A stretch of 64,000 nt of DNA from Balneola sp. (GCA_002694685.1 NZMW01000011.1:62001-126000); one strand, 5' to 3'; positions 1 through 64,000 are shown, counted from the stretch's first letter. Notes: generated from the letters alone by a model not told the origin. Numbers and translations are program-made.

Positions 1-1
1 T

Positions 2-1210
2 CTTGAATTTGCTCCCGCTACCGATCGCCTAATGTTTCAGAGTGAGCAAGATGGGTGGAATCATATCTATACCGTCAACCCTGATGGCACCGGGTTTGAA
101 CAGCACACCTTTGGAGAGTATGATATTCCATGGGCAACATGGATGAATGAGCGAACCATTGTGATGGCTACTTCAGAAATGGATCCGGGCGAAATTCAGC
201 TAAATAAGTTGGACATCATTACCAATCTCCCCACCAAATTAACAACAGCAGAAGGTTACCGAAGAGATTTTGAACTGAGTCACGACCGTCGATATGTGGT
301 CTATGAAAAAACGTATTTCAATGAGCCCTTTGAGTTGTATGCAATAGATACCATGATCCCGAATCGGGAAACTCAACTTACCAATACGGTTCCGGATTCT
401 TTTTACGAATACAACTGGCAGGAAGAAGAGTATGTAAAGGTAACCAGCCGTGATGGTGAAACCCGCTTATCAATGTCCGTACTTAAGCCAGAAAGGAGAA
501 ACCCGGAGGGTAATCCGGTAGTGGTTTTTGTTCATGGTGCCGGTTCGTTACAGAACGTGTATAAAGGCTGGTCAAATAATTACTGGCGCGAATACATGTT
601 CCACCAATACCTGACGCATCAGGGATATTACGTGATTGAAGTTGATTACAGACACAGCACCGGTTACGGGCGCAAGTTCAGAGAAGACGTCACCAACTGG
701 ATGGGTAAATATGAAACCGAAGATATCGAAGACGGCTTGGCCTTCCTTGCCGATAATTATGATAAAGCCGATACTTCCCGAGTAGGAATTTATGGTGGAA
801 GTTATGGAGGCTTTATGGCCCTTTATGCTGTTGGAGTTTCCCCCGAACACTTCGATGCAGCGGCTGGTCTCCGCTCCGTTACCAATTGGGAAAATTACTA
901 TTATGCTAACCCTTGGTACACCTTACCCCGTTTAGGAACTCCGGAAGATAATCCGGAAAACTATGCCCGAAGTTCACCCCTGACTTATGCTGACTCTCTG
1001 GAACAGCCCGTGATTCTCCTTCATGGCCTGACCGATGACAATGTTGGATTTCAGGATGCGGTACAATACATCGAAGTTCTTATCCAATCCGGAAATGAGG
1101 ATTTTGAGATGATGATGTATCCGACTGAGCGACATAGTTTTCAGGATGAAGATGCCTGGTATGACGAATACCGACGTATTTACGAGTTCTTTAACAAGCA
1201 CTTGAAATAG
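2..1210 (+). CDS. S9 family prolyl oligopeptidase (DPP-IV-like), 5' end outside window
   Basis: Serine peptidase of clan SC (prolyl oligopeptidase/DPP-IV family) that cleaves peptides, probably outside the cytoplasm. The frame is open back to the window edge, so the gene is cut: the N-terminal part, including any signal peptide, is missing. What remains is the end of a WD40/beta-propeller segment (motifs such as VNPDGTG), then an alpha/beta-hydrolase domain with VFVHGAG. Counting from the Met at 32, the nucleophile is Ser257 in GGSYGG, the acid is Asp336 in LTDDNV and the base is His368 in ERHSF, so the triad is intact. The next gene starts 62 bp downstream on the same strand. Confidence 0.9.
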   Translation, partial: LEFAPATDRLMFQSEQDGWNHIYTVNPDGTGFEQHTFGEYDIPWATWMNERTIVMATSEMDPGEIQLNKLDIITNLPTKLTTAEGYRRDFELSHDRRYVVYEKTYFNEPFELYAIDTMIPNRETQLTNTVPDSFYEYNWQEEEYVKVTSRDGETRLSMSVLKPERRNPEGNPVVVFVHGAGSLQNVYKGWSNNYWREYMFHQYLTHQGYYVIEVDYRHSTGYGRKFREDVTNWMGKYETEDIEDGLAFLADNYDKADTSRVGIYGGSYGGFMALYAVGVSPEHFDAAAGLRSVTNWENYYYANPWYTLPRLGTPEDNPENYARSSPLTYADSLEQPVILLHGLTDDNVGFQDAVQYIEVLIQSGNEDFEMMMYPTERHSFQDEDAWYDEYRRIYEFFNKHLK

Positions 1211-1272
1211 ATCTCTTTTTTGAAATGTATTCTTAGTATAAAAGGTTATCATCGAGGACTAAATTACTCCCT

Positions 1273-2337
1273 ATGAACCTATTTACTAAAATCATGATCT
1301 GGATTTTCGGTGCGGCGGCACTTTTCGCATTGATTATTGTCATACTTGGCAAAACCTTTTCCCAGCCAGGCTATGATGGTCCGGAATCCAATCACTTCAA
1401 TGGTACTACCTTCGAAAATACAGGAGATGTTCCATCCAAAGGGTTTCTCGATGTAATGAAATGGTACCTGAATCGGGATCAAGGGGAATGGAAAGAAATA
1501 CCAGAAGAGGAAGTTGTTTTTGCTGAACGCCCAGCTGACAATGTGACCTCGGGAATGAAAATCACTTACGTCAATCACTCCACCTTTCTCATACAAACAG
1601 CAGGAGTTAATATTCTCACCGACCCTGTTTGGAGTGAGCGAGTGAGTCCGCTTGATTTCGCCGGCCCTAAGAGGTTCCGGCCTGCCGGAGTAAAATTTGA
1701 AGACCTTCCGCCCATCAACTTGGTATTGATCAGCCACAACCATTATGATCACTTAGATATTGAGACCCTAAAGAAGCTAAATGAAAATTTCAGCCCACGT
1801 TTTATTGTGCCATTAGGCGTTGACCGATACCTCACTGAAGAAGGCCTCGAAAATATATCTCCGATTGACTGGTGGCAGTCAAAACCTATTGACAGTGACA
1901 TCACTATTCACTCCGTTGAAGCCCAGCATTTCTCAGCACGTGGTTTATTTGATAGAGATAAAACATTGTGGACCGGATATGTTATCGATACACCAACCGG
2001 TAGCGTTTACTTTGCGGGAGACACCGGTTATGGTGATTTCTCCAAAAAAATTGGCCAGCGACATCAGGATATTAAAGTCGGTTTAATTCCGATTGGAGCC
2101 TATAAGCCTCGCTGGTTTATGAAGCCTATGCATGTGAATCCCGAAGAGGCCATCCAAATCCACAAAGATGTTAATGCTGAAATCAGTTTTGGCATGCATT
2201 TTGGAACGTTCCCTTTAGCTGATGATGGCATGAAAGACCCTGAAAATGATTTCTCCAAAGCCATGCTACTACCCGAAAATGCCGGAGTGAACTTTAAACT
2301 GCTTACCGAAGGGGATAGCTTTCAACTGTCTGAATGA
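1273..2337 (+). CDS. MBL-fold metallohydrolase, NAPE-PLD/UlaG-like, membrane-anchored
   Basis: Metallo-beta-lactamase fold protein of 354 aa. An N-terminal hydrophobic segment (about residues 7-26) suggests an inner-membrane anchor or uncleaved signal. The fold starts around residue 97 with NHSTFLIQ and continues with the ILTDPVWS strand typical of NAPE-PLD-like zinc hydrolases. The metal-binding motif HxHxDH is seen as SHNHYDHLD, followed by FAGDTGYGD and GMHFGTFPL for the remaining ligands. Family members hydrolyse phosphodiester or lactone bonds; the substrate here cannot be read from sequence. It follows the S9 peptidase on the same strand but has its own upstream spacer. Confidence 0.85.
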   Translation: MNLFTKIMIWIFGAAALFALIIVILGKTFSQPGYDGPESNHFNGTTFENTGDVPSKGFLDVMKWYLNRDQGEWKEIPEEEVVFAERPADNVTSGMKITYVNHSTFLIQTAGVNILTDPVWSERVSPLDFAGPKRFRPAGVKFEDLPPINLVLISHNHYDHLDIETLKKLNENFSPRFIVPLGVDRYLTEEGLENISPIDWWQSKPIDSDITIHSVEAQHFSARGLFDRDKTLWTGYVIDTPTGSVYFAGDTGYGDFSKKIGQRHQDIKVGLIPIGAYKPRWFMKPMHVNPEEAIQIHKDVNAEISFGMHFGTFPLADDGMKDPENDFSKAMLLPENAGVNFKLLTEGDSFQLSE

Positions 2338-2443
2338 GTTCTTAATAAAACTAATCAGCAATATCACTTTATTGGCCCAATTCCACTCTCCAATTCTTCT
2401 CTTCTTTTTGTACATTGTTTCAGATCAAAAGCGACCTTTATAA

Positions 2444-4384
2444 ATGTCAGAAACGTACCGAGCACTTACCCGAAAATACAGACCGCACACCTTTGAGGAT
2501 ATTGTCTCACAAGAGCATGTGAGCAGTACCATCAAAAATGCGATTAAGCAAAACAGGCTATCCCATGCCTATATGTTTTGTGGTCCTCGTGGCGTAGGGA
2601 AAACCACCATGGCTCGCGTACTTGCCCGAACCATTAATAAGATTGATACCAGTATCGATGGCGAGTCGCTGAATCAGACGCTCAACATCGTTGAGATGGA
2701 TGCCGCTTCCAACAACAAAGTGGATGATGTGCATCACCTCCGGGAAAGCGTTCGCATTCCTCCGCAAAATGGTCGCTACAAAGTCTTTATTGTGGATGAG
2801 GTTCACATGCTTAGTAAAGCAGCTTTTAATGCGCTGCTGAAAACGCTGGAAGAACCGCCCGAACACGCTATTTTCATTTTCGCTACAACAGAACCACACA
2901 AGGTTCTGCCGACTATTTTATCACGGGTTCAGCGCTTCGACTTTAAGCGAATTGCTGTTACTGAAATTGTAGAACGACTTCGCAAGATCTCTCTGGACGA
3001 AGATATTTCAATCGATGAAGAGTCCCTCCACGTCATTGCTAAAAAAGCCGATGGCGCACTCCGTGATGCTCTTGGACTGATGGATCAGGCAATTGCATTT
3101 TGCGGTGATACTATCACACATGATGAACTGCTCCAAGCGCTGAATGTGGTTGGCAGCGAACGCCTCTTTCAGTTTATGAACTGTGTGAAAGAAAATGATG
3201 CCGACAAAGGTCTGGATCTCATCAACACCCTGCTGCAAGAAGGATATGATATTCAGGAATACCTGATTGGACTGACTGAACACCTCCGTAATCTCTATAT
3301 CGCTCATGAATCAGAACAACTCTATTTAGTTGAAGCCTCAGAAGAAACAAAGAAGCGATATAAAGAAACGGCTACCGATTTTTCACGGGATGATTTGATG
3401 CGTATGCTGCACATTATCAGTGAAGCTCAAATAAAACTAAAAGATGCCAGCCAACCGCGTATTCAGTTTGAGATTACCTTATTAAAGCTGATCCATATGG
3501 AGCGATCAGAGAAGCTATCTGAGCTTCTTGCCGGCCTTGAGGAGTTAAAAAAAAACTCCGGTAATTTCGTAAAGCCTTCCCAAAACGGTTCAGCTCCAGA
3601 AAAACCAACCGCAGAAGCAGAAAGCAACTCTGAGCCAACTTCAGAAGATTTCAAAACTCAAGTTAAGCGGGAAGGTGAACCTTCTGAGCCTCCTCAAAAT
3701 GAAGTAGTTAATACTGAGGAAGCTTCTAAAACAGAAGCAGATCAAGAACCTGTAAATGAGGTCGAAACTCAACCTGAAGCAGCTAATACAACAGATTTTG
3801 AATCTGATCCAGAGCCCTCTAGTTCTGATCAGCAAGAACCTGAGCAGGAACAACCTTCTGAGCCTGTAGCGATTGAAGAAGATGACTTCGATTTTGGCGC
3901 TCCTGCCCTTGTCACCAATCTTTCCAAAAAGGCCATGGCCTCTAAAAAGCATGGTTTGCAAAATGGGGCACAATCAGCTCCATCCCCTGCTCCCCGACAA
4001 GAGACTGATGAGGCCCCTAAAAAAGTCACCCAGGAATATGTTAAAGAGCAGTGGCCTCAATATCTGGAGTCTTTAAAAGGAGATTTCCCAATGCTGCTTC
4101 ATCTGCAAATGGAGCGGATGAAAGTCGTCAAAGTAAAAGGATCAGAACTATTTCTGGAATGCGATAATCAGTTTGCTAAGAAAATGGTTGAAGAGCAAAG
4201 TTCTGATCTTCAAAAGAAATTAAAGGAATGCGTGGGTTCACTGCTGCGTTTTAATGTATCTGTTGGAGAGCTGGAAGAACGTGAAAAACCAATGAGCGTA
4301 TATGAACGCTTCAAACAGATCCAACAAAAAGACCCCATCATACGCGATATTGTTGAGATATTTGGGGCCGAACTGGAGTATTAA
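2444..4384 (+). CDS. dnaX: DNA polymerase III subunit gamma/tau
   Basis: Clamp-loader AAA+ ATPase of the replicative polymerase, 646 aa. It starts with the typical YRALTRKYRPHTFEDIVSQ, has Walker A GPRGVGKT (residues 47-54), Walker B VDEVHML, and the sensor region ATTEPHKVLPTILSRVQRFDF. An acidic Glu/Pro/Ser-rich linker (about residues 360-505) leads to a C-terminal tau-like domain. The short stretch after Walker A (residues 61-85), which normally carries the four-cysteine zinc module, has no cysteine. The gene is followed by ybaB and recR, a neighbourhood conserved in many bacteria. I saw no obvious frameshifting heptamer for a separate gamma product, but did not search exhaustively. Confidence 0.96.
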   Translation: MSETYRALTRKYRPHTFEDIVSQEHVSSTIKNAIKQNRLSHAYMFCGPRGVGKTTMARVLARTINKIDTSIDGESLNQTLNIVEMDAASNNKVDDVHHLRESVRIPPQNGRYKVFIVDEVHMLSKAAFNALLKTLEEPPEHAIFIFATTEPHKVLPTILSRVQRFDFKRIAVTEIVERLRKISLDEDISIDEESLHVIAKKADGALRDALGLMDQAIAFCGDTITHDELLQALNVVGSERLFQFMNCVKENDADKGLDLINTLLQEGYDIQEYLIGLTEHLRNLYIAHESEQLYLVEASEETKKRYKETATDFSRDDLMRMLHIISEAQIKLKDASQPRIQFEITLLKLIHMERSEKLSELLAGLEELKKNSGNFVKPSQNGSAPEKPTAEAESNSEPTSEDFKTQVKREGEPSEPPQNEVVNTEEASKTEADQEPVNEVETQPEAANTTDFESDPEPSSSDQQEPEQEQPSEPVAIEEDDFDFGAPALVTNLSKKAMASKKHGLQNGAQSAPSPAPRQETDEAPKKVTQEYVKEQWPQYLESLKGDFPMLLHLQMERMKVVKVKGSELFLECDNQFAKKMVEEQSSDLQKKLKECVGSLLRFNVSVGELEEREKPMSVYERFKQIQQKDPIIRDIVEIFGAELEY

Positions 4385-4389
4385 TTTTT

Positions 4390-4467
4390 GCCACTAAATC
4401 TCTAAAACACTAAATGAATGTTTAGAGCGAGGGCATTACAAATTTTGTGCTTTCGTGTTTTAGTGGC
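4390..4467. repeat. Inverted intergenic repeat, family 3 (GCCACTAAA / TTTAGTGGC)
   Basis: The spacer between dnaX and ybaB begins GCCACTAAA, followed by TCTAAAACAC, and ends GTGTTTTAGTGGC, so the ends are complementary apart from a short insertion. A related element lies at 33104-33164, and fragments with GCTTTAGAGCTTTCGTGGC occur near 60900. It is non-coding. Confidence 0.6.
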
Positions 4468-4504
4468 CTAATAAAAGTGAAAATTTTAAACTTAATATAG
4501 AATT

Positions 4505-4852
4505 ATGAGTGATTTTAACATGGCCGATATGTTTGGCAAAATTCAGGAAATGCAATCTAAAATGCAGGAAGCACAAGAAGGCTTGAACGATGTAGTGGTT
4601 GAAGCAGAAGCTGGCGGCGGCATGGTGAAAGTGAAAGCCAACGGTAACAAGCAGATTGTTTCTATAGAAATGGATAAAGATGTAGTAGATCCTGAAGACA
4701 AAGAGATGCTGGAAGACTTGATTGTAGCCGGGGTCAACAAAGCTCTTGAGAAAGCTGATGAAGCTTCAAAAGAAAAAATGCAGGAAATGTATAAAGGCAT
4801 GATACCCGGCGGCGGAATTCCCGGAATGGATATGTCAAAATTTGGACTCTAA
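4505..4852 (+). CDS. YbaB/EbfC family nucleoid-associated protein
   Basis: Small DNA-binding protein of 115 aa. It has the family pattern: an N-terminal Met/Gln-rich helix (MFGKIQEMQSKMQEAQ), a Gly-rich turn (EAGGGMVKVKANGNKQIVSIEMD), and a helix containing DLIVAGVNKALEKADE, with a Gly/Met-rich tail. YbaB proteins form dimers that bind DNA and coat the nucleoid. It sits between dnaX and recR as in many bacteria, which fits a role in replication or recombination. Confidence 0.93.
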   Translation: MSDFNMADMFGKIQEMQSKMQEAQEGLNDVVVEAEAGGGMVKVKANGNKQIVSIEMDKDVVDPEDKEMLEDLIVAGVNKALEKADEASKEKMQEMYKGMIPGGGIPGMDMSKFGL

Positions 4853-4873
4853 GGAAATTCAAAATGAAAAATG

Positions 4874-4923
4874 AAAGATTAAAAATGGGTTCTCCGAGCC
4901 CTAATTTTTCATTTTTAATCTTT
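4874..4923. repeat. A/T-rich hairpin between ybaB and recR
   Basis: AAAGATTAAAAATG (4874-4887) is exactly complementary to CATTTTTAATCTTT (4910-4923). Further A/T-rich sequence flanks both arms. The stem could act as a weak terminator after ybaB or be a small interspersed A/T-rich repeat. Confidence 0.6.
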
Positions 4924-4939
4924 AATTTTTAATTCCTGA

Positions 4940-5542
4940 ATGCAGATAACTTCAGAATATTTAGAGCGGGCTATTGAACAGCTTGCCAAACTTCCCGGAA
5001 CGGGACGGAAATCAGCGCAGCGTATCGCTATTCATCTTTTAAAGCAGAATGATGATTATGCACATAAGCTTGCTCAGGCGATTGTTGATCTCAAAGAAAA
5101 AGTTACCCGTTGTTCGATCTGCGGAAACGTAAGTGATTCCGACCCTTGCAAAATCTGCGATAATCCTAAAAGAGATACGACCGAGATTTGTGTGGTTGAG
5201 GAATTCAATGATGTGTATATCATCGAGAAATCGAATGAGTTCCGAGGAAGGTATCATGTGTTGGGTGGGGTGATTTCTCCGATGGACAACATCGGCCCCG
5301 ACAAGCTCCGCATTCAGGAACTATTAAAACGTGTTGGTGAAGATGACCGGATTGATGAAATCATTCTGGCTCTTAACCCGGATGCCGAAGGTGAAGCCAC
5401 CTCTTACTACATCAATAAATTACTCAAGGAATACGACGTAAGCGTAACCAGAATTGCATATGGTATTCCTATGGGAACCGAACTCGAATTCATCGATGAA
5501 GCTACTCTTAGCCGGGCATTTGCTAGTAGAAACAGCTTTTGA
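4940..5542 (+). CDS. recR: Recombination mediator RecR
   Basis: RecFOR-pathway protein of 200 aa, the usual length. An N-terminal helix-hairpin-helix (LAKLPGTGRKSAQRIAIHLL) precedes a four-cysteine zinc finger (CSICGNVSDSDPCKIC) and a Toprim domain (ICVVEEFNDVYIIEKS, then LALNPDAEGEATSYYI). RecR with RecO helps load RecA on single-stranded gaps. It is the third gene of the dnaX-ybaB-recR group. Confidence 0.97.
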   Translation: MQITSEYLERAIEQLAKLPGTGRKSAQRIAIHLLKQNDDYAHKLAQAIVDLKEKVTRCSICGNVSDSDPCKICDNPKRDTTEICVVEEFNDVYIIEKSNEFRGRYHVLGGVISPMDNIGPDKLRIQELLKRVGEDDRIDEIILALNPDAEGEATSYYINKLLKEYDVSVTRIAYGIPMGTELEFIDEATLSRAFASRNSF

Positions 5543-5698
5543 CATTCTTTTAACCGCATAAAATGCCAAGTTTTCGCAGAGTTCGCTATGTTACCATCGG
5601 TAACAGAGTATCAGATTTTAATACAGATGAGTTTTATATAACCTTTAACTTCGCGTCGTTTGCGTAACTCAGCGCTATTCGCGATAAATATCAGATGG

Positions 5699-7579
5699 AT
5701 GAAACACCTACTTTCTTTTTTACTGGTCACCCTGCTGGCCATTTCCTCACTAAACGCTCAGAACCGAAATTATTGGCAGCAGAAAGTCGATTACAAAATG
5801 GAAATCGATGTTGACGCTGAAAACCATCAGTATTCTGGAACACAGACGCTGAAATACACCAACAATTCCCCAGATGAACTTACCCGGGTTTACTATCACT
5901 TATATTTCAACGCTTTCCAGCCGGGAAGTATGATGGACATTCGTTCACGAACTATTGAAGATCCGGACAGTCGTGTTGGAGATCGAATTTATGGGTTGTC
6001 GGAAGATGAAATTGGCTACCAGCGTGTAAATTCCCTCACTCAAGACGGTAAAGATGTAGAGTATGAAGTTGATGGTACTGTTCTCGTTGTTGAGTTAAAC
6101 AAACCAATAAAGCCGGGAGCTTCCACTACTTTTAAGATGGAGTGGGATGCTCAAGTTCCTTTGCAAGTCCGACGTTCCGGCCGTGATAATGCGGAGGGAG
6201 TAGAATTCTCTATGAGTCAGTGGTATCCAAAGCTTGCTGAGTATGATTTCCAGGGATGGCATCCTAATGAGTATGTTGGCCGTGAATTTCACGCCCCTTT
6301 TGGCAACTTCGATGTGAAGATTATGATTGACCGCGATTATATACTTGGTGGAACGGGAATCCTTCAAAACCCAAACAAAGTTGGTTATGGTTATGAAAAA
6401 GAAGGTGCTAAAGTAAACCGACCTTCCGGAGAGAAATTAACTTGGCACTTTAAAGCCGAGAATGTAATCGACTTCTTCTGGGGAGCCGACCCTGATTTTG
6501 TACACACCAAAGCTCAGGTTCCAAACGGACCTACCCTTCACTTTTTGTATCAGCAACCGGTTGTTGATGTGGAAGCAAGTGAAGAGCAGAACGCTCAGTT
6601 CAAGTCAAACTGGGAGCAGCTTCCTGAACTCACAGTGCGTGCTTTTGAATATGCTAACGAGCATTTTGGTGAGTACCCCTACCCTCAGTTTACAACACTG
6701 CAAGGTGGCGATGGTGGTATGGAGTATCCCATGGGAACGCTTATTACCGGCGGACGTGGATTAGGGAGCCTTGTTGGAGTAACCGTCCATGAAATGTATC
6801 ACAGTTGGTATCAGAATGTGTTAGCCACTAATGAAAGCCTACTGGAGTGGATGGATGAAGGCTTTACCAGTTATGCTTCTGCTGAAACTATGGCCAGCCT
6901 TTTTGACCGCCAAGGCGATCCATATCGCGGCTCTTATTATGGTTATTACAGTTTAGCTAATTCCGGAAAAGAGGAACCAATGACCACGCATGCCGATCAC
7001 TATAACACCAATTTTGCATACGGACGTGCCGCCTATTCGAAAGGTGCGGTATTCCTTGGGCAGTTAAGTTATATCATGGGTGATGAAGCCTTCAGAAAAG
7101 GGATGTTAAGCTACCATCAGAATTGGAAACTTAAACATCCGACGGCCCTGGATTTCATTAACGTAATGGAAGAAGAGTCTGGAATGATTTTAGACTGGTA
7201 CTACGAGTATTTCGTGCAAACAACCAAGACTATCGACTATGGAATTACTTCTGTAATTGGCGATGATAGTAAAACGGTTGTTAAGCTTGAACGAATTAAC
7301 CTTATGCCTATGCCATTGGATGTATTTGTAGAATATGAAGATGGAACCGGCGAGTATTTCTACATCCCACTTAGAATGATGCGTGGACAGAAGCCGGCTG
7401 AAAATGATATGAAACGTACCGTACTTGAAGACTGGCCTTGGGTACAGCCTACCTATAATATGGTGATCGATAGACCAGCTTCCAGCATTAAGTCCGTAAC
7501 TATTGACCCAAGTCAGCGCATGGCCGACATTAATATGCAGAACAACGGATTCAATGTTTCAGAAATGCTGAAAGACTAA
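5699..7579 (+). CDS. M1 family metallopeptidase, exported
   Basis: Gluzincin aminopeptidase-like protein of 626 aa. The frame is open from 5660, but the start at 5699 is preferred because it gives a clean signal peptide (MKHLLSFLLVTLLAISSLNAQ). An N-terminal beta-rich M1 domain is followed by the substrate-recognition motif GGMEYPMG and the zinc site HEMYH (His364, Glu365, His368) with Glu387 in DEGF, giving HExxH-x18-E. The family releases N-terminal residues from peptides; the signal peptide places it in the periplasm or outer membrane. A rho-independent terminator follows directly. Confidence 0.92.
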   Translation: MKHLLSFLLVTLLAISSLNAQNRNYWQQKVDYKMEIDVDAENHQYSGTQTLKYTNNSPDELTRVYYHLYFNAFQPGSMMDIRSRTIEDPDSRVGDRIYGLSEDEIGYQRVNSLTQDGKDVEYEVDGTVLVVELNKPIKPGASTTFKMEWDAQVPLQVRRSGRDNAEGVEFSMSQWYPKLAEYDFQGWHPNEYVGREFHAPFGNFDVKIMIDRDYILGGTGILQNPNKVGYGYEKEGAKVNRPSGEKLTWHFKAENVIDFFWGADPDFVHTKAQVPNGPTLHFLYQQPVVDVEASEEQNAQFKSNWEQLPELTVRAFEYANEHFGEYPYPQFTTLQGGDGGMEYPMGTLITGGRGLGSLVGVTVHEMYHSWYQNVLATNESLLEWMDEGFTSYASAETMASLFDRQGDPYRGSYYGYYSLANSGKEEPMTTHADHYNTNFAYGRAAYSKGAVFLGQLSYIMGDEAFRKGMLSYHQNWKLKHPTALDFINVMEEESGMILDWYYEYFVQTTKTIDYGITSVIGDDSKTVVKLERINLMPMPLDVFVEYEDGTGEYFYIPLRMMRGQKPAENDMKRTVLEDWPWVQPTYNMVIDRPASSIKSVTIDPSQRMADINMQNNGFNVSEMLKD

Positions 7580-7594
7580 ATCCATTATAAAAGC

Positions 7595-7628
7595 AAGGTG
7601 CCTGAATCACAGGCACCTTTTTCATTTT
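7595..7628 (+). terminator. Rho-independent terminator after the M1 peptidase gene
   Basis: A perfect 10 bp stem (AAGGTGCCTG / CAGGCACCTT, 7595-7604 and 7610-7619) with a 5 nt loop is followed by a T-rich run. It lies 16 bp after the stop codon. Confidence 0.88.
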
Positions 7629-7659
7629 GATAATTTTTATTCAGGAATAACCTACTTAC

Positions 7660-8811
7660 ATGTCAAAAGACTACGCTAAACTTGCCATTGAAGCCCACAA
7701 AAAAGCAAAAGGCAAAATTTCCATTGAGTCCAAAATGCCCCTTGAGACTAAAGACGATCTGAGTATCGCTTATACACCGGGTGTTGCACGTCCTTGTGAG
7801 GAAATTGCTGAAGATGTTGAAAAGGCTTACGAGTATACCTCAAAAGGAAATATGGTGGCTGTTGTAAGTGATGGGTCTGCCGTGCTGGGCTTGGGAAATA
7901 TTGGTCCTGAAGCCTCCCTACCCGTTATGGAAGGTAAAGCTGTTCTATTCAAAAAGTTTGCCGGAGTAGATGCTGTTCCCATCGTGCTTGCCACTCAGGA
8001 TACAGACGAAATCATCCAAACCGTAAAAATGATTGCCCCGGGATTTGGCGGTATTAACCTCGAAGATATTTCTGCACCGCGCTGCTTCGAAATTGAACGG
8101 CGTTTAAAAGAGGAGTTGAACATTCCCGTTTTTCATGACGATCAGCACGGAACGGCTATTGTAACCTTGGCCGGAATGTATAACGCCATGAGACTCACCG
8201 GCAAAAAACTGGAAGATCTCTATGTGGTTGTGAATGGATCCGGAGCTGCCGGAGTAGCTATTGTGAATCTGCTTTTTGAGGCAGGTGTGAAAGATGTTGT
8301 AATGTGTGATAGCAGCGGCATCATCCAAAAGGATCGGACGGATCTTAATGCCACTAAGCAAGAAATGGCTAAGATCACCAATAAGGGGCAGCGAACAGGT
8401 CAGCTTAAAGATGCTATGTCAGGTAGTGATGTTTTTATAGGCGTTTCTGTGCCCAATGTATTGACCCAAGAAATGGTGAAAACCATGAATAAAGACCCGA
8501 TGATTTTTGCGATGTCGAATCCGATACCGGAGATTATGCCTGAAGATGCCAAGGCTGCCGGAGCTGCAATAGTTGCCACCGGACGTTCTGATTTCCCTAA
8601 TCAAATTAATAACGTTTTAGCTTTCCCGGGGCTTTTCCGCGGAGCACTTGATGCACGGCTTACCAACCTAACCACCAAGATGTTCATCACCGCTGCTAAG
8701 GCCATCGCTGACTGTGTTGAAGATGTATCTGCTGATATGATTATCCCAAGCCCATTCGATGAACGGGTGCCAGGACGGGTAGCCCAAGCTATCAAAGACA
8801 ATGCGGAATAG
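7660..8811 (+). CDS. NAD(P)-dependent malic enzyme (short form)
   Basis: Oxidative decarboxylation of malate to pyruvate, 383 aa. It carries YTPGVARPC near the N terminus, the catalytic-region motif [20 protein letters not shown], the metal/substrate site [10 protein letters not shown], and the nucleotide-binding NGSGAAGVA. The C-terminal phosphotransacetylase-like domain of the long MaeB form is absent, so this is the short type found in many bacteria and archaea. It stands alone after a terminator. Cofactor preference is not decidable from sequence alone. Confidence 0.94.
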
Positions 8812-8918
8812 AGCCAACTACTAATCTTCCAGTTTATAGATTTTAACACTCACGATGTTGGTTAAATGCCTAATTTCTGAGCCTGAAATTGGAGTCGGAA
8901 AAATTTAAAATCAGCGGC

Positions 8919-11147
8919 ATGAGGGTAACATCAGCTACCTTTTTAGTACTTGTTCTATCTATTCTTCACACAACTTTGAGTATTGCTCAAAGTCAGCCTA
9001 AGGTATCGGCACCAACTGATTTTGAGGTTAGAGCCGTCTTTACAGAAATAGCCCCATATATTGATGGTGACCTCAATGATGAAGTCTGGCAGAATATCCC
9101 TCCCGTTACGAACTTTACTCAAGTTTGGCCAAACGACGGTGCCGCTGCTACTGAAGATACGGAAGTCCGCATAGCCTACGACCGGGATAACCTCTATTTC
9201 GCTTTTCGATTTTATGATGACAACCCCGAGGGGATTAAAGCCCGAAACCTAACGCGAGGCGGACGAAACAGCCGTGATGATCACGCCTACATTGGGTTGG
9301 ACACATACATGGATGGCCGTAATGCCTACCTCTTTGAAGCCAATGCCCTTGGTACCCAGGATGATGCTTTGATAACAGATGAGCGACTCGACTACGGCGG
9401 CTTTTCATGGGATGCTGTTTTTATCACCGAAACTAAAATTGACGACAAAGGCTGGACACTGGAAGTTGCCATCCCATTCCGTCAGTTGCGCTTCCCAGAT
9501 GAAGAGGAACTAGAGTTTGGACTCATGCTTTCCCGAACCATCATCAGAAAAAATGAACGGGTTCTGTGGCCTGCTATTGGTCAGGAATTTGGGGGATTTA
9601 ACGGAGTACGTTCAGCCGTTTCACAGTATGGAGTGCTGACTGGTATTAAGAATGTCCGCCGCGGAAATAACATCGAACTGAAACCCTATGTTATTTCAGG
9701 AGCACAGGAAATCCGCCCCAACCTTCAAAATGAGCAAACAGATGTAGATTATAATTATGACATTGGTGGGGATTTCAAATGGAGCATTTCCTCCAACCTG
9801 ACCTTAGACATGACGGTAAATACAGATTTTGCACAAGTGGAATCGGATAATGTGCAGCTTAACCTTTCACGATTCAGTCTCTTTTTCCCCGAAAAACGAG
9901 AGTTCTTTTTAGAGCGTGCCGGACTTTTTGAACATGGAAATACCAGATCAACCCAAACTTTTTTCTCTCGCAGAATTGGGTTGAGCAACCAAATTTTAAC
10001 CGGAGCCCGTGTCACCGGTCAAAGTGGAAGACTTTCCTACGGAGCCATGAATATTGAAACCGGTTCTGAGATGGGAGATCTGTTTGGCAGTCAATCCGCA
10101 AATAATACGGTAGCCCGCCTGCAAGCTGAAGTCCTCCCCCGTGCAACCGTCGGCTCTATTGTAACGAATGTAGAAGAAATAGGCGGAGGTTTTAACCGCG
10201 CTGTTGGGCTCGATGGAAACTACCGCTTTTGGAGTTCAAGTGAATTCAGAACTTGGGCTACTAATGTTTGGGATGACAACGAAAGCCTAAGCGATCATGC
10301 AGGACACGCAAGCCTTCAATTAGATAATGACACCTACTCAGCCGGTTTTGCTTACACTCACGTTGGGCGAAATTACAATCCGGCACTGGGATTTGTAAGG
10401 CGTAATGATATCAAACAGTATTCCGGTAGTGCTGGCTACAATCCTGAAGTCGAATATGCTGGTCTTCCAACATTAGCTCGTTTCAATTTTGGCGCAGGTT
10501 ATGATTACATAGAAGGTCAGGATAGAGTTAAGCAATCTTCTGAATTGGGAGGGTCAGCCCGACTCGAGTTCGTTAATAATCAGTCTGTGGAATTGGAAGC
10601 CAGCCAGCAGTTCGAGCGCCTTTTTTCTCCTTTTGATATTCGTCCTGATGCAATCATCCCGGCAGGCGACTATACCTTTTACCGTTATAGCATTGGGGGA
10701 GAAACTGATGACAGTAAGCGCCTTTATGCCTCAGCTGGAATGAGTGTTGGTAGTTTTTATGATGGGAATCGAACGGATTTAGAAGCAAGGATTGGTTTTC
10801 GCGTTTCCAATCACTTAGGTATTGATGCAAGAATCGATCACTCTATCATAGACTTAAACATTCCAAATGGAGAGTTTGAAGCCACTACAGTTTCTTCGGA
10901 TTTCTCAATTGCTGTAAACCGCGACCTGTTCGCCAAAGCCCTGATCCAGTATGATAATTTCTCTCGTGACATTCAGGCAAACATCAGAGTGAACTGGATT
11001 CATACCCCCGGCAGCGATCTCTTCTTAGTTTACAATACTTCTTACCACCTCACAGGTAATAATGAAATGCTTTTTGATCCCCGCAAAGATCTTATCCTAA
11101 ACAGCGAAGCCGCCATCATCAAGCTGACTTATCTGATTATGTTATAA
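8919..11147 (+). CDS. DUF5916 exported protein with CBM9-like N-terminal domain
   Basis: Exported protein of 742 aa. An upstream TTG at 8889 is in frame, but ATG 8919 opens directly into a signal peptide (MRVTSATFLVLVLSILHTTLSIAQ). Residues of about 40-230 resemble the carbohydrate-binding family 9-like sandwich (IDGDLNDEVWQNIPPVTNF). The remainder is the long DUF5916 region, with the typical FFPEKREFFLERAGLFEHG and a beta-rich C terminus that looks like an outer-membrane barrel. Such proteins are common in Bacteroidota; function is unproven. Confidence 0.88.
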   Translation: MRVTSATFLVLVLSILHTTLSIAQSQPKVSAPTDFEVRAVFTEIAPYIDGDLNDEVWQNIPPVTNFTQVWPNDGAAATEDTEVRIAYDRDNLYFAFRFYDDNPEGIKARNLTRGGRNSRDDHAYIGLDTYMDGRNAYLFEANALGTQDDALITDERLDYGGFSWDAVFITETKIDDKGWTLEVAIPFRQLRFPDEEELEFGLMLSRTIIRKNERVLWPAIGQEFGGFNGVRSAVSQYGVLTGIKNVRRGNNIELKPYVISGAQEIRPNLQNEQTDVDYNYDIGGDFKWSISSNLTLDMTVNTDFAQVESDNVQLNLSRFSLFFPEKREFFLERAGLFEHGNTRSTQTFFSRRIGLSNQILTGARVTGQSGRLSYGAMNIETGSEMGDLFGSQSANNTVARLQAEVLPRATVGSIVTNVEEIGGGFNRAVGLDGNYRFWSSSEFRTWATNVWDDNESLSDHAGHASLQLDNDTYSAGFAYTHVGRNYNPALGFVRRNDIKQYSGSAGYNPEVEYAGLPTLARFNFGAGYDYIEGQDRVKQSSELGGSARLEFVNNQSVELEASQQFERLFSPFDIRPDAIIPAGDYTFYRYSIGGETDDSKRLYASAGMSVGSFYDGNRTDLEARIGFRVSNHLGIDARIDHSIIDLNIPNGEFEATTVSSDFSIAVNRDLFAKALIQYDNFSRDIQANIRVNWIHTPGSDLFLVYNTSYHLTGNNEMLFDPRKDLILNSEAAIIKLTYLIML

Positions 11148-11151
11148 AAAA

Positions 11152-11184
11152 AGCTCCAACTCAAAGCATCGGAGCTAGGTTTTT
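11152..11184 (+). terminator. Terminator-like hairpin after the DUF5916 gene
   Basis: AGCTCC (11152-11157) pairs with GGAGCT (11171-11176) and is followed by AGGTTTTT. It starts 5 bp after the stop codon at 11147. Confidence 0.65.
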
Positions 11185-11190
11185 GAGTAA

Positions 11191-11223
11191 CCCGTAGAAC
11201 GGACAGGCTGTCCGTTCTACGGG
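11191..11223. repeat. 33 bp near-perfect palindrome between convergent genes
   Basis: CCCGTAGAACGGACAG and its exact reverse complement are separated by one base. Transcribed from either strand it would fold into a 16 bp GC-rich stem. It sits 19 bp past the end of the - strand tricorn-like gene and after the terminator of the + strand gene. It has no T-tract of its own. Confidence 0.85.
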
Positions 11224-11241
11224 GCGCAACTCTTTAATTAT

Positions 11242-14200
11242 CTAATTATCATTTGAATCTCGATCAGGTCGCTTCCATCGAACAGGGTCGGCGGGTGTTT
11301 TAATGATTGGGTCTTCATAATTCTGCAACAACCTGATCGCTTCCTTAATAGCTGCATCGAGCTGAGGGTCGTGACCATTTATGACTTCTTTGGGAAGCTG
11401 CATCACTTCGATATCAGGAGCAATTCCTATTCCCTCTACATCCCACTCACCGTCCATATTATAGAATCCACCGCGGGGCGCTACAAAACGTCCGCCATCT
11501 ACAAAAGGAGGTGTATCCCAGGTACCTACTAAACCACCCCAGGTTTGAGCTCCCACTAACGGACCGATTTCCATCTTACGAAATAAGAATGGAAGCAAGT
11601 CTCCACCAGATCCTGCCCGTTCATTAATAACCATAACTTTGGGGCCCCAGATTCCAGCGCCGGGAGTCGTAAATGACTTACGATCTCCGGCTTTGCTGTT
11701 GAAGAAGCCGTGTAAATCACGAGCCATGATATCAACCATATAATCAGCGGCCGAACCGCCTCCGTTATTTCTCTCATCAATAATGGCGCCCATTTTATCT
11801 TGCTGAGCAAAGTAATAGCGATTGAAATATTCATACCCCCCGTTTCCGGTATTTGGCACCCAGACATAAGCCAGCTTTCCATCCGACATTTCATCAACCT
11901 TACGGCGATTTCCTTCAACCCAATCTCGGGTTCTGAGGCCATATTCATTGGAAATTGGAACTACAGTTACCAATCGGGCACCTTCAGCTCTTGGGCGGTC
12001 ATTTACTAACAGCTGAACCTGCCTGTTTACCGTTCCTTCAAATGGTTTAAAGAAGTTTTCTTCCGCAGAAATCTCTTTTCCGTTAACGGCAAGAATGTAA
12101 TCCCCAACATTTACATCGATTCCGGGACCGGAAAGTGGAGCTCGTAAATCAGGATTCCAACTTTCACCGGTATAAATTTTATCAATGCGATATGCTCCAT
12201 TCTGAAGAGAAACATCAGCACCTAATAATCCGGCCTGAACTTCTTCCAGATCGGGAAAGTCGCCACCTCTCACATAAGAATGTCCCACTGCAACTTCGCC
12301 GCTCATAATATCCAGCACATAGTTCAGGTCAGATCGGTGCTTCGCGTGTTTAACCCACGGAGCATACCACTCATATACTTCATTCCAGGGAGCGCCATGC
12401 ATGTTATCAACGTATAGGAAATCTCTCATAAATCGCCATCCATCCCGGAATATCTGCACAAACTCTTCTTGAGGATCTACTTTGATTTGAATACCTGAGA
12501 TATTCAAGGCTCCGTCACCGGATTTTTTCTCTCCGGTTTCCGTACCTACAATTCCCCAGGTTCCCCCACTTCGGTACAACATATTTTTGCGATCCTGAGA
12601 AACAACGCCTTCACTGAAATTGCTCAAGAATAAACTTCCTTTCCGAGCATCCAGATCATATTTATGAAGGCGCGTTCCTTCGTTTTCCACTGACTCAGCA
12701 TAAAACACATCGCCACCAGGTCCCGGTACTAAACCAGAATAATTTCGTTGAGGAATATCAACCGCCAGCGTTCTTTCAGCGATGCCATCCAGGTCAATAG
12801 TTACTTCTACTTCAGCCTCTTCCTCTGATTTTTCTTCTTCTGAAGTTTCTTCGTCATCACTTTTTGGAAGCAGTGGTGAAGGCTCATCATCAGAAAGGAC
12901 AATCATATATAAAGCCCGAGTAACCGGCATGTTATAGGAGCTCATATCCAGCCAGCCTGTATTCAAGCCATAATCGGTACTGGCCAGGAAGTAGAGATAC
13001 TTCCCATCCTCACTCCAAACCGGGGTAATTGCATCCGACATTCCATCCGTCAACTGATGCGTTTTTCCGGTTTCTACATTATGCACTTTAACTGCTTTAA
13101 ACTGATTGTCTAATAATTTAACATAGGCAATCCACTTGCTATCTGGCGACCAAATGGGATTCAGCGTCCGGTTCGGATGCGCATAGCCATCGGTATCTAC
13201 TTTTGTAGCTTTTCCGGATTCTATATTTACATACCAAAGATTATAATCCGTATCCGTGTAGGCGATGTATTTGCCATCAGGCGACCAATCAGGCCGAAAG
13301 TAGTATGTTGGGTTGGGAAGTGAAATAGACTTCGGCTCATCCAATCCATACTGATCTCCAATCATCAGCGTATACTCTCCGCTTTGATCTGAAAACCAGG
13401 CAACCTGACTTCCATCAGGCGACCATATCGGATATCGCTCTGCACTTGAAGATGAGTTACTCAAATTTCTCCATGTCCCATTTTCTTTAGGAACTGTGAT
13501 GATTTCACCCCGAAACTGAAAAACCGCCCGTTTCCCTGTTGGTGAAATTGCTGCATTACTCAAGCTAAATGCACTTGGTTCCTCCCAGCGCGGACGGCCC
13601 CAATTCATATCGCCGGCAACATGTATTTCAAGCTGTTCGGTTTCCCCGTTCTCCGGATTCAACAGATGCAAGTAACCGCCCTGCTCATATACAATCATCC
13701 CAAAACCGGCATCAATATTTTTGGCATCAAAATCAGAGTGGAACGTCCACTGTTTTTCTTCTTCCGTCTCAGGATTATAGGACCAAACATTATTAGCAAA
13801 ATCTCTTTCTGATAAATAGAACACAGAGCCATCGTGCCAGACCGGATCGGTATGTCGTTCATTATCAGTTCGTGGAGTTTGCACCAGTTCAAAAGATTCA
13901 AGATCAACAATCCAAATGGGCTGAGCCTGACCGCCCCGGTAATTTCTCCATTCAGGATCCCAAAACGTAATGGGGTTATAGGCCAGGTATTTTCCATCCG
14001 GTGACATTTCACCCGTTGCGGCTCTTGGGATTGCCAATACTTCCGGCATTCCACCTTCGGTGCTCACTTTCCAGATTCGGTTAAGCTGGGTTGGATGTGA
14101 TGTTCTCGTGGATCGAAATAGGACTTCCCCTTCTGGTGTCCAGCCGGTTACTACATCATCAACAGCATGCCAGGTTAGCCTTTTTGGGGATCCTCCTTCT

Positions 14201-14487
14201 GCGGGAATTACAAAAACGTCGGAGTTTCCATCATACTGTCCGGTAAAGGCGATCATGCTTCCGTCCGGCGAAAAGTGCGGATTCGATTCACCGCCGATAT
14301 TACTGGTCAGGCGAACCGCATCTCCGCCGTTTTTATCCACCGTCCACAGATCATTGGCATGAACAAATACAATGCTCGTTTCTGAGATGGTCGGCTCACG
14401 TAAAAGCTGAGTGCCTTGAGCAAAAACATCGACCGTTATAATTGTTGTGAGAAGAATACTGAGAGTGATTCCGAATAAACGTTTCAT
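11242..14487 (-). CDS. Tricorn-like S41 protease, exported
   Basis: Large protease of 1081 aa with a signal peptide (MKRLFGITLSILLTTIITVDVFAQ). The first ~550 residues are beta-propeller blades of the TolB/WD40 type (repeated WSPDGK, FSPDGS, WSEDGKYLYF). A Glu-rich insert (residues ~550-565) precedes a second beta region, a tricorn core domain, a PDZ domain (VGDYILAVNGKEIS) and a C-terminal S41 domain with the nucleophile region NERAGSGGDLLP. This is the order of the archaeal tricorn protease, but the signal peptide places it outside the cytoplasm, where it probably degrades peptides. It is convergent with the DUF5916 gene and has a 364 bp spacer upstream. Confidence 0.93.
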   Translation of the reverse strand: MKRLFGITLSILLTTIITVDVFAQGTQLLREPTISETSIVFVHANDLWTVDKNGGDAVRLTSNIGGESNPHFSPDGSMIAFTGQYDGNSDVFVIPAEGGSPKRLTWHAVDDVVTGWTPEGEVLFRSTRTSHPTQLNRIWKVSTEGGMPEVLAIPRAATGEMSPDGKYLAYNPITFWDPEWRNYRGGQAQPIWIVDLESFELVQTPRTDNERHTDPVWHDGSVFYLSERDFANNVWSYNPETEEEKQWTFHSDFDAKNIDAGFGMIVYEQGGYLHLLNPENGETEQLEIHVAGDMNWGRPRWEEPSAFSLSNAAISPTGKRAVFQFRGEIITVPKENGTWRNLSNSSSSAERYPIWSPDGSQVAWFSDQSGEYTLMIGDQYGLDEPKSISLPNPTYYFRPDWSPDGKYIAYTDTDYNLWYVNIESGKATKVDTDGYAHPNRTLNPIWSPDSKWIAYVKLLDNQFKAVKVHNVETGKTHQLTDGMSDAITPVWSEDGKYLYFLASTDYGLNTGWLDMSSYNMPVTRALYMIVLSDDEPSPLLPKSDDEETSEEEKSEEEAEVEVTIDLDGIAERTLAVDIPQRNYSGLVPGPGGDVFYAESVENEGTRLHKYDLDARKGSLFLSNFSEGVVSQDRKNMLYRSGGTWGIVGTETGEKKSGDGALNISGIQIKVDPQEEFVQIFRDGWRFMRDFLYVDNMHGAPWNEVYEWYAPWVKHAKHRSDLNYVLDIMSGEVAVGHSYVRGGDFPDLEEVQAGLLGADVSLQNGAYRIDKIYTGESWNPDLRAPLSGPGIDVNVGDYILAVNGKEISAEENFFKPFEGTVNRQVQLLVNDRPRAEGARLVTVVPISNEYGLRTRDWVEGNRRKVDEMSDGKLAYVWVPNTGNGGYEYFNRYYFAQQDKMGAIIDERNNGGGSAADYMVDIMARDLHGFFNSKAGDRKSFTTPGAGIWGPKVMVINERAGSGGDLLPFLFRKMEIGPLVGAQTWGGLVGTWDTPPFVDGGRFVAPRGGFYNMDGEWDVEGIGIAPDIEVMQLPKEVINGHDPQLDAAIKEAIRLLQNYEDPIIKTPADPVRWKRPDRDSNDN

Positions 14488-14851
14488 AAATTCCCGTGTT
14501 AGTTGATGTGCTTCAGGAATATAATGAATCGGACGAGAGTGTAAAGTGGTGTTGAAGATTCTTTACAAACAGAATTCAACCCCTATGAACATGTACCATA
14601 AATGACGACAAGAGCTTCATCCGACGACTTCCAGCTCGTCTGATGAATGGTATAGGGAGCAATCTCTTTATCAGTTTTTCCTGTGCCTTCCAATCGTCAG
14701 ACCACTCCGAAGTGGGTTTAACTTTTCAAATCGGTTTAGTGGTCGGACGAATTCTTGGTTTTATTTCTTTCATTCATAGCAATGAAAACTGATTCGTACA
14801 TTTTCTTTAACCCAGCATCTGTAATTGTTTGGCGGGAGTTGACCCAAAATC
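14488..14851. other. 364 bp spacer upstream of the tricorn-like gene
   Basis: The spacer lies between the start of the tricorn-like gene and the end of rlmG, both on the - strand. It holds one full copy of the two-hairpin repeat (14615-14758). No convincing coding frame was seen. Confidence 0.7.
14615..14758 (+). repeat. Two-hairpin intergenic repeat, family 2, copy A
   Basis: Hairpin 1 is CATCCGACGA with TCGTCTGATG (one mismatch). Hairpin 2 is TCGTCAGACCACT with AGTGGTCGGACGA (one mismatch). Similar copies lie at 19860-19961, 20079-20222, 20228-20292, 53697-53836 and (hairpin 2 only) 60967-61030. Confidence 0.85.
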
Positions 14852-15961
14852 TCAGGCGGTCACCTTATAAAGAATATACTTTTTGTTATTGGCCAACACT
14901 TCCCCTTTATCAAAAATCTCGTTCAAATGTGTTTTATAATTCAGGTGTTGATTGGCGACACAGATAAATTTCCCGCCCGGTTTTAGTATTTCCGAAACCT
15001 GTTTAAATAACTGGATTGAAACCTCAATATTCGTCTCATGACCAAAATGAAACGGGGGATTTGAAAGCACCAAATCAAAACTATCTTTTTCTAAACCGTC
15101 AAGGGTGTCATCCCAGTGAAAGTGCACATTTTCGGGATTTAGATTCAGCTTTGAAGACTCGATGGCAAGCCTGGAATCATCTACTAAATGAATTTCGGCC
15201 TCAGGTTTCTGAATTTGAGCAGCCCGGGCAATCACTCCATTTCCTGATGCAAGGTCCAGTACTTTTTGGTCCTCACCGGAGAGGCTTAAATGTTCAATCA
15301 AAAACTGTGTGGCATAATCAATGCTGCCACTTGAAAAAACGCCGGGATATTGCTTTAGGTTTTCCTCATTTCCTTCACTAAAGCTAAAAGGAATCTCTTC
15401 CACAAAGGATTCTTCTTCTCTCTTTTTCTTTCCTTTTAAAGTTAGAATACGTGACTTCTTCCTGGCCAGGCTTTGGTCCACTTCCTCAAAATACTCTTCG
15501 GCAATAGACAGCATTTGTGGAGAAAAATACTTGGTCATAAAGGAACATAGCACCACCCCATCTTCTTTTAGTGATTTGCTGGCCTGCTGCAGATATAGTT
15601 TGAATAAATCCAGTGTTTTGGGAATTTGAATAGTGGCAATATCCACGGCTTCCGGAAGCTCCTGAAGTGGCGACAAACTCCGATCCTCCACACATTCAAA
15701 ATCATGAGCTTTCAGGTTTTGCTGAATTGCCCTTTCCTGACTTTTCCATTCAACTACCACATATGGATTAGCCTCATGTAGAATAGTGCTCAAAAACCCG
15801 AACCGGTCGTTGATAATAACTATGGATTTCCCGGCATAACCCATCTCCTCCAACCTGCTTAGTACATATTCATCGCCGGCATTCCATGCCCGAAGTGATT
15901 TATTTGAGGTCTCAGGATATCGAACAATATTAAACTGCTTTTCTTGAAAGGTAAACGACAT
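14852..15961 (-). CDS. rlmG: Class I SAM methyltransferase, RlmG/RsmC type (23S rRNA guanine-N2)
   Basis: Probable rRNA large-subunit guanine N2-methyltransferase, 369 aa, close to the ~378 aa of E. coli RlmG. The N-terminal pseudo-methyltransferase half contains LRAWNAGDEYVLSRLEEMG and IINDRFGFLST, matching the RlmG pattern. The C-terminal half holds the SAM site DLASGNGVIARAA and the catalytic NPPFHFG motif. The RsmC paralogue is the main alternative. It is the last gene of a - strand run from the peroxiredoxin through topA and an unknown protein, with a 50 bp gap to the unknown gene. Confidence 0.82.
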   Translation of the reverse strand: MSFTFQEKQFNIVRYPETSNKSLRAWNAGDEYVLSRLEEMGYAGKSIVIINDRFGFLSTILHEANPYVVVEWKSQERAIQQNLKAHDFECVEDRSLSPLQELPEAVDIATIQIPKTLDLFKLYLQQASKSLKEDGVVLCSFMTKYFSPQMLSIAEEYFEEVDQSLARKKSRILTLKGKKKREEESFVEEIPFSFSEGNEENLKQYPGVFSSGSIDYATQFLIEHLSLSGEDQKVLDLASGNGVIARAAQIQKPEAEIHLVDDSRLAIESSKLNLNPENVHFHWDDTLDGLEKDSFDLVLSNPPFHFGHETNIEVSIQLFKQVSEILKPGGKFICVANQHLNYKTHLNEIFDKGEVLANNKKYILYKVTA

Positions 15962-16011
15962 GAGGTAATTGATTTATGAGATGGGCTTTGAACAAGAATT
16001 CTTGCTCTGTC

Positions 16012-16578
16012 TTAAAACAAACTGGTCTGCTCTTTGTCTTCTTTTTGAGCCTGTTCAATTTGAGGGTCATCGGAGGGTGTAAATGTTTTGAGCATTTCGG
16101 GCATAAACCGTTTTTCGTAGATGCGCCGGGTAATTCCGTGCAGTGCTTTTTCACCACGGGGCGGAATCCGTAAAAAGCCACTGTCATCCTCATTTAAAAA
16201 GCCAAATTGCCGGAGGTCATTAACAATCAGGTAAGCAAGTTTTTCTGTGACACCAGAGTTCTTCTCTACATATTCCCGATGAGGTGGCTCGTCTTCACTG
16301 ATATACACCAAACCAAGTACATTCAGTTCAACATCAGTTAGGGGAAATCCTTCACTGCCTTTTGTTAGTAGGTTATCCCATGTTTTTTGGGAATAATAAA
16401 CGCCAAACCAAGATTTAGCTTCGCGAAGCAGGTGGCCACTCAAAGCACACCCAAAATGTTGACCGGGGCTAGCCTTGCGAGGTTCCCCTCGGGTGCGAAA
16501 CATATTCACCATAGTGGCAAGATCTAACTCCCCAATGTTCGGTGGATATCTGAAGTAAAAATCACTCCTTTTTTGCAT
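16012..16578 (-). CDS. Uncharacterised protein ending in a clamp-binding-like QTSLF
   Basis: Protein of 188 aa that I do not recognise. It has no signal peptide or membrane segment and is probably cytoplasmic. Helical segments in the second half (for example KLAYLIVNDLRQFGFL followed by FLRIPPRGEKALHGI) look like a winged-helix arrangement. The last five residues, QTSLF, match the QxxLF form of the beta-clamp-binding peptide. It lies 105 bp downstream of topA and 50 bp upstream of rlmG on the same strand, so a DNA-related role is possible but inferred. Confidence 0.75.
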   Translation of the reverse strand: MQKRSDFYFRYPPNIGELDLATMVNMFRTRGEPRKASPGQHFGCALSGHLLREAKSWFGVYYSQKTWDNLLTKGSEGFPLTDVELNVLGLVYISEDEPPHREYVEKNSGVTEKLAYLIVNDLRQFGFLNEDDSGFLRIPPRGEKALHGITRRIYEKRFMPEMLKTFTPSDDPQIEQAQKEDKEQTSLF

Positions 16579-16683
16579 GATATTTGAACCCAGTCTCTTT
16601 CTTTTGAAAGCACGATAATAAATCTACAAAACTTTTTCCAAAGCCAATAGAACATTTGGTATTGAATGTTCTGTGTTTCTACA

Positions 16684-19230
16684 CTATTTCCCTTTTTCTT
16701 TAATCAAGGCAACTGCTTTATCCATCGTAAAGTCTTCGGGAGCTTCCCCGTCAGGCAGGCTGATATTCTTCTTGCCGTGCTTAATATATGGACCATAACG
16801 TCCCGTCATCACCTTAATCGGCTTTTCTGTTTCCGGGTGATCTCCAAGTTCTTTGATGGTATTGCTTCCACGCTTGGATTTAGATTTCTGAGCCAGCAAT
16901 TCTACCGCCCGATCTAATTCAATGTCCAACACACTGTCAGATTTCGGAATAGATTTGAACTTACCATCATGAACCACAAAAGGACCATAGCGTCCTACTC
17001 CAGCCTTAATAACTTTGCCGTCTTCGGGGTGATCTCCTAAAGGACGGGGAAGTTCTAATAACTTCAACGCCAGATCAATATCTACATCTTTTGGCTCCAT
17101 TCCCTTTAACAAGGAAACGCGTTTCGGCTTTTTATTCTCTTCGGTAACTTCACCTCTCTGCACATATGGACCATATCGTCCTGATAGCAAGAATATAGGT
17201 TCACCGGAATCAGGATCTTCCCCAATCGGCTTATCTTGCTCTTCGGAAATCTTGATAAGTTCTTCGAGTTTTTCTGAAGATATATCGCTGGGATCCATGT
17301 CATTTGGTAAAGAAGTCGTTACTTCTTCCCCGTCTTTTTCCATGCGGGCATAAGGTCCAAAGCGGCCTACAGCCACCTTAATTCCTTCCATACCTTCAAG
17401 CGGAAGATCGAGCAGTTTTGCTTCCTGAGGATCAATCTTATCTTCTTGTGTATCTACTTTGGCTTTCAAACCATTTTCACCGTTATAATAATCTTCCAGA
17501 TATTTCACCGGATCCTGAGTTCCACTTGCAACAGCATCCAATTTATCTTCAAGCTGAGAAGTGAAATCACTGTCTACAAGATTTGGAAAATGTTTTTCCA
17601 GCAAGGAAGAAACCGCAAAAGCAGTGAAGGAAGGTATCAATGTTTTCCCATCACTCTTCGCATATCCACGATTCTGTATCGTACTGATAATAGAGGCATA
17701 GGTACTAGGTCGCCCCACTCCTCGCTTCTCTAGTTCCTTAACCAAGGTCGCTTCCGTAAATCGGGCCGGTGGTTTGGTTTCATGGCTCACAAAGTCCAGA
17801 TCATCCAATGCTGTGGTATCACCTTCAGCCATTGGAGGAAGGTAAATCTCTTGGTTTTCGAGCGCTGCTTCCGGATCATCGCTTCCTTCTACATAAGCCC
17901 GGAAGAAGCCGGGGAATAAAATCTTTTTGCCGTTTGCGCGAAAGTCTGCATCCGTACCATTATTGGTTGCACGAATCGTAACGTTCGTAAACTCAAGCTC
18001 GGCCTGAGCCATTTGGGTTGAAATAGTTCTCTTCCAGATTAAATCATAGAGTTTAAATTCTCTATCACGTAAACCTGCCTTCTCCGGCTTTACAAACCGT
18101 GAACCCGAAGGGCGAATAGCTTCGTGAGCTTCCTGAGCTGATTTCCCTTTCTTGTTATAATTACGAACACGTTCAAATAGATACTCATCACCATACTCTT
18201 CCGTAACAGCATCGCGAGCTGCGCTGATAGCCTGACCGGAAAGTCGGGTAGAATCCGTACGCATGTAGGTGATAAATCCTTTCTCATATAATTTCTGAGC
18301 AACACTCATTGTATCACGGGCAGAGAAGCCAAACTTACGGTTCGCTTCCTGCTGCAAGGTGGATGTAATAAAAGGAGGAGATGGATTTCTCTTCTGTGTT
18401 TTCACATCCACATTAATGACAGACCATGACGCTTCTTTCAGGTCATCAACCAGGCTACTGGCTTTATCTTCATCCAGCAAAACCACATTATCAGGTTTCT
18501 TCAGCTTGCCGGTATTTTCATCAAAATCTTTACCGCTGGCTAATCTCTTTTCGTTGAGGTGCGTCAGGTCGGCATCAAACTTATCTTTGTCACCTTCTTT
18601 ATGAAGTTGGGCTTTCAAATCATAGTAGGTCGCGCTTTTGAACTTCATCCGTTCACGCTCACGTTGCACCAAAAACTCTACCGCTACCGACTGAACCCGA
18701 CCGGCTGAAAGGCCAGGAGAAATCTTCTTCCATAATAAAGGTGAAACGGTATAGCCGGCCAGCCGATCCAGAATCCGTCGCGTTTCCTGAGCATGAACCA
18801 AGTTCATGTCAATATCACGCGTATTCTCTAATGCATTTAAAACCGCTTCTTTAGTAATCTCACGAAAAACCATCCTCTTAACCGGAATTTTTGGCTTCAG
18901 GATCTCCAGCAGGTGCCAAGAAATAGCTTCCCCTTCCCGATCCTCATCCGTCGCCAGAATAAGTTCGTCAGCGTCTTTGAGTAGCTTTTTAAGTCTTGTA
19001 ACCACTTTCTTTTTGGAAGATGGAATCACATACAGAGGATCAAAACGGTCATCCACGTTGATTCCCAAATTCGACCAGCTTTCCTTTTTATACTTAGCAG
19101 GAATTTCTTTAGCTGATGAAGGAAGATCACGGATATGACCCATTGAAGAGTCTACAACGTACCCATCAGGTAAGTACTTCTTAATCGTTTTAGTTTTCGT
19201 AGGTGACTCTACAATTACAAGACTTTTCAT
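16684..19230 (-). CDS. topA: DNA topoisomerase I
   Basis: Type IA topoisomerase that relaxes negative supercoils, 848 aa. The Toprim domain opens with LVIVESPTKTKTIKKYL and includes ATDEDREGEAISWHL. The active-site tyrosine lies in FITYMRTDSTRL. In place of C4 zinc fingers, the C terminus (about 600-848) carries several short repeats around GRFGPY/GRYGPY, a pattern found in many non-enterobacterial TopA proteins. The gene is 14 bp downstream of the peroxiredoxin gene on the same strand, suggesting co-transcription. Confidence 0.97.
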   Translation of the reverse strand: MKSLVIVESPTKTKTIKKYLPDGYVVDSSMGHIRDLPSSAKEIPAKYKKESWSNLGINVDDRFDPLYVIPSSKKKVVTRLKKLLKDADELILATDEDREGEAISWHLLEILKPKIPVKRMVFREITKEAVLNALENTRDIDMNLVHAQETRRILDRLAGYTVSPLLWKKISPGLSAGRVQSVAVEFLVQRERERMKFKSATYYDLKAQLHKEGDKDKFDADLTHLNEKRLASGKDFDENTGKLKKPDNVVLLDEDKASSLVDDLKEASWSVINVDVKTQKRNPSPPFITSTLQQEANRKFGFSARDTMSVAQKLYEKGFITYMRTDSTRLSGQAISAARDAVTEEYGDEYLFERVRNYNKKGKSAQEAHEAIRPSGSRFVKPEKAGLRDREFKLYDLIWKRTISTQMAQAELEFTNVTIRATNNGTDADFRANGKKILFPGFFRAYVEGSDDPEAALENQEIYLPPMAEGDTTALDDLDFVSHETKPPARFTEATLVKELEKRGVGRPSTYASIISTIQNRGYAKSDGKTLIPSFTAFAVSSLLEKHFPNLVDSDFTSQLEDKLDAVASGTQDPVKYLEDYYNGENGLKAKVDTQEDKIDPQEAKLLDLPLEGMEGIKVAVGRFGPYARMEKDGEEVTTSLPNDMDPSDISSEKLEELIKISEEQDKPIGEDPDSGEPIFLLSGRYGPYVQRGEVTEENKKPKRVSLLKGMEPKDVDIDLALKLLELPRPLGDHPEDGKVIKAGVGRYGPFVVHDGKFKSIPKSDSVLDIELDRAVELLAQKSKSKRGSNTIKELGDHPETEKPIKVMTGRYGPYIKHGKKNISLPDGEAPEDFTMDKAVALIKEKGK

Positions 19231-19244
19231 GCAGTAATACTAAA

Positions 19245-19721
19245 TTATTTCAAACTTTTGACCAACTCTTTCATTTCAGCAGCGTGGTCTTTGGTATTCA
19301 CTTTTTCGACAGTGCCCAAAATAGTACCATCTGTATCAATAACAAAGGCCGAACGCGATGGAGCTTCATACTCTCTGCCATACATCTTTTTTTCTACGAC
19401 TGAATCGGTAGCCTGGGCAAATTTATAGTCAGGGTCTGAAACTAACGTAAAATCAATTCCCTGTTTTTCTGCATATCGTTTATGAGAACCACAGGTGTCC
19501 TTACTAATAGCCACTAAATTATATCCATGTTCCTTGAACCATTCTGCCTCATCAGCAAGATCTTTTGTTTGGCGATCGCAGCCACCAGTGTTGTTCTTCA
19601 TATACACTGATACAATTGTGGGTTGATCCAGCAGGTCAGCGAAATTAAGTTCTTTTTCTTCCCCATTTTGTACCGCTTTTATGGTGAAGTTGAAGTCTGC
19701 TTTTGATCCTTGTTCAATCAT
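19245..19721 (-). CDS. Peroxiredoxin of the Bcp/PrxQ (AhpC/TSA) family
   Basis: Thiol peroxidase of about 158 aa. The frame is open from 19787, but the Met at 19721 (MIEQGSKADFNFT) matches where family members start, so the extra 22 codons are probably untranslated. The peroxidatic cysteine sits in NTGGCDRQ, replacing the usual TPGCT, and a second cysteine lies in ISKDTCGSHKRY. The thioredoxin-like core ends with the strand AFVIDTDGTILG. It probably reduces hydroperoxides in the cytoplasm with thioredoxin. It precedes topA by 14 bp. Confidence 0.85.
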   Translation of the reverse strand: MIEQGSKADFNFTIKAVQNGEEKELNFADLLDQPTIVSVYMKNNTGGCDRQTKDLADEAEWFKEHGYNLVAISKDTCGSHKRYAEKQGIDFTLVSDPDYKFAQATDSVVEKKMYGREYEAPSRSAFVIDTDGTILGTVEKVNTKDHAAEMKELVKSLK

Positions 19722-19859
19722 GAGTCTATAAATCTTTGGGTTTTGCGTTGGGATGGAATAACTGGATTTAAGGACGAATTCGTTCAATGCTTATTGACAG
19801 ATTTAGGAACTGAAGAGTTTTTTCCTCTTTCATTATTTTAAATCTGAGTTAAACTACAC

Positions 19860-19961
19860 CTTCCTCGAATTGGCCTGACAATTGAAGAGAATCTCAGAGC
19901 TTTATTAAAAAACTATCTGCCCATAACCATTCATCAGACGAGCGTAAGTCGTCGGATGAAG
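19860..19961 (-). repeat. Two-hairpin intergenic repeat, family 2, degenerate copy
   Basis: Hairpin 1 is clear: CATCAGACGA (19932-19941) pairs with TCGTCGGATG (19949-19958) with one mismatch. The hairpin 2 half is degenerate and shortened. Orientation is reverse relative to copy A. Confidence 0.65.
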
Positions 19962-20078
19962 TGCGTTGGTAGTCGTTATTTACTTAAGGCTGCCCAGCCA
20001 GCTCCCGACAAAAATTGCAGACGCTGAGATAAAGAAAATATACGAATCGGTTTTTCGAATGCCATGATAGAAAAAGCC

Positions 20079-20222
20079 CAAGAATTCGTCCGACCACTAA
20101 ACCTAGCTTGAAAGTTAGACCCTACATCGAAGTGGTCTGACGATTGGAAGTAGCAAGAAAAGTTGACAAAGAGATTGTACCCTACACCATTCTTCAGACG
20201 AACTGGGAGTCGTCGGATGAAG
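20079..20222 (-). repeat. Two-hairpin intergenic repeat, family 2, copy B
   Basis: Full-length reverse-orientation copy. It runs from AATTCGTCCGACCACTAA to GTCGTCGGATGAAG and contains both hairpins seen in copy A. Confidence 0.85.
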
Positions 20223-20227
20223 TTCCG

Positions 20228-20292
20228 GACTCGTCCGACCACTGAACAAGCTTAGTATTTCTAATTCTACCTCGTAATGGTTTGACGATTTA
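20228..20292 (-). repeat. Two-hairpin intergenic repeat, family 2, partial copy
   Basis: Only the hairpin 2 end is present: CTCGTCCGACCACT ... AATGGTTTGACGA. It lies immediately beside copy B in the same orientation. Confidence 0.6.
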
Positions 20293-20326
20293 TTAAGCCG
20301 CATAACAACTTTTTTAAATATCTCCA

Positions 20327-20890
20327 TCATCCCCGCCACAGTAAAAACTTAGCCACCGCCGCTACCACCAGCGAGTGATGCACTTCTCCCCGATTCACCA
20401 TCTCAAGGAAATCATCGAGTGGCATCAGGTGTACATTAATACGCTCGTTTCCGTCCAGTTTTTGCTCCTGAACTTTTTTGCAGTTTTTGATTACATAGGT
20501 GTAGGTATAATTGGTGAGCATTGCCGGATTAGAACTCACCCTGCCCAAGTCAACAAATTCATCGCCGGCATAACCGGTTTCTTCAAGCAGCTCCCGTTTA
20601 CAGGTTTCAAGCGGGCTTTCACCCAGATCAATCATCCCTCCGGGAAGCTCTAAGGTAGGCTCCTCAATTCCATAGCGATACTGCTCTACCAGTACAATTT
20701 CATTTTCTTCGGTTAACGGAATTACATTTATCCAGTCAGGAGCTTCTATAATGGAGAAAGTAGCTTTGTGATCTTCCGACTTAATCTTCATATCCCGACT
20801 TAAAAGTTTGAATATATTCGTCGTATATTTGACCTCTTCATCTGTGGTAACCCACGGTTCAATTGTAAATGAAAAATCACTGCTACTCAT
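20327..20890 (-). CDS. NUDIX hydrolase (ADP-ribose pyrophosphatase-like)
   Basis: Hydrolyses a nucleoside diphosphate linked to another group; 187 aa. The Nudix box GX5EX7REUXEEXGU is complete (from GGMIDLGESPLETCK through RELLEETGYAG). The upstream strand IVLVEQYRYG is typical of the ADP-ribose pyrophosphatase (NudF-like) group, so ADP-ribose is a likely substrate. The start codon directly abuts that of the divergent amn gene, leaving no intergenic DNA. Confidence 0.88.
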   Translation of the reverse strand: MSSSDFSFTIEPWVTTDEEVKYTTNIFKLLSRDMKIKSEDHKATFSIIEAPDWINVIPLTEENEIVLVEQYRYGIEEPTLELPGGMIDLGESPLETCKRELLEETGYAGDEFVDLGRVSSNPAMLTNYTYTYVIKNCKKVQEQKLDGNERINVHLMPLDDFLEMVNRGEVHHSLVVAAVAKFLLWRG

Positions 20891-22072
20891 ATGTCAGACA
20901 CGCTCAAATTGGTTAAAGATCAGTTTTCCACGGAGGCAGAACTTAAAAAAGCTATCGATAAAGCGTGCGATTTGATGGAGGAAATTTACGATTCTGGCCA
21001 ATACCCCAAGATGATTGTTGAACGTACCTGGAGTCAACACAACCCTATTATTGACGGCGAACTTGCTCAACCCAAAGCTTACCGCTGGTATTTAAAGCGT
21101 GAAATTGAGCGACTGGTGACAAACGGAGCCACGGTTTTTGTAAAGCCTTCCCGCGATGTACTCCCATTAAACAATCCAGATTTATTTGATAACCTGGATG
21201 AAAATGACTGGGACATCACCCAAAAAAAACTCTTTCTATTTCGGGCTGAACGCATTGACATTTCGCTCGACCGACTTGAACATTACACCGGAACCAAGCC
21301 TGAAGATTTCCAGCGATATATTCTTTTCACTAACTATGACATGCACGTGGAAGTATTTCTGGACAAATTTCCGGATTGCGTAAAGCCAGCCCGAGCCGGT
21401 GTTCAGATGCCAGCTTATCATCACAAAATGGACAACAACTCCGGACTTACTCTCATTAACATCGGAGTTGGACCTTCCAATGCAAAAACCATTACCGATC
21501 ATGTTGGAGTACTCCGACCGGATGCCATGGTTATGGTTGGTCACTGTGGCGGACTTCGAAACCACCAGGGGATAGGTGACTTTGTTCTAGCCAACGGGTA
21601 CTACCGCGCTGATAAAGTGCTGGACGACTTGTTCCCAATCGGCATTCCCATTTCCCCAAACTACGTGCTCAACCGATATCTAAAAGAAGTGCTCGATCAG
21701 CATGAGATGGAGCACCGAATTGGAACCGTATATACTACCGCCAACCGAAACTGGGAGTTTTCTAAAGCGAAGTCGGTAGAGGAAATTCACATGAGCCGAA
21801 GCGTCGCAATTGATATGGAATCTTCGACAGTGGCTACTAATGGGTTCCGATATCGTATTCCTCATGCTACTCTTCTTTGCGTGAGTGATAAACCACTTCA
21901 CGGCAAACCTAAGCTATCAGGTGCAGCACAGTCCTTTTACCAAAACTCTAAAGAGATGCATCTGGAAATGGTAATCGAAGCCCTTCAAATGGTGAAAGAT
22001 TCCTATCCGGAAGGACTGCCCAACTCCAGCATCCGTGCCTTCAACGAACCCCTTATGGGCGGAAGTGGGTGA
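20891..22072 (+). CDS. amn: AMP nucleosidase
   Basis: Splits AMP into adenine and ribose 5-phosphate, part of purine salvage; 393 aa. The N-terminal Amn-specific domain (residues 1-160) is followed by a nucleoside-phosphorylase-like domain with IGVGPSNAKTITDH, MVMVGHCGGL and the ribose-binding region SVAIDMESSTVATNGFRY, then the catalytic-loop Asp in LCVSDKPLHGKPK. The length is somewhat shorter than the 484 aa E. coli enzyme. It is divergent from the NUDIX gene with abutting start codons; both act on nucleotides. Confidence 0.88.
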   Translation: MSDTLKLVKDQFSTEAELKKAIDKACDLMEEIYDSGQYPKMIVERTWSQHNPIIDGELAQPKAYRWYLKREIERLVTNGATVFVKPSRDVLPLNNPDLFDNLDENDWDITQKKLFLFRAERIDISLDRLEHYTGTKPEDFQRYILFTNYDMHVEVFLDKFPDCVKPARAGVQMPAYHHKMDNNSGLTLINIGVGPSNAKTITDHVGVLRPDAMVMVGHCGGLRNHQGIGDFVLANGYYRADKVLDDLFPIGIPISPNYVLNRYLKEVLDQHEMEHRIGTVYTTANRNWEFSKAKSVEEIHMSRSVAIDMESSTVATNGFRYRIPHATLLCVSDKPLHGKPKLSGAAQSFYQNSKEMHLEMVIEALQMVKDSYPEGLPNSSIRAFNEPLMGGSG

Positions 22073-22159
22073 ACGCTGAACACTCAACATTGAACAAAGA
22101 ATGTTGAGGTAATTGGCATATTGCTCTTTTAACTGTTGGGGATTTTTATAGAATAAGTT

Positions 22160-22256
22160 GTCATTCCTGCGAAGGCAGGAATCTGGATATCTCCAACGGC
22201 CATAATAGTTTTCCTTAATCAAACATCCAGATCTCGGGCATTCGCCGCGAGATGAC
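22160..22256. repeat. GTCAT...ATGAC intergenic repeat, family 1
   Basis: The element starts GTCATTCCTGCGAAGGCAGG and ends CGCGAGATGAC, with complementary ends. Related elements lie at 35451-35550, 36320-36413, 43060-43147 and 49121-49253. Confidence 0.75.
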
Positions 22257-22341
22257 AGCTTCTGAAATCAACCTTTCTCAAAAAAATCTGTAAGGAATTC
22301 TTTTTAAACCGCTCTGACTAAAGAAAAACAAGCAGAGCACC

Positions 22342-23058
22342 ATGACACATGAAGAATCCTTTTCCATCGAACACTTCCACAGCCGGACGGTTAAAGACAT
22401 GCAGCCGGATGAACAACCCCGTGAGAAGCTCATGCGCTACGGCGCCGATTCCCTTTCCGACTCCGAACTACTCGCCATCCTGATCCGCACCGGCACCAAA
22501 AAGCTAAATGTTATTGAAACAGCAAAAGCATTACTGACTCAGTTTGATGGATTACATAATCTCGTTCGGAGAGACTGGCAAGCCCTAAAAGTGATTCCCG
22601 GTATTGCTAAGGTGAAGGCCATCACGTTAGAGGCTGCATTCGAATTAGCCCGACGAATTCAGGTCGCAAACCTGGGCGAAGAAATTCAGATTACTTCGCC
22701 GGAAGATGTAAATGCCTATTTTGCCCCGAAGCTCCGGCACCTAAATAAAGAAACCTTTCTCGTCGCCTTTTTGAATAACGCCAAGATACTTACAGGCTTT
22801 CAGCGCATAAGCAGCGGTGGCAAAACAGCAACTATTGTTGATCCGGCGGAAGTCATGCGGCAGGCCGTCCTCAACGAGGCCAACTCCATCATCCTCATCC
22901 ACAACCACCCTTCCGGTAACGACAAAGCCTCAACCGCAGATATACAACTCACCAAACGACTTTCTGAATGCGGTAAGTTACTTTCTATTCCGGTTGATGA
23001 TCATGTGATTATAGCGGGTTATAAGTTCGTAAGCCTGAAGAGCGAAGGATTGTTTTAG
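22342..23058 (+). CDS. radC: RadC family JAB1/MPN protein
   Basis: JAMM-fold metalloprotein of 238 aa, the usual RadC length. The N-terminal UPF0758 helix-hairpin-helix region contains RPREKLMRYGADSLSDSELLAIL-type sequence (here from EQPREKLM) and IPGIAKVKAITLEA. The JAMM motif appears as HNHPSGNDKASTAD. Despite the name, a role in DNA repair is not established for the family. The start ATG follows a 269 bp spacer containing a family 1 repeat. Confidence 0.95.
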   Translation: MTHEESFSIEHFHSRTVKDMQPDEQPREKLMRYGADSLSDSELLAILIRTGTKKLNVIETAKALLTQFDGLHNLVRRDWQALKVIPGIAKVKAITLEAAFELARRIQVANLGEEIQITSPEDVNAYFAPKLRHLNKETFLVAFLNNAKILTGFQRISSGGKTATIVDPAEVMRQAVLNEANSIILIHNHPSGNDKASTADIQLTKRLSECGKLLSIPVDDHVIIAGYKFVSLKSEGLF

Positions 23059-23128
23059 CGAGTAAGACCTTTGCCAATAAATTGTCTATTTTTGGGAGCA
23101 TTAGAACTCAACATTATTTAAAGGCTTT

Positions 23129-23671
23129 ATGATTTACGAATTCCTGAAACGCTCCCCTCAATTTGATGAGACTGCTTTTGTGGCTCCAAGTGCAGATATA
23201 ATTGGTGATGTAACCCTTGGCAAAGAATGCAGCGTTTGGTTTAATACAACTATTCGCGGGGATGTGAATTACATTCAAATTGGTGACCAAAGTAATATTC
23301 AGGACAATGTGTGTATTCACGTTATGAACCAAACCGGGCCTACTATAATCGGTGAGAAGGTGACGGTTGGACACGGAGCCGTTGTGCATGGTTGCACCAT
23401 CAAAGATCGTGTACTTGTTGGAATCAATGCGACTATTTTAGATGAAGCGGTCATTGAATCGGATGTCATTATCGCAGCCGGGTCACTGGTGCCTCCCGGA
23501 AAAACCCTCGAAAGTGGCTTTATGTATATGGGTTCTCCGGCCAAAAAAACCAGAAAGCTTACTGAAGAAGAAATAGCTTCCATTCCTAAATACGCCACTA
23601 ACTACATCAAATATTCCCGAGCGTATCAACAAAAAGATACTTACGACGACAATCCTTTCTACTCGAAGTAA
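23129..23671 (+). CDS. Gamma-carbonic anhydrase-like hexapeptide protein
   Basis: Left-handed beta-helix protein of 180 aa. Hexapeptide repeats run through most of the chain (IGDVTLGKECSVWFNTTIRGD, VTVGHGAVVHGCTI). Candidate zinc-ligand histidines lie in NVCIHVM and VGHGAVVHG, the positions expected for the gamma-class. The family (YrdA/PaaY/CaiE-like) includes active and inactive anhydrases, so activity is inferred. It is 70 bp after radC and upstream of hemW on the same strand. Confidence 0.9.
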   Translation: MIYEFLKRSPQFDETAFVAPSADIIGDVTLGKECSVWFNTTIRGDVNYIQIGDQSNIQDNVCIHVMNQTGPTIIGEKVTVGHGAVVHGCTIKDRVLVGINATILDEAVIESDVIIAAGSLVPPGKTLESGFMYMGSPAKKTRKLTEEEIASIPKYATNYIKYSRAYQQKDTYDDNPFYSK

Positions 23672-23688
23672 TTGGCAATGCTGAATCA

Positions 23689-23719
23689 TGGATTTTGAAT
23701 GAATTTAGTTCAAAATCCA
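23689..23719. repeat. Hairpin just upstream of hemW
   Basis: TGGATTTTGAA (23689-23699) is exactly complementary to TTCAAAATCCA (23709-23719). It covers the in-frame ATG at 23695, which is another reason to place the hemW start downstream at 23743. Confidence 0.65.
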
Positions 23720-23742
23720 TAATTTATAATTCAAAATTCCCC

Positions 23743-24879
23743 ATGAGCGGCATCTATATCCACATTCCTTTCTGTAAACAAGCCTGCTCGTACTGCGATT
23801 TCTATTTCGTGACCCGGCATCAGCAGAAACAGGACTTTGTGGATGAGCTGATTAAAGAAATTCAGGCCAAAAAAGATACCCGATTTACACATGAACCCGT
23901 TCGCACCATCTATTTTGGTGGCGGAACTCCTTCTCTTCTCAGCCCGCAACAAGTGGAATCTATTCTTGAAGCTATCCATTCTGTTTTCAATGTAGGGCTG
24001 GAAGAAATCACCCTCGAAATCAATCCGGATGATGTAAGCAGAGATTATTTGGCTGGGCTGAAGTCCGCTGGCATTAACCGTGCAAGCATGGGCGTTCAGT
24101 CGTTCAATCCCGATCTCCTGAAGTTTATGAATCGAGCCCATACATCAGAAGAAGCGCTGCAATGCCTTGAGATGTTAAGAGATTCTGCTTTCAAGGTTTT
24201 TACGGTTGATTTAATCTATGGAAACCCGGGGCAATCACTCGATATCTTACAACAGGACATTGAAACCATTCTTCAATTTAACCCTCCTCATGTTTCGGCT
24301 TATTCCTTGACCATTGAGCCTCAAACCCGACTGGGTAAACAGGTTAAACTTGGCCGCCTCATCCCTCCAAAGGATGATACCGTTTCAGATCATTTTGATT
24401 TAGTGGTCGATAAGCTTGGTGAGGCCGGTATTTATCAGTATGAGGTTAGCAATTATGCGCGGCCGGGCAGTGAGGCTGTTCATAATTCCAATTACTGGCG
24501 CCATGAAAATTATCTGGGTTTGGGTCCCGGAGCTCATTCATTTTGGTGGAATGAGGATAAAAGAACAGCTCAACGGTGGAGTAATGAGGGCAATCTAAAA
24601 AACTACCTGAATGAAGGCTGGAGAAACCCCCATGAACTTGAAACACTTAACCTTTCTGACCTTGCGGAAGAGCGTCTTATGCTTGGCCTTAGAACCAAAA
24701 AGGGGCTTGATGTGGATTCGCTGAAAACAAACTATCAGTTTAGCCTAAGCAACCAGCAGAAGTCTTATCTGGAAAAGCTTCAGAAAAATGGAAAGGCAGA
24801 ACTTGGTCAGCGTATTCAGCTAACTACTGAAGGGCTTAAAATAGCCGACTCCATTCTCCTCGATTTAATAACAATCTAG
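23743..24879 (+). CDS. hemW: Radical SAM protein HemW (heme chaperone, CPDH-like)
   Basis: Radical SAM protein of 378 aa. Start 23743 (MSGIYIHIPFCKQACSYCDF) is chosen over the frame start at 23695, which lies in a hairpin. The iron-sulfur motif CxxxCxxC is CKQACSYC, followed by the SAM-binding GGGTPSLL. The heme-binding HNxxYW motif is present (HNSNYW), separating HemW from true coproporphyrinogen oxidase HemN, which also needs a different N terminus. It is convergent with the HU-LysM gene with 8 bp between stops. Confidence 0.92.
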   Translation: MSGIYIHIPFCKQACSYCDFYFVTRHQQKQDFVDELIKEIQAKKDTRFTHEPVRTIYFGGGTPSLLSPQQVESILEAIHSVFNVGLEEITLEINPDDVSRDYLAGLKSAGINRASMGVQSFNPDLLKFMNRAHTSEEALQCLEMLRDSAFKVFTVDLIYGNPGQSLDILQQDIETILQFNPPHVSAYSLTIEPQTRLGKQVKLGRLIPPKDDTVSDHFDLVVDKLGEAGIYQYEVSNYARPGSEAVHNSNYWRHENYLGLGPGAHSFWWNEDKRTAQRWSNEGNLKNYLNEGWRNPHELETLNLSDLAEERLMLGLRTKKGLDVDSLKTNYQFSLSNQQKSYLEKLQKNGKAELGQRIQLTTEGLKIADSILLDLITI

Positions 24880-24887
24880 TTTTAAAA

Positions 24888-26102
24888 CTACTCTGTCCCC
24901 AACCGCTCCCACTTTTTAGCAAACCGCGCATACTCTTCAGCTTTATCTGTCCGCCCAAATTTTTCATAAGCTTCTGCAACAAGTGCAGTTGCTTCAGCAA
25001 GTCGCTGATAATCACTTGGGGTTGGGTTTTCAGCTGTCCCTTCAAGTTCCGGAACTCTTAACTTCACTCTATTGGCCAATGAGTCGGGATGTGTTTCTAA
25101 AGAAAAATTCTCCTGATAGATAAGTGGCCAGAACCTCGACATGCCATAAACCTTCTCCGCAATCACCCAGAACCATTCGTTTTGGTTGACCTCATAAATA
25201 TTAGACATGGACTCCGTTTCAGGCTGTGAAACCGGCTGTATAGATTCCTGACCTGTCTCAACCATTTCAGTCTCCATGGTGCTTTCTGGATTAACCGCAG
25301 CTCCCTGTTCAGCTCCCGATTCTACCTTCTCCAGATTATTGCTTTCGTTGTTAGTAGCGGGTTGAGGGTTCACGGGCTGCTCAACCGCGGCTTGCTGTGG
25401 AGTGTAAGTAGCAGGCTCTGTCCGTAAAAAGAACCACCAGATTGAAACCATCGCAATTGCAAAAATTGCAGCAATAGCCATGATTAAAACCATGTTGCTA
25501 CCTTTTTCTTCCTCAACAACGGGTTCCTCTGTCTCCTCTTCAAATTCAATCTTTTCCTCTGGCTCAGGGTCATCTGGCGAATCCGGCTCCTCTTCAGGCT
25601 CATCAAAGGCAAAAGGATTATCTTTTATGTCATTATCGGTCTCTTTTTCATCCTCTTTATCAGAAGCTGCTTCATCAAATTGGAAAATCGTTTCTGCTAC
25701 CTTTTCCTCAGGCTGTTCCTCTTTTTGCTCAGGTTCATTGCTTACGATTTCCGGTTCCTGCTTCTCCTCCTTCTCTTCTTTTTCACCCAAAAGCTCCGTT
25801 TCGAGGTGAGCATATTTCGCATTCACCTTTTCTTTTAATGCCTTGTATGGAGTGAATGATACCCGATTGTGCGCCGGTATCGTTATAGGCTCTCCCGTTT
25901 GGGGATTTTGACCCTGCCGTTCGGCTACTCTTTTTACCTTAAAGCTTCCAAAGTTAGTGATGGATGCTTTCCCTGTATCCTCCAGCGCTTTTTTAACCAA
26001 ACCGATTAAGGCTTTAGAAAAGGCTTCACTTTTTTGCTTGCTGAAATCGGTTTCCCGCGATAAGGCTTCTATAATCTCGGCATAGGTGACTTTATTACTC
26101 AT
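24888..26102 (-). CDS. HU-domain / transmembrane / LysM-like fusion protein
   Basis: Protein of 404 aa, counting from the Met at 26102 that overlaps the upstream HU gene (ATGAGTAA). Residues 1-97 form a HU/IHF domain with the DNA-arm region ERQGQNPQTGEPITIPA. Residues ~98-203 are a very acidic Glu/Pro-rich linker. A single transmembrane helix spans ~204-226 (MVLIMAIAAIFAIAMVSIWW). A Gln/Asn/Glu-rich spacer leads to a LysM-like segment (~302-350: WFWVIAEKVYGMSRFWPLIY, then VKLRVPEL), and a C-terminal helical pair ends the chain. The layout suggests DNA binding in the cytoplasm and cell-wall contact in the periplasm; that role is inferred. Confidence 0.85.
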   Translation of the reverse strand: MSNKVTYAEIIEALSRETDFSKQKSEAFSKALIGLVKKALEDTGKASITNFGSFKVKRVAERQGQNPQTGEPITIPAHNRVSFTPYKALKEKVNAKYAHLETELLGEKEEKEEKQEPEIVSNEPEQKEEQPEEKVAETIFQFDEAASDKEDEKETDNDIKDNPFAFDEPEEEPDSPDDPEPEEKIEFEEETEEPVVEEEKGSNMVLIMAIAAIFAIAMVSIWWFFLRTEPATYTPQQAAVEQPVNPQPATNNESNNLEKVESGAEQGAAVNPESTMETEMVETGQESIQPVSQPETESMSNIYEVNQNEWFWVIAEKVYGMSRFWPLIYQENFSLETHPDSLANRVKLRVPELEGTAENPTPSDYQRLAEATALVAEAYEKFGRTDKAEEYARFAKKWERLGTE

Positions 26103-26382
26103 TTTCACCCTCATTTATTTGGTCACGAAGCGTGGTGCTCTGGGTATAATGCACAACCTGTTTCTTAGGAATGCGCATCATTTGTTCGTAATGAGGGTTA
26201 TAAGATTTATGTTCCTCACGAATTTCAGGTTTAAAACTACCCAATCCCGGCAGGGTAAAACCCTTGCCATTTGCCAGAAGAAGAGTCAGGCTATCCACAA
26301 AAGAATCATAGAGTTCTTCTGCCTCTGCCTGGGTTAAATCAAGCTCTTCAGCTAAACTTTTCAGTACCTCCGTTTTCGTCAT
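26095..26382 (-). CDS. HU family DNA-binding protein (small)
   Basis: Small HU/IHF-fold protein of about 95 aa. The start is placed at the Met at 26382 (MTKTEVLKSLAEELDLTQAEAE), typical for HU proteins; nine further in-frame codons upstream are less likely. GKGFTLPGLGSFKPEIREEHKSYNPHYEQMMRIP is a shortened, divergent DNA-binding arm. Its stop overlaps the start of the HU-TM-LysM gene by 8 bp (ATGAGTAA), so the two are probably translated together and may form a heterodimer. Confidence 0.85.
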   Translation of the reverse strand: MTKTEVLKSLAEELDLTQAEAEELYDSFVDSLTLLLANGKGFTLPGLGSFKPEIREEHKSYNPHYEQMMRIPKKQVVHYTQSTTLRDQINEGENE

Positions 26383-26546
26383 ACCAACACCTAATAATAT
26401 TAATACCAACTAACCAAGAAGAAATGCTAAAACGGGCAAATAAGCAATTATCAGCAGATTTTTGTAAATCTTTGCTCTTTAACGATTTCACTGTTTGATG
26501 AGGATGCTTATCATCCATCAATATCTAACCGGCCTGAACCCACATA

Positions 26547-27806
26547 ATGATGCTTACTTCTTTTATTGATGTTCACCCTGATTCCAATTTCCCCATACAA
26601 AACCTCCCCTATGGAGCCTACCGGACAGAACACGGTGATATACACCTTTGCTCAGCAATTGGTGAGTACATCATAGATCTTTACGTGCTGGATGAACATG
26701 AGCTTTTTGACGGACCTCTTCTAAACAACCAGCTTGTTTTTCAGGACTCAACACTTAATTATTTTATGAGCCTGGGCAAACCTGTCTGGCAAGAAGCACG
26801 AAAAACACTCCAATCCCTATTATCCAATGATAATCCCAAACTGCGCGATGATGCAGGACTTCGAGATCTGGTTTTCAAACTAAGAGAAGACATCGAGATG
26901 GTAATGCCGGTACAAATTGAAGATTACACCGATTTCTACTCTTCCGAGCAACATGCCAAAAATGTTGGATCTATGTTTCGAGATCCTGAAAATGCCCTGC
27001 TTCCGAACTGGAAACACCTTCCGATTGGCTATCATGGAAGGACCAGTTCTATTGTATTGAGTGGCACTGAAGTCCACCGCCCAAAAGGACAGATTCTAAA
27101 AAAAGATGCAGTCCAGCCTGCTTTCGAACCTTCAAAGAATCTGGATTTTGAGTTAGAGGTTGGGTTCTTAACCGGCCCGGGCAATAAGCTTGGAGAATCA
27201 ATTTCCGTTGACGAAGCTGAAGATCATATCTTCGGAATGGTTCTCGTAAACGACTGGAGCGCCCGCGATATCCAGAAATGGGAGTACCAACCACTTGGCC
27301 CTTTTTTAGCCAAAAGCTGGGCTACTTCTATTTCTCCATGGATCGTTACTTTAGATGCACTCGAACCTTTTCGGTTTCCATCAACCCCACAAGATCCAAC
27401 CCCTTTAGAATACCTCAATCAAAAACAACGTACGACTTTTGATATTGAACTTGAGGTCTTCCTTAAAACCGAAAAGCTTTCTGAACCTTACAAACTCTGC
27501 TCCTCCAACTTCCGCCATCTCTACTGGACCATAGCTCAACAGCTTGCCCATCAAACCGCTGCAGGGTGTAATGTACGACCGGGCGGCCTCTATGCCTCGG
27601 GCACCATCAGCGGCCCTACCGAAGACAGCTATGGAAGCATGCTGGAATTAGCCTGGAAAGGAACCAAGCCTATTACATTGCCTTCAGGCGAAACAAGAAC
27701 TTTCCTTGAAGATGGAGATGAAGTTACGATGACCGGCTTTGCTCAAGGAGACAACTTCCGAGTTGGTTTTGGTGAAGTTATTGGGAAAATCTCACCTGCC
27801 AAGTGA
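26547..27806 (+). CDS. fahA: Fumarylacetoacetase
   Basis: Last step of tyrosine degradation: fumarylacetoacetate to fumarate and acetoacetate. Length of 419 aa matches the eukaryotic-type enzyme. N-terminal SH3-like domain (IQNLPYGAYRTEHGDIHLCSAIG), then the catalytic domain with YSSEQHAKNVGSMFR, PIGYHGRTSSIV, metal-ligand region LDFELEVGFL and NDWSARDIQKWEYQPLGPF. No other tyrosine-pathway gene lies beside it. It has its own ~140 bp upstream region shared with the divergent HU operon. Confidence 0.95.
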   Translation: MMLTSFIDVHPDSNFPIQNLPYGAYRTEHGDIHLCSAIGEYIIDLYVLDEHELFDGPLLNNQLVFQDSTLNYFMSLGKPVWQEARKTLQSLLSNDNPKLRDDAGLRDLVFKLREDIEMVMPVQIEDYTDFYSSEQHAKNVGSMFRDPENALLPNWKHLPIGYHGRTSSIVLSGTEVHRPKGQILKKDAVQPAFEPSKNLDFELEVGFLTGPGNKLGESISVDEAEDHIFGMVLVNDWSARDIQKWEYQPLGPFLAKSWATSISPWIVTLDALEPFRFPSTPQDPTPLEYLNQKQRTTFDIELEVFLKTEKLSEPYKLCSSNFRHLYWTIAQQLAHQTAAGCNVRPGGLYASGTISGPTEDSYGSMLELAWKGTKPITLPSGETRTFLEDGDEVTMTGFAQGDNFRVGFGEVIGKISPAK

Positions 27807-27886
27807 GCGTAACGAGCTCAAGTGTTTAGGTGTTTATGTGTTGAGGTATTTTTAACCTGATCTCGTCCACGTAAATACATAAACAC

Positions 27887-29701
27887 TTATTTAACCAGCG
27901 TCATTTTTTTTGTGAAGATGGCATCATCAATTTGAAACCTGTAAAAGTATATTCCTGAGCTTAGCCCTTGTGCATTGAAGGGAATTGAATATGAACCAAG
28001 CTGATAAAACCGACTCGTTAACTCCTGAACCTTCCGTCCTGTAATGTCATAAACGTCGAGTTCAACAAAGGCTGAGCGTGGTAATTCAAAATCAATATTT
28101 GTTGTTGGGTTAAAGGGATTGGGGTAATTCTGATACACCCTAAATGACTTTGGAAGGTCTGCATACTCAGGATCACGAACAGTTATTGCATTGCCGTTTT
28201 TCCCCATCGCCAAAGCCAGACTACGTGTTGAAGTTTCGCCGCTATAGTTTGCTATCACAACGCCCAGCCGGTCAATATTCTCCCAGGCAATATCGGTAGG
28301 TACGTACAATTGGCTTTTCCCTTCCCCGGTGGCAACCCGTTCTTTCATCTCGCCATCTTTCATATAAAAAAGAAGCCCCAACCCAACCTGGCTGCTATCA
28401 AAGTCGACTGCAATATCAATCATACCATTATCTCCAGAGCTTGGATAAACCTCAAAGTAGCGAGCTGCTAATGGCCGAATGGTATTCACCTCTTTTTTCT
28501 GAAGGGGAACAGTATTAAACATCGTGTCCACATTAGAAAATGGATATTCACTTTTTTCAGCAAATCCATAATCATCTAGCCCAATTCTTGATCCCGACGC
28601 AAAATGCCACAGGTGGTTTTGCACAAAAGTGATTGGAAAATCAGTTCCTCGTCCGGGCAGTACTTGACGTAGGGCATCATCAATACTTAAAAAATTATCT
28701 TCTTCAATTAAAGCCCACACTTCTTGCCAAATATCATCCCCAAAAACTTCTGAGTAAAAGATCATCCAGCTCACATGGTAATAGGCGCCGGGAGTACCGT
28801 TCTGCGGGGCAAAAAAGATAGAAGAGCTGTAGGGAGTTGATGCCCCAAAGCCTGTTTTAATGTAATTGTAGTAGTCATTCACATCATCATAAACGACTTC
28901 CTCAAAAAGAGTCGCATCCATTTCAGCCCAGTTCAAAGCACCTGACGGGGCCGCCCATCTGTTCTGGGCATACTGAATGGCATGCTTAAATTCGTGAGCT
29001 ACCGTCACGTAAACCGCACCAACTTCATCACCTTCAGGATGTGAGTTTTCCGGAAAATTCTTAAAGTCGTTCTCCAATCTAATGTAGGTCTGAGGAAAAC
29101 TGCCTGTAGTTCTTGTCTCACCATAAAATGACAAGTTTTCCAATACTATCCGGTATGTAGAGCCTGCAGGTATAGGGTCTTTAAAGCCAAGCCTCAGTAC
29201 TTCGTGCCGGTAACTTGAGTCTGCTGATTCGGCCACTAAATCCACATAATCAGGAACGCCGTTTTCATCATCATCTACGACAGAAACAGAGTCAGGACCT
29301 GAAGTCTCATATTCTATTTCGAATTTACCCGATGGAGATATATAGGTTTGTGTAGTAAGGCTTTTACTCGCTGAACGTGGTGGATTTTGATACGCTTCAA
29401 TCTTGGCAAGAGCGGATGATGAAATCTGGTCCCTGAAGTTATAAACAAACATCGTTGCTGGAGTTGCACATTTATGCAGAACCTTGCTTTGCTCTCCCAA
29501 ACCTCCAGTAGCATATAACAGCCGAACCTGCTCCAATGCCGCCGTTTCAACGTCAATTTCACCCTGCAAAAAAGACTCCTGTATCTTATGGAGCTGAGAG
29601 CCTGTAACCCCAACCTGCCCAAACGAAGTAAAAGGCAAAGCAAGTACAACCAAAAGAGCACCTGCTATAGCTTTTATAAATTGATACTGGGACTTATGCA
29701 T
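27887..29701 (-). CDS. Secreted metalloprotease-like protein with type IX sorting domain
   Basis: Exported protein of 604 aa. The Met at 29701 is preferred because it leads directly to a signal peptide (KAIAGALLVVLALPFTSFGQ). A zinc-peptidase motif HEFKH occurs in YVTVAHEFKHAIQYAQ, resembling M6-like/MXAN_6640 putative metalloproteases. The last ~85 residues form a type A sorting domain of the type IX system (FRVYQNYPNPFNPTT, VELDVYDITGRKVQEL, GLSSGIYFYRF, KKMTLVK). It should pass the outer membrane by type IX secretion. The porX gene for that system lies about 3.5 kb away. Confidence 0.88.
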   Translation of the reverse strand: MHKSQYQFIKAIAGALLVVLALPFTSFGQVGVTGSQLHKIQESFLQGEIDVETAALEQVRLLYATGGLGEQSKVLHKCATPATMFVYNFRDQISSSALAKIEAYQNPPRSASKSLTTQTYISPSGKFEIEYETSGPDSVSVVDDDENGVPDYVDLVAESADSSYRHEVLRLGFKDPIPAGSTYRIVLENLSFYGETRTTGSFPQTYIRLENDFKNFPENSHPEGDEVGAVYVTVAHEFKHAIQYAQNRWAAPSGALNWAEMDATLFEEVVYDDVNDYYNYIKTGFGASTPYSSSIFFAPQNGTPGAYYHVSWMIFYSEVFGDDIWQEVWALIEEDNFLSIDDALRQVLPGRGTDFPITFVQNHLWHFASGSRIGLDDYGFAEKSEYPFSNVDTMFNTVPLQKKEVNTIRPLAARYFEVYPSSGDNGMIDIAVDFDSSQVGLGLLFYMKDGEMKERVATGEGKSQLYVPTDIAWENIDRLGVVIANYSGETSTRSLALAMGKNGNAITVRDPEYADLPKSFRVYQNYPNPFNPTTNIDFELPRSAFVELDVYDITGRKVQELTSRFYQLGSYSIPFNAQGLSSGIYFYRFQIDDAIFTKKMTLVK

Positions 29702-29780
29702 TGTTTGGATTTTGCTTAACTTTGGGGTTCGCAAATGATGAACGCTGTAGCTATACAGTTCTTATAATTTAAGAGAAAAA

Positions 29781-30749
29781 ATGTATCAAGTAATACTTTA
29801 TTACAACTTTGAACCGATTGAAGATCCCGATCGTTTTTGCAAAGCACACAAAAGCTTTTGCAAAGAAATTGGGTTGAAGGGAAGAATCTATATTTCTGAT
29901 GAAGGAATTAACGGAACTGCCGGTGGAACTGACCAGCAAATTGAAGAATACAAAAACTACCTGTGGTCTTTACCCGGTTTTGATGACACCGAATTTAAAC
30001 AGGAAGAAAGCGACTACATCCCCTTTGCTAAGCTGATCTGCAAGACCCGTGATGAAATTGTAGCCCTGCACGTCGATGACGTCAACCCGGAGAACGGCGG
30101 TAATTACCTGGCTCCTGATGAATGGCGTAACGTGATGGAATCTCAGGATGATTACGTGATGATTGACGTTCGAAACAATTATGAATCCAAGATCGGACAT
30201 TTCAAAGGCGCACTCACCCCGGACCTTGATAACTTCTACGACTTTCCTGAGTGGCTGGAAGAAGCCAACATTCCCAAAGACAAAAAAGTATTGATGTACT
30301 GCACCGGCGGAATTCGCTGTGAGAAGTTTTCTGTTTTGATGAAGGAAGGCGGCTGGGATGATGTAAATCAACTGCACGGCGGAATTCTAAAGTATGCCAA
30401 GGAAGAAGGCGGAAAACACTTTGAAGGCAAATGCTTTGTGTTTGATGATCGCCTGGTGGTGCCTGTAAACCCAAAAGATTTGGAGCCTATCGCCCGGTGT
30501 GAAATCACCGGAAAACCGGCTGATACCTACATAAACTGTGCGAATATGGAGTGTAATAAGCTGTTTGTCTGCTCGGAAGAGGGTGCTCATAAAATGGACG
30601 GGTGCTGTAGCGAGGAGTGTCGCCAAAGCGAATACAAACGCCCTTTTGATCCGGAAAATGCATTTAAGCCATTTAGAAAATGGTATAATTATTTCGGTGA
30701 AGACTTCAAAGAGAGAGACCTTGAGCAACAGCAAGCTGCACAGTCGTAA
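29781..30749 (+). CDS. trhO: tRNA uridine(34) hydroxylase TrhO (rhodanese-like)
   Basis: Oxygen-dependent 5-hydroxylation of wobble uridine in tRNA; 322 aa. N-terminal acylphosphatase-like domain (GLKGRIYISDEGINGTAGG) and a central rhodanese domain with DVRNNYESKIGHFKGA and the catalytic-cysteine loop YCTGGIRCEKF. A C-terminal cysteine-rich segment (CEITGKPADTYINCANMECNKLFVC and CCSEECR) is typical of the YceA/UPF0176 family. It is divergent from the type IX-exported protein gene and its 3' end overlaps the following RluA-type gene. Confidence 0.92.
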   Translation: MYQVILYYNFEPIEDPDRFCKAHKSFCKEIGLKGRIYISDEGINGTAGGTDQQIEEYKNYLWSLPGFDDTEFKQEESDYIPFAKLICKTRDEIVALHVDDVNPENGGNYLAPDEWRNVMESQDDYVMIDVRNNYESKIGHFKGALTPDLDNFYDFPEWLEEANIPKDKKVLMYCTGGIRCEKFSVLMKEGGWDDVNQLHGGILKYAKEEGGKHFEGKCFVFDDRLVVPVNPKDLEPIARCEITGKPADTYINCANMECNKLFVCSEEGAHKMDGCCSEECRQSEYKRPFDPENAFKPFRKWYNYFGEDFKERDLEQQQAAQS

Positions 30750-31635
30750 AGTTCGGATTGTAGAGCCTTATCCTATTACGTATCGGTTTACGGTGAAATC
30801 GGAGTTCAATGGGAAACCTCTGCTCGAATTAATGACCACCCGATTTCCATTTCACGGTGCAAAGGTTTGGGAGTCTAAAATAAAGGCCGGGCTTGTTGGG
30901 GTGAATGGAAGTGAAGCAGATTCAAATTACATTCTTTCTAAACACGATCAAGTCTATCATCATAACCCTAAAGTCGTGGAGCCTTCCGTTCCCGATGAAG
31001 TTGAAGTATTGGAGCAAACCGATGATTACCTCATTGTATTTAAACCCGCTCCATTGCCGATGCATCCCGGTGGCCGGTATAACAAAAACTCGCTGACGGC
31101 TATTCTGGAAGAGCAGGGATTCGAGAACTTACGAATTGTTCACCGGCTTGATGCTGTAACTTCAGGGCTCGTACTCTTAGCTCGCAATAAAGCCTTTGCT
31201 CAACAGGCGATGATTGCCTTTAGTGAATCTAAAGTCAAAAAAACCTACTTCGCTCACATCTCTGGAAATCCAAAAGAGAATGTAATCACCATCGACTCTC
31301 CCATTCGAAGAAAAAATGGATTTGTCTTTGAAAGTAAGCTTGGGCTTAATCAGGCTAAAGAAGCCATCACGCATTTTGAAGTTGTAGAGCGGTCAGGGAA
31401 ATCTACCTTAATTAAATGCTCCCCAAAAACAGGCCGTACGCATCAGATACGATTACATCTCGAACAATGGGGCTATCCTATCATCGATGATCCTATTTAT
31501 GGGATTAATGGTGATAAAAGCAGCAGGAAGGCTCAGAAAGCAGGAATCAGCTTACTCAATGCCGGACTGGAAATAGAAGAGCTTGGGGTGAAGTATTTTC
31601 TTGATAGAAGTGAGATTCTAAACGTAAGATATTAG
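30721..31635 (+). CDS. RluA family pseudouridine synthase
   Basis: RNA pseudouridine synthase of about 304 aa. The frame is open from 30538 inside trhO, but the protein similarity starts near IVEPYPITYRF. No ATG or GTG is available at that point, so TTG 30721 is the likely start, overlapping trhO by 29 bp. An S4-like domain (FPFHGAKVWESKIKAGLVGVNG) precedes the catalytic domain with the active-site Asp in IVHRLDAVTSGL, then GRTHQIRLHLEQWGYPIIDDPIYG. The target uridine (rRNA or tRNA) is unknown. Both overlapping genes modify RNA. Confidence 0.88.
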   Translation: MSNSKLHSRKVRIVEPYPITYRFTVKSEFNGKPLLELMTTRFPFHGAKVWESKIKAGLVGVNGSEADSNYILSKHDQVYHHNPKVVEPSVPDEVEVLEQTDDYLIVFKPAPLPMHPGGRYNKNSLTAILEEQGFENLRIVHRLDAVTSGLVLLARNKAFAQQAMIAFSESKVKKTYFAHISGNPKENVITIDSPIRRKNGFVFESKLGLNQAKEAITHFEVVERSGKSTLIKCSPKTGRTHQIRLHLEQWGYPIIDDPIYGINGDKSSRKAQKAGISLLNAGLEIEELGVKYFLDRSEILNVRY

Positions 31636-31670
31636 ATAAATAACCTCACATCTATCATCTAATATCTTAC
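31624..31670. terminator. Bidirectional hairpin between convergent genes
   Basis: GTAAGATATTAGAT (31624-31637) is exactly complementary to ATCTAATATCTTAC (31657-31670). The left arm covers the stop codon of the RluA-type gene, and the right arm ends 7 bp from the end of the - strand hydrolase gene. It could serve both transcripts. Confidence 0.6.
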
Positions 31671-31677
31671 ATCTACT

Positions 31678-32469
31678 TTAACCCTTAAAAAAAGCTTCTG
31701 CTATCCTCGCAAACTGCTTGGGCTTATCGAGAAAGGCATAGTGACCGGCATCTTCGATAATGACCAGTGCGGCATTATTAATTCCTTTTTCAATTCGCTG
31801 TCCCTGATATACAGGAGTTGCATCATCATTTCTTCCCCAAAGTAAAAGCACTTCATGCGGAATATTTGGAAGTGAAGATTCTAAATATTCCGTCACTGAC
31901 TTCACGAAAGTTTCTCTCATAACCCCCGACAGTTTACTGTAGTCGCTTGAGCCCAAGCTTTTCCAGACGGCTGTAGTCCGCAACCATCCCAGCGCTTTGG
32001 CTCGGAGTGATCCGGGTAAAATCATAAAAGGTGCTTTCAGAATTTTGGCTGTGTATTTCCTGATATAGAATTTTAATGAGCGCTTTGGCTTCATGCCTGC
32101 TCCACCCGTAATCAGGACCTTATCGACATGAGATTTCCCAAACTCTCTGGCACACAGCTTCAGCATAATTCGTCCGCCGAATGAGTGCACCAGCAGGTCA
32201 ACTTTATCCTCTTCTAAGGATTCTATAAAAGCCTGAATAGCGTCCGCATAATCATCAATGGCCCAAGCCCCGGAAGGTTCTGGCGAATCTCCAAAACCGG
32301 GAAGGTCTATCACATAGCTCGTTCTAAGTTGAGCAAGGTTTTGGGCGACCGGCATCATTGCTCGCTTACTGCTTCCCCAGCCGTGCAGTATTACTAATGG
32401 CTTCCCATTGCCGGCTTTTTCGTAGGCAATTTCCTGATCCTGATATTTGAATGTGTGGTTTTCTGACAT
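31678..32469 (-). CDS. Alpha/beta-fold hydrolase
   Basis: Single-domain alpha/beta hydrolase of 263 aa without signal peptide. The oxyanion region is VILHGWGSSKRAM, the nucleophile elbow is VHSFGGRI, the acid lies in LLWGRNDDATPV, and the catalytic His is in IEDAGHYAFLDKP. The substrate is not predictable; family members include esterases, C-C hydrolases and lipases. It is convergent with the RluA-type gene and divergent from the HhH gene. Confidence 0.88.
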   Translation of the reverse strand: MSENHTFKYQDQEIAYEKAGNGKPLVILHGWGSSKRAMMPVAQNLAQLRTSYVIDLPGFGDSPEPSGAWAIDDYADAIQAFIESLEEDKVDLLVHSFGGRIMLKLCAREFGKSHVDKVLITGGAGMKPKRSLKFYIRKYTAKILKAPFMILPGSLRAKALGWLRTTAVWKSLGSSDYSKLSGVMRETFVKSVTEYLESSLPNIPHEVLLLWGRNDDATPVYQGQRIEKGINNAALVIIEDAGHYAFLDKPKQFARIAEAFFKG

Positions 32470-32563
32470 AGCTTAAATTTTGCCAAACTTCTCACTTCCC
32501 TCATTAGGAAACAAGGAAAGATTCGAAGTTGAGTTTTTCCGGCTCCTAAACCATATTAGGTAC

Positions 32564-33094
32564 ATGAAATTTAATGACCTGAAACGTAAAGCATTCTTCT
32601 GGATTGATCGCCTCCAGATCTCCCGCACCGAACGCATCTCGGTGGTTGCCTTACTGGTGCTGATTTCTATTCTCCTGATCTCGAACTTCTTCATTTCAAA
32701 AACCTATAATTACAGCCAGCAAAAGTACGATGCTATTTCTGCCGAATTTAATAAAAGAAGTCAGCTGCTTCGGGAAGAACAAAAGGAACTCGATGCAAAA
32801 TATAATCCTCCCCAAGTTGTTAGTGAATCTACTTCTCCGTCTGATAATTATGAAACCAGTTCCACAGAAACAAAAGAACAAATTCCGGCTTCAACCGAAA
32901 AGATTAATATAAATACAGCAACCAGTTCAGAGCTACAGACATTAGACGGAATTGGCGAAGCCTATGCTCAGCGAATTATTGAATACAGAGAAGCAAATGG
33001 CGGTTTTGATTCCATAGATGAACTCGTTAACGTAAAAGGCATTGGCGAAAAAAGGCTAGAAAATATCCGGCCATTTATAACTCTCGGCAAATAG
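32564..33094 (+). CDS. ComEA-like helix-hairpin-helix protein, membrane-anchored
   Basis: Protein of 176 aa. The frame opens at 32480, but the Met at 32564 (MKFNDLKRKAFFWIDRL) is the likely start. One transmembrane helix (about residues 27-44, VVALLVLISILLISNFF) is followed by a coiled-coil-like stretch and a disordered Ser/Thr linker. The C-terminal tandem HhH domain (ININTATSSELQTLDGIGEAYAQRIIEYR and FDSIDELVNVKGIGEKRLENI) matches ComEA. ComEA binds incoming DNA during transformation. No other competence gene is next to it, so the role is inferred from the domain. Confidence 0.85.
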   Translation: MKFNDLKRKAFFWIDRLQISRTERISVVALLVLISILLISNFFISKTYNYSQQKYDAISAEFNKRSQLLREEQKELDAKYNPPQVVSESTSPSDNYETSSTETKEQIPASTEKININTATSSELQTLDGIGEAYAQRIIEYREANGGFDSIDELVNVKGIGEKRLENIRPFITLGK

Positions 33095-33103
33095 AATTAA
33101 AAA

Positions 33104-33164
33104 GCCCCTAAATCACAAATTGTTGAAGAACCTAAACGAACTTATCTTTTAGTGTTTTAGAGGC
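33104..33164. repeat. Inverted intergenic repeat, family 3, second copy
   Basis: It begins GCCCCTAAATC and ends TTTTAGTGTTTTAGAGGC, resembling the element at 4390-4467. It lies between the HhH gene and porX. Confidence 0.5.
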
Positions 33165-33183
33165 AATAAAATTAAAGAACTTC

Positions 33184-34725
33184 ATGCCAAAAATACTTTG
33201 GGCAGATGATGAAATCGATCACCTGCAATCACATATTATATTTTTAGAAAAAAAAGGATTTGAAATCACACCGGTATCTAACGGGGATGATGCCGTCAGT
33301 ATGATATCCTCCGAACCATTCGATATCGTGTATTTGGATGAGCAGATGCCGGGTATGGGCGGACTGGAAACCCTCGAGAAAATCAAAGCCATTCAGCCTT
33401 CTATGCCGGTGGTTATGATTACCAAGAGTGAGGAGGAATCGATCATGGAAGATGCCATTGGAGGTAAGATCTCTGATTATCTCATCAAGCCGGTAAATCC
33501 GAACCAGATTTTACTCACTACAAAGAGGCTGCTTGAGCGAAGCCGACTTCAATCTGAGAAATCTGCCCAAACATATCTTAAGCAGTTCAATGAGCTTTCG
33601 TCTCGCATTCACCCCGGAACGCACTGGAAAGAATGGATAGATATTTATAAAGAGCTTACCAACTGGCAAATTGATCTGGGTGATAGTGATGAAGGCTTGG
33701 TTCAGGTCCTCGACGATCAGTTTCAGCAGGCAAATAAGGAATTTGGAAAGTTTCTGAATCAGGAATATAAAGACTGGGTTCAAAAGGATGACAGCCGGCC
33801 TTTATTATCGCATGAAATTTTCAAGAAGTATGTGAACCCTCGTTTAGAGAAGGATGAAAAAGTGATGTTCTTTCTCGTTGATTGTATGCGGTACGATCAA
33901 TGGCTCGTTTTTGAGCCGGTGCTATCGAAGTACTTCTCAATCGATACGGATTTCTACTATTCTATTTTACCTACCGCAACGCCTTATTCCCGAAATGCTA
34001 TTTTCTCAGGACTATATCCGGCTGATATAGAGCGCATGTATCCGGAACTATGGCAACAGGGTCAGGACGAGTCTTCACTGAACCGCCACGAAGAAGAGCT
34101 GCTTCAAAAACAACTGAATCGAGATGGTATTGACATTAATTTCAAATATGAAAAAATACTGAATGCCGATGCCGGCCGAAAAGTTGCCGATAAAATTGGC
34201 AGTTATGCTCAATCTAAACTGGCAGCCTTTGTGTTTAATTTTGTAGATACGCTGGTCCACTCCCGCTCAGATTCTGATGTTATTAAAGAACTGGCACCCG
34301 ATGTTTCCGCTTTCCGGGCCGTTACGGAAGCTTGGTTTCAGCACTCTTCTCTGCTGCAAATGTTCAAAGGATTGGCAAAAGAAGATGTTACTCTAATCAT
34401 CACTACCGACCACGGCTCGGTTCGTGCTTTGCGCGACACTAAGGTTTATGGTGATAAGGACACCGCCACTAATCTTCGCTACAAATATGGCCGCAACTTA
34501 AAGGCTGATGAAGCTGATTCTGTAATTTTCATGGACGACCCTGAGCAGTATCGCCTTCCCAAAGTCGGATCCGTCAATAACTATATGATTGCCCGTGAAG
34601 ACTACTACTTTGTGTATCCAACCAACTACCATAAATACCAAAACCGGTACCGTGATACTTTTCAGCATGGTGGTGCTTCGATGGAAGAGATGATTTTACC
34701 GGTAGCCACTCTAAAACCTAAGTAG
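33184..34725 (+). CDS. porX: PorX-type response regulator with PglZ domain
   Basis: Two-domain regulator of 513 aa. The receiver domain (residues 1-120) has the acidic pair Asp8/Asp9, phospho-acceptor Asp52 in VYLDEQMPG, and the conserved Lys in [10 protein letters not shown] helical linker leads to a PglZ/alkaline-phosphatase-superfamily domain with [12 protein letters not shown], the nucleophile-region [22 protein letters not shown] and [11 protein letters not shown]. This combination is that of PorX, which controls type IX secretion genes in Bacteroidota. The partner kinase PorY is not in the window. tsaE starts 2 bp after its stop. Confidence 0.93.
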
Positions 34726-34726
34726 C

Positions 34727-35149
34727 GTGCAGTCAACTGAGAGTACATCCGTGGAAGAAACCATTCGTGTTGGTTTTGAGTTTGGCAAACAGCTTGAAGC
34801 AGGGGATGTTGTATGCCTGGATGGTGATTTAGGGGCCGGTAAAACGCACTTCGTTAAAGGCGTTGCTTCTTATTTTGGGATTAATCCTGAAAAAGTCAGC
34901 TCACCTACCTATACTTTGATCCATGAATATTCCGGGGAACTTCCCGTGTATCACTTTGATTGTTATCGACTGAAGCACGAACAGGAAGCTCTGGAAATTG
35001 GAGCTGAAGAATACTTTTACGGTGATGGCGTTTGTTTAGTCGAATGGCCGAAAAGAATTGAAGGCCTGATTCCTGAAGAGGCAATCTGGATTGAGATTTC
35101 GCACCTTTCAGATTCAAAACGAAAAATTAATATTCATCAGAAGAAGTAA
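34727..35149 (+). CDS. tsaE: tRNA threonylcarbamoyladenosine biosynthesis protein TsaE
   Basis: P-loop ATPase of 140 aa needed for the t6A modification at tRNA position 37, with TsaB/TsaD. Walker A is GDLGAGKTHFVKG, followed by the family motif SSPTYTLIHEY and YHFDCYRL, and LVEWPKRIEG near the C terminus. GTG 34727 is taken as start, 2 bp after porX, so the two genes are probably co-transcribed. Confidence 0.94.
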   Translation: MQSTESTSVEETIRVGFEFGKQLEAGDVVCLDGDLGAGKTHFVKGVASYFGINPEKVSSPTYTLIHEYSGELPVYHFDCYRLKHEQEALEIGAEEYFYGDGVCLVEWPKRIEGLIPEEAIWIEISHLSDSKRKINIHQKK

Positions 35150-35154
35150 TACTG

Positions 35155-35442
35155 ATGGGCAGTACAAAAAAACGAAGACTTTCATACCGACTTGATCTCC
35201 TCCCGGTGATTCTACCCTATCACCGCCGTGCAAAAAATACGCTTCGCACCGGCGATCTGGTTTATTACGGTCCCAGCCCAGAGTTTTATGGGATTGGCGA
35301 AGTGGTTCAAACTGCAGAAAAAATTTGCATGGTCGATTTTCGGGGAACTGGAGAACTGGGCATCCACAAAGACGAAATGCTTTCCTCTTATCTCATTCCT
35401 ATTCATAAACTAAACCTTTCAGGTGTATTGAAAGGGCGGTAG
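35155..35442 (+). CDS. Small uncharacterised protein, SH3-barrel-like
   Basis: Basic protein of 95 aa starting 5 bp after tsaE, so probably part of the porX-tsaE transcript. The centre (GDLVYYGPSPEFYGIGEVVQTAEKICMVDF) has the alternating strand pattern of small SH3-like barrels such as DUF3553 or the CarD N terminus, but I cannot assign a family. No signal peptide or membrane segment. Confidence 0.7.
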   Translation: MGSTKKRRLSYRLDLLPVILPYHRRAKNTLRTGDLVYYGPSPEFYGIGEVVQTAEKICMVDFRGTGELGIHKDEMLSSYLIPIHKLNLSGVLKGR

Positions 35443-35450
35443 TGAATAAA

Positions 35451-35550
35451 GTCATTCTGAGCATATTTGCGAAGAATCTTCCCAAGCCTATTCCCGCTTC
35501 AATTCTATTTCACACTCATGTAGATCCTTCGCAAATATGCTCTGGATGAC
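35451..35550. repeat. GTCAT...ATGAC intergenic repeat, family 1
   Basis: It starts GTCATTCTGAGCATATTTGC and ends GCAAATATGCTCTGGATGAC. The arms are long and nearly complementary (GAGCATATTTGCGAAG.. / ..CTTCGCAAATATGCTC). It lies 9 bp after the 95 aa gene and could terminate it. Confidence 0.8.
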
Positions 35551-35703
35551 CTTGATTGGTTTCTATTTATCAGCCCTTAAGTCATTCATTCTGGGGTCCT
35601 CACAAAAGTTGGCTTTCAGTTTTTATTCTTTTCAAGTAAGAACATATTCGTCATCATTCCTTACGGAATTTTTCTATTTTTGCCGCTCACTTAACTCATA
35701 TCC

Positions 35704-36318
35704 ATGGAATACATCATCGAAGGTATTATAAACGGCATCATCCAAACCACCACTTTGGAGTGGATTGCCGTGGCTACCGGTTTGATGAGCGTTTGGTTTT
35801 CCATGAAAGAGAACATTCTGGTTTATCCCACAGGAATCATCAGTGTATTGATTTATGTGTACCTCGCCTTTCAGTATAAACTCTATGCTGATATGGGCGT
35901 CAATTTCTATTACTTCGTGATGAGTGTGTATGGCTGGTACTTCTGGCTTCATCCCAAAAGTAAAGATCGGGAACAGGTTCGGGTGACTATCAACAACCAA
36001 AAAGAAAACCTGATTACCGCTGCTCTGTTATTGGGCTCCTTTGCCATCCTGTATTTTGTGCTTACTAACTTTACCGATAGCGATGTGCCTTTCTGGGATT
36101 CTACCACTACCAGTTTTGCTATAGCCGGAATGTGGCTGATGGCTCGGAAGAAAATCGAAAACTGGGTTGCCTGGATCATCACCGATATTATTTCCGTGCC
36201 TCTTTATTTCTACAAAGGATTGGTTCTCACCAGTTTCCAGTTCCTTATTTTTACTGGCTTAGCTTTTGCAGGATACCTCGCCTGGAAGAAGTCGATGGAA
36301 AAAGTAGCTGAGAGTTAA
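35704..36318 (+). CDS. PnuC-family vitamin transporter (nicotinamide riboside or thiamine)
   Basis: Inner-membrane protein of 204 aa with about seven transmembrane helices. It begins with a hydrophobic helix and WIAVATGLMSVWFSMKENILVYPTGIISVLIYVYLAF, and ends with LYFYKGLVLTSFQFLIFTGLAFAGYLAWKK, the PnuC pattern (DUF-type NMN/NR transporter). Its convergent neighbour is thiamine pyrophosphokinase; PnuC relatives beside thiN often carry thiamine (PnuT). I saw no TPP riboswitch upstream. Confidence 0.88.
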   Translation: MEYIIEGIINGIIQTTTLEWIAVATGLMSVWFSMKENILVYPTGIISVLIYVYLAFQYKLYADMGVNFYYFVMSVYGWYFWLHPKSKDREQVRVTINNQKENLITAALLLGSFAILYFVLTNFTDSDVPFWDSTTTSFAIAGMWLMARKKIENWVAWIITDIISVPLYFYKGLVLTSFQFLIFTGLAFAGYLAWKKSMEKVAES

Positions 36319-36319
36319 T

Positions 36320-36413
36320 GTCAGTCTGAGGGTACTCCCGAAGAATCTCCCCGAGCTAAGACAAACTCCAACACCTTCTTTCTTTAGACCCAGCACAAGT
36401 CTGCTCAGGATGG
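36320..36413. repeat. GTCAT-type intergenic repeat, family 1, divergent copy
   Basis: It starts GTCAGTCTGAGGGTACTCCC and ends CTGCTCAGGATGG. It fills the whole space between the convergent transporter and thiN genes. Confidence 0.65.
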
Positions 36414-36416
36414 CTT

Positions 36417-37040
36417 CTACTCTACCGTATTCTCCAGAAAAACAGCTAGCTCTCCTTCTTCAATTTCTATAGAAAATTCTCGTTCATTATTTTCATTAGA
36501 AGTCCCATCCCGTTTTCCGTTTTCTAATGCTTCCCCGTTTAGCTGAAACTTCAATCCCTTTGTAGTAACCCCACTTACTTTTCCTGATAATGGAAATAAT
36601 GAAACGATACTGCCAATTGGCCGCTCAGCTTTAAAAGTTGAAGTCACCATTTGAGCGGTCAGACTCTCATCCACAAACATCAGGTTTTCAAATTTGGGGT
36701 GAAATTGACTGAGAACAGACAGGTTTTTCAAAGAGTGATCCATCCGCTTACCAAAAGCGCCTAACACCACACAGGTTTTGGCCCCTCTTTTCAGTGCTAA
36801 TGAAAGTGCTTTCTCCAAGTCATTAGTTTCCTGATCAGGATCTTTGATGATTTCAAAGTCAACCGTTTCCGGCTTTACAAAACTGTCTAAATCGCCAATT
36901 ACCACATCCGGTTTCACCTTATTTTTGATCAAGGTATTCCCACCTCCATCCGCACCAATTATGATTTTCACTGACTTCAGTTCTTCTTTCAATAATTCTT
37001 TGCCCGGCGGAAATCCGTTACTAACTATAACTGCGTGCAT
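36417..37040 (-). CDS. thiN: Thiamine pyrophosphokinase
   Basis: Transfers pyrophosphate from ATP to thiamine, giving thiamine diphosphate; 207 aa. Catalytic-domain motifs are IIGADGGGNTLIKNKVKPDVVIGDLDSF and DPDQETNDLEKALSLAL, followed by GAFGKRMDHSLKNL. The C-terminal thiamine-binding sandwich contains VSLFPLSGKVSGVTTKGLKFQL. It is convergent with the PnuC-family transporter, which could supply its substrate. Confidence 0.93.
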   Translation of the reverse strand: MHAVIVSNGFPPGKELLKEELKSVKIIIGADGGGNTLIKNKVKPDVVIGDLDSFVKPETVDFEIIKDPDQETNDLEKALSLALKRGAKTCVVLGAFGKRMDHSLKNLSVLSQFHPKFENLMFVDESLTAQMVTSTFKAERPIGSIVSLFPLSGKVSGVTTKGLKFQLNGEALENGKRDGTSNENNEREFSIEIEEGELAVFLENTVE

Positions 37041-37116
37041 GTGTGTGTATTAAGCTGACTATTATTTCACTGTAAAATAAATGGATTTGTGTCAATGTTC
37101 GCCTATTTTTGAGCCT

Positions 37117-38091
37117 ATGGAAACAAATATGTTTAAAAACTTTATTTCAAAAATTCAGAAACATCAAAAAGTAGCTGTTTTCTCTCACGTTCGTCCCGAT
37201 GGGGACTGCCTTGGGTCTCAGGTTGCACTTAGCTTATGGCTGCAGAAAAACGGGATTGATACTACTGCTTTTAATGAAGACTCCATCCCTCAAAACATGG
37301 AGTGGTTGCTCAATTTTTTCCCCATCATAAAACCTGCTAAAAATCATCTCACTGATTTCGATGCCTTTGTGGTTGTAGATGGAAATGCTTTACACCGTTT
37401 TGGTGAAACTGCTGAGTACCTATCGGAATTGGGGAAGCCTATTTATATGATTGACCACCACCCCGACCCTGATAATATTTTTGAGGAGTTTGTTTCGGAG
37501 GTGAGTGCTTCTTCCACCTGTGAACTTGTTCATAAACTCTACAGCGAGCATGATCCTGATCAAATTGATGAGCACGCAGCCAAAGCGATGTATCTGGGAC
37601 TGGTAACCGATACTGGTTCATTCCAATTTGACAGCGTGAAACCGGGAACGCTAAGTGCCGGTGCTGATTTGCTGAAACGAGGTGGTTTTACCCCAAATGT
37701 AATAACGGAGAAGATTTACAGTTCTCGTCCGTTAAAGCAATTGAAGCTGCTCAGCATGGCGCTCGAAACCATCGAACTACACGTAGATGGACAAATTTCT
37801 ACCATCACTATCACTGAAGAAATGTTTGAGCAAACCGGGACATCAAACGAAGACACCGAAGGCTTTGTGCAGTATCCGCTGAGCATTGAAGGCGTCAAAG
37901 CCTGTGTGCTATTTCGTGAAGATGGCGACCGGGTGAAGTTAAGCCTGCGTTCACAAAGCAATATAGATGTAAACAAGTGGGCGCGCCGCTTTAACGGTGG
38001 TGGTCATAAAAAAGCAGCTGGAGCCTGGCATGCCGGTCCGGTTAAAAAAGCTATGGAAGAAGTAATTAGCGTAGGGCAAGAACAATTATAG
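37117..38091 (+). CDS. DHH-family phosphoesterase (NrnA-like)
   Basis: Bifunctional oligoribonuclease/pAp-phosphatase-like protein of about 324 aa. The frame starts at 37081, but Met 37117 or 37129 is closer to the family start (FKNFISKIQKHQKVAVFSHVRPDGDCLGS). Other DHH motifs are VVVDGNALHRF and MIDHHPDP (DHH signature) and LGLVTDTGSFQFD. The DHHA1 domain ends with WARRFNGGGHKKAAGA. Family members degrade nano-RNA or pAp in the cytoplasm. Confidence 0.9.
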   Translation: METNMFKNFISKIQKHQKVAVFSHVRPDGDCLGSQVALSLWLQKNGIDTTAFNEDSIPQNMEWLLNFFPIIKPAKNHLTDFDAFVVVDGNALHRFGETAEYLSELGKPIYMIDHHPDPDNIFEEFVSEVSASSTCELVHKLYSEHDPDQIDEHAAKAMYLGLVTDTGSFQFDSVKPGTLSAGADLLKRGGFTPNVITEKIYSSRPLKQLKLLSMALETIELHVDGQISTITITEEMFEQTGTSNEDTEGFVQYPLSIEGVKACVLFREDGDRVKLSLRSQSNIDVNKWARRFNGGGHKKAAGAWHAGPVKKAMEEVISVGQEQL

Positions 38092-38148
38092 TTCTAATTC
38101 CGAGTTTTTTACTATAATAAGGCATCATAATTTGTTTAGAGATACATC

Positions 38149-39084
38149 ATGGAGCACGAATATAATTTACTGATCATCGACGACGATACTCCGATGCACC
38201 TCATGCTGAATAAGCTCTTGGGAGATGAGTACAACATCCTAATGGCCGGAACTGCACAAGAGGGCATTGATATGCTCAGCGAACATAAGGTGCATTTTAT
38301 TCTCACCGATATTCATATGCCCGGCATGTCAGGATTGGAATTTCTACAGGTTTTGATGGAAGACGCCGACCGGCGTAATATTCCCGTTCTGATTATGACC
38401 AGCCTTCCCTCTGTTGAAAAAGAACAAATTGCTCTTGATCTGGGTGCATCTGATTTCATTGACAAATCCCTTTTCAACTCAGATATGGAATCCGTTCGCA
38501 ATCGGATTCGCGCTAAGTTTGTAGCCAGTGTTGACATCCCTGATCTTCCTGAAAAATTAGTTTACGATAAAAAGGAAATAACTAAGCAGATTTTATTTGA
38601 GCTTTCATCCGGAGACTTTGTCAGTACCGCTCAGAAATTATGCAAGATCTTAGGCAATAAACTTCATACTGATCACCTTTCATTTTGGACCATTAAAGAC
38701 GGAAACGTTCAAATGTTACTGGCAAATGGAACACAGCTTCCCCGCAGGTATGGCCCAAGGGAACTGATGCGGGAAGACACATTCCAGCGCGTACTTACCC
38801 AAAAACGGCCTTATTTAGTCAACAATGTGTACACTTCCAATAAGGGGATTCTCCCGAGTATGTCTAAAGATGAAGGACTACCTGCTGAAATTGGCATACC
38901 TCTTTTTGCGATGACAGAAAAGCAGCTCATCAAAAACAAGATGAAAATACCTCCTAAAACCCCGCTATTCGGATATATTGTTCTAAAGCGCAAAAGGGTC
39001 TTTACCAGCAAAGAGTACAAATTAACGTCGGTTTTGATGATGCATATGGGAACCATTCTTTTTAGGCTTTACCATCGGCTTTAA
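38149..39084 (+). CDS. Response regulator with receiver and GAF-like C-terminal domain
   Basis: Signal protein of 311 aa. The receiver domain (1-125) has DDD near the N terminus, the phospho-acceptor Asp in ILTDIHMPGMSG, and the switch Ser in LIMTSLPSVE. The expected Lys is present in DFIDKSLF. The second half (~150-311) has a GAF-like strand-helix pattern (LSFWTIKDGNVQMLLANG, then IGIPLFAM and LFGYIVLKRKRVFTSKEYKLTSVL). No DNA-binding domain is seen, so output is likely by protein contact or ligand sensing. No kinase gene is adjacent. Confidence 0.82.
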   Translation: MEHEYNLLIIDDDTPMHLMLNKLLGDEYNILMAGTAQEGIDMLSEHKVHFILTDIHMPGMSGLEFLQVLMEDADRRNIPVLIMTSLPSVEKEQIALDLGASDFIDKSLFNSDMESVRNRIRAKFVASVDIPDLPEKLVYDKKEITKQILFELSSGDFVSTAQKLCKILGNKLHTDHLSFWTIKDGNVQMLLANGTQLPRRYGPRELMREDTFQRVLTQKRPYLVNNVYTSNKGILPSMSKDEGLPAEIGIPLFAMTEKQLIKNKMKIPPKTPLFGYIVLKRKRVFTSKEYKLTSVLMMHMGTILFRLYHRL

Positions 39085-39194
39085 TTTCAGTTTTAGTAAT
39101 TAATCAGACAATCACTACCCGATTAATCCGTTAATCGACTCCATTTGCAACTACACATTTCATTCTGAAATAATAATCGCAGCTAATTTAGTTT

Positions 39195-40388
39195 ATGATC
39201 AGAACCGTTACTATTCTACTTATATCTCTTCTTTTTGCAGGATGCTCGGCTAATCAGGATCAAGCCGCTCTCAAGCCATCTCCATTAGCATCGGTAGGCA
39301 CCTTTGCAAATGCTCAGCAGGATACTCAGCTAAAAGCTCAACCTAATCAGCCTGCTTCCGTTGATGACAGCCGCCGAAATGCAATTACCAATGCTGTTGA
39401 AAAGGCCGGGCCAGCTATTGTAAGCATCACGGTTACGGAACTTCAGCGCGGCTACACCCGCGAGTTTGATGCCTTCTTTTTCCGATATTTTGATGTCCCC
39501 ATTCAGAGAGAAGTAAAGAGTGTAGGTTCAGGATTTATTATTAGTGAAGATGGATTGGTTGTAACCAATGAACACGTAGCCAGCAAGAATTCTAAAACAA
39601 TCATGATCGCCCTTTCTGATGGCAATACTTATGAAGCCGAGCTGCTCGGATCGGATGAACTTGCCGACTTATCTTTGCTCAAAATTAAAGGAGACCGCGA
39701 GTCTTTCCCTTACATAAACTTCGCAGATTCTGATGAAATCATGGTGGGCGAATGGACGATCGCGATGGGGAATCCATTTGGGCTTTTTTCAGATGGTCAG
39801 CCTTCAGTAACGGTAGGAGTGGTTAGCGCCAAAGAAAGAGACTTCAGGCCTGACCCCAAGGACCCACGCGTTTATGTTGAAATGATTCAAACCGATGCGG
39901 CCATTAACCACGGTAATTCCGGCGGCCCTCTTGTGAACAGTAACGGCGAGGTGATGGGAGTAAATACTTTTATTTATACCGGTGGTACCAGCGGTGGATT
40001 TGTAGGTCTGGGATTTGCAATACCCAGTAACAGGGTCAAAAAAATTATTGGACAGCTAAAAGAGTCGGGCTCCGTTTCCCTGGAATATGATCCAGGGATG
40101 AAGTTTGTGCCCGTCACCCGACAGCTAATCATGCAGTATCCAAGCATCCCACGAGTATTAGGGCTCTTTGTGACGGAGGTTAACAAAAGCGGTCCGGCCT
40201 ATGAATGCGGAATTATGCCGGGCGATGTAATCGTACAAATTGGAGATGAGCGCGTAACCAGCGAGATGCATGCCTGGGCTTTGATGCGCGAATACGTTGA
40301 AGGCGAAGAGATGAGCCTCCACCTTGTCCGGGATAACAAGCAGTATAAAACCAGCATGAAGCTACGAAAGCGCGTACAGGGGCGGTAG
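39195..40388 (+). CDS. HtrA/DegP-like S1C serine protease, lipoprotein
   Basis: Trypsin-like periplasmic protease of 397 aa. A lipobox ends at Cys17 (LLFAGC), so it is probably lipid-anchored. The triad is His in VVTNEHVASKN, Asp in DELADLSLLKI, and Ser in INHGNSGGPLV. A single PDZ domain follows (residues ~300-390: GPAYECGIMPGDVIVQIGDERVTS). Family members degrade misfolded envelope proteins. One PDZ domain rather than two places it nearer to DegS than DegP. Confidence 0.92.
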   Translation: MIRTVTILLISLLFAGCSANQDQAALKPSPLASVGTFANAQQDTQLKAQPNQPASVDDSRRNAITNAVEKAGPAIVSITVTELQRGYTREFDAFFFRYFDVPIQREVKSVGSGFIISEDGLVVTNEHVASKNSKTIMIALSDGNTYEAELLGSDELADLSLLKIKGDRESFPYINFADSDEIMVGEWTIAMGNPFGLFSDGQPSVTVGVVSAKERDFRPDPKDPRVYVEMIQTDAAINHGNSGGPLVNSNGEVMGVNTFIYTGGTSGGFVGLGFAIPSNRVKKIIGQLKESGSVSLEYDPGMKFVPVTRQLIMQYPSIPRVLGLFVTEVNKSGPAYECGIMPGDVIVQIGDERVTSEMHAWALMREYVEGEEMSLHLVRDNKQYKTSMKLRKRVQGR

Positions 40389-40505
40389 TAATTAGTAAGG
40401 GCATCGTGAGGAAAAGCAACTAACATAAAAGCACCGCGATGCCGTAAACGACTCGCTTACATACCGGAAGACAAATAATTATACTCACTCTCTTCCAGTA
40501 AACAA

Positions 40506-40527
40506 GTGAAGGGTTTTAGCCCTTCAC
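40506..40527. repeat. Small perfect hairpin after the HtrA-like gene
   Basis: GTGAAGGG (40506-40513) and CCCTTCAC (40520-40527) pair perfectly around TTTTAG. It lies in the spacer between convergent genes, about 120 bp after the protease stop codon. Confidence 0.6.
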
Positions 40528-40587
40528 AACCCGATTTCAGTATTTTATAAACGGTTTTGAAGCGATCGGAACATCAACATTAAATCT

Positions 40588-40612
40588 GGTTCAGACGCTC
40601 TGCGTCGGAACC
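40588..40612 (-). terminator. Terminator-like hairpin after the epimerase gene
   Basis: GGTTCAGACGC and GCGTCGGAACC pair with one mismatch around a 3 nt loop. It lies 2 bp beyond the stop codon of the - strand gene. There is only a short A/T run on its 3' side. Confidence 0.6.
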
Positions 40613-40614
40613 AA

Positions 40615-41577
40615 TCACCCCAACTCTTCCCTGATTTTAACCAATAAGTCTTTAGTCGCCATAATACCTTCATTAGCTGGCAGCGAGCTTCCCTCATACT
40701 CCACACCGACGTACCCACCATTGAAACCCGATTCTTTCACAATCTTCATCAGCCTCATATAATCAAGTGTGGATTCATTCCCGTCTTCATCAAAGGCATA
40801 GGTTTTGGCGCTCACTCCATGGGCAAAGGGCATCAATTCTTTTACTCCTTTATAGGTATCATATTTTTCTACGCATGTATCTCCCCATCGGGCATTATCG
40901 CCATGGCTGATACAGAAGTTTCCAAAATCAGGCAATGAACCCGCCCACTTACTGTCAACTTGTTTGAGGACATCTGCTAAATGGCCGGCATGAGAAGACA
41001 GCCCTCCGTGATTTTCAACGATTACACTGATTTCCTGCTCACTTCCATACTCAGCCAGCTTACCCAATCCATCAACTCCAGCACTCTTCCATGCCTCCAC
41101 ATCCCCTTCCGTTTCTATTGAACCGAACAAGTTAATTCGGATTGCATGGCAGCCCAGAAATTTTGCTGCATCCACCCATTTTTTGTGATTATCTACAGCC
41201 GCGTTTCGTTCTTTATCATCAGCTGCAGCCACGAAGCCTTCGTTATCTACCATGATCAGAAGATTTCTAACTCCCTGATCTTCGGCTCTCATGTTCAGCT
41301 CTTTCAGGTAATCCATATCCTTCGCTTTATCTGCAAAAAACTGATTCACATACTCAACCGCATCAATCCCGAAGCGGGTTTTTGCTACTTCCGGAAAATC
41401 AAGGTTCGTCATTTCACCGCCAAAAATCTGTTGATTCAGGGACCACTCTGCGAGCGAGATTTTGAAGTCAAATTTCTCATCAGCCCCAAATACAAGTGAG
41501 GGATTTGCGGCTGCAAAAAACACTCCTCCGGTTGTTAAAGCTGTTTTTTTGAGGAAATCGCGGCGTGAGTTGTTCAT
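40615..41577 (-). CDS. Sugar phosphate isomerase/epimerase-like protein with Tat signal
   Basis: Xylose-isomerase-like TIM-barrel protein of 320 aa. The N terminus has a Tat-type signal (SRRDFLKKTALTTGG) and should be exported folded. Barrel motifs include HAIRINLFGS, ISVIVENHGGLSSHAGHLADVL, LPDFGNFCISHG and GGYVGVEYEG, with candidate metal ligands Glu (VIVENHGG) and Asp (LPDFGN). The sugar substrate is not known. It is divergent from serA. Confidence 0.85.
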   Translation of the reverse strand: MNNSRRDFLKKTALTTGGVFFAAANPSLVFGADEKFDFKISLAEWSLNQQIFGGEMTNLDFPEVAKTRFGIDAVEYVNQFFADKAKDMDYLKELNMRAEDQGVRNLLIMVDNEGFVAAADDKERNAAVDNHKKWVDAAKFLGCHAIRINLFGSIETEGDVEAWKSAGVDGLGKLAEYGSEQEISVIVENHGGLSSHAGHLADVLKQVDSKWAGSLPDFGNFCISHGDNARWGDTCVEKYDTYKGVKELMPFAHGVSAKTYAFDEDGNESTLDYMRLMKIVKESGFNGGYVGVEYEGSSLPANEGIMATKDLLVKIREELG

Positions 41578-41749
41578 GTCTGTAATTAGATAGTTAGAAT
41601 GGTTTTGGTTCTTTGAACTTCTGTAATAAATGGATAAAAAGGAAAACAGAGATTACTGCACAACTATTTTATATCTCTCCAAGACTCAACCTTATATAAA
41701 CAGAAATCTTTTTTACATTCCACACCTCACTTACACTCAAAACAATTTT

Positions 41750-42991
41750 ATGTCATCATCCCAAGAAGATCTTTCTTATCCCAAAGAAAATATCAAAGTC
41801 CTTTTGTTGGAAGGAATTCACCCCAAAGCAGAAGAAAATTTCAAAAATCACCAATTCCTGAATGTTGAAACTCAGGATGAAGCCTGGAGTGAAGATGAGC
41901 TCCTCGAAAAAATCCAGGATGTACACCTGATTGGCATTCGCTCCAAGACTCAGATGACTGAGAAAGTGATTAAAAATGCTCCAAAACTTAAGGGCATTGG
42001 ATGTTTCTGTATTGGAACCAATCAGGTTGATCTGGAAGCCGCCATGTTAGCTGGCGTCACCGTCTTCAACTCTCCCTATTCAAACACGCGCTCTGTGGCT
42101 GAGCTGGTTATCGCCGAGTCTATTATGTTGAAGCGACGCATCCCGCTCCGTGATAAAAAAGCGCACGAAGGCACCTGGCTGAAAGACGCTAAAGAAAGCT
42201 ATGAGGTACGCGGCAAAAAAATGGGAATTATTGGCTACGGTCATATTGGCTCTCAGGTCTCTGTATTGGCTGAGAATATGGGGTTTGATGTACTGTATTA
42301 TGATGTAGAACCGAAGCTCCCAATGGGTAATGCCACCCGAATTGAAACCATGGAAGAGCTCCTCGAAAAATCAGACATCGTAACTCTGCATGTGCCGGCT
42401 ACACCAAGCACCGACATGATGATGGATGCCGAACGGTTTTCACAAATGAAACAGGGCAGCGTACTTTTAAATCTATCCCGTGGTTCGGTCGTTGATATTA
42501 AAGCTTTGAAAGAGGCCATTGAATCGGGACATATTTCCGGAGCTGGTATTGACGTATACCCTGAAGAGCCGGAATCATCGGGGGAATCTTTCCACACTGA
42601 ATTGCAGAATTTACCCAACGTTATTTTAACCCCGCATATCGGCGGTTCTACCATTGAGGCTCAATACAATATTGGGTCCGATGTTTCTAATAAACTCATC
42701 AACCTGATTGATAATGGAACTACGGTGGGATCTCATTCCGTGCCGCCACTGAATCTGCCGGTACAAAAAAATGCGCATCGTATTTTACACATCCACGAGA
42801 ACAAGCCGGGTGTGCTTTCTGAAATTAACCGCTGCCTGTCCGATTCAGACATCAACATTCTGGGGCAGTATTTGAAAACCAATGAGCATATCGGTTATGT
42901 GGTGTTAGATGTGGACAAAGAGTATGACGACCAGGTGCTGGAAGAAATCCGTAATGTGAAGCATACGATTAAGACTCGGATTTTGTATTAA
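41750..42991 (+). CDS. serA: D-3-phosphoglycerate dehydrogenase with ACT domain
   Basis: First step of serine biosynthesis, 413 aa, very near the 410 aa E. coli SerA. The frame opens at 41630, but Met 41750 (MSSSQEDLSYPKENIKVLLLEG) fits the family start. The NAD-binding motif is GKKMGIIGYGHIGSQVSVLAENMG, and catalytic residues lie in NLSRGSVVD (Arg) and LTPHIGGST (His). The C-terminal ACT domain (ILHIHENKPGVLSEINRCL) probably binds serine for feedback control. The integron-like array begins about 330 bp downstream. Confidence 0.95.
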   Translation: MSSSQEDLSYPKENIKVLLLEGIHPKAEENFKNHQFLNVETQDEAWSEDELLEKIQDVHLIGIRSKTQMTEKVIKNAPKLKGIGCFCIGTNQVDLEAAMLAGVTVFNSPYSNTRSVAELVIAESIMLKRRIPLRDKKAHEGTWLKDAKESYEVRGKKMGIIGYGHIGSQVSVLAENMGFDVLYYDVEPKLPMGNATRIETMEELLEKSDIVTLHVPATPSTDMMMDAERFSQMKQGSVLLNLSRGSVVDIKALKEAIESGHISGAGIDVYPEEPESSGESFHTELQNLPNVILTPHIGGSTIEAQYNIGSDVSNKLINLIDNGTTVGSHSVPPLNLPVQKNAHRILHIHENKPGVLSEINRCLSDSDINILGQYLKTNEHIGYVVLDVDKEYDDQVLEEIRNVKHTIKTRILY

Positions 42992-43059
42992 GAGCTCAAA
43001 CTCTAAGTACCAGGCTCCAAATCCCAATGACCAGTGACCAGGGTAACCTCTCTTTTCGG

Positions 43060-43147
43060 GTCATGCTGAGGATACTTCCGAAGCATCTTCTCGGGTAGAT
43101 GCTATTTCTTACTTTTGCAGATCCTTCGGGGGCACCCTCAGGATGAC
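43060..43147. repeat. GTCAT...ATGAC intergenic repeat, family 1
   Basis: It starts GTCATGCTGAGGATACTTCC and ends CCTCAGGATGAC, with complementary ends. It lies 68 bp after serA. Confidence 0.8.
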
Positions 43148-43254
43148 TTGGGTTGGCTACTGCCTCTTCTGCCTAAACAATTGATTTTCCTTTCTGAAGA
43201 GAATTCGGCACATTCCTGTAGAATTTTATCCGGGACTTTAGACGACTAAGCAGA

Positions 43255-43315
43255 CGGATAACATCCAAAAAACACCGAATCATGAGCTTGAGGGGCGATC
43301 ACCGGATCTTATCCG
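43255..43315. repeat. Long hairpin at the left edge of the cassette array
   Basis: CGGATAACATCC (43255-43266) pairs with GGATCTTATCCG (43304-43315) with one mismatch over 12 bp. A third CGGATAA follows at about 43340. It lies directly before the first cassette boundary and may be part of an old recombination site. Confidence 0.6.
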
Positions 43316-43322
43316 CCGCGCC

Positions 43323-43360
43323 CTAACAAGCCCCTTGTTCGGATAATATTATGTTAGTGC
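43323..43360 (+). other. Left boundary of cassette 1, truncated attC-like remnant
   Basis: CTAACAAG at 43323-43330 is the same left box seen in the attC sites downstream. GTTAGTGC at 43353-43360 is a right box. Only 22 bp separate them, against about 110 bp in intact sites. The right box is real: its extension GTTAGTGCAC is the exact complement of GTGCACTAAC at the start of attC-1. Confidence 0.6.
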
Positions 43361-43380
43361 ACTTCTACAAATAACCAACC

Positions 43381-44112
43381 ATGTCAGAAATTGTTCGGAA
43401 AAAAATGGAAGAAAAAAGTGAGGCCGAACTGCTTCATATCCTCCAGAATGAACATCAATTTAGACCTGAAGCGATAAGAATTGCTAAAGAGATTTTAGAA
43501 GAAAAGGGAAATGCTCCTGATATTGAAGGATCTCAAAGCGAAGTACCAAATTATTCAAATAGTAATCCTACACTATTTTACAATCTGTTCTTAAAACCTG
43601 AAATACCCTGGTACTACCGATTGAACAGATTCTTGGCACTGGTATTGTGCTTTCCCGCTGCATTGTATGTAATTATTGGAACAGTTATTCCAAATCCCAA
43701 TATTGAAGTACGAGTGATCCTTGATAAAGAGCTTGGTAGCTACACAGTAAAATCTAAAGACTATACTTCTTACTCTTTAAAAATATAAGAAAAGGATATT
43801 AGTGTTCCTCCTACTGTGTATCACGTGGCTGAAGTCGGTGACACATTAAGATTGTAGACGGGAATTTCAGACATAGCAGGATATCATCTTATCGAACTTA
43901 TCCAAAATGGAGAATCTAAAGTTCGAATTACCGATGATGCCCTTCAAATTGGAATAGCAATGGTATTTTTTCTTCTGTTCCCTTTATTAGTCTTTAATGA
44001 CTATGAAAAATGGAAGGACAATATAATTTTTCGATATATGTATGCAGCTATTCCTGCGACAATTTCTTTGATTGTTTTATTCGGATTATTTATTGCATGG
44101 TTGGTTTCCTAG
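43381..44112 (+). pseudogene. Cassette 1 gene: membrane protein interrupted by two stop codons
   Basis: The first segment (43381-43788, 135 aa) starts with a charged helix typical of small Bacteroidota membrane proteins (KKMEEKSEAELLHILQNEH) and has one transmembrane helix (LALVLCFPAALYVIIGTVI). After TAA at 43786-43788 the same frame continues to TAG at 43855-43857 and then on to TAG at 44110-44112. The later part encodes two more membrane helices (MVFFLLFPLLVF and ATISLIVLFGLFIAW). Reading through would give about 243 codons. Two in-frame nonsense codons in an otherwise coherent frame suggest recent decay. Confidence 0.75.
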
Positions 44113-44126
44113 CAAAATAGAACGTG

Positions 44127-44249
44127 CACTAACAAGCGTTTCAAGTCGGACGCAGGTGGGTTCGATGGTAAGCTTGTGAGCAATAAAATTAATCCGTTAC
44201 TTCAACGAAAACCGAGAACCTGCGCCGCTTAAACGCTGGGTCGTTAGCC
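44127..44249 (+). other. attC-1 recombination site (123 bp)
   Basis: The left box is CACTAAC and the right box is GTTAGCC. The arms pair as an imperfect stem: CGTTTCAAGTCGGACGCAGGT against the reverse complement CGTTTAAGCGGCGCAGGT. Three extra bases stay unpaired on one arm, like the extrahelical bases of attC sites. The central part contains AATTAATCCGTTACTTCAA, shared with the other sites. Confidence 0.88.
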
Positions 44250-44252
44250 TCC

Positions 44253-44606
44253 ATGAAAAAACCAGAATTGAAATACCTTATCAGCACTGAACTCGATGAA
44301 GGGGAATTACCTGAAAACCCTGACAACTGTTCAGTATTCATCGAAGCCAATATTGGTTTAGAAGCTGAAGAAGGTTCTGATATTTTTTCATTTCATGTAG
44401 TTACCCCAAGTTTTCTCGAAAACGATGATAAGCCTCGTTGGGGACGAGGGTATTTAATTATTGATTACTTTTCTTGGGAATTGGTTGAGAAGTCCATCCA
44501 AAAATTACTTCGTCATTGTAATGGGAAAAACTGGGATGAGATTTCAACACAACTAAGTAAAGAACTTCACTGGGAGTTTGATAACTACAAAGAAAATGAA
44601 GGCTAA
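44253..44606 (+). CDS. Imm8-like immunity protein (cassette 2)
   Basis: Small acidic protein of 117 aa. The pattern FSFHVVTPSFL, RWGRGYLIIDYFSWELVEKSI, CNGKNWDEISTQLS and HWEFDNY matches what I know of immunity protein family Imm8 of polymorphic toxin systems. No toxin gene is adjacent, so it is an orphan immunity gene carried as a cassette. The ATG lies 9 bp after the attC-1 crossover point, and the stop codon TAA is inside the left box of attC-2 (GGCTAAC). Confidence 0.72.
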   Translation: MKKPELKYLISTELDEGELPENPDNCSVFIEANIGLEAEEGSDIFSFHVVTPSFLENDDKPRWGRGYLIIDYFSWELVEKSIQKLLRHCNGKNWDEISTQLSKELHWEFDNYKENEG

Positions 44607-44717
44607 CAAGGCGTTTTAAAGCGGACTGGGTGCGATGGAACTTGATTGCCAGGAATTAATTTCGCTACTTCAAGAAAATCAGAATCCCCGCGCCCGTTAT
44701 GCGCAGGGTCGTTAGTT
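44601..44717 (+). other. attC-2 recombination site (117 bp)
   Basis: The left box is GGCTAAC and the right box is GTTAGTT. The body has GGCGTTTTAAAGCGGAC, CTTGATTGCCAGGAATTAAT, GCTACTTCAA and GCAGGGTCG, shared with other sites. The left box extended by one base is the exact complement (8 bp) of the cassette 2 start. Confidence 0.88.
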
Positions 44718-44722
44718 GCATC

Positions 44723-45061
44723 ATGAATTTCCCAAAGAAAAAAACAATTCTTGGAAGTGTTACCCTTCTATTGACCATCATTATACTTGGCTTTGAGGAG
44801 AGAGATGTTGCTGTAAATGCTCTCCATATGATCGTTATTATTTCATGGGTAATAACTGTAGTTACTGAGGCGATTGTATTACTTTTTCTTAGAAAATGGA
44901 GACTAGGTTTATCTGTACTAATACTTTTTCCTTTATCTTTATTTCTCCCTGATCTAATTAATTACAATCCTGAAATAGTTTATAAAGCTCAGCTATTACT
45001 TTGGTTTATCTTACCTTCCTTTGCATCATTATTCTTAATCAACTATAAAGATGACAACTAA
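44723..45061 (+). CDS. Small membrane protein (cassette 3), unknown
   Basis: Hydrophobic protein of 112 aa with about four transmembrane helices (TILGSVTLLLTIIILGF, MIVIISWVITVVTEAIVLLFL, LSVLILFPLSLFL, LLLWFILPSFASLFLI). The open frame begins at 44699 inside attC-2, but Met 44723 is the first start within the cassette. It ends DDN-stop, with the stop codon TAA inside the left box CAACTAAC. No family recognised. Confidence 0.7.
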   Translation: MNFPKKKTILGSVTLLLTIIILGFEERDVAVNALHMIVIISWVITVVTEAIVLLFLRKWRLGLSVLILFPLSLFLPDLINYNPEIVYKAQLLLWFILPSFASLFLINYKDDN

Positions 45062-45083
45062 CAAGCGTTGTAAATTCTAGAAA
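45055..45083 (+). other. Truncated attC (left half only) between cassettes 3 and 4
   Basis: CAACTAACAAGCGTTGTAAAT matches the left box and first arm of the neighbouring sites, then breaks off directly into the next gene. CAACTAAC is the exact complement of GTTAGTTG at the start of cassette 3. About 95 bp of the site and the start of cassette 4 appear to be lost. Confidence 0.75.
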
Positions 45084-45560
45084 ATGAAGCCAATCTTAAT
45101 TCGTGCTTTTCAATGGACTTTAGCCAGTTTTCTTGTTGGTTTAATAGTTTGGCTAATTTTAGGTGGTTTAGTTTGGCCCGTATTTTTTTATGATTGGACT
45201 ATTTCTGACGCTATTTCTCACTTTCCATTCTCACTGATTCTAGGCAGCTATTTTGCAGGAGCTGTAGGTTTAGTATTGTCACCTATTTATTTTGGATTGT
45301 ACACAATATTTGAAAAAATAGCTGAATCTAAGATTTGGTTAAAAAATACTTCAATTGGCTTATTTATTACCGTTTTAATTTTGGCTTTACCTCCTGCTAT
45401 TGGAATAGCGTATTCATTTGAAGAACCGATTCTTGGAGAAGATTTTAAGTGGATTGAGTTTGGTAAAACTTTCATGTTAACTGGAATTATATTTATATGT
45501 GCTGTACTAATTCCAAGACTAACACTAAAAAAATTAAAGCCAACAGAATCCGCGGTATAA
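45084..45560 (+). CDS. Membrane protein (cassette 4), unknown
   Basis: Protein of 158 aa with four predicted transmembrane helices (ASFLVGLIVWLILGGLVWPVFF, GSYFAGAVGLVLSPIYFGLY, IGLFITVLILALPPAIGIAY, FMLTGIIFICAVLIP). No family recognised. It starts 13 bp after the point where the truncated attC stops matching; the normal cassette leader is missing. It may now depend on transcription from cassette 3. Confidence 0.72.
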   Translation: MKPILIRAFQWTLASFLVGLIVWLILGGLVWPVFFYDWTISDAISHFPFSLILGSYFAGAVGLVLSPIYFGLYTIFEKIAESKIWLKNTSIGLFITVLILALPPAIGIAYSFEEPILGEDFKWIEFGKTFMLTGIIFICAVLIPRLTLKKLKPTESAV

Positions 45561-45682
45561 ATAACAAGGCGTTTTAAATCGGACGCGGACGGAGTGCGAT
45601 GGAAACTTGTTTGCCAAGAATTAATTTCGCTAATTCAACTAAATCAAAATTCCAGCGCCGTTTAAACGCTGGGCCGTATTAC
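45559..45682 (+). other. attC-4 recombination site (124 bp), altered right box
   Basis: The left box is AAATAAC. The body matches the other sites (GGCGTTTTAAATCGGAC, TTGCCAAGAATTAATTTCGCTA, TTTAAACGCTGGGCC). The right box reads GTATTAC where GTT is expected. The cassette 5 left box (GTATAAC) implies an original GTTATAC, so two bases appear changed. Confidence 0.8.
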
Positions 45683-45686
45683 CACA

Positions 45687-46199
45687 ATGACGTCTATGTC
45701 AAAAATCGTCTTTAAAGCAGATAAATCCCGACTTCTTAATCGCTTAGTTTTTGGAATAGCAGGCGGTGCTTTTCTAATCTGGTTATATGCAACCGGAGTC
45801 GATAAAGCTTTTGTAATTCCATCTTTAATCCTATTTGCTATTCTTGCAGCCCGAGGTTTTTGGCGCCTTTTTCAACAATACCGAAATAGTGAACTTATAA
45901 TTTTAGATGAAAATGGAATTACTGACAGTAGCTACGGTCTTGGATTTATTCCATGGGGAAACATTCAAGCTGCGAGAATTCATGAAGTAAATCGATTTAT
46001 TCAAACATTTCGTGTCATAGAACTAAGCTTAAAAGACAACAAAAGATTTTTTGATAACAAAAGTTATGACCGACGTCTCATTGAAAAAGGTATTTCAAAT
46101 GGTTCAACTGGAATTTGGCTGAATACTTGGAAATTACAAAGCTCTGATGAGGATGTTCTTGAAACAATTCGGGAATACATCTACAAATATTCTAGTTAA
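45687..46199 (+). CDS. STM3941-like membrane protein (cassette 5)
   Basis: Protein of 170 aa with an alternative Met at 45696. Two transmembrane helices close together (LVFGIAGGAFLIWLYATG and FVIPSLILFAILAARGFW) are followed by a PH-like cytoplasmic domain (SELIILDENGITDSSYGLGFIPWGNIQAARIHE, then TGIWLNTWKLQ). This resembles the STM3941 family, whose function is unknown. The recombination site on its left has an altered core. Confidence 0.68.
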   Translation: MTSMSKIVFKADKSRLLNRLVFGIAGGAFLIWLYATGVDKAFVIPSLILFAILAARGFWRLFQQYRNSELIILDENGITDSSYGLGFIPWGNIQAARIHEVNRFIQTFRVIELSLKDNKRFFDNKSYDRRLIEKGISNGSTGIWLNTWKLQSSDEDVLETIREYIYKYSS

Positions 46200-46208
46200 C
46201 ATTTTGCG

Positions 46209-46325
46209 GTATAACAATTGTTTTAAATCGGACGGGGTGCGATCGAACTTGATTGCCAGGAATTAATTTTGCTACTTCAAAATAAATCATAATCCCCGCG
46301 CCGCTTAAACGCAGGGTCGTTATGC
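46209..46325 (+). other. attC-5 recombination site (117 bp)
   Basis: The left box is GTATAAC and the right box is GTTATGC. The body shares TTTTAAATCGGACGGGGTGCG, CTTGATTGCCAGGAATTAAT, GCTACTTCAA and CCGCTTAAACGCAGGGTCG with its neighbours. Confidence 0.88.
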
Positions 46326-46669
46326 AACCTAATCAAGAATCATTGGAGCTAACACTTTCTGATATTGAAAATCTTTCTACAAAGAATCAGGAATTCGCAC
46401 AAGAACTTCAGCTTCTATACGATGCAATTAATGATTACCCAAAGTTGGGAATAGATTCGATTTCCAACTTGAAGCAAGATTTAGAAAATGAAGGCTTGAA
46501 GTCTTTCGGAGTAGAGGAAATCAAAAAATTCCAGAAAAGTCTCTCTGCTACTGAGAATGCATGGATAATTGAGTCTTTAGAAAGTATAATTGCTTTCTGC
46601 TCCAAAGTTGAAGAAAATGACTTCGTAAATGCTGTTCGGAAACTCACACATAAACTACGGGTTGCATAA
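46322..46669 (+). CDS. Unknown helical protein (cassette 6)
   Basis: Acidic, all-helical protein of 115 aa (LSDIENLSTKNQEFAQELQLLYDAI, ENAWIIESLESIIAFCSKV). No family recognised; no membrane segment. The start codon ATG lies inside the right box GTTATGC of attC-5, on the cassette side of the crossover, so it travels with the cassette. The stop codon TAA is inside the next left box, so the gene fills its cassette completely. Confidence 0.72.
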   Translation: MQPNQESLELTLSDIENLSTKNQEFAQELQLLYDAINDYPKLGIDSISNLKQDLENEGLKSFGVEEIKKFQKSLSATENAWIIESLESIIAFCSKVEENDFVNAVRKLTHKLRVA

Positions 46670-46786
46670 CAATGCGATTCAAATCGGACTCGGGCGGGGT
46701 GCGATGGAACTTGATTGCCAAGAATTAATTTTGCTACTTCAACTAAATTATAATCCCCGCGCCCGTTCTGCTCAGGGTCGTTATGT
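46664..46786 (+). other. attC-6 recombination site (123 bp)
   Basis: The left box is GCATAAC and the right box is GTTATGT. GGTTGCATAAC is the exact 11 bp complement of GTTATGCAACC at the start of cassette 6. The body contains the shared CTTGATTGCCAAGAATTAAT and GCTACTTCAA. Confidence 0.88.
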
Positions 46787-46825
46787 TCTTCATTTACTTC
46801 TCCTCTCTTTTCGCAATAAAATTTA

Positions 46826-46856
46826 TTTGAAAAAGTTCGCATATATGCTAACTTTG
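46826..46856 (+). promoter_or_regulatory. Bacteroidota-type promoter with palindromic operator for the toxin-antitoxin operon
   Basis: TTTG at 46826-46829 and TAACTTTG at 46849-46856 are exactly 19 bp apart, matching the TTTG-N19-TAnnTTTG consensus of Bacteroidota. The palindrome GCATATATGC (46839-46848) lies between the two boxes, a natural place for autorepression by the antitoxin. The -7 box ends 4 bp before the toxin ATG, so the message would be leaderless or nearly so. Confidence 0.8.
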
Positions 46857-46860
46857 AAAT

Positions 46861-47211
46861 ATGCGCGTTATCAAGTTTTACCGAACAAAAGCCGGGAATT
46901 GTCCTGTCGAAGATTTTTTGCACAGTCTTCCTGACAAACAATCCAAAAAAGTGGCCTGGACACTTCGTGTTGTTCGTGATTTAGAACAAGTTCCCACTCA
47001 GTATTTGAAGAAGCTCAAAAGCACCGATGATATTTGGGAAGTACGAGCAACGCTTGGTAACAATACTTTTCGGTTGTTGGGATTCTTTGACGGGCCAAAA
47101 CTAATTGTCTTAACTAGTGGATTTGCCAAGAAGTCGAATAAAGTCCCAAAACAGGAAATTGAGACTGCCGAAGAACGTAAACGTGATTATTACCGGAGGA
47201 AAGAAGAATGA
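46861..47211 (+). CDS. HigB-type toxin (RelE superfamily, phage Gp49-like)
   Basis: Basic protein of 116 aa of the Gp49/HigB group, probable ribosome-dependent mRNA interferase. Typical segments are [47 protein letters not shown] and [27 protein letters not shown]. The following antitoxin gene overlaps it by 4 bp (ATGA), so they are translationally coupled, with toxin first as in higBA. It follows attC-6, but no closing attC was found after the pair. Confidence 0.9.
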
Positions 47212-47489
47212 GTAAAGATGATTTAGAAATTTTTATCGATCAAAAGAAAGCCGAAAGCCCAGAGTTTGCCGAAAATTTTGAGGAAGGATACCTCAATTTC
47301 AAGATCGGAGTAATACTTCGTCAGGCTCGTGAAAATATGGGAGTAACTCAGGCTGATGTTGCCGAGAAGCTGAACACCACGAAATCAGTGATTTCCAGAA
47401 TGGAAAATCATGCCGAGGATATTAAACTTTCTACGCTTACTAAATATGCGAAGGCATTAGGTAAAAAAGTAAAGCTCGAAATCCAATAA
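47208..47489 (+). CDS. HigA-type XRE-family antitoxin
   Basis: Protein of 93 aa with a helix-turn-helix of the XRE family ([33 protein letters not shown]). It should neutralise the upstream toxin and repress the operon, probably at the palindrome 46839-46848. Start overlaps the toxin stop by 4 bp. Confidence 0.9.
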
Positions 47490-47495
47490 ATTCAA

Positions 47496-48041
47496 ATGAA
47501 ATGCTCCGTTTATATCGCTACCAGTGCTGACGGTTTTATCGCAAAACCGGATGGGGATATTGAGTGGCTTCACAGGTCAGAGTATGAAGATGCAGCACAG
47601 GTTGGATTAGACTATACCGAATTCATTTCAACAGTGGATGCCATTGTTATGGGGCGCCATTCATTTGAAAAAGTATTGACCTTCGATGACTGGTATTACG
47701 AGGACATCGAAGTCATTGTATTAACCACAAGAAAACTGACGGTTCCGGAGCGTTTGGGAGATAAAGTACGAGTTGAGTCCGGAACTCCTCATGAGATTGT
47801 TACGACGCTTTCCGGGGAAGGCAAGAACCACCTTTATATTGACGGCGGTATTACCATTCAACGTTTTCTTAAGGCGAAACTCATTGATGAACTTACCATT
47901 ACGGTACTCCCAATCCTGCTTGGAAACGGAATTCCATTATTCGGCAATGAGGGAATTGAGCAGTCCTTAAAGCTGATAGAAGTGTCTTCATCCCCCGGTG
48001 GAACTATCCAAAAAAGATATCGTGTGAAATCCACCGAATAA
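47496..48041 (+). CDS. Dihydrofolate reductase family protein (RibD C-terminal-like)
   Basis: Protein of 181 aa with the DHFR/RibD reductase fold (CSVYIATSADGFIAKPDGDIEWL, VMGRHSFEKVLTF, HLYIDGGITIQRFL). It starts 6 bp after the antitoxin gene and could share its transcript. Members (YwjB/YyaP-like) have unclear substrates; it is not the housekeeping folA. Confidence 0.88.
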   Translation: MKCSVYIATSADGFIAKPDGDIEWLHRSEYEDAAQVGLDYTEFISTVDAIVMGRHSFEKVLTFDDWYYEDIEVIVLTTRKLTVPERLGDKVRVESGTPHEIVTTLSGEGKNHLYIDGGITIQRFLKAKLIDELTITVLPILLGNGIPLFGNEGIEQSLKLIEVSSSPGGTIQKRYRVKSTE

Positions 48042-48056
48042 CGTAAATACTTTGCT

Positions 48057-48422
48057 ATGAAAACAACTCCTAAACACAATGCTCGAATTGCAAGTATGAC
48101 CTTTGCCTCCGTATATCCGCACTATATCACAAAAGTTGAGGGTAAAGGCAGAACAACAGAAGAACTGCATCAGGTAATAACCTGGCTGACTGGATTTAGT
48201 GATCAAAAAATCCAAGAGCTTATTGACGAAAAAGTTACGTTTGAGACCTTCTTTAATAGAGCTCAGCTAAATCCCAATGCTCACCTTATCAAAGGAGTAA
48301 TTTGTGGCTATAGAGTGGAAGAACTTGAAAACCCGCTTACACAAAAAGTGAGGTATTTGGATAAACTGGTTGACGAGTTAGCGAAAGGTAAAAAGATGGA
48401 GAAAATTTTGCGTGACTCTTAG
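48057..48422 (+). CDS. DUF2200 family protein
   Basis: Protein of 121 aa that matches DUF2200 throughout: [57 protein letters not shown] and [19 protein letters not shown]. Function is unknown. It starts 15 bp after the DHFR-like gene, so it probably shares a transcript. Family members occur sporadically across bacteria. Confidence 0.85.
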
Positions 48423-48480
48423 GTTGGAAGAGTTAATTTAATAACCCTACCCCGACTGATCATTATCCAAATAAGATAGC

Positions 48481-49062
48481 ATGAGCAAGGAAAGTCCCGA
48501 ATCCTTTTATCCCAAAAACACCCAAGAATGGCGGGAATGGTTGACTGTCAATCATAAAAAGAAGAAATCAATCTGGCTGATTTTATACAAAAAGAACTCC
48601 GATGAACCGACCATCTCCTGGAGTGAAGCTGTTGATGAAGCCCTGTGCTTTGGATGGATTGACAGCACACGGAGAGCCATCGACGACGAGAAGTACATGC
48701 AGTATTTTTGCCCTAGAAAAGAAAAAAGTATCTGGTCAAAAATAAACAAAGAGAAAGTTAAGAAGCTCAAAGAAGCTGGCTTAATGACTAAGTCTGGCCT
48801 GAAAATCATTGAAACGGCAAAGCAAAATGGTTCCTGGACTATTCTGGATGGAGTTGAAGCCCTGATTATTCCCGATGATTCAGAAAAGGAATTCCACAAA
48901 AATTCAGGATCAAAGGAATTCTTTCTAAGCTTGAGTAAATCTGACCGAAAACGCCTGTTGTACTGGCTTGTATCGTGCAAGAAAAAAGAAACCCGGGAAA
49001 AGCGGATTGGCGAAATTATAAAGCATGCGGCCAACAATCAGAAGCCGCCTGCTTTTAGATAA
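48481..49062 (+). CDS. YdeI/OmpD-associated family protein
   Basis: Protein of 193 aa. Typical segments are NTQEWREWLTVNHKKKKSIWLILYKK, WSEAVDEALCFGWIDSTRRAID and FCPRKEKSIWSKINKEKVKKLKEAGLM. The C-terminal DRKRLLYWLVSCKKKETREKRI is the OmdA-type helix. Family members have been linked to resistance to antimicrobial peptides, but the biochemical role is unclear. A related C terminus appears at the right edge of the window. Confidence 0.85.
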   Translation: MSKESPESFYPKNTQEWREWLTVNHKKKKSIWLILYKKNSDEPTISWSEAVDEALCFGWIDSTRRAIDDEKYMQYFCPRKEKSIWSKINKEKVKKLKEAGLMTKSGLKIIETAKQNGSWTILDGVEALIIPDDSEKEFHKNSGSKEFFLSLSKSDRKRLLYWLVSCKKKETREKRIGEIIKHAANNQKPPAFR

Positions 49063-49120
49063 TACGGCAGGATGGTACTTCTATCCCAACCACTCGTTTC
49101 AAGTACGTAAAGCATAAGTA

Positions 49121-49253
49121 GTCATCCCGAATTTATTTCGGGATCTTAAGATGTGGCTAGAAGTTATACGGTTATTCTATTGATTGTTTGAGGCTTCAAA
49201 GGCTACTCCGTCCAAGAGACCTCACAAAGATCCTGAAATAAATTCAGGATGAC
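49121..49253. repeat. GTCAT...ATGAC intergenic repeat, family 1
   Basis: It starts GTCATCCCGAATTTATTTCG and ends TGAAATAAATTCAGGATGAC; the terminal 20 bp are nearly complementary. It lies between convergent genes. Confidence 0.82.
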
Positions 49254-49323
49254 GACATCGTCGTTAAACAGCGTCTTACAGGTTGTCTTTGTTACATGAC
49301 AGCCCATAAAATCCATGCTCTCT

Positions 49324-50097
49324 TTACCGCGCCGCATTCACCAACTGCTTAAAAATATTTCGCTGTCGGGAAATTTGGATGAGATATTCCGGATGCCACT
49401 GCACCCCAATCATAAACGGATATCCTGAATGTTCGATCGCCTGCGTGATGCCAGTATTCAATTCTTCACACGCAACCTCAATACCCTCTCCGGGTTTATC
49501 TATGGCTTGGTTATGAAGTGCATTCACGTTGCAGACATCCGTTTGGAGCAGCTCACATAACTTGGTATGATCTTTAATCTTAATCCGCTTTTTGGGAAAT
49601 ATGGAAGAAACCTGCGCTTTCTCTGCATAAAACCCCCGAATGTCCTGATGCAAAGTCCCTTTGAAATGCACATTCATAAGTTGCATCCCGCGGCAAATTC
49701 CCAATACGGGAATACCTTTTTCAATGGCATCACTCAGATATCCAAGTTCTAGCGCATCCCGCTCTAAATCGATGGGTGATCTTTTAGTATGCTGAAAATA
49801 GCGAGCCAGCCAGTAGAGTGGAAAAAACAAGATGGAGAGCAGCCACTCGAAGATGGTCCGCTTATCTTTAGCCAGCGTTGCTTTCACGATCCGCTGCTGA
49901 CCATATTTCAGCGGCTCAACATCGGCACCGCCACCAATTATAAGTCCGTCAATTTGATCGATACTTCTGGGTGTTTCCGTTGTAATTCGAAGAGGTTTCC
50001 CTCCTTGCAGTATGATCGAGAGGGCTGTAAAAATCCATGCACCTGTCCCACCTTCCTTAGGACCCGTAACTCCTATTGTAGGTTCACGATCTTTCAT
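49324..50097 (-). CDS. Class I glutamine amidotransferase (PuuD/gamma-glutamyl hydrolase-like)
   Basis: Protein of 257 aa of the peptidase C26 type. The nucleophile Cys lies in VLGICRGMQLMNVHFKG and the His-Glu pair in IGVQWHPEYLIQ. The gene overlaps the end of the upstream amidoligase gene by 14 bp, so the pair forms an operon. It may hydrolyse a gamma-glutamyl amide made by the amidoligase, or supply ammonia to it; which of the two is inference. Confidence 0.88.
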   Translation of the reverse strand: MKDREPTIGVTGPKEGGTGAWIFTALSIILQGGKPLRITTETPRSIDQIDGLIIGGGADVEPLKYGQQRIVKATLAKDKRTIFEWLLSILFFPLYWLARYFQHTKRSPIDLERDALELGYLSDAIEKGIPVLGICRGMQLMNVHFKGTLHQDIRGFYAEKAQVSSIFPKKRIKIKDHTKLCELLQTDVCNVNALHNQAIDKPGEGIEVACEELNTGITQAIEHSGYPFMIGVQWHPEYLIQISRQRNIFKQLVNAAR

Positions 50098-51085
50098 TGT
50101 CTACCCATCTTTGCATTAGCTTTACCCATTTCTTTTTCATGCTGAATAACGACTTATCATCCATTTCTAAAAAAGCTTTTGAATATCGTTTTAGTGCCTG
50201 CTCATCATCCGCTAATTTCTCTACCAGCCACCATCGGTTCCATTCCTGTGCAAGCGACCATTCTTCATTTTCTATCGAGCAGTTTGGAAGCCTATAATGA
50301 AAAGTGGGCCGGGCTGAAGTCAACTCCTCTTCAAGATGACTTTGCGTGAATTCTTCATCCATAAACATAAAAGCAGGCAACAGGTCAAGCGGACGGTTTC
50401 TGGAATTCTCATACTCAAAATAGTCTTTGATCAGCGTTTTCAGGTCAGGCTGATATTCCGGTCTGAGAATATGCCGGATGTACTTCATCTCATACTCGTT
50501 GATGTAAGGCGTCAGCTTTCGGCTGATATCAATTTCTGCATCCTGCCGAATCCAGGCGTCCAGCATCACATATGCCTTCAGATGCCTCGCAATACTTTCT
50601 GCTGTCAGTTCCGGTACTTCCGGGTTGATGTGTAACCCAAAGGCATAGAAAAATGAACTTCCTGTTCCCTTAGCTTTCCATTCGCGTAGTTTATCAACCA
50701 GCTTATCTAATTCATTAAGCCGTGAAAGAGGAATCGGCGGCGTTATAATCTCAAAGGGGACTACCGTTGAAGCCATGCCCCGAAGGGTGTCTTCAAGCTT
50801 GTCTTTATTCTTTAATTTCTTCACATCAATCCCGACCGACTCCAGGACCTTCTCATATTTCTTATTCAGAAAAAGACTGGCGTCCAGTTCCAACGAGAAA
50901 GTACCGAACCGGGTGTCCTGAATTTCGAATTCATACCCGCTGATTTGGTTTACCTTGCCGCCGTACAGCTCCACAATCATCTCAGCAGCATCGATCATTT
51001 CAACACCGGTAAATTCAAATTCGAAACCGGCCGACCGTTCTTCACCGTCCTGATTTGTTGGTTTTGGGGGATTTTTAAACTTCAA
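50084..51085 (-). CDS. Putative amidoligase (glutamine synthetase-like fold)
   Basis: Protein of 333 aa matching the putative amidoligase family: AGFEFEFTGVEMIDAAEMIVELYGGKV near the N terminus, FSLELDASLF, VVPFEIITPPIPLSRL, and the FYAFGLHINPEVPELT region. These enzymes are predicted to form amide bonds to amino acids or peptides using ATP. The gene is coupled to a glutamine amidotransferase, an association described for the family. The product is unknown. Confidence 0.82.
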   Translation of the reverse strand: MKFKNPPKPTNQDGEERSAGFEFEFTGVEMIDAAEMIVELYGGKVNQISGYEFEIQDTRFGTFSLELDASLFLNKKYEKVLESVGIDVKKLKNKDKLEDTLRGMASTVVPFEIITPPIPLSRLNELDKLVDKLREWKAKGTGSSFFYAFGLHINPEVPELTAESIARHLKAYVMLDAWIRQDAEIDISRKLTPYINEYEMKYIRHILRPEYQPDLKTLIKDYFEYENSRNRPLDLLPAFMFMDEEFTQSHLEEELTSARPTFHYRLPNCSIENEEWSLAQEWNRWWLVEKLADDEQALKRYSKAFLEMDDKSLFSMKKKWVKLMQRWVDNERS

Positions 51086-51262
51086 TTATTCCTTCTTTTT
51101 GTTATTCAATCAGCTTAAACAGATGTCAGGTTATATTCAATCCACAATATTTCTCACTCTAATACTTATAACCTATTACATATATGATAGCTATGTCTAA
51201 CATACTTGGATATTAACATTCATTTTTTAAATTACAGTAACCAACAATAATTGGACAGCTTC

Positions 51263-51622
51263 ATGACAACAAAACAAACAATTGAAGAATTTTTCGAGGA
51301 GCAATTTCAAAATACATCCCAATTTTTTCTCTATAAGGATAAACAGTTACTTAAAGATGGAAAGTACCAAGAATTTGCCCATGAGCAGCTAGATAAAGCT
51401 AAGAATATCTTCTGGTCAGTTGGTGCCGGTTTATTGATGGCTACCTGGTATGGAATAACCAGCTTTATCAATTACGGTACCGATCCTACAGTTATTAATT
51501 TAGCAATGGGATTATTTTGTTGGTTTGGCTTCATGGCCGGCTTACTCTTTAGTTGCAAAGAATATTACACCATCAAAAGTTCTATGACCTTACTTATCAA
51601 ACTTATGGATGAAAAGGAGTAG
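51263..51622 (+). CDS. Small membrane protein, unknown
   Basis: Protein of 119 aa from ATG 51263 (an in-frame TTG lies at 51251). An N-terminal amphipathic region (EEFFEEQFQNTSQFFLYKD) precedes two transmembrane helices (IFWSVGAGLLMATWYGIT and LAMGLFCWFGFMAGLLF). I do not recognise a family. It is flanked by a divergent amidoligase operon and an ABC-F gene. Confidence 0.7.
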   Translation: MTTKQTIEEFFEEQFQNTSQFFLYKDKQLLKDGKYQEFAHEQLDKAKNIFWSVGAGLLMATWYGITSFINYGTDPTVINLAMGLFCWFGFMAGLLFSCKEYYTIKSSMTLLIKLMDEKE

Positions 51623-51793
51623 CATTCTCTTTGTTGAAGATTGCATACTTATTCCCCTCATATGTTGACGATTGGTATATGATCTTCAGATTGTAGTAAC
51701 CCACCATTTCTTTTCTATATCTCTTGCTTAAATCCCGCTATAAAATCCGTATTTTAGGGCTTCATCAACTGAGTTCTAATTCCCAATTTTTTC

Positions 51794-53689
51794 ATGACCT
51801 ACCTTTCAACCGAAAACCTTTCCAAACATTTTGGAATTAAACCTCTGTTTGAGGACCTCACCTTTGGCATTTCACGAGGTGATAAAACCGCCCTTATTGC
51901 TCCCAACGGAACAGGAAAGTCCACCCTCCTGAAAATTTTAGCCGGTGAGATGGAACCCGATAGCGGGAAAGTCATGACCCGAAATGGAATTCAGGTTGGC
52001 TTTTTGGCACAGGAGCCGGATATGGATGAAAGCATGACCATCAGCGAATTCATTGCGCACGGAAACTCAGAAAAAATCCGGGTTGTCCAGCGATATGATA
52101 AAGCCGTTCGTGACCAAGCCGAAGACTTCAACACACAAAACCAGCAAGCGTTTGAGAAAGCTTCAGCTGCCATGGATGCCGCCGAGGCCTGGGATGTGGA
52201 ACAGCAAATGGAACAGATTTTGGGCGTCCTCAACATCCACGATCTGGATCAATCTATCGGTTCTCTTTCTGGTGGGGAAAGAAAAAGAGTAGCACTCGCT
52301 TTTGTGCTTTTGGATGAACCTGATTTGCTGATTTTAGATGAGCCGACTAACCACCTGGATGTGGAAATGATTGAGTGGCTGGAATCCTATCTCGCCAAGA
52401 GCAAGATGACCCTCCTGATGGTTACTCACGATCGCTATTTTCTGGATCGGGTGTGTAATCATATTCTGGAGCTGGATTACGGGAAGCTCTATCATCACAA
52501 AGGGAATTACGAATACTATTTAGAGAAGAAAGCTGAGCGGGAAGAAGTGGAGGCGACCGAGATCGCCAAAGCCGGCAAGCTGATGAAAAAGGAGCTGGAG
52601 TGGATGCGCCGCGGACCTAAGGCCCGAACAACCAAGTCTAAATCCCGAATCAAAGATTTTTATAAGACTAAAGAAAAGGCCAATGCAGGGCGGGAAGAAA
52701 GTGAACTGCAGCTGGATGTGAACATGAGCCGCATGGGCAGTAAAGTGTTGGAAGTTGAAAACCTTTCCAAAGCATTTGAAGACACTGTTATCTTGGATGA
52801 TTTCAGCTATCAGTTTTTGCAAGGTGAACGCATTGGAATTCTTGGTAAGAATGGAGTTGGTAAAAGCACCTTTTTGAAAATATTAATGGGAGAAGAACCT
52901 GCTGACTCGGGTCAGGTAGAAACCGGCGAGACCATCGTATTCGGTCATTATCAACAGCAGGGTATTGAAATTGATGAGTCGAAACGGGTAATCGAAGTTA
53001 TTAAGGAAGTTGCTGAAGTGATTGAGCTCGCCAATGGAGATCGTATCACAGCTTCTCAGTTTCTCGAGCATTTTATGTTTCCTTCCAAAATGCAGTACAC
53101 CCCGGTAGAAAAACTCAGTGGTGGCGAAAAGCGCAGGCTCGGACTGATGATGGTGCTTATTAAAAACCCGAATTTCTTAATTCTGGATGAGCCCACCAAT
53201 GACCTTGATCTGCTCACCTTGAATAAACTCGAAGATTTTCTCATGAATTTTGGCGGCTGCCTGATCATCGTTTCTCACGATCGCTTTTTCATGGATAAAC
53301 TTGTAGATCATTACTTTGTATTTGAAGGTCAGGGCGCCATTCAGGACTTTCACGGCACCTACGATGAATACCGGGAGCAAGTACTGGCTAAGGTCAGCAA
53401 CGGCTCTGACAGCAAAAAGAAAAAGACGCCGGCTCAAAAACCAAAGCAGGAAAAAGAGAAGCCTAAAGAAGAACCCAAAAAGCTCAGTTATAATGAGCGC
53501 CGGGAGTTCAATAAGCTGGAGAAAGAGATTGCCCAGATGGAAAAGGAGAAAACCGAACTTGAAAAATCAATGAGTGCCGGAAATTTGGATTATGAGGAAC
53601 TGAGCGAACTTTCTCAGAAATTTGAGCAGCTGAAAGAAGAGCTTGAAGAAAAAGAATTAGTTTGGCTGGAACTTGCCGAACGAGCTTAA
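51794..53689 (+). CDS. ABC-F family ATPase (Uup-like)
   Basis: Soluble protein of 631 aa with two ABC domains and no membrane segments. The first has Walker A APNGTGKSTLLK, signature LSGGERKRVAL and Walker B LLILDEPTNHLD. The second has GKNGVGKSTFLK, LSGGEKRRLGL and FLILDEPTNDLD. An inter-domain linker of about 70 residues and a C-terminal Lys/Glu-rich coiled coil (~540-631) fit Uup-like ribosome- or DNA-associated members. Role as translation factor or resistance protein is not determined. Confidence 0.93.
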   Translation: MTYLSTENLSKHFGIKPLFEDLTFGISRGDKTALIAPNGTGKSTLLKILAGEMEPDSGKVMTRNGIQVGFLAQEPDMDESMTISEFIAHGNSEKIRVVQRYDKAVRDQAEDFNTQNQQAFEKASAAMDAAEAWDVEQQMEQILGVLNIHDLDQSIGSLSGGERKRVALAFVLLDEPDLLILDEPTNHLDVEMIEWLESYLAKSKMTLLMVTHDRYFLDRVCNHILELDYGKLYHHKGNYEYYLEKKAEREEVEATEIAKAGKLMKKELEWMRRGPKARTTKSKSRIKDFYKTKEKANAGREESELQLDVNMSRMGSKVLEVENLSKAFEDTVILDDFSYQFLQGERIGILGKNGVGKSTFLKILMGEEPADSGQVETGETIVFGHYQQQGIEIDESKRVIEVIKEVAEVIELANGDRITASQFLEHFMFPSKMQYTPVEKLSGGEKRRLGLMMVLIKNPNFLILDEPTNDLDLLTLNKLEDFLMNFGGCLIIVSHDRFFMDKLVDHYFVFEGQGAIQDFHGTYDEYREQVLAKVSNGSDSKKKKTPAQKPKQEKEKPKEEPKKLSYNERREFNKLEKEIAQMEKEKTELEKSMSAGNLDYEELSELSQKFEQLKEELEEKELVWLELAERA

Positions 53690-53696
53690 AAATGAC

Positions 53697-53836
53697 TTCA
53701 TCCGACGACTCCCAGTTCGTCTGATGAATGGGAAAGGCACAACCTCTTTACCAACTTTTCTTGCTCCTTTCAATCGTCAGACCACTTCGAGGTAGGGTTT
53801 AACTTTACAGCTTAGTTCAGTGGTCGGAGGGTTTTT
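53697..53836 (+). repeat. Two-hairpin intergenic repeat, family 2, copy C
   Basis: It starts 8 bp after the ABC-F stop codon. Hairpin 1 is CATCCGACGA with TCGTCTGATG; hairpin 2 is TCGTCAGACCACT with CAGTGGTCGGAGG. Confidence 0.85.
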
Positions 53837-53919
53837 GGGAAATGGAACAATACTTGCCTCCACATACTATTATCCAACAAGTTAGTATCTTACTTTTTTT
53901 CTAAATCAAGAAACACATC

Positions 53920-54639
53920 ATGGATATATCGAACAACCGAGGAGTAGTCATTCTCGGGATCTGCATTTTTTTGGGTTTAGCTTCGCTTGGGTTTCTTCTC
54001 AGCAATGCTGCCATCACTTATAAAGAATATGAGCGTTCTGTCACCGTAAAAGGACTGGCGGAACGTGAGCAACTTGCTGATGTCGTCATCTGGCCCATAC
54101 AGTTTACCGAAGCCAGTAATCAGCTACAGGATATCTATGTATCCCTTGATCAAAGTCAGCAAAAAATTAAAGACTTCCTGATTCAGAATGGTGTTAATGA
54201 AGATGAGATCTCAACCTCCTCTCCCTTTGTTACCGACAAATCTGCTCAGCAATATGGGGGCGGGCAAAGTCCAGAGTATCGATATGTAGCCGACCAAACC
54301 GTTACGGTATATTCAGAAAATGTGCTTGAAGTACGAAAGATCATGAATAAGCTGGCTGAACTTGGGAAACAAGGTGTTGCGCTTACCGGAAATGAGTATC
54401 AGGTCAGAACGGAATACCTATATAACAGCCTGAATGACATCAAGCCAGAAATGATTGAAGAATCAACAAAAGAGGCTCGCAAAGTAGCACAGAAATTTGC
54501 CGAAGATTCGGACAGTAAACTCGGCAAAATTAAAACCGCCTATCAGGGGCAATTCAGTATTTCGCCGCGAGATAATAATAATCCCCACATCAAAAATATT
54601 AGGGTCGTTTCTACCGTAGTCTATTATTTATCGGATTGA
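53920..54639 (+). CDS. SIMPL domain (DUF541) protein, membrane-anchored
   Basis: Protein of 239 aa with an N-terminal membrane helix (GVVILGICIFLGLASLGFLLS) and a SIMPL domain (YERSVTVKGLAEREQLADVVIWPIQF, YRYVADQTVTVYSENVLEVRKIM, EESTKEARKVAQKFAEDSDSKLGKI). Members lie in the periplasm, several as oligomeric rings. Function unclear. Confidence 0.88.
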   Translation: MDISNNRGVVILGICIFLGLASLGFLLSNAAITYKEYERSVTVKGLAEREQLADVVIWPIQFTEASNQLQDIYVSLDQSQQKIKDFLIQNGVNEDEISTSSPFVTDKSAQQYGGGQSPEYRYVADQTVTVYSENVLEVRKIMNKLAELGKQGVALTGNEYQVRTEYLYNSLNDIKPEMIEESTKEARKVAQKFAEDSDSKLGKIKTAYQGQFSISPRDNNNPHIKNIRVVSTVVYYLSD

Positions 54640-54727
54640 CCACAACCGGGGTTCTGTTTCCATTCCATTGTGATGTGAAATCAAATCCCGTTATCTTTAG
54701 AAAAATTCAGCTAAAAATAAATTCATC

Positions 54728-55072
54728 ATGCCTACCGTAAAACTATTGAAAATTGCTCATGGCCGGAGCGGCGATAAAGGAAATGGAAGTAATGTCGGTA
54801 TCATCGCTCGTCATCCGGATATCTATCCCTTCCTGCAAAAAGAACTGACTGCAGACCGTATTAAAGAGCACATGAAATATGTCTGCAAAGGTGATGTTGA
54901 GCGATATGAGCTTCCTAATATTGGAGCGCTGAATTTTCTGCTTAACAAAAGTCTTGGCGGCGGAGGTACGGTTTCCCTTAAGCTGGATGCACAGGGTAAA
55001 ACGCACGCTTCTCAGGTTCTTCGTATGGATATTGATGTTCCGGAAGAGTTGCTTAAGCTGGTAGAGAATTAG
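54728..55072 (+). CDS. AtuA C-terminal-like (DUF1446-C) protein
   Basis: Protein of 114 aa. It corresponds to the C-terminal ferredoxin-fold domain of AtuA/DUF1446 proteins: LLKIAHGRSGDKGNGSNVGIIAR, YELPNIGALNFLLNKSLGGGGTVSLKLDAQGKT and ASQVLRMDIDVP. In many bacteria the domain is fused to the acyclic-terpene utilisation domain; here it is free-standing. It ends 4 bp from the convergent DUF2911 gene. Confidence 0.82.
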   Translation: MPTVKLLKIAHGRSGDKGNGSNVGIIARHPDIYPFLQKELTADRIKEHMKYVCKGDVERYELPNIGALNFLLNKSLGGGGTVSLKLDAQGKTHASQVLRMDIDVPEELLKLVEN

Positions 55073-55076
55073 TTAG

Positions 55077-55655
55077 TTACTCCCCATAAAATCGTATAGG
55101 AATATCCACCTGTATGAGGTCCCATTTCAACTTCATGGTTGTCATACTATACTCTGGCTTGGTGAATTCGATGGTGAAAGCTTCGACAGGTGTCTCTAAG
55201 TTTTTGACCGGAAAATTCATTCGTTTGTAGTCTCGCTCGGGCTTGTATTCAAAAGCTCCCCATTGCCCCAGTTCGTGATTTAAGATAATCGTAAACTCTT
55301 CGGGACCCGGTATGGCAAACAAGGCATAAGTGCCCTGCTTAATTGCCTGATCTCCCATCAAAATAGGCTCTGTGATTGTTATTTCCGTAGCTTCGTTAGC
55401 TCCGGCTCTCCATACTTCTCCCCAAGCTTCTAAGTCGCCGAAAATAGTTCTTCCCCGGCGATACGGCTGCCCATACACTACTTTGATATAAGTACCATCT
55501 TGCTTCACCGAAGCGATAGCGATAGGACTTTTTCGATTTACTTCCTCGGCAGTCTGTGAAAAGTCCGTTTTATCAAGATTACATCCTGAGAAAAATGTCA
55601 GGCTTGAAATTCCAAGCAGCAGAAAGAAGAACCAAAGAGTTTTAGTATGGATCAA
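55077..55655 (-). CDS. DUF2911 lipoprotein
   Basis: Protein of 192 aa with a lipoprotein signal ending at Cys25 (FFSGC). The mature domain has the DUF2911 motifs VVYGQPYRRGRTIFG, WGEVWRAGANEATEI and GTYALFAIPGPEEFTIILNHELGQWGAF. The domain is frequent in Bacteroidota; function unknown. The start overlaps the stop of the upstream 977 aa gene by 4 bp, so it is the third gene of an operon. Confidence 0.88.
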   Translation of the reverse strand: MIHTKTLWFFFLLLGISSLTFFSGCNLDKTDFSQTAEEVNRKSPIAIASVKQDGTYIKVVYGQPYRRGRTIFGDLEAWGEVWRAGANEATEITITEPILMGDQAIKQGTYALFAIPGPEEFTIILNHELGQWGAFEYKPERDYKRMNFPVKNLETPVEAFTIEFTKPEYSMTTMKLKWDLIQVDIPIRFYGE

Positions 55656-58585
55656 AATTGGCCAAATATTAATTGAGTATTTCCCCGGGTCGGCTCATAC
55701 GAGAACCCGATCCCTAAATCTAACAACAAATTGGACACTTTAAACTGAACATGCAGGCCTGCACCTAAAACACTCCGGCTAGATTCCACTAAGTCGTTGG
55801 CGTTCATGTCAGTTAGCGTGTGTGTAAAAGTTGTTAAATAGACACTGCTTAAGTATAAAGGCACTAATAACCCCCCTGTATCGGGATACCAAACGGGGAT
55901 CGTGTAGCGGGTACTAAACCGACCTATGTTCTGAAAACCTGTGTCATTAGAAATATTATAATTCGGGAAGTCGATGTTATTGAAACCCATCGGCACGATG
56001 GTGCTGTTTGAATAAATAGCCCTTGAGCTCTGATTTAGAAACTGAAGATCTAACCGCATAGATTGATTCCACCTTCTTAACGGAGAAACAAATCCAAACA
56101 CACCATAATAGGCTGCCCACTGATTTCTAAAATTAGCTGAGTAATCGCCTATGGGTGTAGGAACTGTAGCGCTTGGTTCATTCAAGGTCTGCTCATACAA
56201 ACCAAATAGCGCCATTCCGGAAGAAGGCTGGATATCTCTCGGTAGATTTAGAATCCCCAGGCTCAATTGAGAAAACAATCCTGCTTTATATCGTGTCGAA
56301 AAGTCGGTCAACTCATCCGCATCCAGGTTGTAGTATTTGAACTGCTCGGCTGAAATCTCCGGTGAGAAAGAGAACGCGCTGTACCTGGTATCACCCCGGA
56401 ATATATAATTAAAGGGCATAGACAAGCTAAAGCCACGATCCTGCCTCATCAGTGAAAACACCTCGTTTTGATTATTCCGTATGGCAAAAAACTGAGGGTC
56501 GCTGTAAGCAGAAACTTCTACTCCGGGATAGAACATCTTATTGGTGTAGGTGAAGTCATACCATACCCGATTCTGAATACCTGTTATCTCAGCAGAATAA
56601 GCCTGCCGGGAAAGAGCATCTATACTCGAAAATCCAGCTCCATATTGATAGGTATCTGCCTTTTCCAGAAAGACAGGATATACCGCACGGGGCTTTAGCC
56701 AGGAAGCATCACTGCGATAGGGTGTTTTTTCTATCTCTGAGATGGAGCTCATGACAGAGGAGCCCAAGAGTGGCCGTGAGATCTCTTCCTCGAGTGCAGA
56801 ACCTGTAAGCAGGGCTTCGTTAGTGATCGGTTTGTTTACAAAGACAGCCCGGCTTAGCGTGGCTATTTTTCGTTCATCAACAGATTGCAATACATAGGCA
56901 ATTGTATTTCCATCGGGTGAATAGGAAGCTTCAAAAGCATTATACAACGAGCTTGTTAACTGAGTAATTTCTTCGGTGTCTAAATCATATTCATAGACAT
57001 TCATTGCCGGTGAGGCATCCATAGTGAATAGAAGTTTATTTCCATCCGGGTGCCATTCCGGATCAAATATGGAAGCATTATAAAAGGCCAGATCCGGGTC
57101 TCCATCTAATTCTTGTGAAAGAGTGTTTATTGTGGTGATCCATAGCGCCTGAACTCCTCTTTTATTCACAACCACCGCAAGTTGCTCCGGGTTTGTTGGG
57201 TTGAATTGCATGCTGACCGGAATCCCGTTTGTGAAGCTTTTTCGAGTTTCTACTGAACCATCACCAAGTACTTCCACTATTTGAGCGCCGGCTCCGTCAA
57301 CCTGAATTCCTAGCACTCTATCCCCATTGGTCGTGGGGGCATAGGTTTTAGCGCCATCCGTAAGTCGCTCTGTTTTACCTGTTCCTACATTCAACTTCTG
57401 GATATCGGTTGTGTAAACACCGCTGATTAAAGGATCGCTTTCGTAATTACTGAAATAGAGATCTTTTCCATTTTCTAAATCATGATTGTAATCACCAACG
57501 CTGAAGACTTCTTTTATCAGTTTGAAATCCCCGCTTTCAAGGTTATATCGATAGAAGCCGACACGGCCGTTATAGAAGGAACCATAAAAAAGCAGCTCTT
57601 CATCCGAAATCCACTGCGGACCGTGCATTTCCTCCCCGCTGTATTTCGTATCGATAATCCGGGATTTTTCGGTCGTATTTACTTCAATTTGTGCTAATCG
57701 GATTGACTCCTCCTCTTCCAGGTCTTCTTCATATAAAGCATATAGCTGTCCAGGCCACTTCCCCGTTTTCTGCCGAAGTGAAAATCCATAGCCCAAAAAG
57801 AAATTATGGTAATGATCGCGGATGGTCCTCTTTGAGATATCGTCTCCATACTCATCATGCAACCAATCCATAAAAGTATATCCGGCTACATAATGTCGAT
57901 TGTATGGCTGGGAGTAATCTGAGGTAATCAATGTCTGCCCCATATTCCAGCGGTCGGAGCTCCCAAAATTTGAATTAAAACGATTGGTATTAAAGGTGTA
58001 ATTACCCCGCCCCCCATTGGGCGCCACTGATTCTGTTTCGTGATAAACCGCCAGCCCTTCATGCAAACCAACCGGAGGAAATCCGTGAAATGTTCGGGCA
58101 ATGTCCGGAGAGAAAAGGCTTATGAAATTGGGAATACTCACCTTCTTTTCATCAAAAGGCTGCTGAACATTGAAGTGCGTTGCGTGGACCAGCTCATGTG
58201 GCAGTACGGTTTCCAGCCAGTCGCCGGACTGCGGGTTCATCCCTTTACCCTTCAACGCAGAAAGATCTATTTCTGAACGAAAATTAAACGAGGTCACAAA
58301 CCCGTTAGAGAGGTAGTTATAGTTATTCAATACTACCGGGAAATTATTTAGCCGACCACCGGTCAGGTTTGATATACTTTCGTACTGGCTTTCGAGAATG
58401 GCTGCCGAACGATAGGCTAAGGAGTCTTCCCCATCTGGAAAAATAATGCGGAAATGCGGGGTTTTAAGCTGCTGCCAGTTTAATCCGCTTGGTCTGTTTA
58501 TCACTGTAGGATTATACAGCTGACCAAAAGCTAAGCCGGGCATCGCCAGAAATACAAAGAGTAGAATTAATTTAATGTCCTTCAT
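55652..58585 (-). CDS. Gluzincin-like peptidase / beta-propeller / outer-membrane barrel protein
   Basis: Protein of 977 aa with a signal peptide (KLILLFVFLAMPGLAFGQ). Residues ~30-290 form a peptidase MA-like domain with HELVH (130-134) and a later Glu176 in LHEGLAVYHE, giving an HExxH plus Glu zinc site. Residues ~310-600 are propeller blades (FDPEWHPDGNKLLFT, ASYSPDGNTIAYV). The last ~300 residues are alternating aromatic beta strands ending in Phe, typical of an outer-membrane barrel. The combination suggests a surface or periplasmic peptidase carried by its own barrel. Confidence 0.82.
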   Translation of the reverse strand: MKDIKLILLFVFLAMPGLAFGQLYNPTVINRPSGLNWQQLKTPHFRIIFPDGEDSLAYRSAAILESQYESISNLTGGRLNNFPVVLNNYNYLSNGFVTSFNFRSEIDLSALKGKGMNPQSGDWLETVLPHELVHATHFNVQQPFDEKKVSIPNFISLFSPDIARTFHGFPPVGLHEGLAVYHETESVAPNGGRGNYTFNTNRFNSNFGSSDRWNMGQTLITSDYSQPYNRHYVAGYTFMDWLHDEYGDDISKRTIRDHYHNFFLGYGFSLRQKTGKWPGQLYALYEEDLEEEESIRLAQIEVNTTEKSRIIDTKYSGEEMHGPQWISDEELLFYGSFYNGRVGFYRYNLESGDFKLIKEVFSVGDYNHDLENGKDLYFSNYESDPLISGVYTTDIQKLNVGTGKTERLTDGAKTYAPTTNGDRVLGIQVDGAGAQIVEVLGDGSVETRKSFTNGIPVSMQFNPTNPEQLAVVVNKRGVQALWITTINTLSQELDGDPDLAFYNASIFDPEWHPDGNKLLFTMDASPAMNVYEYDLDTEEITQLTSSLYNAFEASYSPDGNTIAYVLQSVDERKIATLSRAVFVNKPITNEALLTGSALEEEISRPLLGSSVMSSISEIEKTPYRSDASWLKPRAVYPVFLEKADTYQYGAGFSSIDALSRQAYSAEITGIQNRVWYDFTYTNKMFYPGVEVSAYSDPQFFAIRNNQNEVFSLMRQDRGFSLSMPFNYIFRGDTRYSAFSFSPEISAEQFKYYNLDADELTDFSTRYKAGLFSQLSLGILNLPRDIQPSSGMALFGLYEQTLNEPSATVPTPIGDYSANFRNQWAAYYGVFGFVSPLRRWNQSMRLDLQFLNQSSRAIYSNSTIVPMGFNNIDFPNYNISNDTGFQNIGRFSTRYTIPVWYPDTGGLLVPLYLSSVYLTTFTHTLTDMNANDLVESSRSVLGAGLHVQFKVSNLLLDLGIGFSYEPTRGNTQLIFGQF

Positions 58586-59250
58586 TAAGCAGGTAGGTTA
58601 AAATCTGGTAAGTATCTATAGATCGCCCAATAATGAGAAAAAGCGCCGCCCATTACAAACAGGTGCCAAATTTCATGGAAGCCAAATACCTCCGGAAAGG
58701 GATCCGGTTTCTTCATGCCATAAATAACAGCACCTACCGTATAGAATAATCCTCCAACAGCTATCCAATATACAAACGCGTGGGGAATGAGATCCCAAAC
58801 CATGGGGAGGATAATCACAGAGACCCAGCCCATCAGCAAATAAATAAATGTAGAAAACCAGCGGGGAGCACTCATCCAGAACGTCTTTTTAAGGATTCCG
58901 CCTAAAGCAAAAATCCAAACACCGAGCATCATTCCCCACTGCCACGCGCCTTCCAAAACAATCGCACACATCGGGGTATAGGTTCCGGCAATCACAATAT
59001 AGATGAGGTAGTGGTCTACCATCCGGAAGATCTCCTCCACTTTGAAGGATACATTTAAGGTGTGATAGATGGCGCTGGATAGAAACATCAGTACAACGGT
59101 GATCCCGTAAATTATAAATGAGACTTTATGGCCAAGCGGGCTTTCACTTGCTTCAGACATTAAAAAGAAAAGCCAAATAAATGCTATTAATGCCCCCAGA
59201 TAGTGGGACCAGGCGTTAAAGGGCTCTCTTGGAGGAAATACTATTTTCAA
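58585..59250 (-). CDS. Hemolysin III family protein (PAQR/TrhA-like)
   Basis: Integral membrane protein of 221 aa with seven predicted helices. PAQR motifs: PFNAWSHYLGALIAFIWL near the N terminus, SAIYHTLNV with the conserved Ser/His, MVDHYLIYIVIAGTYTPMC with Asp/His, and FGFHEIWHLFVMGGAFSHYWAIY with the final His pair. Family members are linked to membrane fluidity and lipid turnover. It overlaps the next gene by one base (TAATG), heading a three-gene operon. Confidence 0.92.
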   Translation of the reverse strand: MKIVFPPREPFNAWSHYLGALIAFIWLFFLMSEASESPLGHKVSFIIYGITVVLMFLSSAIYHTLNVSFKVEEIFRMVDHYLIYIVIAGTYTPMCAIVLEGAWQWGMMLGVWIFALGGILKKTFWMSAPRWFSTFIYLLMGWVSVIILPMVWDLIPHAFVYWIAVGGLFYTVGAVIYGMKKPDPFPEVFGFHEIWHLFVMGGAFSHYWAIYRYLPDFNLPA

Positions 59251-59462
59251 TGGAACTACTCTTTTTCGATTGGTTGGCTTGAAATATAGATGTTTTGGTC
59301 TTCTAAATGCTAATCGTGAATCAGTAATATCAGATCTTTACTTCGTGCTGACTTATAGCCTGATATCTCTTGAGTTAATCAAAATACCATTACTTACGTT
59401 CTAAGCACTCAAGATGGCAACAGCCAGATAATCTGGAATTGACTAAAATATATACCGCCTTT

Positions 59463-60713
59463 TCAAAAGAAGCGCCAGTAGAAAAAGAGCAGGGCGAAAG
59501 CAGTCAGGAAGGTCATCCCCAGCCAGCTCAATACTTTTAGCCAGGTTTTGGGCTGATGCTCTTTGGGAGTTAATGAAGAAAAGATCAGCTTATAATTTAT
59601 AAATGCCAGCGCCGGAGCAGTCAGGAATGAAAGCGATGTTGCCAGATCAATCATATAAGTAAACTGACTTCCCGCCAGCCACAGAACCAACATTGAGATT
59701 GCTGAAATGATAAAAAGCAGTCTTTTGTAGGAAAAAATCCGCGATTCACTTTCCCGCTCTTTCATCACACGGATAATCTCGCGGGTTACTCTGGGGTAAG
59801 AATCCGTAACGGTAAGTGTAGTGCTGAACATCGTTGTGAAGGCGCAGATGATGATAATCCAGTGTGCCCAGTTGCCCAGGGTTTGAGTGTAGAGGTCAAT
59901 AAGCTGCTGAGCGAAACCTGCACCTGATGCCGAAAAGCTCACGCCGGAACCAAACATAACCAAGGCTCCGAGGGAGAGAAAAATGAGCGCTAAGATTGAA
60001 GCCCCCACATAGCCAATGTTAAAATCGAGTAGGCTTTCGCGCAGGCTGGATTTATGATTGGTCTGTTTATCACGTTCCAAACTCCAAAGTGAATGCCAGG
60101 CCGCTGCGTCAATCGGGATGGGCATCCACCCCATTAATGCGATTAGAAAAGTAACCCCGGCTACATCCCAAACCGATGGTGCAGACGGTAGTTCGGATGG
60201 AGACGTTTCAAAGAGAGCCGCCAACAAAGCCGCTATGGTTGAAACCGTTAACACAACCATTACGACTTTAATCAGGGAGTCGAGAGCGGAGTATTCTCCT
60301 TTAAAAAGCACCCCGATACAGATCACCAAAATAATGATACTCCAAACAAGCAGAGGAAGCTCTATTCCCGTTAACTCAACAGCCAAACTTGCCGTCACGA
60401 TAGTTACCGCCGCCTGTATCGCAAACATGGTTCCCACCGTAAAAATGATATAGATCCAAAGCGCCCAGCTTCCCAGTTTTTTGTACCCTGCGATGAGGCT
60501 TTCTCCCGTTGCCGTAGCGTAGCGCGGACCGTATTCCAGAAAGGGATATTTCATCAAGCTGGCTATCAGCACAGCCCAAACCAGCGTAAATCCATAGTCA
60601 GCTCCCGCCCGGGTGGATTGCACCAAATGCGAAACCCCGATAGCAGCGGCAGCCAAAATGAGCCCCGGCCCAAAGGCATATTTAAAAGTAGATTTTACTT
60701 TATCCGACTCCAT
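59463..60713 (-). CDS. Nramp-family-like transporter without canonical metal motifs
   Basis: Integral membrane protein of 416 aa with about 11 helices. The overall pattern (FGPGLILAAAAIG at the start, FLTAPALAFINYKLIF near the end) is Nramp-like. Helix 1 lacks DPGN, having GVSHLVQSTRAGADYG at that place, and helix 6 lacks MPHN, having GWMPIPIDAAAWHSLW. The metal-site residues of Mn/Fe transporters are therefore not conserved and the substrate is uncertain. Confidence 0.82.
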   Translation of the reverse strand: MESDKVKSTFKYAFGPGLILAAAAIGVSHLVQSTRAGADYGFTLVWAVLIASLMKYPFLEYGPRYATATGESLIAGYKKLGSWALWIYIIFTVGTMFAIQAAVTIVTASLAVELTGIELPLLVWSIIILVICIGVLFKGEYSALDSLIKVVMVVLTVSTIAALLAALFETSPSELPSAPSVWDVAGVTFLIALMGWMPIPIDAAAWHSLWSLERDKQTNHKSSLRESLLDFNIGYVGASILALIFLSLGALVMFGSGVSFSASGAGFAQQLIDLYTQTLGNWAHWIIIICAFTTMFSTTLTVTDSYPRVTREIIRVMKERESESRIFSYKRLLFIISAISMLVLWLAGSQFTYMIDLATSLSFLTAPALAFINYKLIFSSLTPKEHQPKTWLKVLSWLGMTFLTAFALLFFYWRFF

Positions 60714-61185
60714 TTCCCGATGCTTTGCTTTCTATTCCTACTGATGATACTGAAAAATCTACTCACAGCTTAAAAGGAATCTGCAAGCATTCGCAAATCG
60801 GTCATTCGGTCCATCGGTTAATCGCTATTCTTTTTGAGGGAAGAAAGGTCGAACGACCGACTTGCGATGGACGAATTCTTTTTAATTACAAAATTGTGCT
60901 TTAGAGCTTTCGTGGCTCTAATAAGTGTTGGATATGTCGAATCTTAACTTTACTCCCCGCTAGAGTTATTCGTCAGACCATCTCGTGCCAAGTCCTGTAT
61001 TTCTCTTTCTATTCAATGGTCGGACGAATACCTGCCAAAATTCACATTTTCATGCTTTAGAGCTTTCTTGGCAAAAACAAATTCAACCCGAGAATGAACG
61101 AATACTTTTAAAAGCTTTTTTCATTTTGAACTGGTACCATTCAGCGCGTTATTGACGTATCAACAAGTATAAACCAATTTTTACT
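60714..61185. other. 472 bp spacer upstream of the M14 peptidase gene
   Basis: It holds inverted-repeat fragments: a CGGTC/GACCG-rich stretch around 60795-60880, family 3 fragments with GCTTTAGAGCTTTC (near 60900 and 61050), and a partial family 2 element (60967-61030). No convincing gene. Confidence 0.65.
60967..61030 (+). repeat. Two-hairpin intergenic repeat, family 2, hairpin 2 only
   Basis: TATTCGTCAGACCAT pairs with ATGGTCGGACGAATA with one mismatch over 15 bp. The hairpin 1 half is missing. Confidence 0.7.
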
Positions 61186-63768
61186 ATGAAAGCTCTCTTT
61201 ACTGCTCTTATTTCTCTTTTATTTGGGATGATGACTCACGCTCAGGTTCTCAATCCTGAGCCCGTAGGTCTTGACTATTTTCTCCCAGATGGAGTTACCT
61301 ATAATTCTGAAATTCCAACCCCGAAAGATGTTCTCGGTGCTGAGTTGGGTGAATGGCATGTTCGCCACGATCAACTGGTGAATTATATGTATGCCGTTGC
61401 TGAGGCTTCAGACAGAGTAACTATCAGCGAATATGCACGGTCCTATGAAAACCGGCCGCTTTTGATGCTGACCATCACTTCTCCTCAAAACCAGCGCAAC
61501 ATTAATGCGATCAAAGAAGAGCATTTAAAACTGACGGATGCGTCTCAATCTGAAAGTTTGAATCTTGCTGAAATGCCGATTGTGGTAACCATGAGCTACA
61601 GTGTTCACGGAAATGAGCCGAGTGGTTCTAATGCATCACTGGCTGTTGTGTATCACCTTGCCGCTGCTCAGGGAGCTGAAATTAATGAGATGCTGAACAA
61701 TACTGTTGTTCTGATTGACCCAAGTATTAATCCTGATGGATTGAGCCGTTTTGCACACTGGGCAAACATTCACAAAAGTAAAAATGTCCTCGTTTCTGAT
61801 CCGCAAAGCCGTGAGTTTGATGAAAACTGGCCGGGCGGAAGAACCAATCACTATTGGTTTGACCTGAACCGTGACTGGTTGTTGATGCAGCATCCTGAAA
61901 GTAAGGGACGCGTTGCTAAATTTCACGAATGGGTTCCTCAGATTTTGACCGATCACCACGAAATGGGAACTAACGCAACCTTCTTCTTTCAGCCTGGAAT
62001 CCCTTCGCGTACACACCCTATCACCCCACAAAGAAACCAGGATTTAACAGGGGCTATTGCTGAATATCACGCGGATGCTCTGGATGAAATTCAATCACTT
62101 TACTACTCCAAAGAAAGTTTTGATGATTTCTATTACGGAAAAGGCTCTACCTATCCGGATGTAAATGGCTCCATCGGAATCCTGTTTGAGCAAGCGAGTT
62201 CACGCGGACATGCACAGGAAAGTATTCATGGAATCCTTGAGTTTCCATTCACCATCCGAAACCAGTTTACGACTTCGCTCTCGACCTTAGAAGCTGCTCA
62301 AAGCCTCAAGGAAGAGTTGCTCGCTAACACCCGTGAGTTTTATCAGGAAGCAGCTGAAGAAGCCGGTGACGCCTCTATCAAAGCATATGTATTTGGAGAA
62401 GAAGCGGATCAGGCCCGAACCAAGCACTTGGCCGAAATGCTGAAGCGCAATCAGGTAGATGTTTATGAACTTGCTCGTGATTACGAAGACTTCACAGCTG
62501 GAAAAGCATACGTAGTTCCTACCAACCAGACTCAGTACAAATTGATTACTGCTTTATTCGAGCGCAGAACAGAGTTTACCGACAGTCTTTTTTATGATGT
62601 GTCTTCATGGACTATGCCTTATGCCTTCAACCTGCCTTTCGCGGAATTGAACAGAGGCTACAACAGCAACATGCTGGGCGATGAGTTTACTTTGGAAGAC
62701 CTGAATCTTACCGGCGAACTTAATGGTGGACAAGCCGACTACGCCTACGCTTTTGAGTGGGATGAGTATTACGCTCCCCGAGCTGTTTATAGATTATTAT
62801 CCCACGGAGTGAGAGCAAAAGTAGCTTCCCGAACTTTTAAATCTGTTACTTCTAACGGAGCTAAAGATTTTGATTACGGAACTATCGTTGTGCCAATGGG
62901 CGTGCAGGATGATCCTGAAATGGTTCACGAGCTAATTCAAACCATCACAGAAGAAGATGGAATCACCGTTTATAACCTTTCAACTGGTTTAACACCTTCC
63001 GGCATTGACTTAGGAAGTAATAACTTTGAAAATCTACGAGACCCTAAAGTCGCAATTATTGGCGGATCCGGAACCAGCTCATATGAAGTAGGCGAAGCGT
63101 GGCACCTGTTTGACCAGCGCTATCATATGCCGGCAACCATTCTTGAATATGGTGAGTTGGGCGGAGCAGATCTTGATCGTTACAACGTGATTATTTCCAG
63201 TGGATATGGCATGTCAGATCGTGCTGCTGAAAATCTTAAAAACTGGGTTCGCTCAGGCGGGACACTGGTTGTTTATCGAAACGCTCTCCGTTGGGCTGCT
63301 TCACAAGGTTTTGCGAACATCGATTTTGTTGAAGACGCAGAAGAAGACGAAGATGCTGAAGTTCAGGTTCGCCCTTACGTGAAACAAGGTCCTGATTCCG
63401 GATCTGAATATATCGGTGGCTCCATTTTCAATGCCAAGCTTGATCTCACTCATCCCCTAGGCTATGGGTATAATAATGATGACCTGACTGTTTTCCGAAG
63501 CACAACTACCTTCATGGAAAAAGGAGAGAATCCATATTCAACTCCACTCTACTACACAGATACTCCATTAGCTAGTGGTTATAGCAATGACGAAAACCTG
63601 GAGAAAGCCAAAGGTACTGCGGCCATCGTGGTAAGCCGTCTTGGCGGAGGAAAAGTAATTGCCATGGCCGACAACCCTAACTTCCGTGCATTCTGGTATG
63701 GAACCAATAAGTTGTTTGCCAACGCTGTTTTCTTCGGCCACACCATTAGCGGAAGTACTGCTAACTAA
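61186..63768 (+). CDS. M14 family zinc carboxypeptidase-like protein, exported
   Basis: Protein of 860 aa with a signal peptide (KALFTALISLLFGMMTHAQ). The M14 domain (~50-400) has the zinc motif HGNEPSGSNA (HxxE), the FDLNRDWLL region and a third His in LTDHHEMGTNATFFF. The C-terminal half (~620-860) looks like a class I amidotransferase-like Rossmann domain (KVAIIGGSGTSSYEVGE, NVIISSGYGMSDRAAENLKNWVRSGGTLVVYR), as in other large Bacteroidota M14 proteins. A strong terminator follows. Confidence 0.92.
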   Translation: MKALFTALISLLFGMMTHAQVLNPEPVGLDYFLPDGVTYNSEIPTPKDVLGAELGEWHVRHDQLVNYMYAVAEASDRVTISEYARSYENRPLLMLTITSPQNQRNINAIKEEHLKLTDASQSESLNLAEMPIVVTMSYSVHGNEPSGSNASLAVVYHLAAAQGAEINEMLNNTVVLIDPSINPDGLSRFAHWANIHKSKNVLVSDPQSREFDENWPGGRTNHYWFDLNRDWLLMQHPESKGRVAKFHEWVPQILTDHHEMGTNATFFFQPGIPSRTHPITPQRNQDLTGAIAEYHADALDEIQSLYYSKESFDDFYYGKGSTYPDVNGSIGILFEQASSRGHAQESIHGILEFPFTIRNQFTTSLSTLEAAQSLKEELLANTREFYQEAAEEAGDASIKAYVFGEEADQARTKHLAEMLKRNQVDVYELARDYEDFTAGKAYVVPTNQTQYKLITALFERRTEFTDSLFYDVSSWTMPYAFNLPFAELNRGYNSNMLGDEFTLEDLNLTGELNGGQADYAYAFEWDEYYAPRAVYRLLSHGVRAKVASRTFKSVTSNGAKDFDYGTIVVPMGVQDDPEMVHELIQTITEEDGITVYNLSTGLTPSGIDLGSNNFENLRDPKVAIIGGSGTSSYEVGEAWHLFDQRYHMPATILEYGELGGADLDRYNVIISSGYGMSDRAAENLKNWVRSGGTLVVYRNALRWAASQGFANIDFVEDAEEDEDAEVQVRPYVKQGPDSGSEYIGGSIFNAKLDLTHPLGYGYNNDDLTVFRSTTTFMEKGENPYSTPLYYTDTPLASGYSNDENLEKAKGTAAIVVSRLGGGKVIAMADNPNFRAFWYGTNKLFANAVFFGHTISGSTAN

Positions 63769-63798
63769 TTTGTTTTATAGGTTATTTTAAAGACACTA

Positions 63799-63838
63799 CC
63801 GTAAGGGCGTATTGCAATTCGCCCTTACGGTTTTTTTT
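63799..63838. terminator. Bidirectional rho-independent terminator
   Basis: A perfect 11 bp stem (CCGTAAGGGCG / CGCCCTTACGG) with a 10 nt loop is followed by eight T. It lies between the convergent M14 and YdeI-like genes; the - strand side has a weaker T-run. Confidence 0.92.
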
Positions 63839-63839
63839 A

Positions 63840-64000
63840 TTAGGAGTCTCGAGGAGGTAACCCTAAAAGATTCCTCATATCAAATTCATCTTCGGGTTGA
63901 GCTTTCAAGTTGTTGATAAGCATAATAGCACGGTCAATTTTCAGCTGACTGCTTTTTACCTGAGATACATAGTGAATGATGTATCGCTGTTTGCTGGGAG
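63840..64000 (-). CDS. C-terminal end of a YdeI/OmpD-associated-like protein, cut by window edge
   Basis: The - strand frame ending at the stop 63840-63842 is open to the window edge (53 codons). It reads PSKQRYIIHYVSQVKSSQLK, then IDRAIMLINNLK and a tail ending LLGLPPRDS. The helix resembles the C-terminal OmdA-type segment of the YdeI-like protein at 48481. The assignment is tentative because only the end is visible. Confidence 0.55.
   Translation of the reverse strand, partial: PSKQRYIIHYVSQVKSSQLKIDRAIMLINNLKAQPEDEFDMRNLLGLPPRDS

Follow-up and report, generated by a model that had tools for sequence, protein, structure and literature searches.

Does a row of gene cassettes that lies in a genome with no integrase gene beside it represent the remains of a former integron, or a place where cassettes can still be handled by an integrase encoded elsewhere? 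This question is raised by a locus of Balneola sp. found in a stretch of 64,000 nucleotides, the whole of which is referred to below as the window. The first-pass annotation, made from the sequence of the window, described here an integron cassette array of CALIN type, with five attC-like sites, serA on its left side and no integrase. The gene on the left is indeed a serA-like gene of D-3-phosphoglycerate dehydrogenase (41741–42991, + strand; Pfam 2-Hacid_dh_C and 2-Hacid_dh), which faces in the same direction as the array and has orthologues with 80–90% identity in seven congeners. Behind it an orphan attI is docked (43226–43357, + strand, crossover G/TTA between 43353 and 43354, a slash marking here and below the point of crossover or junction), and after this come six or more cassettes, most of them with attC.

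All cassettes are on the + strand. Cassette 1 (43354–44243) contains a gene (43381–44112) whose translation is interrupted by two in-frame stops, and ends in attC 1 (44127–44249, right box GTTAGCC), recognized by repeat alignment, folding and a covariance model; the other four attC sites were delineated by alignment and the covariance model. Cassette 2 (44244–44711) encodes a protein of the Imm8 immunity family (44253–44606; PF15586, 80 bits) in front of attC 2 (44601–44717, right box GTTAGTT). The gene of cassette 3 (44712–45082) codes for a small membrane protein (44723–45061), and the cassette appears to terminate in a truncated attC at approximately 45055–45082. The latter is taken as putative, since the attC model gives it only a chance-level score; on reading the sequence its left box ACAACTAAC and the cassette start GTTAGTTGC match in 8 of 9 positions. 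Cassette 4 has lost its 5′ boundary and is represented by an open reading frame for a membrane protein (45084–45560), with no family match in the Pfam profile search, and by attC 3 (45559–45682), whose right box is mutated to GTATTAC. Cassette 5 (45677–46319) carries a gene of the STM3941 family (45687–46199; NF041635, 48.8 bits with a cut-off of 40) and attC 4 (46209–46325, right box GTTATGC), while cassette 6 (46320–46780) has a gene at 46322–46669 with a weak AbiU2-like match under the cut-off and attC 5 (46664–46786, right box GTTATGT). Then follow a HigB/HigA-like toxin-antitoxin pair (Gp49-like and HTH proteins, 46861–47489, + strand; PF05973 and PF01381), probably further cargo without recognizable attC, and RibD_C, DUF2200 and OmdA/YdeI genes (47496–49062, + strand), regarded as putative cargo from their family profiles and the bounds of the insert discussed below. 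The attC model detected no further site in the window 3′ of attC 5, so the last genes may be cassettes of greater age, or they may not be cassettes. Searching Rfam with the region 42.5–48.5 kb and plasmids with the array as a query gave no match, and PADLOC, applied to the proteins of the cassettes, gave weak or generic matches to the toxin-antitoxin pair and nothing else. Palindromic repeats are also present nearby, for instance at 43060–43150.

The five attC sites lie where they had been placed, are 117–124 bp long and belong to one family with a mean column identity of 83% in the alignment. Each follows a short gene and is bordered by R″ and R′ boxes (AAC ... GTT), the right box of attC 3 being the sole deviant. 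The proposal that their bodies fold as imperfect stems turned out to be convincing for one site only, because attC 1 alone folds as a single strand clearly better than its shuffled versions (z −4.2), the values for attC 2–5 ranging from −0.8 to +0.5. The list of sites was, in addition, incomplete: the putative truncated attC end of cassette 3 and the full attI must be added to it. A covariance model (R1) trained on the five sites inevitably finds these again, yet in all it identified 30 sites in several separate places of the 3.95-Mb draft genome, 25 of which were unused in model building (best E-value 2e-36). In other Balneolaceae the R1 search revealed arrays of the same attC family directly adjoining intI. 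Independent proof of the cassette structure, and its cleanest sign, comes from the pairing of cassette ends: the start of a cassette is complementary to the left box of its own attC over 10 bp in cassette 1 (GTTAGTGCAC and GTGCACTAAC), 8 bp in cassette 2 and 11 bp in cassette 6 (GTTATGCAACC and GGTTGCATAAC). In contig C9 of the same genome and in the intI array of G009 such runs of 8–12 bp were registered for 12 of 13 cassettes, and for the remaining one (the first of the G009 array) 10 bp were read by eye after re-anchoring by one base, against a mean run of 5.0 in unrelated pairs of starts and left boxes. Together with the occurrence of the same attC family beside intI in relatives, this pairing bears out the suggested cassette array.

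The head of the array is formed by a bona fide attI. Region 43226–43357 is 82.7% identical over 133 bp (E-value 8e-34) to the sequence between intI and the first cassette of Gracilimonas amylolytica (G001), and the alignment stops exactly at the crossover GTTAG. The attI model (R2), built from 17 attI regions including this one, scores the site with 75 bits at 43193–43357 (genome-wide E-value 1.4e-20); matches covering only the first ~50 positions of the model were disregarded as low-complexity or fortuitous. A short degenerate attC at 43319–43358 was considered and rejected, as comparison with the regions upstream of intI identifies this segment as the end of attI. An orphan attI likewise follows the serA of G009; over 185 bp it shares 88.6% identity with the attI belonging to that genome's own intI. 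In five congeners (G001, G004, G005, G006 and G008) serA is followed directly by a convergent gene, the counterpart of the Peptidase C26/GATase gene that flanks the array on the right in the window (49324–50097, − strand), so that the insert in the window spans approximately 42992–49323.

As had been claimed, there is no integrase in the window, and tblastn detected no intI fragment at 40–50 kb. The genome-wide search for intI proposed in the first-pass annotation, however, revealed a complete IntI on another contig, at the start of C1 (G000:C1:299-1261, L003:299-1261), with 449 bits for TIGR02249 at a cut-off of 265. By IntI the relatives are Balneolaceae and Gracilimonas, and 50 of 92 genomes of the family contain an IntI above this cut-off. 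The name CALIN-like is thus appropriate in that the locus has two or more attC sites and no intI nearby, but the genome possesses a complete IntI and the array begins with a genuine attI. More than a mere cluster of attC sites, the locus is a platform headed by attI that has no intI in cis; of a complete integron it has the attI at the array head and lacks the adjoining intI.

Such platforms are common in the genus Gracilimonas (Balneolota). The attI model found orphan attI in 10 of 10 genomes, and 34 orphan loci were examined, the two serA loci included. For 25 of them an attC match with E < 0.01 is situated no more than 5 kb downstream on the same strand, compared to about one of 34 expected by chance (an estimate based on 15–30 attC matches per 3–4 Mb genome); the remaining nine have no attC scoring well with the model used. 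The nearest upstream gene is co-directional with attI in 32 of 34 cases, or in about 16 of 18 if orthologous loci are counted once. Their positions are conserved: five species share the site behind an amidohydrolase/PD40 gene, four the sites behind the MMPL transporter and TatD, three that behind a redoxin gene, and two species each those behind serA, KorB-like, S9 peptidase and SRAP genes. In the genome studied three further orphan attI are found behind menE, a FAD-dependent oxidoreductase gene (these two names were assigned by eye) and the amidohydrolase gene. At the other loci C4:753k, C4:809k and C10:203k the search for attI gave none, and insertion into non-classical attG sites may apply there.

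IntI works by replacing whole units between G/TT points. The same mode of replacement can be followed at orphan loci other than that of the window by comparing closely related genomes, which had been suggested as a way to see cassette turnover. In G003 and G006, whose anchor proteins are 95–99% identical, the sequences of locus A are 93% identical across host gene and attI as far as the core, have nothing in common over the next 3.4 and 2.8 kb, respectively, and return to 96% identity at CG/TTATAC, which is an attC right box. Locus B is 96% identical as far as the core, and homology returns from CG/TTAGCAACC; for locus G the identity is 92.5% as far as the core and 95.8% one cassette length later. 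For locus E of G001 and G007 the identity is 92% up to the core with no homology beyond. Base-exact exchange of cassettes thus takes place at orphan attI, and tblastn detected no intI in cis at the swap loci of either species. Both G003 and G006 have one full-length IntI above the cut-off per genome, and judging from these sequences its action in trans would be the simplest way to account for the exchanges. In principle, the swaps could also be mediated by intI that was once present in cis and then lost in both sister lineages, or by homologous recombination between attC repeats.

These observations are best described as a distributed integron, in which one integrase serves several remote attI docks in trans and the locus in the window is a platform without an integrase of its own; we assign to this interpretation a probability of roughly 0.78. 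According to it, the one IntI, whose gene adjoins an attI of its own, would insert and remove cassettes at remote orphan attI by attI × attC recombination at G/TT, with docks placed 3′ of conserved host genes and in their direction. Since the docks are downstream of host genes and co-directional with them, host transcription can presumably read through the cassettes.

Other explanations fare differently. Ordinary intergenic palindromic repeats of REP type, having nothing to do with an integron, might be suspected from the repeats in the neighborhood, but the pairing of cassette ends, the presence of the same attC next to intI in relatives and the exact exchange of units refute this idea, to which practically no weight can be given. 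Hardly more credible is an artefact of assembly, in which the array would actually belong beside the intI located at the beginning of contig C1. Contigs C1, C9, C15 and C3 of this draft do break in or near arrays; however, the array in question lies in the interior of a long contig, its two flanks are neighbors in relatives, the attI that it carries is of another type, and nine other assemblies show this architecture as well. One can also assume a plain CALIN that arose by insertion of cassettes at an attG site 3′ of serA, the resemblance to attI being accidental. There is an experimental report of dispersed cassette insertion at attG (Loot et al. 2024, cited in PMC12444791). Yet an array inserted at attG would start at a GTT site, for which no extended homology to attI is needed, whereas the 83% identity over 133 bp with an intI-adjacent attI (E-value given above) cannot be accidental, which refutes this scenario for the window and leaves it very improbable.

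A more serious competitor, even if its chances are below even, is that serA was once followed by a complete integron which lost its intI by deletion, and that attI with cassettes persists as a fossil without current function, other orphan attI being graveyards of successive integron acquisitions. Two features of the window speak in its favor. Its attI is only 51% identical to that of the resident intI, which corresponds to the shuffled background, and cassette 1 is broken by its two stops. Given this difference in attI type and the pseudogene in cassette 1, the dock may have been left behind by an earlier integrase. The right box of attC 3 is mutated and the attC between cassettes 3 and 4 truncated; the dock may be idle, and its current activity is doubtful. 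In G080 and in G091, which belongs to another genus, attI adjoins truncated pieces of intI. On the other hand, tblastn detected no trace of intI in 33 orphan loci or in the window, orphan attI have undergone cassette exchange after G003 and G006 diverged, intact cores are kept at the same loci across species, and one recent orphan attI, nested in an older one, shares 99% identity with the resident attI.

The nested copy is instructive with respect to the origin of docks. At locus B of G009 an attI of type C is inserted into the core of an older attI of type B, with the junction ..CGGATAATATTAT/TTATATTGTTAGAGCG.., and it is this copy that is almost identical to the attI of the G009 intI. As the junction lacks the G that should precede it, the fit is exact to within one base. 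The orphan attI behind serA in G009 starts with the same left end, reading ATG/TTATATTG, while the intI-linked copy reads GTTG/TTATATTG; this common left end means that two separate copies begin at the same GTT. The orphan attI of locus E in G001 matches its intI-linked counterpart from TG/TTATCCGG on, over 134 bp. Such borders suggest that attI may travel as a unit with G/TT ends, the travelling form being perhaps a circle produced by attC × GTT recombination and carrying attI with a cassette. Comparison of the cassettes at the young attI of G009 with the main array revealed no donor cassette, as they share attC sites only, and for the older copies conservation of attI alone within decayed surroundings could create the same picture. 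Decay of intI beside attI is a second route to a dock, visible in G091 and G080. A further extension of the distributed integron is that IntI would move attI-headed units bounded by G/TT into an older attI, as in the one clear case, or into other GTT sites behind host genes, so that one integrase would both build and serve the network of docks. We consider this self-seeding tentatively, giving it slightly less than an even chance.

A described integron typically has a single attI, located near the integrase (PMC9024848), and IntegronFinder looks for attI only in class 1 integrons (PMC9024848), so a CALIN and an attI-headed array are not told apart. With sedentary chromosomal integrons of the Vibrio and Xanthomonas type the system shares IntI, attI, homogeneous lineage-specific long attC and mostly unknown cargo, but differs in that a genome contains several attI docks remote from its one intI. 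From a CALIN, which also is an attC array with no intI nearby, it differs by the full attI at the start, owing to which the array could, as far as can be judged from its composition, capture cassettes as well as lose them. The closest precedent is the attI-headed CALIN of the Shewanella prophage M16-3, a second array with its own attI, of the same type as that of the complete integron of this prophage (PMC9892861). It was the only report of an attI-headed CALIN found in literature outside subscription journals, within which no paper on orphan attI or on Gracilimonas integrons was encountered either. M16-3 is a single case in a prophage, whereas here many chromosomal loci are involved, which are conserved across species and at which cassette exchange shows up when species are compared. 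The CALINs of Xanthomonas situated away from ilvD-intI are likewise integrase-less arrays at conserved loci with intI elsewhere; in the available text of PMC12444791 no attI heading them is mentioned, and their conserved position is left by the authors as a contrast with attG insertion. In the ΔattI cassettes of class 1 and class 2 integrons an attI sequence is also carried in a mobile cassette unit, but there a fragment of attI replaces attC at the 3′ end (PMC12901181), while here the whole attI heads the unit. The parts are therefore known, and the architecture of one integrase with many conserved attI docks is, to our knowledge, new.

Arrays situated away from an integrase are classed as CALINs and taken for degraded remnants or for products of attG insertion. 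In the genomes compared here, remote arrays with their own attI have exchanged cassettes with no integrase in cis. The same arrangement may possibly explain CALINs at conserved loci in other genera, which can be tested by seeking attI upstream of them. If the distributed integron is true, the bacterium would be able to put cassettes behind several host promoters at once.

Columns 1–31 of alignment A4 show, for 15 genomes, a conserved element GTNAGA[GC]CG...ATTCCTTACA that lies upstream of intI, between its start and attI, the docking site of cassettes next to the integrase gene. Part of it is an inverted repeat, and the element could serve as a binding site for a regulator or for IntI. The same alignment registered several copies of a short motif inside attI, each attI type having its own (TTATCCG/CGGATAA, TTATGCG or TTATCAG), as if repeats within one attI evolved jointly. 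Pairing between the first bases of a cassette and the left box of its own attC spans 8–12 bp at L095 (contig C9 of the Balneola sp. genome) and L203, exceeding the classical core box of 7 bp.

Nine matches to the attI model were found in the single genome of Balneolaceae MES10 (G091; contigs C74, C70, C77, C88, C67, C13 and C5), several of them adjoining truncated intI genes. At further attC loci of the Balneola sp. genome (C10:203.5–205.8k, C4:753k, C4:809k and C3:104.8k) attI was not detected; possibly these are insertions at attG, a non-classical site without homology to attI, or their attI has decayed. Intergenic REP-like repeats (CCTCAGGATGAC...) at 43040–43160 of the window occur also downstream of the resident intI at the start of contig C1 (L003).

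In congeneric genomes, two further arrangements stand out. The principal array of G005, linked to intI, contains an attI-like site about 6 kb away from the integrase gene (G005:C4:764006–764147, L190). At G003:C1:192095–193530 (L180) the same locus bears a second attI copy, ~1.2 kb downstream of the first, which takes in part of the upstream flank. At G009:C2:2942–3284 (L173) two attI stand in tandem, the younger within the crossover core of the older, and this pair is a snapshot of the insertion of attI itself.
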